Of a stretch of 32,321 bases of DNA, positions 1 to 32,321 are shown piece by piece. Origin of the DNA: Rhodobacter sp. CACIA14H1 (GTDB taxonomy: Bacteria > Pseudomonadota > Alphaproteobacteria > Rhodobacterales > Rhodobacteraceae); the NCBI GenBank assembly GCA_000500915.1, contig AYNO01000025.1, positions 1 through 32,321 of the forward strand, in the 5' to 3' direction. The notes beneath the pieces are model-generated. The model did no database searches. It worked only from the letters and a program-made list of their open reading frames with translations, and was not told the DNA's origin. Positions within the stretch are counted from its first letter, which is position 1; each line of letters starts with the position of its first letter. A program made the translations under genes and the position numbers.

Positions 1-219
1 CAGCGACTCCGCCTCGCTGCGCAGCTTCGCCACCTCGAAGGGGCCGATGCCGTGGCGAGCCATCAGGACGCGGTCGATATGTTCCACCTCCTCGGCGGAA
101 TAGAGACCGTCGGTCTTGGCCACCCGGACCAGCAGCGCCGCCAGCGCAAGGCGGGCGTCGGGGTCGGGCAGGCGGGCGGGTTCGGGCGCGGACAGGGCGC
201 GGAGGATGGCTTGCAGCAT
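1..219 (-). CDS. TerB-family protein, N-terminal part (runs off the window)
   Basis: The minus strand from the ATG at 219 to the window edge is an open frame of exactly 73 codons. It encodes an Ala/Leu-rich helical segment with the acidic patch 'KTDGLYSAEEVEHID', typical of the TerB / tellurite-resistance-like fold (DUF533/TerB clan), where paired acidic residues near such a motif are thought to bind metal. The stop codon lies outside the window, so length and C-terminal domains are unknown. It is co-oriented with rlmJ, with a large inverted repeat between them. In alphaproteobacteria such short TerB proteins are widespread and usually have no shown role in tellurite resistance, so only family membership is claimed. 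Confidence 0.7.
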   Translation of the reverse strand, partial: MLQAILRALSAPEPARLPDPDARLALAALLVRVAKTDGLYSAEEVEHIDRVLMARHGIGPFEVAKLRSEAESL

Positions 220-284
220 GGGGGGAAGGATAGGGGCGCGGCGGGGCGGGGGCAAGCGGGGGTCACGACAAGGTTGCCTGCCGA

Positions 285-368
285 CCCCGTCCCGGGCTTG
301 ACCCGGGACCCCATCCCGTGCCGCGGTGACGGTATGGCAGGAGGTCCCGGGTCAAGCCCGGGACGGGG
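285..368. repeat. 26-bp perfect inverted repeat, intergenic palindromic element
   Basis: The left arm at 285-310 and the right arm at 343-368 are perfect reverse complements over 26 bases, around a 32-nt spacer. Each arm contains the palindrome CCCGGG twice (CCCGGGCTTGACCCGGG). The core 'CCGGGCTTGACCCGGG' resembles intergenic repeats that are common in alphaproteobacterial genomes. It lies between the 3' end of rlmJ and the 5' end of the TerB gene, both read leftwards, so the transcript would form a very stable hairpin. It could attenuate read-through or be a passive REP-like element. Confidence 0.85.
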
Positions 369-393
369 AAACACGCGGCACCGGTCCCCTGGC

Positions 394-1173
394 CTATCCC
401 AACCCCGCGAACAGCGCGTCTAGCCGCGCACATTCCGCCTCGATCCCGAAGGGCGCGTTCAGCATCCACATGCCGGTTCCCACCATGCGGTGCCCGTCCC
501 GCACGGGGGGAAAGCGCAGCTCGTGCCGGACCGCATCGGGATGCGCGGCCATCAGCGCCTTCAGCATCCCCTCATGCGATCCGTCGGTCAGGATGGGATA
601 CCACAGATAGACCAGCCCCACATTCCACTTCCGCACGATCTGCCCGATCACCTTGGGGATCGTCTGGTAATCCGCCTTCACCTCGTAGGACGGATCGATC
701 AGCACGATCCCTCGCCGCGGCGTCGGCGGCGTCACGGCCAGCGCCATCTCGAACCCGTCACGCTTCTGCAGATGGGCGCCCCACGGACCCAGCAGCGCCG
801 ACAAGGCCGCATGTTCCTGCGGATGCAGTTCCGCCAGATGCATCACATCCCCGTCGCGCAGCGCCATCGCCGCCAGCAGCGGCGACCCCGGATAGGCCGC
901 CGCACCATGCAGCGCCCGGACCCCGGCCAGCGACCGCCGGTAGGGATGGTCTGCCGGAAACCCCGCCTCGATCCGCGCGATGCCCGCCGCCGCCTCGCCG
1001 GTCTTTTCCGCCTCGGCCCCCGACAGGTCGTACAGCCCGCGCCCCGCATGGGTTTCGACATAGGACAGCGGTTTGTCCTTGCGCGTCAGGTAATCCAGCG
1101 TCCAGCACAGAAGCGCGTGCTTCTGGACATCCGCTAGGTTTCCGGCGTGATAGCTGTGCTGGTAGGAAAGCAT
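394..1173 (-). CDS. rlmJ: 23S rRNA (adenine(2030)-N6)-methyltransferase RlmJ
   Basis: The 259-residue protein has the RlmJ signature: an N-terminal YQHSYHAGN.ADV.KH segment (residues 4-19), the SAM-binding 'YVETHAGRGLYDL' (38-50), and the catalytic N6-adenine methyltransferase motif as IDPSYE (159-164) where E. coli has DPPY. By family knowledge it methylates A2030 of 23S rRNA using S-adenosylmethionine in the cytoplasm. Length fits the family (about 260-280). The Pro-to-Ser change in the motif keeps the Asp and Tyr and is tolerated in N6-adenine methyltransferases. It is divergent from the TerC gene across a 119-bp spacer. No terminator is evident other than the large inverted repeat downstream. 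Confidence 0.95.
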   Translation of the reverse strand: MLSYQHSYHAGNLADVQKHALLCWTLDYLTRKDKPLSYVETHAGRGLYDLSGAEAEKTGEAAAGIARIEAGFPADHPYRRSLAGVRALHGAAAYPGSPLLAAMALRDGDVMHLAELHPQEHAALSALLGPWGAHLQKRDGFEMALAVTPPTPRRGIVLIDPSYEVKADYQTIPKVIGQIVRKWNVGLVYLWYPILTDGSHEGMLKALMAAHPDAVRHELRFPPVRDGHRMVGTGMWMLNAPFGIEAECARLDALFAGLG

Positions 1174-1292
1174 CCCCCCGCCTAGCGCGGAACCGCCCTG
1201 TCCTGCAACACCCCGCGCCGTGATGTCCCGTTTACAGCATCCCGCAGAAGGCGTAGCCAGCCGGAAAACCCGAAAGCGGGAGTGCGAGGGAC

Positions 1293-2162
1293 ATGTTTGA
1301 AATCTTCACCGCCGAGGGTCTGACCGCCCTCGCGCAGGTCATTGCCATCGATCTCGTCCTGGCGGGTGACAATGCGGTGGTCATCGGTCTGGCCGCTGCC
1401 GGTCTGCCGAAGGAGTTGCGCACGAAGGCGATCCTCGTCGGCATCCTTGCCGCGACGGTGCTGCGCATCTGCTTTGCGCTGGTAACGACGCATCTGATGG
1501 CGATCACGGGGCTGGTCCTTGCCGGCGGCATCCTGCTGCTCTGGGTCTGCTGGAAGATGTGGCGCGAGTTGCGCGAAGGGCACGAGGCCGAGGAGCAGAC
1601 CGCCGCCGAGGCGCTGACCGGTCAGGACCTGAACCGCGACGGCGCCGTCGCCCCCGCCCCGCGCAAGACCTTCCGGCAGGCCGCGATCCAGATCATCGTG
1701 GCCGATGTGTCCATGAGCCTCGACAACGTCCTGGCCGTGGCGGGCGCGGCGCGGGAACATCCGGCCGTTCTCGTGATCGGTCTGGCTTTGTCCATCGCGC
1801 TGATGGGCCTTGCCGCCAGCTTCATCGCCCGGCTTCTGGGGCGCTATCGCTGGATTGCCTATGTCGGGCTGGCGATCATCCTCTACGTCGCGCTCAAGAT
1901 GATCCGGGAAGGCTGGCACGAGGTGGGCCGGGATGATGCAGATGATGGGCTGACCCCGCCGTCTTCCGCGACAGGGGGCGTCCGCGAGGGCCGCCTTTTT
2001 CATTCCCCGTTAACCTTGCGCTGCGATGGTCGGAGGCGGATTGACGGATATAGCGTAAAGGGGTATATAGCGTATATGAGATGGAGTGTCGAGATGTTGC
2101 CCGCGCTGCAGAAGAACTTGCGGAAATGCCGCCCGGTTTGCGTGGCCGGATGCTGCGACTGA
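1293..2162 (+). CDS. TerC/YjbE-family integral membrane protein (C-terminal end doubtful)
   Basis: The protein is a multi-helix membrane protein with the paired TerC motifs 'DLVLAGDNAVV' near residue 20 and 'DVSMSLDNVLAV' near residue 145. In this family these acidic/Asn motifs are linked to metal (Mn2+/Ca2+) transport or exoenzyme loading. The start ATG at 1293 follows GAGGGA. The family-like part ends near residue 209 ('IREGWHEV', about 1920). The frame then stays open for 80 low-complexity, Arg/Cys-rich residues. These run through a terminator-like hairpin (1974-2000), a promoter (2041-2069) and the start of the next gene. Both other frames close at once (TGA at 1934 and 1951). The extension is therefore probably an artefact of a lost stop or small indel, and the true protein is about 210-220 residues. 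No yybP-ykoY riboswitch was recognised upstream. Confidence 0.85.
   Translation: MFEIFTAEGLTALAQVIAIDLVLAGDNAVVIGLAAAGLPKELRTKAILVGILAATVLRICFALVTTHLMAITGLVLAGGILLLWVCWKMWRELREGHEAEEQTAAEALTGQDLNRDGAVAPAPRKTFRQAAIQIIVADVSMSLDNVLAVAGAAREHPAVLVIGLALSIALMGLAASFIARLLGRYRWIAYVGLAIILYVALKMIREGWHEVGRDDADDGLTPPSSATGGVREGRLFHSPLTLRCDGRRRIDGYSVKGYIAYMRWSVEMLPALQKNLRKCRPVCVAGCCD
1974..2000 (+). terminator. Probable Rho-independent terminator of the terC gene
   Basis: G77-G80 pairs with C92-C95 (numbering from 1900) and CC at 1982-1983 pairs with GG at 1989-1990, with one T/C mismatch. The stem is followed directly by TTTTT at 1996-2000. The element lies inside the extended terC reading frame, which supports a true stop upstream of it. 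The imperfect stem limits confidence. Confidence 0.5.
2041..2077 (+). promoter_or_regulatory. Promoter and probable autoregulatory operator of the higBA-like pair
   Basis: A near-consensus sigma-70 type promoter is visible: TTGACG at 2041-2046, a 17-nt spacer, and TATATA at 2064-2069. The 10-bp sequence ATATAGCGTA occurs twice, at 2048-2057 and 2065-2074. The second copy extends to ATATAGCGTATAT, an almost perfect palindrome over the -10 box and the expected transcription start. Spacing of the copies is 17 bp. This is the layout expected for repression by the XRE antitoxin or toxin-antitoxin complex. The expected +1 falls at about 2076, so the transcript may be leaderless. Confidence 0.7.
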
Positions 2163-2395
2163 TCTCATTGGTCGAAGCCTACGGTCTTCAGGCGCTGGTT
2201 GCCCCGCATGGACGGCAGATCGATGGAAAGCTCTGGGAAATGCGCGTGACCGCGGCTGAAGGGATCGCACGAGGGTTCTATGTGGCGCTGCGGGGCAAGC
2301 GGCTCGTGGTGTTGCACGTTTTTGCGAAGAAAACCCAGAAGACGCCGAAACGGGCAATCGAGCTGGCGATCGAACGGATGCAGGAGGTCGGGTGA
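2081..2395 (+). CDS. HigB/RelE-type toxin (Gp49-like family), N-terminus possibly frameshifted
   Basis: The 104-residue product ends with the family hallmark 'HVFAKKTQKTPKRAIELA' and has the central 'GKLWEMRV' and 'GIARGFYVAL' segments of phage-derived Gp49-like HigB toxins. These are ribosome-dependent or free mRNA endoribonucleases. The gene precedes and overlaps its antitoxin, the usual order for HigBA. The ATG at 2081 has no Shine-Dalgarno. Another ATG at 2076, at the expected transcription start, opens with 'MRWSVEML', which looks like a true HigB N-terminus (typically W-x-VE-x-L), but is out of frame with the rest. One extra base near 2098-2101 would join the two, giving 'VEML-ARAAEELAEMPPGL'. 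So the gene may carry a one-base deletion or sequencing error. Confidence 0.85.
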   Translation: MECRDVARAAEELAEMPPGLRGRMLRLISLVEAYGLQALVAPHGRQIDGKLWEMRVTAAEGIARGFYVALRGKRLVVLHVFAKKTQKTPKRAIELAIERMQEVG

Positions 2396-2673
2396 TGCCG
2401 GGAATACCGTTCAGCGAAGTGAAGGCGCGGTTGTTGGCCGATCCGGACACGGCAAGGGCCTATGACGAAGCCGTGGAAGAATACGCCGCCCTCGAAGCAA
2501 TGATCCGTGCGCGGGCCGGAAGCGGACTCACACAGGCCGAACTGGCCGAACGGATGGGGACGACACAATCTGCCATCGCCCGTCTGGAGAGCGGGCGTGT
2601 GTCCCCTACGGTGGAGACGTTGCAGAAATATGCCCGTGCGCTGGGCAAACGGCTGAAGATCGAGATGGTGTGA
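2395..2673 (+). CDS. HigA-like antitoxin, XRE-family HTH protein
   Basis: The 92-residue protein has a central XRE helix-turn-helix (residues 45-84; 'LTQAELAERMGTTQSAIAR' then 'ESGRVSPTVETLQKYARALGK'). It neutralises the cognate HigB-like toxin and binds its own promoter in known systems. The start ATG at 2395 overlaps the toxin stop as TGATG and follows AGGAGG at 2382-2387 with 7-nt spacing, which favours it over the GTG at 2392. The strong internal ribosome site allows antitoxin production in excess of the toxin. The region is visibly less GC-rich than its surroundings upstream, consistent with acquisition as a cassette. Confidence 0.9.
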   Translation: MPGIPFSEVKARLLADPDTARAYDEAVEEYAALEAMIRARAGSGLTQAELAERMGTTQSAIARLESGRVSPTVETLQKYARALGKRLKIEMV

Positions 2674-2679
2674 CGCAAG

Positions 2680-2704
2680 CGCGATTTCCGGCATGGAAAT
2701 CGCG
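2680..2704. terminator. Bidirectional hairpin between higA and pyrG
   Basis: CGCGATTTCC (2680-2689) and GGAAATCGCG (2695-2704) form a perfect 10-bp stem with a 5-nt loop, between convergent genes. It is followed on the plus strand by TCTTCT rather than a clean T-run, so termination strength is uncertain. Confidence 0.6.
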
Positions 2705-2727
2705 TCTTCTGCGGAAACTTTCGCCGG

Positions 2728-4371
2728 TCACACCAGACGGCTGACCTCCACCGCCGCCCGCACGAAATCGGCGAACAGCGGATGGGGGGCGAAGGGCTTG
2801 GACTTCAGTTCCGGATGGAACTGCACGCCGATGAACCACGGATGGTCCTTGACCTCCACGATTTCCGGCAGCCGGCCGTCGGGCGACATGCCCGAGAAGA
2901 TCAGCCCGCACTTTTCAAGCTTGTCGCGGTACTGGATGTCCACCTCGTAGCGGTGGCGGTGGCGTTCCTCGATCACGGGGCTACCATAGACCGACGCGAC
3001 CCGCGACCCGTCCTTCAGATGCGCAGTATAGGCGCCAAGCCGCATCGTGCCGCCCTTGTCATCCGTCACCTTGCGGGCGACGACATGGTTTCCCTGCACC
3101 CATTCCTTCAGGTGATAGACGACGGGGGTAAAGCGTTTCTCGCCCGCCTCGTGATCGAATTCCTCGGACCCTGCATTGGACACGCCGACAAGGTTCCGCG
3201 CCGCCTCGATCACGGCCATCTGCATCCCCAGACAGATGCCCAGATAGGGGATCTTCTTTTCCCGCGCGAATTGCGCGGCCTTGATCTTGCCTTCCGTCCC
3301 CCGTTCCCCGAAGCCGCCGGGGACGAGGATGGCGTGGAAATTCTCGAGATACGGGGCAGGATCCTCGCGTTCGAAGATTTCCGCGTCGATCCATTCGGCC
3401 CGCACCTTCGTCCGGTTGGCCATGCCGCCATGCGTCAGCGCCTCGGCGATGGATTTATAGGCATCCTCAAGCTGAGTGTACTTGCCCACGATGGCCACGC
3501 GCACCTCGCCCTCGGGGTGGCTGATGCGGTCCATCACGTCTTCCCAGCGGGCAAGGTTGGGCTTCGGCGCAGGCGTGATGCCGAAGGCATCCAGCACCGC
3601 CTGATCCAGCCCCGCCCGGTGATAGGCAAGCGGCGCCTCGTAGATCGTCTTCAGGTCATAGGCCGGGATAACCGCATCCTTCCGCACGTTGCAGAACAGC
3701 GCGATCTTTTCCCGTTCGCGGTCCGGGATCGGATGTTCCGACCGGCAGACCAGCACGTCAGGCGCAAGACCGATCGACTGCAGCTCCTTCACCGAATGCT
3801 GGGTGGGCTTCGTCTTCAACTCGCCGCTGGCCGACAGATAGGGCAGCAGCGTCAGGTGCATCAGGATCGACTGCCCGCGCGGGCGTTCGTGGATGAACTG
3901 GCGGATCGCCTCGAAGAAGGGCAGGCCTTCGATATCCCCCACCGTGCCGCCGATCTCGCACAGCATGAAATCGACCTCGTCATCCCCGATGCGCAGGAAA
4001 TTCTTGATCTCGTTCGTGACGTGCGGAATGACCTGGATCGTCTTGCCGAGGTAATCCCCCCGACGCTCCTTCTCCAGCACGTTGGAATAGATGCGGCCCG
4101 ACGAGATGGAATCCGTCTGCCGCGCATGGACACCGGTGAAGCGTTCGTAATGGCCAAGGTCCAGATCGGTTTCCGCCCCGTCATCGGTCACGAAGACCTC
4201 GCCATGTTCGAAGGGCGACATCGTGCCGGGATCGACGTTCAGATAGGGGTCCAGCTTCCGCAGCCGCACCGTGTATCCCCGCGCCTGCAACAACGCGCCC
4301 AGTGCGGCGGAAGCCAGACCCTTGCCGAGTGACGAGACCACGCCGCCCGTGATGAAGATATAGCGCGCCAT
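2728..4371 (-). CDS. pyrG: CTP synthase (glutamine-hydrolysing)
   Basis: The 547-residue protein is a full-length PyrG. It has the synthetase P-loop '[10 protein letters not shown]' (9-18), '[13 protein letters not shown]', and a C-terminal class I glutaminase domain with nucleophile Cys380 in 'GICLGMQ' and partners His519 and Glu521 in 'QFHPE'. It converts UTP, ATP and glutamine to CTP in the cytoplasm. It lies downstream of secG on the same strand with a 156-nt gap that holds a striking leader stem (4378-4442). It converges on the toxin-antitoxin pair. The start is ATG at 4371 with GGGAG six bases upstream. Confidence 0.98.
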
Positions 4372-4377
4372 GGTGTT

Positions 4378-4442
4378 CTCCCGTGATCAAGTCTCATCAA
4401 TACGACCCGATTCCGGCCAAGGGAATCGCATCATCACGGGAG
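4378..4442 (-). promoter_or_regulatory. pyrG leader stem-loop that sequesters the Shine-Dalgarno
   Basis: On the mRNA (minus strand) CTCCCGTGAT (4442-4433) is perfectly complementary to ATCACGGGAG (4387-4378). The second arm contains the pyrG Shine-Dalgarno GGGAG, which lies 6 nt before the ATG. Inside the 45-nt loop is a further hairpin, GATTCC/GGAATC (4427-4422 with 4414-4409). The arrangement would hide the ribosome site when the outer stem forms. Regulation of translation is inferred. No known ligand-binding fold was recognised. Confidence 0.6.
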
Positions 4443-4527
4443 TTAAGCTGTAACGCAGGTTCCGGCATTGCGCAACCGGACCGCAAGATGCAGCCGTTCC
4501 CGTGGCATTTCCGTCAAGAAGTGGTGG

Positions 4528-4920
4528 TCAGTCGTTCGTGGCCGGTGCGGCCGGCGGCGTTGCGGGCGCATCGGCGGCCGGCGGCGCCAGCGGTGCATCT
4601 GCGGGGGCGGGCGGCAGCAGGTCGGACCCGGCGGGGGCCTGACCCTCCTCTGCGGCGGGGGCCTCGACGCCGATCTGGTCCAGCACCGATTCCGAATCCG
4701 CCTTGCTGGCCGCAAGGTAGGTCAGCGTCATCGAGGTCACGATGAAGGCGGCGGCAAAGACCCATGTCAGCTTCTGCAGCGCGGTGGCCGCCCCGCGGCC
4801 CGTCATCACGGAATTGCCGCCGCCCATGCCCAGACCGCCACCCTCGGACCGCTGCAGCAGCACGATGCCGACCAGCAGCAGGGCAAGGATCAGGTGGATG
4901 GTGAGGACGACGTTTTCCAT
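4528..4920 (-). CDS. secG: Preprotein translocase subunit SecG
   Basis: The 130-residue protein has two hydrophobic helices (about 3-22 and 50-70) flanking the conserved loop 'LLQRSEGGGLGMGGG' (21-35). This is the diagnostic SecG layout. SecG is a non-essential small partner of SecYE that assists SecA-driven export in the inner membrane. The C-terminal 55 residues form an Ala/Pro/Asp tail typical of Rhodobacterales SecG. The gene precedes pyrG, a conserved neighbour pair in this group. Confidence 0.95.
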   Translation of the reverse strand: MENVVLTIHLILALLLVGIVLLQRSEGGGLGMGGGNSVMTGRGAATALQKLTWVFAAAFIVTSMTLTYLAASKADSESVLDQIGVEAPAAEEGQAPAGSDLLPPAPADAPLAPPAADAPATPPAAPATND

Positions 4921-4948
4921 ATGCAGGCTTTCCGCGAACTGACGCGCC

Positions 4949-4977
4949 TATCTAGGCGCAAGCCGGATAGGGCGCAA
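4949..4977 (-). promoter_or_regulatory. Probable secG-pyrG promoter
   Basis: On the minus strand TTGCGC (4977-4972) and TAGATA (4954-4949) are separated by exactly 17 nt. This would place +1 near 4942, about 20 nt upstream of the secG ATG. It is the only good sigma-70 match in the short spacer to the VOC gene. Confidence 0.5.
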
Positions 4978-4998
4978 GTGGGCGCGTCACGGGTCGCG

Positions 4999-5388
4999 TT
5001 ACGGCGCCGGCGCCTGCTCGCAGACGGCGGAAAGCTTGTTCCCGTCCGGATCGCGCACATAGCAGGCATAGAAGGACGCACCGAAGGGCCGCAGCCCCGG
5101 CGCCCCCTCGTCGGTGCCGCCCTGCGCCAGCGCGGCGCGGTGGAAGGCATCCACCGCATCGCGGCTTCCGGCCACCAGGGCGGGCATGGACCCGTTGCCC
5201 ACCGTCGCGGGCCGCCCGTCGAAGGGCCGCGTGATCCACAGGCGGCAGCGCGAGTCACCGGGGGCGGCATAGCCCGCCTCCGTCTCCAGTGTCCGCAGGC
5301 GGGCAAGGCCCAGCGTCGCCAGGACGGGGTCGTAGAAGCGGATCGCGCAGCCAAGGTCGTTGGTGCCGAGGGTGATGTAGAGGAACAT
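4999..5388 (-). CDS. VOC-family protein (glyoxalase/bleomycin-resistance fold)
   Basis: The protein of about 129 residues begins 'MFLYITLGTNDLGCAIRFYD' and ends with 'FYACYVRDPDGNKLSAVCE'. These are the beta-alpha-beta-beta-beta module ends of the vicinal oxygen chelate superfamily, with the conserved 'DPDGNK' near the C-terminus. Substrate cannot be deduced. Members include glyoxalases, dioxygenases and antibiotic-binding proteins. An in-frame TTG at 5424 would add 12 Arg-rich residues, but the ATG at 5388 fits the fold start. The gene is divergent from purA, and the palindromes at 5429-5472 lie between them. Confidence 0.85.
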   Translation of the reverse strand: MFLYITLGTNDLGCAIRFYDPVLATLGLARLRTLETEAGYAAPGDSRCRLWITRPFDGRPATVGNGSMPALVAGSRDAVDAFHRAALAQGGTDEGAPGLRPFGASFYACYVRDPDGNKLSAVCEQAPAP

Positions 5389-5428
5389 GCGGGCGAGCCT
5401 GCCGCGACGACACCCTTGTGGCAAGGTT

Positions 5429-5472
5429 CAAATTTCTTCGAAGAAATTTGCAAATTCGTTCGAACGAATTTG
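5429..5472. repeat. Two adjacent 22-bp perfect palindromes
   Basis: Positions 5429-5450 (half-site CAAATTTCTTC) and 5451-5472 (half-site CAAATTCGTTC) are each perfect 22-bp palindromes, directly abutting. They share the outer CAAATT/AATTTG and the centre TTCGAA and differ only in the middle of each arm. They are strongly AT-rich in a GC-rich genome. They lie in the divergent spacer between the VOC gene and purA. They could be dimeric-protein operators or a repeat family of Rhodobacterales. Confidence 0.85.
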
Positions 5473-5506
5473 GTTGCTGCCCGCCCCGCCCGCGACCATT
5501 TCCCCG

Positions 5507-5535
5507 TTTCCATCCCCCCCGCACCCCGCTATAGG
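5507..5535 (+). promoter_or_regulatory. Possible purA promoter
   Basis: TTTCCA (5507-5512), a 17-nt spacer, and TATAGG (5530-5535) lie about 36 nt upstream of the purA ATG. The match to the -35 consensus is moderate. The twin palindromes end 34 nt upstream of this -35 element. Confidence 0.4.
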
Positions 5536-5570
5536 ACGCACGGTTTCACCGGACCGGAAAAGGACAGCCG

Positions 5571-6863
<1,293 letters not shown>

Positions 6864-6869
6864 GGACGC

Positions 6870-7103
6870 ATGGCGCTGACCTACAAGACCCGACGCCGCC
6901 TGTCGCTGCTGATCCTGCTGGTCGGGCTGCCGCTCTACATCATCGTGGCGGTCAATGTCGTGGGCCTGTTCGACCGCCCGCCGATCTGGCTTGAACTGCT
7001 GGTCTATGTCGGCCTCGGCATCCTCTGGGCGCTGCCTTTCAAGGCGGTGTTCAAGGGGATCGGGCAGGCCGATCCCGAAGCGCCGCAGGACCGGGACGAA
7101 TAA
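6870..7103 (+). CDS. DUF2842 small membrane protein
   Basis: The 77-residue protein has a basic N-terminus ('YKTRRR') and two hydrophobic helices (about 13-33 and 41-60), ending in an acidic tail. The pattern and the position directly behind purA match DUF2842, a short alphaproteobacterial family of unknown function. It is probably an inner-membrane protein. Translation may be coupled to purA (6-nt gap). Confidence 0.85.
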   Translation: MALTYKTRRRLSLLILLVGLPLYIIVAVNVVGLFDRPPIWLELLVYVGLGILWALPFKAVFKGIGQADPEAPQDRDE

Positions 7104-7106
7104 GAA

Positions 7107-7130
7107 GGGGCGGACCCGCAGGCCCGCCCC
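7107..7130. terminator. Hairpin between convergent DUF2842 and the 828-residue gene
   Basis: GGGGCGG (7107-7113) pairs with CCGCCCC (7124-7130) around a 10-nt loop, just after the DUF2842 stop and 23 nt beyond the opposing gene's stop. There is no T-run on either strand, so it is only a candidate terminator. Confidence 0.45.
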
Positions 7131-7153
7131 GTGCAGGGTCCGAGTGGCAGCTC

Positions 7154-9640
7154 TCAACCCGCGATCTTCTTCGCCTCGGCCAGATAGGGCGATTCATCCG
7201 ACAGCGCGAATTGCCCGCGCCGCACCTTGGCGATGCGGCCCTCGCGCAGCAGCGATCCGAAACTGCGCAAGCCATCCTCGCGCTGAAAGGTGCCCTGCGG
7301 CACCACGGCGCTGACATGCCACATCAGTTGCGGGCGGCTGAAATGCTCCCGCCCCTCCACCCCGGCCAGATAGGCGGCCGAAGCTTCCAGCATCTGTTCC
7401 AGCGTCGTCGCGCCGACCCGTTCGACGAATTCCGCAAAGCCCCGGGTTTCGCCGAACAGGTTGGCGACATCCTCGTTGCCATCCTCGTCATCGAAATACT
7501 CGGCGGGCGAGGCCTGCATGGCCAGTCCTGCCGAAGACACGCGGCGCGGACGGATGCCGCCCGGTGCGGGCTGCGGCACGGCGGCAATCGCGGGCGAAGC
7601 GGCAGGGGCCGCAGCCGCCGTGCCGCGCGGCCGGTCGATCCGCTGTTCCGACACCAGCACCAGCGGTGCCGGACGTTCAGCCGGCGCCTTTTCGCCGGAT
7701 ACCTTCGGCAGGGCCGATTTCACGACCATGGCAAGATCATTGCGATAGCGTGCCAGACGCGAGACGGTGCTTTCCTCGGCGGGTTTGTCGCCCGTCACCT
7801 TGCGTTCGGCCACGGTCGCGGCGACGGCGGCCTTCAGATGGGCGATGGCCGACTGGCGCCGCCTGGTTTCGGTGCCCTCCATCTCGGTATCGGCCTGCTG
7901 CATCAGGCGGCCCACGGCATCGTCCGCCGAAGCGGCTTCCAGTGCCTTGCGGGCCTCCTGCTGGGCGGCGGCCTCGGCCTCCTCGTCGGCGGCACGCAGG
8001 GCGGCCAGCTCGCGCTGCAGTTCCGCCTCGTCCTCGGCCGACAGCAGGGCGCGGACCTCGTCCGCTGCCGTCATCGCGGCTGCGGCGGGCGCAGGGGACG
8101 CCTCCACCGGTGCAGTTTCGGGTTCCGCATCGGGCGCGGCCGCGGCGGGCGCTGCCTCGGCGGACTCCTCGCTGCGGCGGATGCGGATCACGCGGGCACG
8201 GGCCCGCTGCAGCTTCTCGGCCGCGCCGGGGCGCAGGTCGATCCCGTTCACCCCTGCCGGAGCGAGCGAAGACTGCCCGGCGATTTCGTCCTCGTCCGGC
8301 GCGAAGATTGCGGCGATCGCCTCGTTGCGCGGGGCGGGTGCGGGTTCCGCAGCGGCGGCGACGCCGTCATCCGGTCCGGTTTCCGATTCGCCTTCCGCGT
8401 ATTCGACGGGTGCATCTTCCGCAAAGGCTGCGGCAAGCCCGGCTTCCACGCTGTCCTGCGCGTCGTCGGACTGCTCCTGCGGCGGCTCCGCTGCGGCCGC
8501 CTCTGCGGTTGCGGGTTCTTCCTCGCCGATCAGACCTTCCAGCGTCGCGGCAAGGTCATCGTCGAAATCGGCCGGACCGCCTGCCACAACGGCTTCCGTT
8601 TCCGGCAGATCCAGGTCGTCCGGCTGCGGTTCATCCGCCGCGCCGGAAAGCAGCACGGCGTCGTCGTCCTGACCGTAGGCGGCGGTGTCATCCGTTGCGG
8701 CAGGTGCCGCCGGATCGGCCAGCGCACCCAGAACCGCCGCGATGGACAGCTCGGCCTCTTGTGCCACCTCTTCTGCAGGCTCGGCCTCTTCCACGGTGAC
8801 GGCATCGACGGCGGTCTCCGCTACCACGGACTCCTCGCTATCGAACGCCCCGACCAGGAGATCGACAAGCGCAGGCTCATCTTCCACGGTCCCGGTGTCG
8901 GCAACCAAGGCCTCCGGCAGTTCGTCCTCCACCGGCGCGGACAGGTCTTCCGACGCCTGCGCAATCCCTTCCGGCTGCGCATCGTCCGCCGGCAGTTCTT
9001 CCGGCAGTTCTTCCGGCAGCGGCAGGTCGGCTGCAGCCGCATCGGCGGGCGCCGCGTCCTCGGGCAGGAAATCCGCCGCTTCGGCAAGGTCAACGGGATC
9101 GGCGGCGAGGGTGAGATCCTCCACCTCCTGATCCTCGATGTAATCGGGGATCGCGAAACTCACGAAAGGAACCGTCGCCACGGGCGCAACCGTCCCCGGC
9201 TGTGCGGCCACTTCCGACCGCAGCCGCGACAGCTTCTCGACGATGGATTCCGCCGCCGGTTCCGTCGCGGCGGCCACCGAAGGCAGGACAACGGGCGCCG
9301 CCACCACCGGCTCTGCAGGCGCCGCTGCGGCAACAGGTTCCGCCACAGGCTGCGGCACGGCTGGCGCCGCCACTTCCGGCACCGCCTCCGAGGCCCGCAG
9401 CACGACGCCGTTTTCCTGTATCTTCGCCTCGACCCGCCTCTGGATCTCGCGCTCGGCGATCCGGTGCAGCATGGCCGCATCGGGGGTCGGGGGTTCCGCC
9501 CCGAAATACCGGTCCTCTGCCGCGAGGTCGCGGAAGTATTCCGCGATCGCCTTCATGGTATTGAAGGGATCGTCAAAACCCTCGAGGGTGCAGGAGAAGG
9601 TCCCGTAGGAGACCGTCAGAATCTTACTCGCACCAGTCAT
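7154..9640 (-). CDS. Uncharacterised 828-residue acidic protein with conserved-looking ends
   Basis: Not assigned to a named family. Three regions can be seen. Residues 1-85 ('KILTVSYGTFSCTLEGFDD', 'MKAIAEYFRDLAAEDRYFG') look folded and end in a helical 'IAEREIQRRVEAKIQENG'. Residues about 86-530 are Ala/Glu/Asp/Pro-rich, strongly acidic and probably disordered. Then come a charged coiled-coil-like stretch ('LLSAEDEAELQRELAALRAA') and a Pro/Ala linker. Residues 713-828 form a second ordered domain ('LFGETRGFAEFVERVGATTLEQMLEASA', 'GRIAKVRRGQFALSDE') with a winged-helix feel. There is no signal peptide or membrane helix, so it is cytoplasmic. I recall similar N- and C-termini in other Rhodobacterales hypothetical proteins. 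It is divergent from thiamine diphosphokinase. The long antisense open frame is a codon-bias shadow. Confidence 0.85.
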   Translation of the reverse strand: MTGASKILTVSYGTFSCTLEGFDDPFNTMKAIAEYFRDLAAEDRYFGAEPPTPDAAMLHRIAEREIQRRVEAKIQENGVVLRASEAVPEVAAPAVPQPVAEPVAAAAPAEPVVAAPVVLPSVAAATEPAAESIVEKLSRLRSEVAAQPGTVAPVATVPFVSFAIPDYIEDQEVEDLTLAADPVDLAEAADFLPEDAAPADAAAADLPLPEELPEELPADDAQPEGIAQASEDLSAPVEDELPEALVADTGTVEDEPALVDLLVGAFDSEESVVAETAVDAVTVEEAEPAEEVAQEAELSIAAVLGALADPAAPAATDDTAAYGQDDDAVLLSGAADEPQPDDLDLPETEAVVAGGPADFDDDLAATLEGLIGEEEPATAEAAAAEPPQEQSDDAQDSVEAGLAAAFAEDAPVEYAEGESETGPDDGVAAAAEPAPAPRNEAIAAIFAPDEDEIAGQSSLAPAGVNGIDLRPGAAEKLQRARARVIRIRRSEESAEAAPAAAAPDAEPETAPVEASPAPAAAAMTAADEVRALLSAEDEAELQRELAALRAADEEAEAAAQQEARKALEAASADDAVGRLMQQADTEMEGTETRRRQSAIAHLKAAVAATVAERKVTGDKPAEESTVSRLARYRNDLAMVVKSALPKVSGEKAPAERPAPLVLVSEQRIDRPRGTAAAAPAASPAIAAVPQPAPGGIRPRRVSSAGLAMQASPAEYFDDEDGNEDVANLFGETRGFAEFVERVGATTLEQMLEASAAYLAGVEGREHFSRPQLMWHVSAVVPQGTFQREDGLRSFGSLLREGRIAKVRRGQFALSDESPYLAEAKKIAG

Positions 9641-9732
9641 CGGATGCTCGCCTTGCCCAGCTTCGGTCCCTGCAATCTACCCCGGTAATGTTCCTTTTCA
9701 TGGACAGATAGGGGTAATTTGAAGGATTGATT

Positions 9733-10497
9733 ATGGCCCACGAACGCTCGATCTGCCCCAATTCGGAAAACAGTATCGCCATGAATCGCCCCGTTGTCCA
9801 ATCGTCCGGTGGGGTTACCATCGTGGGCGGAGGACCCGTGTCCCGCACCGACCTGCGCCTTGCAACCGCCCGTGCGCCAAGGATTCTTGCGGCCGATGGC
9901 GGTGCCGACCGGGCGCTTGCCCACGGATACCGGCCTGAGGCCGTGGTCGGCGATTTCGATTCCATATCCGACACGGCCAAAGCGTCCCTCGGTCCCGACA
10001 TCCTGTTTCCTATACCGGAACAGTTGACGACAGATTTCGACAAGGCTTTACGCTCGGTCGAGGCAGCTTTCACGCTGGCGCTCGGATTCACAGGGGCGCG
10101 GATCGATCACGGGCTGGCGGTGTTCAACGCGCTGGTCCGCCACCACCACCGCCGCTGCATCGTCATCGGACCGCGCGATGTGGTGTTCCACGCGCCACCG
10201 GCGCTGGATCTGGCACTCACGCCGGGCGACCGCTTCTCGCTTTACCCGATGGCCCCCGTCACCGGGCGCAGCACGGGGCTGGAATGGCCGATCGACGGCA
10301 TCGCCTTCGCCCCGGATGGCATGATCGGCACCTCGAACCGCGTCACCCACCGTCACGTCAGGATCGAGACCGACGCCCCCGGATTGCTGGTCATCCTGCC
10401 CCGCGCCCGTCTGGACGCGGCGCTCAGATCGCTTCTGGGGCCGGGCTGGCGGCGGCCTTCCGCTTCGCCACCGCCCCCAGCCGCTCGCGGTGGATGA
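9733..10497 (+). CDS. thiN: Thiamine diphosphokinase
   Basis: The protein of about 254 residues carries the thiamine pyrophosphokinase motifs in order: 'ILAADGGADRAL', 'VVGDFDSIS' (71-79), 'TTDFDKAL' (99-106) and 'GFTGARIDHGLA' (118-129). The last matches the usual GGR-x-DH segment. It transfers pyrophosphate from ATP to thiamine, forming ThDP. The start chosen is ATG 9733, six bases after GAAGGA. TTG 9727 or ATG 9781 are alternatives. The C-terminal tail ('RRPSASPPPPAARGG') overlaps the opposite-strand EamA gene by 74 nt, which is unusual and may reflect a lost stop. No TPP riboswitch was seen upstream. Confidence 0.9.
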   Translation: MAHERSICPNSENSIAMNRPVVQSSGGVTIVGGGPVSRTDLRLATARAPRILAADGGADRALAHGYRPEAVVGDFDSISDTAKASLGPDILFPIPEQLTTDFDKALRSVEAAFTLALGFTGARIDHGLAVFNALVRHHHRRCIVIGPRDVVFHAPPALDLALTPGDRFSLYPMAPVTGRSTGLEWPIDGIAFAPDGMIGTSNRVTHRHVRIETDAPGLLVILPRARLDAALRSLLGPGWRRPSASPPPPAARGG

Positions 10498-11358
10498 TGT
10501 ACAGGCCCGAGGAGACGATCACGGCGATTCCCGCCCAGGTCATCGCATTCGGGAAATCCCCGAAGATCAGGTAGCCCAGCGCCACCGCCGCCACGATCTC
10601 GGAATAATGCAAAGGCGCCAAGGTGGCCGACGGCGCGAATTTCAGCGCATAGGTCATGCACATGTGGCTGACCCCGGCCCAGAACCCGACGCCGAACAGC
10701 CAAAGCCAGTTCAGACCGGCAGGCATCACCGGGTCCAGCTCGGCCCAGCCGGTGCCGTCGAACAGCACCATCAGCGGCACACAGATCACCACACCGGCCA
10801 GCGAGGTATGCATCTGCATGGTCACGGGGTGCATGTAGGCCGCCATGGCCCGCGTCACCAGCATGTAGAAGGCGAAGAAGAACGCCGTCCCCAAAGGCCA
10901 CAGCGCCACATAGCCAAAGGCCGCCAGCGACGGCTGGATCACCAGCAGCGCCCCCCGAACCCCACCGCACAGGCCGCGATCCGCCTTGGTCCCACCTCGT
11001 CCTTGAAGATCAGGCTGCCGAGGATCAGCAGCACGAAGGGCTCCACGAAGGCGATGGCCAGCGCATCGGCCACCGGCATGACTGCGATCCCCGAGACGAA
11101 GGAAAAGGTGGACAGGATCAGGAACACCGCCCGCAGGAAGACAAAGCCCAGGACGCGCGGCGTCACCGCCCAGGGCAGGCCCATCCACAGCACGACGGGC
11201 AGCATCAGCGCCCCCTGCACGACGAACCGCGCCGCGGTGATCTGTCCGACCGGTATCCCGTTCTCGGCAGCCAGTTTCGACGATACGTCCAGCAGCGGGG
11301 CCAGTGCGCAGAAGGCAAGCATCAGAACGATGCCGGGGAAGATGCGGTCCTGTCTCAT
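10424..11358 (-). pseudogene. EamA/DMT-superfamily transporter, split by a frameshift
   Basis: The gene starts at ATG 11358 ('MRQDRIFPGIVLML'). It encodes the first EamA repeat with its helices to 'AACAVGFGG', then hits a stop (10939-10941). The second half continues in another frame from 'ALLVIQPSLAAFGYVALWPLG' to 'GLYIIHRERL' and a stop at 10424. The break is at a run of six C (10951-10956; G6 on the coding strand). Seven G would restore 'GFGGALLVIQP'. The full protein would have about 310 residues and ten helices, a drug/metabolite exporter of unknown substrate. Everything else is intact, so this is a recent mutation, a phase-variable tract or a homopolymer sequencing error. Confidence 0.85.
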
Positions 11359-11538
11359 GGCTCCGGCCTAGCGGGGCGTCCCTGTGGCGTCCATCCCGAA
11401 ACCGACATGGGCTGTCGGCCCGCCCCCTTGCCCGCCCCCTGGCCCGGGCCCTTCCCCGTGCTCCTCCCCTTGTCCGGTCCCTGCCGATACGGCATGTTAA
11501 TAAAGATTAACAATAGGGCAGAGCGGAGAAGACGCGAC

Positions 11539-12159
11539 GTGCTGATCCTGCGGCAGGGCGGTCTGGTCTTTCTGGCGAACCCCAAGACGGCATCGCAGGC
11601 CATCCGCGCCATGCTGCGCCCCCATGCCGAAACCCCCGCCGCCGCCCGCGACCGGCCCCACATGAACGCCCGCAGCTTCGCCCGCCGCTGGTCCGGCCGC
11701 GTCCGTGCCGATCTGGGCCGCGACCCCGAAACCGTGGCGGTCATGCGCGACCCGCTGGACCGCGTCGCAAGCTGGTTCCGCTACCGGCAGCGCGACGCCC
11801 TGCGCGGGCATCCCAATTCCACCCACGGCCTGACCTTCGCCCGCTTTGTCGAGGATTGCCTCTCCGACCCGCCCCCGCCCCATGCCGCCATCGGCAGGCA
11901 GGACCGCTTTCTCGGCTTCATCGACGGCGGCCCGCCCGTCACCCATGTCTTCGACTATGCGCGGCTGGACCTGCTGGTGGACTTCCTGCAGGACAGGCTC
12001 GGCACGCAGCTGGACCTCGCCGAAGCCAATGCCTCGCCGCCCGCCGAAACCCCGCCAGACCTGCCGAAGGGTCTTGCCGCCCGCTTCGCCCGCCAGCACC
12101 GGACCGAGATCGCGCTTTACGACCTCGTCGCCGAAAAGGGCCATCTGGTCACGCGCTAG
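11539..12159 (+). CDS. Sulfotransferase-family-like protein
   Basis: From the GTG at 11539 the 206-residue product starts 'MLILRQGGLVFLANPKTASQ'. The 'NPKTAS' segment resembles the PAPS 5'-phosphosulfate-binding loop of sulfotransferase-like P-loop proteins. 'AVMRDPLDRVASWFRYR' matches their 3'-phosphate-binding RDP-x-x-R-x-x-S segment. Such small proteins are common in Rhodobacteraceae and their acceptor is unknown. An upstream in-frame ATG at 11494 would add 15 basic residues (IKINNRAERRRR). The GTG has GGAG ten bases upstream and better fits relatives. It converges on sdaA with a 3-nt gap. Confidence 0.75.
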   Translation: MLILRQGGLVFLANPKTASQAIRAMLRPHAETPAAARDRPHMNARSFARRWSGRVRADLGRDPETVAVMRDPLDRVASWFRYRQRDALRGHPNSTHGLTFARFVEDCLSDPPPPHAAIGRQDRFLGFIDGGPPVTHVFDYARLDLLVDFLQDRLGTQLDLAEANASPPAETPPDLPKGLAARFARQHRTEIALYDLVAEKGHLVTR

Positions 12160-12162
12160 GGG

Positions 12163-13542
12163 TCAGCAGTTCGGGACGTTCACCGCCAGACCGCCAAGGC
12201 TGGTTTCCTTGTATTTCTCGTGCATGTCGCGGCCCGTCTGGCGCATCGTCTCGATGCAGACATCCAGACTTACCAGATGGATGCCATCCCCCCGCAGCGC
12301 CAGCGACGCCGCCGAAACCGCCTTGATCGCGCCCAGCCCGTTGCGTTCGATGCAGGGCACCTGCACCAGACCCTTCACCGGATCGCAGGTCATGCCCAGA
12401 TGATGCTCCAGCGCGATTTCCGCCGCGTTTTCCACCTGTTCCGGCGTGCCGCCCAGCACGGCGCACAGACCCGCCGCCGCCATCGCCGCCGCCGATCCGA
12501 CCTCGGCCTGACAGCCGCATTCCGCCCCGCTGATGCTGGCGTTGTGCTTCACCAGCCCGCCGATCGCCGCTGCCGTCAGCAGGAATTCCCCGACGCGCGA
12601 CGACGACGCCCCCGGCACATGGTCCAGCCAGTAGCGGATCACCGCAGGCACCACCCCCGCCGCGCCATTCGTCGGCGCGGTGACGACCTGACCGCCCGCC
12701 GCGTTCTCTTCGTTCACCGCCATCGCGTAAAGCGACATCCAGTCGTTGATCGTATGCGGCGGGGTCATGTTCAGCCCCCGCTCCGCCATCAGCGCGTCAT
12801 GGATGCCCTTGGCACGGCGACGCACCTTCAACCCGCCGGGAAGGATGCCTTCGCCCGCCATGCCCCGCGTGATGCAGTCGTTCATCACCTGCCAGATCCG
12901 CTCCATCCCCTTGTCCAGATCGGTGGCGCTGCGGAATTTCAACTCGTTCGCCCGCTTCATCGCGGCGATCGACAGGCCCGACGCCTTGGCCATCGCCAGC
13001 ATCTCGTCGGCCTTTTCGAAAGGATAGGGCACATCCGCCCGCGCCTTGGCCTTGGACCCGCCCGCCTCGGCATGTTCCGATGCCGTCAGCACGAACCCGC
13101 CGCCGATGGAGTAATAGGTTTCCTCCATGATCACGTCGCCCTGCGCGTCGGTGGCTTTCAGGATCATCCCGTTGGCATGGCCCGCCAGCGCGGGGCCGTA
13201 ATCGAAGACAAGGTCCTTGCCCGGATCGAAGGCCAGGGCACCCAGCCCCGGCACCTCGATCACCTTGCGGGCCTTGATGTCGGCCAGGGTGGCCTCGGCC
13301 TTGGCCGCGTCATAGGTCGCAGGCTCGAACCCGGCCAGACCAAGGATCGTCGCCCGGTCCGTCGCATGGCCGACGCCGGTAAAGGCCAGCGACCCGTGCA
13401 GCGACGCCCGCAGCCCGTGGAAATGGAAGGGCGAGGCGCGCATCTTCTCAAGGAACCGCGCCCCCGCGACCATCGGGCCCATCGTATGGGACGATGACGG
13501 GCCGACGCCCACCTTGAACATGTCGAAGACGGACAGGAACAT
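12163..13542 (-). CDS. sdaA: L-serine ammonia-lyase, iron-sulfur dependent (single chain)
   Basis: The 459-residue protein has the beta-domain motif '[12 protein letters not shown]' (13-24) and the alpha-domain cysteines Cys342/Cys344 ('ECGCQ'), Cys386 ('MTCDP') and Cys397 ('VPCIERNG'). It ends in Cys459, the C-terminal 'tail' Cys known as a cluster ligand in Legionella SdaA. It deaminates serine to pyruvate with a labile [4Fe-4S] cluster. The start ATG at 13542 lies 3 nt after the GST stop, and GAGGGG at the end of the GST gene serves as ribosome site. So the two genes form a coupled operon. Confidence 0.97.
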
Positions 13543-13545
13543 CTC

Positions 13546-14205
13546 TTACCCCTCGGGATCGGTGAAGAACCGCCCCTGCAGCCCGTTGGCCGCGGCGGCG
13601 CGAATGGTGGCGGGCCGTGCCTCGCAGGCGGCGGCAATGTCGTGCAGCGCAGGAAAGGCTTGTGCGGAAATGGCAAGATCACCCGCCCAAGGGAAGGCCC
13701 GGACCCAGCGCAGAAGCATGGAAATGTAAATCTGCAAAACCCCGGCAGTGTCGGGCCGCAGCCATGCGGGGCGGGTGGCGGCCATCGACTCCAGCGCCTC
13801 CAGCCGCTCCACCAGCCGCGCCCGCGCCGCCTCGGCCACGATGCGGGCGTGGTCCTCGCTGATGCGGTAGGGATGCAGCAGGTCCATCGCCGCCGGATGC
13901 AGCCCGTTGTTGACGAAGACGAACCACGCGAGGAATGCGGCGCGATCCGGCGCGCCCGGCGCGGGGCACAGCCCGTGCCTTTCGCCCAGATAGAGCAGGA
14001 TCGCCCCCGTCTCGAACATCGTCCCCTCGGGCGTGTCCAGCGCGGGGACCAGCCCCATCGGATGCCGCGCCAGATGGGCAGGGGTCTTCATCTCCCCCGC
14101 TTCGGGGTCAAGGAACACCGCCTCATAGGCAACGCCCGCCTCCTCCAGCGCCACATGGGCCGCCAGATTCGCGAAGTCCTGCACTCCATAGAGCCGATAG
14201 CCCAT
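13546..14205 (-). CDS. Glutathione S-transferase family protein
   Basis: The 219-residue protein begins 'MGYRLYGVQDFANLAAHVALEEAG', a thioredoxin-like N-terminal domain. It carries the GST G-site segment 'GLVPALDTPEG..FETGAILLYLGE' (about 60-85) and an all-helical C-terminal half. Glutathione binding is expected from the ETGAI motif; the substrate is unknown. The start ATG at 14205 follows GGGAGG with 7-nt spacing; an upstream ATG at 14241 lacks such a site. It lies directly before sdaA in one operon, with a 3-nt gap. Confidence 0.88.
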   Translation of the reverse strand: MGYRLYGVQDFANLAAHVALEEAGVAYEAVFLDPEAGEMKTPAHLARHPMGLVPALDTPEGTMFETGAILLYLGERHGLCPAPGAPDRAAFLAWFVFVNNGLHPAAMDLLHPYRISEDHARIVAEAARARLVERLEALESMAATRPAWLRPDTAGVLQIYISMLLRWVRAFPWAGDLAISAQAFPALHDIAAACEARPATIRAAAANGLQGRFFTDPEG

Positions 14206-14375
14206 CCCCGCGCCTCCCTGCGCCGCGACACCATGCTGCAACGGGATATGGCACGTGGTGCGGAAAACGACAGTCTTGCGACCTATTCCGCACGGAAAGA
14301 ACCGATCCCGTTCACCCGACGTTAACCCGGACCGGCCACGCTGCCCTCACGAAACCCTCCAGAACGGAGCCTTCG

Positions 14376-14915
14376 ATGCGCCTTTTCCTCCTTCTGCTCC
14401 TCGCCACCCCCGCCATGGCACAGGAAACGCCGCTGGCGACCCTGCCCCCCGAAATCGCCGAACGCATCGCCGCCCGCCCCGACCGTTTCGCCGACATGGC
14501 GGTGGACCTGATCCACGGCCACGGGCAGGGCGGGGCCATCGACGCCACAGCCATCGACCGCGCCATCGCGCTGGACCGTGCCTTCTTCCGCGCCCGCGCC
14601 ATCCGGCCCTTCCTCGAATCCGACCTCGACGCCGACGGCATCCCCACCGCCGCCGAAGTCACCGCCCGCGCCGCCACCCTGTCCGCCCCCGCCCGCACCC
14701 GCCTGATGCGCGACTGGGACGCGGCGGACAGCGACGGCGACGGGTCGCTGACCCCTGCCGAACTTCGCGCCCATGCCGAATCCGCCGCCGCCCGCGCCGT
14801 CAGCCCCGAGGATGAAGGGATGATGCGCGCCATCCTCGCCTTCGACTCGGACGGCGATGCCCGCATCACCACGGCGGAAATCCGCAGCGCCACCGACGCC
14901 ATGCCGCAGGGCTAG
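14376..14915 (+). CDS. Secreted EF-hand calcium-binding protein
   Basis: The 179-residue protein has a clear signal peptide ('MRLFLLLLLATPAMA', cleavage near residue 15) and three EF-hand loops. Loop 1 is at 83-94 (DLDADGIPTAAE). Loop 2 is at 118-129 (DSDGDGSLTPAE). Loop 3 is at 157-168, DSDGDARITTAE, with Ala in place of the usual Gly at position 6. It is expected in the periplasm, binding Ca2+; its partner is unknown. The ATG at 14376 follows CGGAGC. A longer in-frame extension upstream (from 13935) lies over the GST gene and is not credible. Confidence 0.88.
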   Translation: MRLFLLLLLATPAMAQETPLATLPPEIAERIAARPDRFADMAVDLIHGHGQGGAIDATAIDRAIALDRAFFRARAIRPFLESDLDADGIPTAAEVTARAATLSAPARTRLMRDWDAADSDGDGSLTPAELRAHAESAAARAVSPEDEGMMRAILAFDSDGDARITTAEIRSATDAMPQG

Positions 14916-14960
14916 GACGGAAGGGCCCGAACCGGAAGCAAGCGGGGCGGCAATTCGCCC

Positions 14961-14989
14961 TTACACCACCCGCCCGCTTTGCCTATAAG
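14961..14989 (+). promoter_or_regulatory. Probable rpiA-gor promoter
   Basis: TTACAC (14961-14966), a 17-nt spacer, and TATAAG (14984-14989) make a good sigma-70 type promoter 28 nt upstream of the rpiA ATG. Confidence 0.6.
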
Positions 14990-15016
14990 CGGGGCAAGAC
15001 CTGATGGAGTTGCCCC

Positions 15017-15803
15017 ATGCCCGCTGACCTGTCCCCCATCGACAAGGCGAAATTCGTCGCGGCCAAACGCGCCACCGAATTCGTGGAAGACGGGATGAAG
15101 CTCGGCCTCGGCACCGGCTCCACCGCCGCGTGGATGGTGCGCTGCCTTGCCGAACGCATCCGCGAGGAAGGGCTGCGCGTCACAGGCGTGCCCACCTCCA
15201 CCCGCACGGCGGAACTGGCGGCATCGCTGGGCGTGCCGGTGGCATCGCTCGACGATGTGAAATGGCTGGACCTGACCATCGACGGGGCCGATGAATTCGA
15301 CCCCAACCTTGCGCTGATCAAGGGCGGCGGCGCGGCGCTCCTGCAGGAAAAGATCGTCGCCACCGCATCGGACCAGATGATCGTCATCGCCGATGCCGCG
15401 AAGGAAGTGACCCAGCTCGGCGCCTTCCCGCTGCCCGTGGAAGTCATCCCCTTCGGCTGGCAGACCACCAAGGCCCTGATCGAGGAAACGCTTGTGTCCC
15501 TCGACGTCCTCAACCGCGACTGCACGCTGCGCATGAACGGCGACCGCCCGCTGGTGACGGACGAGGCGAAATTTCATCATCGACCTGCACCTGAAACGCA
15601 TCGGCAACCCGCGCCAGCTCGCGCTGGTGCTGAACCAGATCCCCGGCGTCGTGGAAAACGGGCTGTTCATCGACATCTGCGACATCGTCGTGATCGGCCA
15701 CGGCGACGGCCGCGTGACGGTGCGCGACATCAACCAGGGCACCGAGGGCGAGGATTTCGTCGAATTCGCCCCGACCGACAACATCTTCTCGGAAATGGAA
15801 TGA
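15017..15803 (+). pseudogene. rpiA: Ribose-5-phosphate isomerase A, interrupted by a one-base insertion
   Basis: The first 185 residues are plain RpiA: 'LGLGTGSTAAWMV', 'VPTSTRTAELA', 'DLTIDGADEFDP', 'LIKGGGAALLQEKI'. At AAATTT (15569-15574) the frame is lost. Removing one base gives 'NFIIDLHLKRIGNPRQ', then 'GLFIDICDIVVIGHGDG' and a stop at 15801-15803, for a normal length of 261 residues. RpiA interconverts ribose-5-phosphate and ribulose-5-phosphate in the pentose phosphate pathway. In the unshifted frame the ORF runs on into gor, giving a false 713-residue fusion. The intact downstream sequence suggests a very recent mutation or an indel error. Confidence 0.92.
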
Positions 15804-17158
15804 CCTTCGACTACGACCTCTTCGTCATCGGCGGCGGCTCCGGCGGGGTCCGCGCGGCGCGGATCGCGGCCGCAGAAGGCGGCGCGAAGGTGGGGCTGGC
15901 CGAGGAAAGCCGCATGGGCGGCACCTGCGTCATCCGGGGCTGCGTGCCCAAGAAGCTGATGGTCTTCGCATCCGCCTTTCCCGACATGGTCGAAGACGCC
16001 GCCGCCTATGGCTGGCGCGTGAAGGCCGAGGGCTTCGACTGGCCCCGCTTCCGCACGTCACTGGAGGCGGAACTCGACCGCCTCGAAAACGCCTACCGCA
16101 ACACGCTGAAGAACGCGGGCGTCACCATCCACGACACCCGCGCCACGGTGGTGGACCCCCACACCGTCAAACTCGCCACGGGCGAGACGGTCACGACCAA
16201 GCACATCCTGATCGCCACCGGCGGCTGGCCCTTCGTCCCCGACATCCCGGGCCGCGACCTTGCCATCACCTCGAACGAGATCTTCCACCTCGACACCCTG
16301 CCGAAACGGGCGCTGGTGGTGGGCGGCGGCTACATCGCGTCGGAATTCGCCTGCATCCTGCACGGTCTCGGCGTGGAAACCACCCAATACTACCGCGGCG
16401 CCCAGATCCTGCGCGGCTTCGACGACGAGTCGCGGGGCCATGTCGCCAACGCCATGCAGGCCCGCGGCATCGCCATCCATTGCGGCACCGATGTCCTCCG
16501 TCTGGAAAAGACCGCAACCTGCATCCGCGCCGTGGCGACCGACGGGACGGAACGCGAATTCGACCTCGTCCTGTATGCCACCGGCCGCCGGCCCAATTCC
16601 GCCAAGCTCGGCCTCGAAGAGCTCGGCGTGAAATTCGGCCGCCAAGGCCAGATCATCGTGGATGACTGGTCGCAGACTGCCGTCCCCTCCATCTACGCCG
16701 TGGGCGATGTGACGGACCGCGTCAACCTTACCCCCGTGGCCATCCGCGAAGGCCATGCCTTTGCCGACACCGTCTTCCGCGGCGTCCCCACGCGCTTCGA
16801 CCACGACCTCGTCCCCTCTGCCGTCTTCACCCAGCCGGAACTGGGCTCGGTCGGCCTGACCGAAGAACAGGCGCGGGAGCAGGAAGAGATCGAGGTCTAT
16901 TCCGCCACCTTCCGCCCGATGAAGACGCTGTTTGCCGGACGGCAGGACCGCGTCCTGATGAAGCTGATCGTCAGCGCCGCCACCCGCAAGGTTCTGGGCT
17001 GCCACATCGTCGCCCCCGACGCGGGCGAATTCATCCAGCTCGCCGCCATCGCCATCCGCATGGGCGCCACGAAAGAGGATTTCGACCGCACCGTCGCCGT
17101 CCACCCGACCATGGCCGAGGAACTGGTGACGATGCGCAAACCCACCCGAAAAGCCTGA
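15800..17158 (+). CDS. gor: Glutathione-disulfide reductase
   Basis: The 452-residue flavoprotein has the FAD-binding 'GGGSGG' (11-16), the redox pair Cys43/Cys48 in 'GGTCVIRGCVPKK', and the NADPH-binding 'VVGGGYIASEF'. It also has the FAD contact 'SIYAVGDVTDR' and the C-terminal 'VHPTMAEELVT' that supplies the catalytic His-Glu. It reduces oxidised glutathione with NADPH. Its ATG overlaps the true rpiA stop as ATGA, so it is translationally coupled to rpiA. This is sensible because the pentose phosphate pathway supplies NADPH. Confidence 0.96.
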   Translation: MTFDYDLFVIGGGSGGVRAARIAAAEGGAKVGLAEESRMGGTCVIRGCVPKKLMVFASAFPDMVEDAAAYGWRVKAEGFDWPRFRTSLEAELDRLENAYRNTLKNAGVTIHDTRATVVDPHTVKLATGETVTTKHILIATGGWPFVPDIPGRDLAITSNEIFHLDTLPKRALVVGGGYIASEFACILHGLGVETTQYYRGAQILRGFDDESRGHVANAMQARGIAIHCGTDVLRLEKTATCIRAVATDGTEREFDLVLYATGRRPNSAKLGLEELGVKFGRQGQIIVDDWSQTAVPSIYAVGDVTDRVNLTPVAIREGHAFADTVFRGVPTRFDHDLVPSAVFTQPELGSVGLTEEQAREQEEIEVYSATFRPMKTLFAGRQDRVLMKLIVSAATRKVLGCHIVAPDAGEFIQLAAIAIRMGATKEDFDRTVAVHPTMAEELVTMRKPTRKA

Positions 17159-17163
17159 CACAG

Positions 17164-17196
17164 ATGCACGCAACTGCTTGAATTCGGCGCGTGCAT
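17164..17196. repeat. Inverted repeat between gor and hflK
   Basis: ATGCACGC (17164-17171) and GCGTGCAT (17189-17196) form a perfect 8-bp stem with a 17-nt loop, starting 5 nt after the gor stop. The loop contains CTTGAATT. It may terminate the rpiA-gor transcript or belong to hflK regulation. There is no T-run. Confidence 0.5.
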
Positions 17197-17235
17197 GACC
17201 AGTTTAAAGCCGGAAGAGAGATAAAAGGGTAGATC

Positions 17236-18435
17236 ATGGCAGGAAGTGGCGGTCCTTGGGGCGGCGGTGGCGGCCCCGGCGACGATGACCGGAACAACGG
17301 CGGACGGGGCGGCGACGACCGTCGCGGCAACCGCAGACCCGGCGAATCCGGCCCCCAGATCCCCGAGATCGACGAGATCATGAAGAAGGGGCAGGAACAG
17401 CTCCGCGTCCTGATGGGCGGGCGCAACCGCAACGGCTTCAACGGCGGTGGCGGCGGCGGTGGCGGGCGCGATCCGAACGGTCCGCTCGTGTCCCGTCAGG
17501 GGCTGATGATCGGTGCCCTCGTGGCCGTCGGGCTCTGGGCCTTCATGTCCTTCTACACGGTCCGTCCCGAAGAACGTTCGGTGGAACTCTTCCTTGGCGA
17601 ATTCTCCAATGTCGGCAATCCCGGCCTGAACTTCGCGCCCTGGCCCGTGGTGACGGCGGAAATCGTCCCCGTGACCGGCGAACGCACCACCGACATCGGC
17701 GCGGTGGGCGACGGCTCCATCGGCGACGGGCTGATGCTGACCCGCGACCAGAACATCGTGGATATCGGCTTCCAGGTCGTCTGGAACGTCGCGGACCCGG
17801 CGGCCTTCCTCTTCAACCTGGCCGATCCCGACGATACGATCCGCGCCGTGTCCGAATCCGCCATGCGCGACATCATCGCGCGGTCCGAACTGTCGCCCAT
17901 CCTGAACCGCGACCGGGGCGTCATCGCCACCGACCTTCAGGCCGCCGTGCAGGCGACGCTGGACAGCTATCAGGCCGGCATCAGCGTCATCCGCGTCAAC
18001 CTGCAACGGGCCGCCCCGCCCGCGCAGGTGATCGACGCCTTCCGCGAGGTGCAGGCCGCCCAGCAGGAACGCGACCGCCTTGAAAAGGAAGCCGATGCCT
18101 ATGCCAACCGCGTGACCGCCGGCGCACGCGGCGAAGCGGCCCGCCTGCTCGAGGAATCGGAAGCCTACCGCGCACAGGTCGTCAACGTCGCACAGGGGGA
18201 AGCCTCGCGCTTCCTGTCGGTCTATGAGGAATACGTGAAGGCGCCGGAAGTGACGCGCCGCCGCATGTATCTGGAAACGATGGAAAAGGTGCTGGGCGGG
18301 ATGAACAAGGTCATCCTCGACGGCGTCGCCTCCGGCGAAGGCGGGGGGCAGGGCGTCGTGCCCTTCCTGCCGCTCAACGAACTCAACCGTCCGGCACCTG
18401 CGCAGGGCGCTGCGGCCACGGGGGCGACCAACTGA
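17236..18435 (+). CDS. hflK: FtsH protease modulator HflK
   Basis: The 399-residue protein has a Gly/Asn/Arg-rich cytoplasmic N-terminus (1-85), one membrane helix (about 88-108) and a periplasmic SPFH/prohibitin domain. It also has a helical segment 'EVQAAQQERDRLEKEADAYANRV' typical of HflK. Together with HflC it forms the large membrane cage that surrounds FtsH and limits its access to membrane substrates. The ATG follows AAGGG. Its stop overlaps the hflC start by one base (TGATG), and the pair continue into DUF2065 and degP/Q. Confidence 0.96.
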   Translation: MAGSGGPWGGGGGPGDDDRNNGGRGGDDRRGNRRPGESGPQIPEIDEIMKKGQEQLRVLMGGRNRNGFNGGGGGGGGRDPNGPLVSRQGLMIGALVAVGLWAFMSFYTVRPEERSVELFLGEFSNVGNPGLNFAPWPVVTAEIVPVTGERTTDIGAVGDGSIGDGLMLTRDQNIVDIGFQVVWNVADPAAFLFNLADPDDTIRAVSESAMRDIIARSELSPILNRDRGVIATDLQAAVQATLDSYQAGISVIRVNLQRAAPPAQVIDAFREVQAAQQERDRLEKEADAYANRVTAGARGEAARLLEESEAYRAQVVNVAQGEASRFLSVYEEYVKAPEVTRRRMYLETMEKVLGGMNKVILDGVASGEGGGQGVVPFLPLNELNRPAPAQGAAATGATN

Positions 18436-19346
18436 TGAAAAGCGCAATCCTCCTTCCCGTCATCGCCATCATCGGCGCGACCGCGCTGTCGTCCGTCTTC
18501 ATCGTGGACGAACGCGAAAAGGCGCTGGTCCTGCAATTCGGCCAGGTCAAGCAGGTCAAGCAGGACCCCGGCCTCGGCTTCAAGCTGCCGCTGATCCAGG
18601 AAGTCGTGCGCTATGACGGCCGCATCCTCGGCCTGCCCACGACGCCCATCGAAGTCACCATGCTGGACGACCGCCGCCTCGTGGTGGACGCCTTCGCCCG
18701 CTGGCGCATCACCGACCTCGTGGAATTCCGCGAAGCCGTGGGCGCGGGCGGCGAATTGCAGGCGCTCCGCCGCCTGGAAGGCATCGTGAACCCCGCGATC
18801 CAGCAGGTCCTCGGCTCCGTTCCCTCCAGCCGTGTCCTGTCCGAAGACCGCACCGCGCTGATGAACCAGATCCGCGACATCGCGCGCCGTCAGGCCGCCG
18901 CCCTGGGGATCGAAGTGATCGACGTCCGCCTCACCCGCACCGACCTGCCCGAACAGAACCTCGAGGCGACCTTCGCAAGGATGCGCGCCGAACGCGAACG
19001 CGAAGCGGCGGATGAAATCGCCCGCGGCGGCGAAGCCGCGCAGCGCGTCCGCGCGGCAGCCGACCGGACGGTGGTCGAACTCACCTCCGACGCCCGCCGC
19101 CAGGCCGATGTCATCCGCGGTGAAGCCGACGCCGAACGCAACGCCATCTACGCCGAAGCCTTCGGTCAGGACCCGGAATTCTTCGCCTTCACCCGCTCGC
19201 TCACCTCTTACGAACGGGCGCTGCAATCGGGGAATTCCTCCATCGTCATGCAGCCGGACAGCGAATTCTTCGAATACCTCCGCTCCGACCGTGGCAATGC
19301 CGCCGTGGCGGCGCCCGCCGCACCGGCACCGCAACCGACGGAATGA
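18435..19346 (+). CDS. hflC: FtsH protease modulator HflC
   Basis: The 303-residue SPFH protein has an N-terminal membrane anchor (about 4-23) followed by 'VDEREKALVLQFGQ', the usual HflC opening. It then has 'RWRITDLVEFREAV', 'EVIDVRLTRTDLPEQN' and the alanine-rich C-terminal helix with 'REREAADEIARGGEAA'. It is the partner of HflK in the FtsH-regulating complex at the inner membrane. It starts one base into the hflK stop. Its own stop overlaps the DUF2065 start as ATGA. Confidence 0.96.
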   Translation: MKSAILLPVIAIIGATALSSVFIVDEREKALVLQFGQVKQVKQDPGLGFKLPLIQEVVRYDGRILGLPTTPIEVTMLDDRRLVVDAFARWRITDLVEFREAVGAGGELQALRRLEGIVNPAIQQVLGSVPSSRVLSEDRTALMNQIRDIARRQAAALGIEVIDVRLTRTDLPEQNLEATFARMRAEREREAADEIARGGEAAQRVRAAADRTVVELTSDARRQADVIRGEADAERNAIYAEAFGQDPEFFAFTRSLTSYERALQSGNSSIVMQPDSEFFEYLRSDRGNAAVAAPAAPAPQPTE

Positions 19347-19537
19347 CCTGGGTCCTCCTCGGCCTCGGCCTTGTCCTTGCGATCGAGGGGCTGGCGCTTG
19401 CGCTGGCCCCTTCGCGCATCCGGCAGGCGCTGGAATTCCTCGCCGCGCTGCCAACCGACCGTGCCCGCCTCATGGGCCTTGCCGCCCTCGCCGCAGGGAC
19501 GGCGCTGGTCTGGCTCGCACGGCACCTTCCGGCCTGA
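19343..19537 (+). CDS. DUF2065 small membrane protein (YjeT-like)
   Basis: The 64-residue protein has two hydrophobic helices (3-21 and 42-60) around a short amphipathic 'SRIRQALEFLAALP'. This is the DUF2065/YjeT pattern, also found beside hflKC in E. coli. Function is unknown. The 4-nt ATGA overlap with hflC suggests translational coupling and a role with the HflKC-FtsH complex. Confidence 0.88.
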   Translation: MTWVLLGLGLVLAIEGLALALAPSRIRQALEFLAALPTDRARLMGLAALAAGTALVWLARHLPA

Positions 19538-19561
19538 CCCGCCGCCCGCCGCAGCACGGCG

Positions 19562-19591
19562 CTTGAAACAAATCCCGCGACAGGTTCACAT
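19562..19591 (+). promoter_or_regulatory. Possible heat-shock-type promoter before degP/Q
   Basis: CTTGAAA (19562-19568) matches the -35 element of sigma-32 promoters. At a 17-nt spacing lies TCACAT, a poor -10. The 175-nt gap upstream of a Do-family protease makes a stress promoter plausible, but the match is only half-convincing. Confidence 0.25.
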
Positions 19592-19712
19592 GCTGTTGAG
19601 AGCGCGCGACGCGGTTTGCATTGCATCCATCCCTGCCTACCTGATGATGCGAGACGTGCTCCGCCGCCGGTCTGGTCAGGACCGCGGCACCGCGTAACGA
19701 AAGGAGTTCGGA

Positions 19713-21227
19713 GTGCACCCCACCGTCCAGTCCCCAGCGGCCCCGCTCGCGGTCGCGCCGCGTCGCGTTCCCCGCGTGTTTCTCGCGCTCGCGCTGGGCA
19801 TGTCGCTCGCGCTTGGCAATGCCATGGACGCCGCCGCCCGCGCCGCGCCGGAAAGCTTTGCCGATCTGGCCGAACAGATCAGCCCCTCGGTGGTGAACAT
19901 CACCACCTCCGCCGTCGTGGCCTCCCCCTCGCAGGGCGGCCCGATGGTCCCCGAAGGCTCCCCCTTCGAGGATTTCTTCCGCGACTTCATGAACCCCGAA
20001 GGACCGGGCGGCCCCAACGGCCCCGGCGAACCCCGCCGGTCCGAGGCGCTGGGCTCCGGCTTCGTCATCTCGGATGACGGCTATATCGTGACCAACAACC
20101 ACGTCATCGAAGGCGCCGACGAGGTCGAGGTCGAATTCTTCTCCGGTACCCGCCTCAAGGCCGAAATCGTCGGCACCGACCCCAAGACCGACATCGCGCT
20201 GCTCAAGGTCACGTCCGACGCCCCGCTCCCCTTCGTCCAGTTCGGCAATTCCGACGACATGCGCGTGGGTGACTGGGTCATGGCCATGGGCAACCCGCTG
20301 GGTCAGGGCTTCTCGGTCAGCGCTGGCATCGTCTCGGCCCGTGGCCGCGCCCTGTCCGGCACCTATGACGACTACATCCAGACCGACGCCGCCATCAACC
20401 GCGGCAATTCCGGCGGCCCGCTCTTCAACATGGACGGCCAGGTGATCGGCGTGAACACCGCGATCCTGTCGCCCAATGGCGGCTCCATCGGCATCGGCTT
20501 CTCCATGGCCTCCAATGTCGTCTCCAAGGTCGTGGACCAGTTGAAACAGTTCGGCGAAACCCGCCGCGGCTGGCTGGGCGTCCGGATCCAGGACGTCACC
20601 CCCGACGTGGCCGAAGCGATGGGTCTGGCCGAGGCGAAGGGTGCCCTGATCACCGACGTGCCGGACGGCCCGGCCAAGGATGCGGGAATGCTGGCCGGTG
20701 ACATCATCACCACCTTCGGCGGCACCGACATCAAGGATGTCCGCGCCCTGACCCGCACCGTCGCCGACAGCCCCGTCGGCGCCGCCGTCCCCGTGATCGT
20801 CCTGCGTGACGGCAAGGAAACCACCCTCTCCGTCACCCTTGGCCGCCGCGAGGATGCCGAGGCCGAGGAAGCCGTCCCCGCCGCAGCCGAGGCCCCCCAG
20901 ACCCCGAAGGAGCTTGAACTCCTCGGCCTGACGCTGGCCCCCGTGACGGCGGATCTGGCCAAGACGCTGGGCATCCCCGAAGATGCCGAAGGTCTGGCCG
21001 TGACCAAGGTCGATCCCCTGTCCGAAGCCTATACCAAGGGCCTGCGCGAAGGCGACGTCATCACCGAGGCAGGCCAGCAGGCGGTTGCCACGCTGGACGA
21101 CCTGCAGGCCCGCGTCACCGAAGCCCGCGATGCGGGGCGCAAATCCCTGCTGCTTCTGGTGCGTCGTGCCGGCGACCCGCGCTTTGTCGCGCTGTCGATC
21201 GAAGAGACGGCCCCCGCCGAACAGTGA
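19713..21227 (+). CDS. Periplasmic serine endoprotease, DegP/DegQ (Do) family
   Basis: The 504-residue protein has a signal peptide (about 19-45) and a trypsin-like domain with triad His130 ('TNNHVIEG'), Asp160 ('KTDIALLKV') and Ser233 ('GNSGGP'). Two PDZ domains follow (about 285-375 and 410-495) on either side of a Glu/Ala linker. It degrades or refolds damaged periplasmic proteins. The start is GTG at 19713 with AAGGAG six bases upstream. It completes the hflK-hflC-DUF2065-degP block, a conserved envelope quality-control cluster. A strong terminator follows. Confidence 0.95.
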   Translation: MHPTVQSPAAPLAVAPRRVPRVFLALALGMSLALGNAMDAAARAAPESFADLAEQISPSVVNITTSAVVASPSQGGPMVPEGSPFEDFFRDFMNPEGPGGPNGPGEPRRSEALGSGFVISDDGYIVTNNHVIEGADEVEVEFFSGTRLKAEIVGTDPKTDIALLKVTSDAPLPFVQFGNSDDMRVGDWVMAMGNPLGQGFSVSAGIVSARGRALSGTYDDYIQTDAAINRGNSGGPLFNMDGQVIGVNTAILSPNGGSIGIGFSMASNVVSKVVDQLKQFGETRRGWLGVRIQDVTPDVAEAMGLAEAKGALITDVPDGPAKDAGMLAGDIITTFGGTDIKDVRALTRTVADSPVGAAVPVIVLRDGKETTLSVTLGRREDAEAEEAVPAAAEAPQTPKELELLGLTLAPVTADLAKTLGIPEDAEGLAVTKVDPLSEAYTKGLREGDVITEAGQQAVATLDDLQARVTEARDAGRKSLLLLVRRAGDPRFVALSIEETAPAEQ

Positions 21228-21249
21228 TCCCGTCCCGCGCGACGGCCTG

Positions 21250-21275
21250 AAGGGGCGGCTCCGGCCGCCCCTTTT
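21250..21275 (+). terminator. Rho-independent terminator after degP/Q
   Basis: GGGGCGGC (21252-21259) and GCCGCCCC (21264-21271) form a perfect 8-bp stem with a TCCG tetraloop, extended by A-T pairs and followed by TTTT (21272-21275). It is the clearest intrinsic terminator in the window. Confidence 0.92.
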
Positions 21276-21276
21276 C

Positions 21277-21912
21277 CTATCCGGCCTCCGCCAGCAGCCG
21301 CGTGCGGAAACTGGCCATCCACTCCGCCCGCTCCGCCGCCATGCGCTGCCCCGTCGCGGTCTGCATCGTCTGCGCGATGTGGAACAGCTTCACCTCCAGA
21401 TGGTCCAGCGCGAAACGCCGGTCATCCAGCGGCCGGTGCAGCGCCATCGGGTCCGCGGGATCGAACATCCCGCCCCCCATCTGCCCCGCCACAAGGAACA
21501 TCCGCGCGATGCCGATCGCGCCCAGCGCCTCCAGCCGGTCCGCATCCTGCAAGATGCGCGCCTCCACCGTTTCCGGCGCGATGCCCGCCGAAAAGGAATG
21601 CGCCGCGATGGCGTTATGCACCGCGCCCAGCCGCGCCGCCTCGAACCCCATCGCCCCCAGCTCCCGCACCGCCAGCTCCGCCGACAGGACCGAGGCCCGC
21701 GCCCGGTCCGGACTGTCCTTCGGCAGGTTCACCGCGTCATGGAAATAGGCCGCCGCTGCCAGCACGTCGCCATCCGCGCCCGGCTCGTCCATGGCGATCA
21801 GCCGCGCAGTGCGCCAGACGCGGTCCAGATGCCCCAGATCATGCGCCCCGTCCGCCGCGCCCTGCCACAGCACCGCGATCCGCGCCCGCGCCCTGTCGGC
21901 CCAGAGGCTCAC
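21277..21912 (-). CDS. HD-domain hydrolase
   Basis: The 211-residue protein has the HD signature: 'HDLGHLDRVWRTA' (first His), 'YFHDAVN' (HD pair) and 'QDADRLEALGAIGIAR' (final Asp). This is the YedJ/YpgQ-like branch of small HD phosphohydrolases, which often act on nucleotides; the substrate is not known here. The GTG start at 21912 overlaps the stop of the upstream lipoprotein gene as GTGA and has GGAGG four bases upstream. It is the last gene of a minus-strand run that begins at an SOS box. A longer in-frame extension upstream is a Gly/Ala-rich shadow of the lipoprotein gene. Confidence 0.88.
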   Translation of the reverse strand: MSLWADRARARIAVLWQGAADGAHDLGHLDRVWRTARLIAMDEPGADGDVLAAAAYFHDAVNLPKDSPDRARASVLSAELAVRELGAMGFEAARLGAVHNAIAAHSFSAGIAPETVEARILQDADRLEALGAIGIARMFLVAGQMGGGMFDPADPMALHRPLDDRRFALDHLEVKLFHIAQTMQTATGQRMAAERAEWMASFRTRLLAEAG

Positions 21913-22442
21913 AATTCCTCCGGCGACACCGTCACCAGCCCCAGTTCCCGCGCTGCCGCCAGCGACAGGCGCGGACTGTCCAGCCCCCGCTCGGCCTGAT
22001 AGCGCCGCACCGCATCCCGCGTTCCGGCATCCAGCGCCCCGGTCAGCGGCAGCAGATAGAACCCCCGCGCCTTCAGCGCCCGTTGCAGCGTGGTGACGAA
22101 TTCCAGCGTGTATTCGGCGGGGCAGGGGGCGCGGAACCAGACCTCCTCGCGGTCGCGCAGGATGCGCGTGCGCGTATCCGTGCGATAGGCCGCCGGCTGC
22201 AGCACGCGGCCATCCGCCCCCCGCGTTTCCGGCGTCACCACGACCTGCTCCGTCACCGTCTCGATCACCGCAGGCGTCACATCGCTTTCCCAGCAGGCCC
22301 CTTCCGGCCTGGCGGGCGGCCCCGGACGGTCCAGCCGCACCACCTCGCGGGCAAGGTCTGCCGTCTGCGGCACCGCCGGCATCCCCGCCGGACGGCAGGA
22401 CGACAGCGCCAGCACCACAACCCCGATCCATCCTGCCCGCAT
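21909..22442 (-). CDS. Lipoprotein with C-terminal peptidoglycan-binding domain
   Basis: The 177-residue protein starts with a lipoprotein signal (MRAGWIGVVVLALSSC, lipobox LSSC, Cys16). Residues about 112-170 ('EFVTTLQRALKARGFY', 'GALDAGTRDAVRRYQAERG') fit a PG-binding-1 domain, with the usual L-Q-x-x-L and T-x-x-A-x-x-x-x-Q. It is predicted to be a membrane-anchored periplasmic protein that contacts the cell wall. It overlaps the HD hydrolase by 4 nt and lies 60 nt downstream of the DnaE2-like ORF, on the same strand. Confidence 0.82.
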   Translation of the reverse strand: MRAGWIGVVVLALSSCRPAGMPAVPQTADLAREVVRLDRPGPPARPEGACWESDVTPAVIETVTEQVVVTPETRGADGRVLQPAAYRTDTRTRILRDREEVWFRAPCPAEYTLEFVTTLQRALKARGFYLLPLTGALDAGTRDAVRRYQAERGLDSPRLSLAAARELGLVTVSPEEL

Positions 22443-22502
22443 TGCCGCCGCCCCTGCCTTTTGCGGCGCAGCATAGCGGCAAAGCCCGCCCCCCGCAAAG
22501 CC

Positions 22503-22940
22503 TCAGGGCTGGTCGCCCGCCCGCACCCCGTCATGGCGGAAATCGGGCCGCAGCAACTGGTCCAGCATCCCGGACAGGTCCTCGATCCCCTCGGCCACGA
22601 CATGCACCACGCCCGCCTCGCGCTGCACCCGCCCCGTCACCCGCAGCATCCGCCCCGCGATCACCGCACGGCGGAACCGTTCATAGACCTTTGCCCAGAC
22701 CACCACGTTGCAGGTCCCCGTCTCGTCCTCCAGCGTGACGAAGATCACCCCCTTCGCAGTGCCCGGCCGCTGCCGCACCAGCACCAGCCCCGCCACGCAG
22801 ACCCGCGCCCCGACCGGCGGCTCGTCCAGCCGTGCCGCCACCAGCGCGGCCGGCGGGCGCGGCCATGACCCGGGCACAGCCGTCCGCGCCATCCAGCGCG
22901 ACGGCGGCTGCGGACCGGAAGGAAAAACGAGGCTCGACAT
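22503..22940 (-). CDS. DnaE2/ImuC C-terminal OB-fold fragment, possibly a remnant of an SOS mutagenesis operon
   Basis: The 145-residue ORF contains '[27 protein letters not shown]', continues '[14 protein letters not shown]', then '[21 protein letters not shown]'. These are the hallmark C-terminal OB-fold sequences of the error-prone polymerase DnaE2 (ImuC), normally beyond residue 900. The PHP, polymerase and HhH domains are absent and nothing upstream encodes them. The first 35 residues do not resemble DnaE2. The ATG at 22940 lies 2 nt after a consensus alphaproteobacterial SOS box. This fits an internal deletion of an imuA-imuB-dnaE2 operon, or a stand-alone SOS-regulated OB-fold protein. 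No Shine-Dalgarno is visible, so translation may be leaderless. Confidence 0.75.
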
Positions 22941-22942
22941 GA

Positions 22943-22976
22943 GAACAAATATGGAACAAATCCATCCGCAGCACAA
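22943..22976 (-). promoter_or_regulatory. SOS (LexA) box and overlapping promoter
   Basis: On the minus strand GTTC-CATATTT-GTTC (22957-22943) is an exact match to the alphaproteobacterial LexA site GTTC-N7-GTTC, with an AT-rich spacer. A promoter overlaps it: TTGTGC (22976-22971), 17-nt spacing, CATATT (22953-22948). LexA would cover the -10. The expected +1 lies at or within a few bases of the ATG at 22940. Confidence 0.8.
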
Positions 22977-23008
22977 CCCGCCCGCCGCCTTCATCCGTTC
23001 CCAAATAT

Positions 23009-23544
<536 letters not shown>

Positions 23545-24180
23545 TCACGCCAGCAGCAGCGCCGCCTCGGCGGCATCGGCGCAGGGGCGCACCGGCCGGC
23601 AGGCCTGCAGCGCCGTGGCGGCCTGCGGAAAGATCGCCACGATCTCGGCCAGCGTCGCGGGCGACAGGCTCGCGGCATCGGCGGCGAAGGGATGGTAGCT
23701 TTCCGTCGGCGCCCCCTCGGCAAAGACGATCTCGTGCCGGTCGAACAGCAGGTGGAAATATTCCACCGACGCTACCGGCTCCACCCGCACGCCGGCGCGG
23801 TCCACCAGGTGCCGCGCCTCCACCAGAATCTCCGGCTCGCCCGTCGCCAGTTCTGCCCGCCATCCCGTCACCATCATCCGGTGATGCGGCGACACGCGCA
23901 GGCTGCGGGCATTCCCCAGAACCCCGGCGTCAAAGACCACCGGCGCCAGCGCCCCCGTCCCGTCCACCACCTTGGACAGCACGCGACGGACCGGCTGCAA
24001 CCCGTTATCCATCGTCTCGACCAGCATCCCGTCCCGGATATCCTCGACCGCGACCAGACCCGCCGCCGTCTCGACCCGGGTGCCGCGCACCAGACAGGCC
24101 AGCTCCGTCCGCGCAAAGACCTCGGGCGCCGCTTCCAGCAGCCCGGGGGCAGACATCCCGCAATCCGACACAACGTCCAT
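23545..24180 (-). CDS. Hint-domain protein (Hint_2 type)
   Basis: The 211-residue protein has a Hint (hedgehog/intein) fold. Its start is 'ACLVRGTRVETAAGLVAVEDIRDGMLVET', with a Cys at the position of the self-splicing nucleophile, followed by 'NGLQPVRRVL' and 'SPHHRMMVTG'. In Rhodobacteraceae such stand-alone Hint proteins are numerous and uncharacterised. Only about 27 residues precede the Cys, so there is no N-extein or cargo of note. The start is ATG 24180, or GTG 24183, which has better spacing to GAGG. It could undergo N-terminal self-cleavage or be catalytically silent. Confidence 0.85.
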   Translation of the reverse strand: MDVVSDCGMSAPGLLEAAPEVFARTELACLVRGTRVETAAGLVAVEDIRDGMLVETMDNGLQPVRRVLSKVVDGTGALAPVVFDAGVLGNARSLRVSPHHRMMVTGWRAELATGEPEILVEARHLVDRAGVRVEPVASVEYFHLLFDRHEIVFAEGAPTESYHPFAADAASLSPATLAEIVAIFPQAATALQACRPVRPCADAAEAALLLA

Positions 24181-24323
24181 CACTCGTCACCTCGACACAG
24201 CGGGCCTCACATCCGGCCCGTTAACCACGAAGATTGCGCCGGATTGGGCCGCAAATAAGGCCGAACCGGACCGGAACCGGTTCCATTTCGGGTCGCGCTT
24301 CGGCCGGATGGCCTGCCGCCGCC

Positions 24324-24743
24324 TCAATTCACCTTGCGCACGGGCAGGAAGGGCAGGGGGGCCACCGGCACCCCCTCCTCGATCAGCTTTTTCGCCTCCT
24401 CGGCCCGCGCCTCGCCATGGATGGCGCGTTCCGGCGCGTCACCGGCATGGATGCGCCGCGCCTCGGCCGCGAAATTCATGCCGACATATTCCGAATTCTC
24501 CTCCACCTGCCGCCGCAGCGCCGCCAGCGCCTCCTCGACCGGCGTCGCAGGGCTGCGCAGCGCGGCCTCCTCCTTCCGTGCGGGCCGCACGGCCGGGGCC
24601 ATCAGCGCCTTCTGCACCGCCGCCGACCCGCAGACCGGACAGGCCACATGGCCCTGTGCCTGCAACCGCTCGAACGCCTCGCCCGAAGGGAACCAGCTGT
24701 CAAAGCCGTGGTCCTTGTCACATGTCAGGCTGAAGCGGATCAT
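24324..24743 (-). CDS. DUF1178 family protein
   Basis: The 139-residue protein begins 'MIRFSLTCDKDHGFDSWF', a DUF1178 signature, with a probable zinc ribbon formed by Cys8, His12, Cys35 and Cys38 ('CPVC'). The C-terminal half has the conserved 'EYVGMNFAAEARRIHAGDAPERAIHGEA'-like segment, here around residues 85-112. Function is unknown. The family is widespread in proteobacteria. It is downstream of the NUDIX gene on the same strand, with a 98-nt gap holding an inverted repeat. Confidence 0.92.
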   Translation of the reverse strand: MIRFSLTCDKDHGFDSWFPSGEAFERLQAQGHVACPVCGSAAVQKALMAPAVRPARKEEAALRSPATPVEEALAALRRQVEENSEYVGMNFAAEARRIHAGDAPERAIHGEARAEEAKKLIEEGVPVAPLPFLPVRKVN

Positions 24744-24793
24744 CGCGGATCACCGGGTTTCGGGGCATGGTTTCTGGACACATATCGGAACGG

Positions 24794-24821
24794 GTCCGCC
24801 GCCGCACATAATCGGGCGGAC
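24794..24821 (-). terminator. Weak hairpin downstream of the NUDIX gene
   Basis: GTCCGCC (24794-24800) and GGCGGAC (24815-24821) form a perfect 7-bp stem with a 14-nt loop, 20 nt past the NUDIX stop. There is no T-run. Confidence 0.3.
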
Positions 24822-24841
24822 GGGCAATTCAAGCCGCAATC

Positions 24842-25333
24842 TCAGGCGGATGCAACCGCCCCACCCGCCACCGCCGAAGGATCTTCCTCCAGCCGCGACA
24901 GCAGCGCCTGCAACTCCGGCTCTGCCACCAGCTTCGCCGCCTTTCCCGCCCCGAACCAGCGCCGCCGCCGTTCCTTCCGTTCGGGAAACTTCTTGGCAAG
25001 CCCCTCCACCCGCAGCGGATAGACCGACACCACGCAGGGCAGCGCCGCCGCCGTCTTGCGGGTCTTGTCATAGCCGTAGAACCCGACGGCCTCGGTCCCG
25101 ACCTCGCCCGTGACGCCTGCCTCTTCCCAGGCCTCCTGCGCCGCCGCCGTTGCCGCATCCTTGCCGTCCATCGGCCAGCCCTTGGGGATGACCCAGCGCC
25201 GCGTCTCGCGGCTGGTGATCAGCAACACCTCCAGCCGCCCGCGATGCAGCCGCCAGCACAGCGCCCCGTATTGCGTACGCGGCGCACCATCCTCCTCCGA
25301 GGGAAGAAACTCGTTCTTCACATTCCGCTTCAT
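24842..25333 (-). CDS. NUDIX hydrolase
   Basis: The 163-residue protein has a Nudix box at about residues 52-74, 'GWPMDGKDAATAAAQ' followed by 'EAWEEAGV'. The E-x-x-EE metal ligands are kept, but the first Glu is Lys and the Arg is Gln. That variant also occurs in alphaproteobacterial relatives of diphosphoinositol-polyphosphate/Ap4A-type hydrolases. 'YGALCWRL', 'RRWVIPKGWP' and 'GFYGYDK' support the assignment. The substrate is unknown. It is divergent from the peroxidase gene. Confidence 0.9.
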   Translation of the reverse strand: MKRNVKNEFLPSEEDGAPRTQYGALCWRLHRGRLEVLLITSRETRRWVIPKGWPMDGKDAATAAAQEAWEEAGVTGEVGTEAVGFYGYDKTRKTAAALPCVVSVYPLRVEGLAKKFPERKERRRRWFGAGKAAKLVAEPELQALLSRLEEDPSAVAGGAVASA

Positions 25334-25467
25334 CGCGTCCCGTCCGATCCTTGGATCCGGTTCTTGTCCGGGCCTTACTGCTCAACGTCAGATAATGGCA
25401 TTTGTTTCGGGAAAAAGCCATCGCCGCATGTCACAAAACCTACATGAATCCGTTACATTCCTTCCGT

Positions 25468-25495
25468 TTGACAGTTCCGTCCCGCGCCATATCTT
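25468..25495 (+). promoter_or_regulatory. Probable promoter of the peroxidase-HDAC-thpR operon
   Basis: TTGACA (25468-25473), a perfect -35 consensus, is followed after 16 nt by TATCTT (25490-25495), about 40 nt before the peroxidase ATG. The 200-nt divergent spacer is more AT-rich than the coding surroundings. Confidence 0.6.
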
Positions 25496-25535
25496 TGCGA
25501 CAGGCTTTAATGCATGTCCTTGACGGAACAGACAA

Positions 25536-26057
25536 ATGCGCCCCAAATCCCTTTGCGCCGCGGCCGCGCTGGCCTGCCTTTCGGCCCCCGCCGCCTTCGC
25601 GGGCTTCAGCTTTCCGTCCATCGACGGCGGCACGATCGACCTCGATGCCTTCAAGGGCCGCCCCGTCCTTGTCGTCAACACCGCCTCGCTCTGCGGCTTC
25701 GCGCCCCAGTTCGACGACCTGCAGGCGCTGCATGACCGCTACGCCGAACAGGGTCTCGTGGTGCTGGCCGTCCCCTCCGACGATTTCCGCCAGGAACTCG
25801 CCTCCGCGGCCGAGGTGAAGGATTTCTGCGCCACCAATTTCGACCTGACGATCCCGATGACGGACATCACCCCCATCCTCGGTGACACGGCGCATCCCTT
25901 CTACAGATGGCTGGCCGAAACCCGGGGCTTCACCCCCGGCTGGAACTTCAACAAGGTCCTGCTGGATGGCGAAGGGGAAGTGGTCGCCACATGGGGCAGC
26001 GTGATGCGCCCCACCGCCCAGCCCGTGGTGACGAAGATCGAGGCGCTGCTGCCGTGA
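25536..26057 (+). CDS. Secreted glutathione-peroxidase-like thiol peroxidase
   Basis: The 173-residue protein has a signal peptide (cleavage near residue 22, 'SAPAAFA') and a thioredoxin-fold peroxidase domain. The peroxidatic Cys53 lies in 'VNTASLCGF'. 'FCATNFDLTIPMTDI' and 'WNFNKVLLDGEG' (Trp and Asn of the active site) follow. The usual 'NQF' glutamine motif is replaced by 'PSDDF', so the classic Cys-Gln-Trp-Asn tetrad is incomplete. It is predicted to reduce peroxides in the periplasm with a thiol donor. Its stop overlaps the next gene as GTGA. Confidence 0.9.
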   Translation: MRPKSLCAAAALACLSAPAAFAGFSFPSIDGGTIDLDAFKGRPVLVVNTASLCGFAPQFDDLQALHDRYAEQGLVVLAVPSDDFRQELASAAEVKDFCATNFDLTIPMTDITPILGDTAHPFYRWLAETRGFTPGWNFNKVLLDGEGEVVATWGSVMRPTAQPVVTKIEALLP

Positions 26058-27175
26058 CCCGTCCCCTTCCGGGGCCGCTCTTCTTCGGTTCCGGCATCTA
26101 TCGCGGCTCCTCCTACGGGCGGCACCACCCGCTGCGCGTGCCCCGCGTCTCCACCGTCATGGACCTTGCGGGGGCGCTCGGCTGGCTGCCTGCGGACCGC
26201 TTCCGCCTCTCCCCCCGCGCCAAGCCTGCGGCGCTGCTGTCCTACCACACCGCCGATTACATCGCCGCCCTGCAACGGGCCGAAGAGACGGGACAGGTGG
26301 ACGACGCCACCCGCGCCCGCCACCACCTCGGCACCGCCTCCAATCCCGTCTTTGCCGAAATGTTCCGCCGCCCCGCCACCGGCGCGGGCGGGGTCATGCT
26401 GGCCGCCGAACTGCTGGCCGGCCACGGGGCGGGGGCGATCCATGTGCCGGGGGGCGGCACCCATCACGGCCTGCCCGACCGCGCCAACGGCTTCTGCTAC
26501 CTGAACGACCCCGTCCTCGCCCTGCAGGCCCTGCGCCGCGCGGGGCTGCGGCGGCTGGCCTATGTGGACATCGACGCCCACCACCCCGACGGGGTGGAAC
26601 CCGCCTTCGCGGGCGACCCCGACCTCCTGATGATCTCGGTGCACGAGGAAAACCGCTGGCCCTTCACCGGCCGGCTGGAGGATGACGCGGGCGGCAACGC
26701 CTTCAACCTGCCCGTGCCCCGTGGCTACAACGACAGCGAAGCCCGCGCCGTCCTGCACGGCCTGATCCTTCCCCGCCTCGCCGCACACCGGCCCCAGGCG
26801 ATCGTCCTGCAATGCGGCGCCGACAGCCTGCTCGAGGACCCGCTCTCCCGCCTCGCCCTCTCCAACCGCGCCTACATCGAAGCGTTGGAGGAAATCCGTC
26901 CCCTCTCCCCGCGCCTGCTCCTCCTCGGCGGCGGCGGCTACAACCCGTGGAGCGTGGGCCGCTGCTGGACCGCGCTCTGGGCCAGGCTGGCGGGCCTTGA
27001 AATCCCCGACCGCCTGCCCGACCCTGCGGCCTCGGTCCTCCGCGCCCTCACATGGGGCGGCGGCGGGCGACCGGCACCGGAACCGCACATGACCGAAACC
27101 CTCCTCGACGCCCCCCGCGAAGGCCCCGTCCGGCCGGAACTCCGCGACCGCCTTGCGGTTCTGGCGGCACGATGA
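26054..27175 (+). CDS. Histone deacetylase family (class II-like/AcuC-type) amidohydrolase
   Basis: The 373-residue protein has the zinc-deacetylase motifs: catalytic His137-His138 ('GGGTHHGL'), zinc ligands Asp174 and His176 ('VDIDAHHPDG') and Asp257 ('CGADSL'). The transition-state Tyr lies in 'GGGGYNPWS'. Bacterial members remove acetyl groups from proteins, polyamines or small amides. The substrate is unknown. The start is the GTG at 26054 that overlaps the peroxidase stop. Its own stop overlaps the thpR start as ATGA. An open frame upstream of the GTG is a shadow of the peroxidase gene. Confidence 0.92.
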   Translation: MTRPLPGPLFFGSGIYRGSSYGRHHPLRVPRVSTVMDLAGALGWLPADRFRLSPRAKPAALLSYHTADYIAALQRAEETGQVDDATRARHHLGTASNPVFAEMFRRPATGAGGVMLAAELLAGHGAGAIHVPGGGTHHGLPDRANGFCYLNDPVLALQALRRAGLRRLAYVDIDAHHPDGVEPAFAGDPDLLMISVHEENRWPFTGRLEDDAGGNAFNLPVPRGYNDSEARAVLHGLILPRLAAHRPQAIVLQCGADSLLEDPLSRLALSNRAYIEALEEIRPLSPRLLLLGGGGYNPWSVGRCWTALWARLAGLEIPDRLPDPAASVLRALTWGGGGRPAPEPHMTETLLDAPREGPVRPELRDRLAVLAAR

Positions 27176-27711
27176 TCCGCGCCTTCCTCGCCCTTCCCCT
27201 GCCCGAACCCGTGCGCTCGGCCCTGCGCGTCCAGCAATTCCTGCTGCCCCTCCCGCGCAAGCTGGACCCGGACAGCTTCCACCTCACCCTCGTCTTCCTC
27301 GGCGAACAGCCCGAACCCGTGCTGGAAGCCGCCCACGACGCCTTCGCCGCCACGAAAGTCCCGCCCTTCGACCTGTCGCTGCACGGCCTCGGCCTCTTCG
27401 GCGGCCCCAAGCCCCGCGCCGCATGGGCCGGCACGGCGCCCTCCGACCCCCTCGCCCGCCTGCAAGCCAAACTCGACCGCGCCGCCCGCAGCGCAGGCAT
27501 CGAAACGGAACACCGCCGCTTCACCCCCCATGTCACCCTCGGCCGCTTCCCGCCCCCGCCCCCCGACGAAACCTTCCGCCTCGAACGCGCCATCGCCGCA
27601 GGCGCGACCTTCGCCACCCCGCCCTGGCAGGTGGACCATTTCATCCTCTACCAAAGCCACCAAACGAAACGGGGCAGCGCCTATACCGAACTCGCCCGCT
27701 ACGACCTATAG
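27172..27711 (+). CDS. thpR: RNA 2',3'-cyclic phosphodiesterase ThpR
   Basis: The 179-residue 2H phosphoesterase has the opening 'MIRAFLALPLPE' and the two catalytic H-x-T motifs, His37-Leu-Thr39 ('FHLTLVFLGE') and His120-Val-Thr122 ('TPHVTLGRF'). It hydrolyses 2',3'-cyclic phosphate ends of RNA to 2'-phosphate. The start ATG overlaps the HDAC stop, so it is the third gene of a coupled operon. Its 3' end overlaps the opposite-strand amidase stop by 6 nt. Confidence 0.93.
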   Translation: MIRAFLALPLPEPVRSALRVQQFLLPLPRKLDPDSFHLTLVFLGEQPEPVLEAAHDAFAATKVPPFDLSLHGLGLFGGPKPRAAWAGTAPSDPLARLQAKLDRAARSAGIETEHRRFTPHVTLGRFPPPPPDETFRLERAIAAGATFATPPWQVDHFILYQSHQTKRGSAYTELARYDL

Positions 27712-29124
27712 GACAGGCGGCCTACGCCCCGGCCAATCGGTCGCCAGATGATACTGCTGCCCCATCGCCAGCACCCGCGCATCCGCCCCGTGCGGCCCGA
27801 AGATCTGCATCCCCATCGGCAACCCCTGCGCCCCGAACCCCACCGGCAGGCTCAGGCAGGGCAACCCCGCCAGCCCCACGGGGATCATCACCTCCATCCA
27901 GCGGTGATAGGTGTCCATCGCCACCCCGTTGATCGCCTGCGGCCAGCGCCATTCGACCGGAAACGGCCAGACCTGCGCCACCGGCAGCACCAGCGCGTCA
28001 TAGTCGGCAAACAGCCGCGCCACCCGCGCATACCACTTCGACCGGATCACCGACGCCGCATGGAAATCGGCCGCCGTCACCTTCGCCCCCTGCTCGATCT
28101 CCCACAGGCTTTCGGGCTTGATCCGTGCCCGCTTCGCCGGATCGGCATACATCGCCTGCTTGTCCCCCGCATTCAGCATGGCCCGTATCGTCATCCAGGC
28201 AAACCACAGCTTCTCCGCCGGATAGGGCGCCGCCACCGGCTCCACCACCGCCCCCATATCCGCAAAGACCCGCAAGCCCGCCTCGCACAGGTCCAGTATC
28301 CCCGCCTCCACCTGCCAGGCCCCGCCCCAATCGCCCAGCCAGCCGATCCGCCTGCCCTTCATCTCCACCGACAGCCGGTCCCCGAAGGGCTCGCCCGCCC
28401 GCCCGAAGGGCACCTCGGGATTCACCCCAGCCTGCACCTCCAGAAGCCGCGCCACATCCTCCACCGTCCGCGCCATCGGCCCCTCGGTCGCCATGGTCGC
28501 AAGGAAGGTGTCCCCCACCGCCTGCCCCGGCACCAGCCCGTAACTCGGGCGGAAACCATAGACATTGTTCCACCCCGCCGGATTGCGCAGCGACCCCATC
28601 ATGTCCGACCCGTCCGCGACAGACACCATCCGGCAGGCCAGCGCCACCGCCGCCCCGCCCGAACTCCCCCCCGCCGTCCGGTCCAAACCATAGGGATTGC
28701 GCGTCACCCCGTGCACCGGATTGAACGAATGGCTCCCGTGCCCCCATTCCGGCGTATTGGTCTTGCCGATGAAGATCGCCCCCGCCGCCCGCATCCGTGC
28801 CGCCAGAAGATCGTCCCGCTCCGGCACATGGTCGGCAAAGAGCGGCGACCCCCATGTCGTCCGGATCCCCCGCACCGCGATCAGGTCCTTCACCGCCATC
28901 GGCACGCCGTGCAGCCACCCGGCCCGCGGCGCCTCATCCGCCGCCCGCGCCTGATCCATCAACAGCTCGGCATCCGGCATCGACACCACGGCATTCACCG
29001 CCCCGTTCACCGCCGCCACCCGCGCCAGCGTCGCCTCCATCACCTCCGAAGGCCGCACCTCCCGCGAAGCGATCAACCGCGACAGCTCCGTCGCCGAAAG
29101 TCCAACCAGATCCATGTCCTTCAT
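27706..29124 (-). CDS. Amidase (amidase signature family)
   Basis: The 472-residue enzyme has the Ser-cisSer-Lys triad of the family: Lys79 ('PMAVKD'), cis-Ser154 ('AGGSSGG') and nucleophile Ser178 ('DGSDMMGSLR'). The Ser154-Ser178 spacing (24) equals that of malonamidase E2. It hydrolyses an amide whose identity is unknown. The start ATG at 29124 lies inside a conserved intergenic repeat; ATG 29115 is an alternative. It follows the substrate-binding protein gene of a polyamine-type ABC transporter, with a hairpin array between them, so co-transcription is possible but may be attenuated. Confidence 0.92.
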   Translation of the reverse strand: MKDMDLVGLSATELSRLIASREVRPSEVMEATLARVAAVNGAVNAVVSMPDAELLMDQARAADEAPRAGWLHGVPMAVKDLIAVRGIRTTWGSPLFADHVPERDDLLAARMRAAGAIFIGKTNTPEWGHGSHSFNPVHGVTRNPYGLDRTAGGSSGGAAVALACRMVSVADGSDMMGSLRNPAGWNNVYGFRPSYGLVPGQAVGDTFLATMATEGPMARTVEDVARLLEVQAGVNPEVPFGRAGEPFGDRLSVEMKGRRIGWLGDWGGAWQVEAGILDLCEAGLRVFADMGAVVEPVAAPYPAEKLWFAWMTIRAMLNAGDKQAMYADPAKRARIKPESLWEIEQGAKVTAADFHAASVIRSKWYARVARLFADYDALVLPVAQVWPFPVEWRWPQAINGVAMDTYHRWMEVMIPVGLAGLPCLSLPVGFGAQGLPMGMQIFGPHGADARVLAMGQQYHLATDWPGRRPPVL

Positions 29125-29233
29125 CTCGGTCCAAATACCCCGGGGTTTGGGGCAGCGCCCCAACTGGAACGGGCGCGGGCATCTTGCCCGCGCCCGTGAC
29201 CTCAAAGGCGTGTGCCGCAGCCTGCTGCGGCAC
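29118..29233. repeat. Second multi-hairpin intergenic element with conserved core
   Basis: The core 29118-29145 reads CCTTCATC, 5 nt, CCAAATA, CCCCGGGG. It is followed by TTGGGG/CCCCAA (29147-29163), a 12-bp stem ACGGGCGCGGGC with its complement (29069+100 to 29197, loop ATCTT), and GTGCCGCAGC/GCTGCGGCAC (29212-29233, loop CT). The architecture and core match the array at 22988-23130. It separates the substrate-binding protein gene from the amidase gene. Confidence 0.8.
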
Positions 29234-29242
29234 TCCGCAAGA

Positions 29243-30268
29243 TCACTTCTGCAACTCGGTCCAGATCGCCGTCACATATTCCTGCGCCTTGCCCGTGCAG
29301 GTCGGCAGGAACACGCCCGACGCCTTGAACTCCTCGGGGATCACCACTTCCGGCGCGGTCTTCATATCCTCGGGCATGAAGGCCTCGGACCCCGCGATCC
29401 CGTTGGCATAGCGGGCGAAGGACGAAATCATCGCCGCATTCTCCGGCACCATGATGAAGTCCAGGAACTTGTACGCCTCCTCGACATTCTGCGCATCCGC
29501 CAGCAGGGCGACCGAATCCATGAACAGCGGATAGCCTTCCTTGGGATAGCCATATGCCACCGTCGGATTGGCCAGCCGCGCCCGCATGGTGGACCCGTTC
29601 CAGTTCACCGACGCCGCCCAGTCGCCATTCGACAGCCGCTCCGTCGCGCCATAGTCCATGCTGATCCAGTCGGGCTTGGCCGCCAGCAGCAGGTCGCGCG
29701 CCTTCTTCAGGACCTCCGCATCCTCCGAACAGGGCTCGCCGCCCGCATACATGGTGGCCATGGCCACGATGTCGTTCATCTCGGGCACGACGTTGATCTT
29801 GCCCTTCAACTCCTCGGGCACCTCGAGGAATACGGCAGATGTGTTGATGTCCCCGCCATAGACGGCGGTGTTCACCGCGATGCCGGTGGACCCCCACTGC
29901 CACGGGATCGTATGGGCGCGGCCCGGATCCCAGCTCACATCCTTCCATTCCGGCGCGATATTGCCGTGGTTGGGCAGCTTGGACAGGTCCAGCGGGACGA
30001 TCAGACCTTTCTCCACCCAGATCGGCACATAGTTGGCCGACGGCACCACAAGGTCGAACCCATGCCCGCCCGCCTCGACCTTGGCCAGCGCGGTGTCGTT
30101 GCTGTCATAGTCGGTGACGGTCACGGTGATGCCCGTCTCGGCCTTGAACTTCTCCAGCAGCTCGGGGCTGGTATAGTTGCCCCAGTTGTAGAGGTTCAGT
30201 TGCCCCTCCGCCTGCGCCATGGCCGTCGTCGCCATCAGCAGCGCGGTCGCACCGATCAGTCTCTTCAT
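29243..30268 (-). CDS. Periplasmic substrate-binding protein of a polyamine-type ABC transporter (PotD/PotF-like)
   Basis: The protein of about 341 residues has a signal peptide (cleavage near residue 20, 'ATTAMAQAEG') and the PotD-like start of the mature chain 'LNLYNWGNYTSPELLEKF'. 'YDSNDTALAKVEAGGHGFDLVVPS' and 'IPWQWGSTGIAVN' follow. It captures spermidine/putrescine or a related amine and delivers it to the PotBC channel. The start ATG at 30268 has GGGAG eight bases upstream; ATG 30283 with GGAGA is equally possible. It lies 33 nt or less after potC. Confidence 0.93.
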   Translation of the reverse strand: MKRLIGATALLMATTAMAQAEGQLNLYNWGNYTSPELLEKFKAETGITVTVTDYDSNDTALAKVEAGGHGFDLVVPSANYVPIWVEKGLIVPLDLSKLPNHGNIAPEWKDVSWDPGRAHTIPWQWGSTGIAVNTAVYGGDINTSAVFLEVPEELKGKINVVPEMNDIVAMATMYAGGEPCSEDAEVLKKARDLLLAAKPDWISMDYGATERLSNGDWAASVNWNGSTMRARLANPTVAYGYPKEGYPLFMDSVALLADAQNVEEAYKFLDFIMVPENAAMISSFARYANGIAGSEAFMPEDMKTAPEVVIPEEFKASGVFLPTCTGKAQEYVTAIWTELQK

Positions 30269-30301
30269 CGCAGTCGCTCCCATGTTGAAGTCTCCGTCTT
30301 T

Positions 30302-31105
30302 TCAGTCCCGCTTTCTGGTGAGCAGGAAGAAGGCCGTCAGCAGAAGGACAGTCAGCGCCAGCAGCGCGGAAGAGATCGCATTGACCTCGGGCGTCATGGT
30401 GCGCCGCAACTGTCCCAGCATGTAGGTGGGCAGCGTGTCCTGCCCCCCGGATTTCACGAATTCGGTGATGATCACATCATCAAGGCTGATGACGAAGGCC
30501 AGCATGGCACCGGCCAGTATCCCCGGCCCCAGCAGGGGCAGGGTGACATGGCGGAAGGTCTGCCACGGGCTGGCATAAAGGTCCGCCGCCGCCGTCTCGA
30601 AACTCAGGTCCATCCCTTCCAGCCTCGCGCGGATGGGCAGATAGGCGAAGGGGATGCAGAAGGCCGAATGCGCAAGGATCAGGTAGCCCAGCCCCTGATA
30701 GCCCGTCGCCTGCTTCACCATCCCGAACAGGATCATCAGCGCGACCGCCGTCACGATCTCGGGCACCATCAGCGGCTGGTTGATCGCCACATAGATGAAG
30801 GTATCCCCCCGGAACCGTGCCCGCCGCGTCGTCCCCATGGCGGCCAGCGTGGCGACCGCCGTGGAAATCACGGCCGCACAGACCGCGATGGTCAGCGACC
30901 GCACGGTCGCATCCTTCACCGCCTGGTTGGCCCATGCCTTCTCGTACCAGTGCAGCGAGAACCCTTCCCAGACCGCGACCGAATTGCCCGCGTTGAAGGA
31001 ATAGGTCACCAGCGCCGCGATGGGCAGGTACAGCATCACGAAGGTCGCCACCGCGATGGTCGCGAATCCCGGTATGCGCGAAATCTCGTAGCGCCGCTCA
31101 GCCAT
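30302..31105 (-). CDS. potC: ABC transporter permease, PotC-like
   Basis: The 267-residue protein has six predicted membrane helices and the inner-membrane component motif 'AAADLYASPWQTFRHVTLPLLGPGIL' (EAA loop) that contacts the ATPase. The opening 'YLPIAALVTYSFNAG' is typical of PotC. The start ATG at 31105 overlaps the potB stop by 8 nt and uses GGGAG inside potB as ribosome site. It forms the channel with PotB. Confidence 0.93.
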   Translation of the reverse strand: MAERRYEISRIPGFATIAVATFVMLYLPIAALVTYSFNAGNSVAVWEGFSLHWYEKAWANQAVKDATVRSLTIAVCAAVISTAVATLAAMGTTRRARFRGDTFIYVAINQPLMVPEIVTAVALMILFGMVKQATGYQGLGYLILAHSAFCIPFAYLPIRARLEGMDLSFETAAADLYASPWQTFRHVTLPLLGPGILAGAMLAFVISLDDVIITEFVKSGGQDTLPTYMLGQLRRTMTPEVNAISSALLALTVLLLTAFFLLTRKRD

Positions 31106-32012
31106 GCGGATTGCTCCCCCGGTTGGCGGCGCGGACATAGAACAGCAGCGCCACCGTCACGATCACCAGCAGCGTGACGGACAACGCCGCCCCCAGCGGC
31201 CAGTTCCGCCCGGCAAGGAACTGCAACTCGATGAAGTTGCCGATCATCATGTTCTTGCCGCCCCCCAGCACGCGCGGCGTCACATAGGCCCCCAGCGACG
31301 GGACGAAGACGAGGATGGACCCCGCCACGATCCCCGGCTTCACGATGGGCAGGATGATCCGCCGCAACACCTGCCATCGGCTTGCGTAAAGGTCGTATCC
31401 CGCCTCCAGCAGTCGCATGTCGAACCGGTCGATCGCGGCGAACAGCGGCAGCACCATCAGCGGCAGATAGACATAGGCCATCCCGATCAGCACCGCCGTA
31501 TCCGTGTAGATGATCGCCAGCGGCCGCTCGATCACCCCCGCCCAGAGCAGGACCGTGTTGATCACCCCCTCGGCGCGGATCACCTCCATGATGGCGAAGG
31601 TCCGGATCAGCAGGTTGGTCCAGAAGGGGATGGTGATCAGGAACAGCCACATCGCCCGCTGCCGCGCCGGCCGCGTGGCGATGAACCATGCCGTGGGGAA
31701 CCCCAGCGCGAAAGCCACCAGCGTCGTCATGATCGACAGCTTCACCGACCGCCAGAAGATCGTCAGATGCGCATCCGCCAGCCCCAGCGTCCCGTCGAAG
31801 ATATCGCGCGAGAACAGGATCGACACCCACCCGTCCCAGCTGAATTCCCACACCACATTCCCGTATTGCCCCGGCGTCAGGAAGGAATAGACCACGATGA
31901 TCGCCAAGGGCCCGATCGCCGCCACCGCCAGCAGCGCCAGCGCGGGCATCGACAGCAGCCACCCGTTGCGGGCCGATTGCCGCCGCATCCGCTCCTCTGC
32001 CGCGCTGCTCAT
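31098..32012 (-). CDS. potB: ABC transporter permease, PotB-like
   Basis: The 304-residue permease has helices starting at 'LLSMPALALLAVAAIGPL', 'PFWTNLLIRTFAIMEVIR' (a PotB hallmark) and the EAA loop 'EAGYDLYASRWQVLRRIILPIVKPGI'. The start is ATG 32012 with GGAGG nine bases upstream, inside the end of potA; only 4 nt separate it from the potA stop. A longer N-terminal reading would overlap potA and is not needed. Confidence 0.93.
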   Translation of the reverse strand: MSSAAEERMRRQSARNGWLLSMPALALLAVAAIGPLAIIVVYSFLTPGQYGNVVWEFSWDGWVSILFSRDIFDGTLGLADAHLTIFWRSVKLSIMTTLVAFALGFPTAWFIATRPARQRAMWLFLITIPFWTNLLIRTFAIMEVIRAEGVINTVLLWAGVIERPLAIIYTDTAVLIGMAYVYLPLMVLPLFAAIDRFDMRLLEAGYDLYASRWQVLRRIILPIVKPGIVAGSILVFVPSLGAYVTPRVLGGGKNMMIGNFIELQFLAGRNWPLGAALSVTLLVIVTVALLFYVRAANRGSNPHG

Positions 32013-32016
32013 GGCC

Positions 32017-32321
32017 CTAATCCTCCAGAACCTGCGCCGCGCCGGGGGCGAAACGCAGGCCGACCTCGGCCCCCTCAACGATCCCCGACTCGCCGCTGGC
32101 CGGCGATTGCACCCGCGCCACCACCTCGGTCCCGTCCGCCAGCGCCAGATGGCAATGCGTATCCGTCCCGAAATAGACGTTGAACTTCACCCGGGCCGCA
32201 ATCGCCCCGCCGCCCGGCTCGCCGATCCGCACCTGTTCGGGCCGCACCGCCAGCGTCACCGCGCCCGAAGCCGCCGTCTCCACCGCCACCGTATCGCCCG
32301 TGGACAGCCGCACCCCGCCTT
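32017..32321 (-). CDS. potA: ABC transporter ATP-binding protein PotA-like, C-terminal TOBE part (runs off the window)
   Basis: The visible 101 codons encode 'LAVRPEQVRIGEPGGG' and 'VYFGTDTHCHLALADGTEVVARVQ', the TOBE domain of PotA/FbpC-type ATPases. The nucleotide-binding domain lies outside the window. It is the first visible gene of a potA-potB-potC-substrate-binding operon read leftwards. Confidence 0.9.
   Translation of the reverse strand, partial: GGVRLSTGDTVAVETAASGAVTLAVRPEQVRIGEPGGGAIAARVKFNVYFGTDTHCHLALADGTEVVARVQSPASGESGIVEGAEVGLRFAPGAAQVLED

Follow-up and report, generated by a model that had tools for sequence, protein, structure and literature searches.

A stand-alone, SOS-boxed OB-fold gene of the Rhodobacteraceae as the probable missing domain of a split DnaE2 polymerase

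Introduction

The error-prone polymerase DnaE2 drives SOS mutagenesis in many bacteria, and the alphaproteobacterial LexA consensus is GTTC-N7-GTTC. In the accessible portions of the literature, several DnaE2 sequences without an OB domain are reported (Timinskas et al., PMC3919608), ImuB is described in a split form with an inactive PolY and a standalone ImuB-C, alongside other variants of the mutasome modules (PMC6511836, PMC12926913), and the mycobacterial cassette has imuA'-imuB apart from dnaE2 (PMC6511836). Excerpts of two further papers report strong covariation of imuB and dnaE2 in Phaeobacter inhibens, where both share an operon (PMC10883770), and name GTTC-N7-GTTC as the LexA consensus (PMC6473078). 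The accessible portions of PMC6473078 and PMC10421592 contain nothing on OB, and no description of a separate gene for the DnaE2 OB domain appears among the literature matches listed, as judged by titles and the beginnings of abstracts and with many subscription papers outside this scope.

The stretch of DNA analysed here (the window) comprises 32,321 nucleotides of Rhodobacter sp. CACIA14H1, from an assembly of 236 contigs that is 87.9% complete. It contains a separate ORF for a DnaE2-type OB fold. Comparison with related genomes (G numbers; contigs and loci are given C and L numbers) indicates that many Rhodobacter-type bacteria seem to use two distant genes for DnaE2, each supplying one piece of it; the ORF in the window probably codes for the DNA-gripping one.

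Sequence and domain assignment of the OB-fold protein

The minus-strand ORF at 22503..22940 encodes a stand-alone DnaE2-type OB-fold protein of 145 amino acids (P0001), an assignment drawing on the ORF, Pfam, the error-prone polymerase model NF004225 and a predicted structural model. The Pfam OB family PF01336 matches residues 47–122 (E-value 3e-14), which together with conserved residues delimits the OB-fold core (22575..22802, minus strand). The protein aligns with positions 944–1040 of the 1047-position NF004225 with an E-value of 3e-31, compared with 6.5e-08 for the best replicative alpha model. It covers the C-terminal OB domain of DnaE2 and nothing else, as the preliminary description of this DNA had read it. 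The predicted structure comprises five strands, the third and fourth of which flank a helical stretch (mean pLDDT 80, with two of the five models at only ∼49), and the predicted model used as a PDB query has OB proteins among its neighbours. A PDB sequence search with the single protein produced ten weak rows.

The OB gene is under purifying selection as judged from the coding sequences: the median dN/dS is 0.20 over 152 same-genus pairs, and the reading frame is open in all 17 same-genus loci, one of which is cut by a contig end. In an alignment of 34 fused DnaE2 OB domains with 64 stand-alone ones, 29 of the 33 positions conserved at 80% or more in the fused domains keep their residue in the stand-alone form; the 34 fused domains are those among 45 rows with the QRPxxA motif used to cut them out, so that a few of the 33 positions are conserved by construction. 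This retention is as expected if the stand-alone OB domain still does the same job. The stand-alone form has in addition an N-terminal motif, WPRPP, identified from the alignment (residues 26–30; 22851..22865, minus strand), in which Pro27, Pro29 and Pro30 are invariant in the 64 aligned stand-alone rows. Some members of the family that are not in this alignment lack the motif (G104, G117, G124, G067 and G148).

The complementary DnaE2 body

NF004225 matches the window organism's genome at three places: a replicative-type polymerase (contig C40), the OB ORF and DnaE2 (contig C43). The DnaE2 covers only positions 4–940 of the model, with the OB ORF covering 944–1040, and the split point falls between positions 940 and 944. 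A covalent link is absent, the OB domain being a separate ORF and the body lying on another contig. The preliminary description had envisaged a stand-alone, SOS-induced OB-fold protein together with a full-length DnaE2 elsewhere. The first part stands; as to the second, the search of this genome yields only the 4–940 body on C43, which lacks exactly the OB domain, and imuB only as a fragment. The role of helper or competitor of a full-length DnaE2 was considered and rejected, since the DnaE2 of the same genome has no OB domain and genomes with only fused DnaE2 have no OB gene.

The body (G000:C43:11341-14151; approximately 5841–8661 of L200) contains an in-frame TGA near codon 140, and part of it can be read only in a different frame; this reflects either a lesion or an assembly error. 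It has an SOS box of its own (L200:5795), as have the same-genus dnaE2 loci.

A stand-alone OB ORF is present in 17 of the 18 other genomes of the genus, and in the same 17 the DnaE2 match stops before the OB domain (fragmented in G010 and G015); the remaining genome, G004, has neither. The split body ends soon after a conserved LRxxLTP motif. In G098 and G185 the last residues of the body, HPRSVRHFG and HPRNMRHFA, are similar to the tail of fused DnaE2.

SOS box, promoter and start codon

The LexA/SOS box GTTCCATATTTGTTC (22943..22957, minus strand), assigned from its sequence and its conservation in relatives, ends 2 nt before the ATG at 22940, from which the ORF runs for 145 codons to 22503. 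Sequence and upstream alignment also place a −10 element, CATATT (22948..22953, minus strand; TATnTT in relatives), inside the box and a −35 element, TTGTGC (22971..22976, minus strand), 17 nt from it. The box, its distance from the ATG, the overlapping promoter and the unusual leaderless layout had all been pointed out in the preliminary description; the first three are borne out by the sequence or by the related loci, and the layout is conserved and probably leaderless.

By count alone the box is weak evidence (two GTTC-N7-GTTC matches in the window against 0.68 expected, a number reached in 14 of 100 shuffles), and conservation and position therefore decide whether it is real. A GTTC-N7-GTTC site lies just upstream of the OB gene in 73 of 80 related loci (over 20 named genera), and in 55 of these 73 the next in-frame ATG is exactly at +2 from the box. 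Within the genus the box is found in 17 of 17 OB loci, with the ATG at +2 in 14, and in a second family set in 23 of 25, being absent in G117 and G048; these three sets overlap, some genomes being in more than one. Aligned upstream regions of 74 OB loci share a TTG (−35), a spacing of 16–17 nt and TATnTT within the box; in most of them an ATG follows, 17 nt from where the box starts. Since the −10 element lies inside the box with conserved spacing, +1 is expected at the A of the ATG or directly beside it, and the message is probably leaderless.

The first in-frame ATG lies 37–43 nt or more after the box, or is otherwise further off, in five of the 73 boxed loci. Five loci (L069, L083, L085, L090 and L133) have the ferredoxin neighbour described below and no recognizable box at the OB gene, the regulation of which may have changed there, and in L135 the box site is in the opposite orientation. 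In L143 (Mangrovicoccus) the OB core is joined to an unrelated open frame, with neither the ferredoxin gene nor GTTC-N7-GTTC, possibly owing to misassembly.

The sequences thus identify the ORF as a real gene for a stand-alone DnaE2 OB-fold protein with an SOS box. As for a member of the LexA regulon, its promoter carries a GTTC-N7-GTTC site that is conserved in orthologues; LexA would be expected to bind there and DNA damage to induce the gene.

The second GTTC-N7-GTTC match in the window, GTTCCGGTCCGGTTC (24263-24277, minus strand), has a G+C-rich core, lies upstream of the frame 23545-24183 and is probably due to chance.

Genomic site

The OB gene occupies a fixed position. A divergent gene (23221..23544, plus strand), which we take from its motif to encode a 2Fe–2S ferredoxin, is a conserved syntenic neighbour, lying divergently upstream of the OB gene in 79 of 80 loci at a distance that is mostly below 400 bp and at most 1.2 kb. 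For comparison, 28 ferredoxin loci were taken from genomes with fused DnaE2, from DnaE2-less genomes and from two exceptional genomes (G078 and G098, see below). One or other of the window's neighbours on the far side, a degP-like gene or the 21909-22442 gene, is kept in 22 of these 28. None of the 28 has an OB-oriented box at a distance of up to 600 bp, and a clear OB piece is present in one alone, as a 45-residue remnant in G020 (L350; E-value 8e-10), a genome with two fused DnaE2 copies. Matches at the ferredoxin site in G083 and G109 are at chance level (E-value ∼0.02).

The G020 remnant indicates that OB decay does occur where fused DnaE2 is present, and it lends some colour to one suggestion of the preliminary description, that the ORF in the window is the decaying remainder of a deleted imuA-imuB-dnaE2 cassette of which promoter and tail were kept. 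For the window this account is hardly tenable: the gene is under purifying selection (dN/dS ∼0.2, with the frame open in the 17 same-genus loci), its syntenic site is fixed and the box is kept in 73 of 80 loci. The preliminary description had linked decay to a remote dnaE2 with its own box together with a lack of conservation of the ORF in relatives; the remote boxed dnaE2 is there, and the ORF is, on the contrary, strongly conserved.

Two further loci deserve mention. A Rhodobacteraceae OB–ferredoxin locus is carried by L081 (CP059262.1), which is titled as an Exiguobacterium profundum MAG, an organism name that is probably wrong. Plasmid pDB-1 of Sphingopyxis sp. DBS4 (NZ_CP102385.1; L414:6040-6441) carries, in a different taxonomic order, a stand-alone DnaE2-like OB gene, 43% identical and annotated as an OB-fold protein; GTTC-N7-GTTC is absent from 12 kb of this locus. 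This gene indicates that stand-alone OB ORFs can arise elsewhere and are not confined to the split system.

Co-occurrence of the OB gene and the OB-less body

The distribution was followed in 159 evenly drawn Rhodobacteraceae genomes, with classes assigned by hand from match tables; the matches listed include all the strong DnaE2 rows. The strong matches end mostly at approximately 937–978 or at 1038–1047 of NF004225, fragments and G119 apart; G119 was scored as fused because its OB domain is in the same open frame as the body. A stand-alone OB gene is present in 60 of the 62 genomes with an OB-less DnaE2 and in none of the 66 with fused DnaE2 only (Fisher p = 1e-34, not corrected for the tree). 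Neither DnaE2 nor the OB gene is found in 18 of the 159. Outside the main classes are four genomes in which DnaE2 is fragmentary and the OB match falls in a piece close to the end of a contig (G112, G125, G129 and G188), a third dnaE2 copy in G043 that apparently runs over contig ends, and the drafts G132 and G175, in which the body is partial and a profile search recovered no OB gene.

The 62 genomes include G069, apparently Dinoroseobacter shibae, which was counted among them despite an additional fused copy on a plasmid beside its chromosomal split set (L225 and L226). This coexistence speaks for a negative regulator, a free OB protein competing with DnaE1 or fused DnaE2 for DNA or for ImuB; competition with a full-length DnaE2 had been suggested in the preliminary description. 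Such a role is nevertheless highly improbable, as a fused copy is present in only one of the 60 split genomes with an OB gene, and no fused-only genome has the gene.

The two genomes with a body and no OB gene, G078 and G098, are drafts, in which the profile search likewise found none. In G098 the contig continues for only 222 bp upstream of the ferredoxin gene, the distance in the window from the ferredoxin ATG to the OB ATG being 281 bp, and in G078 the ferredoxin gene itself was not found, though it is present in 28 of the 30 genomes searched. Both cases look like assembly gaps.

An OB gene without a full body occurs in six genomes, five of them fragmented assemblies (G055, G095, G102, G151 and G191). 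The sixth, G085, is the clearest exception to the pairing: in its seven contigs, listed as 100% complete, the OB gene (intact and boxed), ImuB and ImuA are present (L174, L265, L266 and L377), and a DnaE2 body was not found in this near-complete assembly. Chiefly because of G085, the main rival explanation is that the OB-less DnaE2 works alone and that the OB protein has become an independent SOS protein with another job, such as coating single-stranded DNA, docking to ImuB or modulating another polymerase. The WPRPP motif peculiar to the stand-alone form, and the several DnaE2s without an OB domain noted in the accessible part of Timinskas et al. (PMC3919608), are in keeping with it. It is unlikely, though not negligibly so: the OB gene is gained and lost together with the body, is absent from all 66 fused-only genomes, shows a residual rate correlation with the body and keeps 29 of the 33 residues of the fused domain. 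The likely explanation remains a split DnaE2, the OB domain of which is supplied in trans from an unlinked gene.

Phylogeny and joint inheritance

The 43 split sequences in a tree of 85 DnaE2s, the other 42 being fused, group as one clade (SH-aLRT 97), to which the fused DnaE2 of G022 is sister. This suggests that the OB-less polymerases go back to a single fission. The tree is a quick search without bootstrap in which 19 of 82 inner branches are open and the outgroup does not form one side of a branch; long-branch warnings concern two fused rows and the pair of G124 and G067, and 12 loci are omitted (eight duplicates and four broken, partial or wrongly started rows).

On a quick RpoB tree of 69 genomes (30 from the search and 39 chosen), the split state is interleaved, with 21 changes against a shuffled mean of 22.7, and 135 of 500 shuffles are as low; 25 of its 66 inner branches are open, with a long-branch warning for G093 with G048. 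Every other DnaE2-less genome whose rpoB was usable is among the chosen rows (11, with G042 excepted), as are the three that tell against a split polymerase, G078, G098 and G085. When 68 rows of this tree are compared by pairs, the body provides 18 independent contrasts, with the OB gene concordant in about 16, opposed in none and without difference in about two (median p = 3e-5). Without the six genomes below 90% completeness, about 15 of 16 contrasts are concordant and none opposed.

Pairwise distances of the OB protein and the body, with RpoB removed, give a partial r of 0.87 for 19 genomes, 0.49 for the 16 that remain after three fast lineages are left out and 0.48 for 15, with none of 2000 permutations reaching such values; the correlation could stem from shared pressures. 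Given the interleaved states and the unlinked pieces, the simplest account would be an old, vertically inherited split set with repeated replacement or loss, that is, one fission followed by many joint losses of the unlinked halves. Fused DnaE2 is found on plasmids of the order, where the best 20 rows comprise 18 annotated as error-prone DNA polymerase and two unannotated. The 126-kb plasmid of D. shibae bears an imuA-imuB-dnaE2 cassette according to the accessible text of PMC9426580.

Organization of imuA, imuB and dnaE2

ImuA- and ImuB-like proteins are present in relatives of the window organism, the incomplete genome of which has an ImuB fragment and no clear ImuA. ImuA adjoins ImuB in 14 fused-type loci (13 distinct), with no ImuA found in the dnaE2 loci of G024 and G022, and none of the split-type imuB genes in the loci searched has imuA beside it. 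The imuA-imuB-dnaE2 cassette of the split genomes is mostly dispersed: for 61 split bodies, imuB sits on a different contig in 36 cases, at least 23 kb away on the contig of the body in 17 and within 7 kb in eight. In the divergent G124 and G067 (L216 and L217), imuB and an ORF of approximately 300 amino acids lie immediately before the OB-less dnaE2, and the OB gene of both remains by the ferredoxin gene with its box.

In the split genomes examined each dispersed gene usually carries its own box, as judged from raw motif counts without a shuffled control. For imuB, sampled from 17 split genomes and G085, GAAC-N7-GAAC marks the beginning of the gene in 18 of 19 loci, the nineteenth being the fragment at a contig end in the window genome. 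The imuA box lies 76–147 nt upstream of the aligned start in all 16 loci (15 split genomes and G085), and for 50 loci of the dnaE2 body, representing 45 distinct genes, a box within 100 nt is exact in 28, of the weaker form GAAC-N7-GAAT in 20 and absent in two (G067 and G117).

ImuB itself differs between the two types. Among 25 genomes that have the OB gene (L250-L268, L390, L406, L411-L413), 23 carry an ImuB insert of approximately 45 amino acids, which none of 15 fused-type ImuBs has, so that two fixed motifs are 60–84 residues apart in the 23 and 22–33 in all 15. The exceptions are G117 (26 residues) and G124 (22 residues). The insert has a conserved core near GDAIDQEARATRSRA, which varies in G067 and G075. 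A strict link between WPRPP and the ImuB insert was ruled out by G104, which has the insert and not the motif.

An order of events is suggested by G022, the fused sister, in which imuA, imuB and dnaE2 lie apart and ImuB has no insert; by G117, the deepest split lineage, with its OB ORF away from the ferredoxin gene and unboxed, a fused-type tail (THPRDQSKLLF) and ImuB without the insert; and by the tails of G098 and G185. Dispersal would have come first, after which the 3' end was copied out and the OB domain lost from the parent; the site next to the ferredoxin gene, the SOS box and the ImuB insert would be later steps.

Functional implications

The complementary pieces, their co-occurrence, joint gain and loss, the rate correlation, the fixed site, the boxes and the ImuB insert all argue for an OB domain acting in trans. 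The points against it are G085, the bodies without an OB gene (G078, G098 and G175), the unboxed loci including G048, the Sphingopyxis gene and the defect in the window organism's own dnaE2. The OB protein presumably associates physically with the body. Upon DNA damage LexA would leave the promoters of imuA, imuB, the OB-less dnaE2 and the OB gene; the parts would then come together, with the OB protein rejoining the polymerase or the ImuB complex in trans to hold the single-stranded template. The WPRPP peptide and the ImuB insert may serve for docking. Both the protein–protein contact and the role in bypass are proposed here from sequence comparison.

A stronger form of the proposal is a two-piece C-family polymerase, in which DnaE2 works only when the OB subunit joins in trans from a separately timed leaderless SOS gene, perhaps held by WPRPP and the ImuB insert. 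This is possible, with the balance tilting somewhat against it. If true, the OB protein would act as a licensing switch for mutagenic synthesis, and the whole scattered system would be displaced repeatedly by mobile fused cassettes.

The natural split makes the part played by the OB domain in lesion bypass directly testable, since the domain can be removed, mistimed or titrated with the polymerase untouched. For annotation, a component is missed when an OB-less DnaE2 is taken as complete or the OB ORF as an orphan OB protein. The pair also illustrates, at good resolution, how a gene can be split and its unlinked parts then be lost together.

Comparison with known systems

Homologues of the components of the proteobacterial ImuA–ImuB–DnaE2 (ImuC) mutasome are present in the split genomes, usually with LexA-type sites. 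The split genomes differ from that system in that the genes lie mostly apart, the OB domain has its own gene and ImuB mostly carries the insert of approximately 45 residues. A missing OB domain is common to the split bodies and to the OB-less DnaE2/DnaE3 architectures described in the accessible part of PMC3919608; a separate OB gene is not mentioned in that part, whereas here one is found that is boxed, syntenic and co-inherited. As far as the excerpts of the reports on them extend, the mycobacterial imuA'-imuB and dnaE2 resemble the present genes in occupying separate loci, with dnaE2 there separate but not cut, and the split ImuB is similar in that a mutasome module has become a standalone protein, the difference being that ImuB is cut there and the polymerase itself here.
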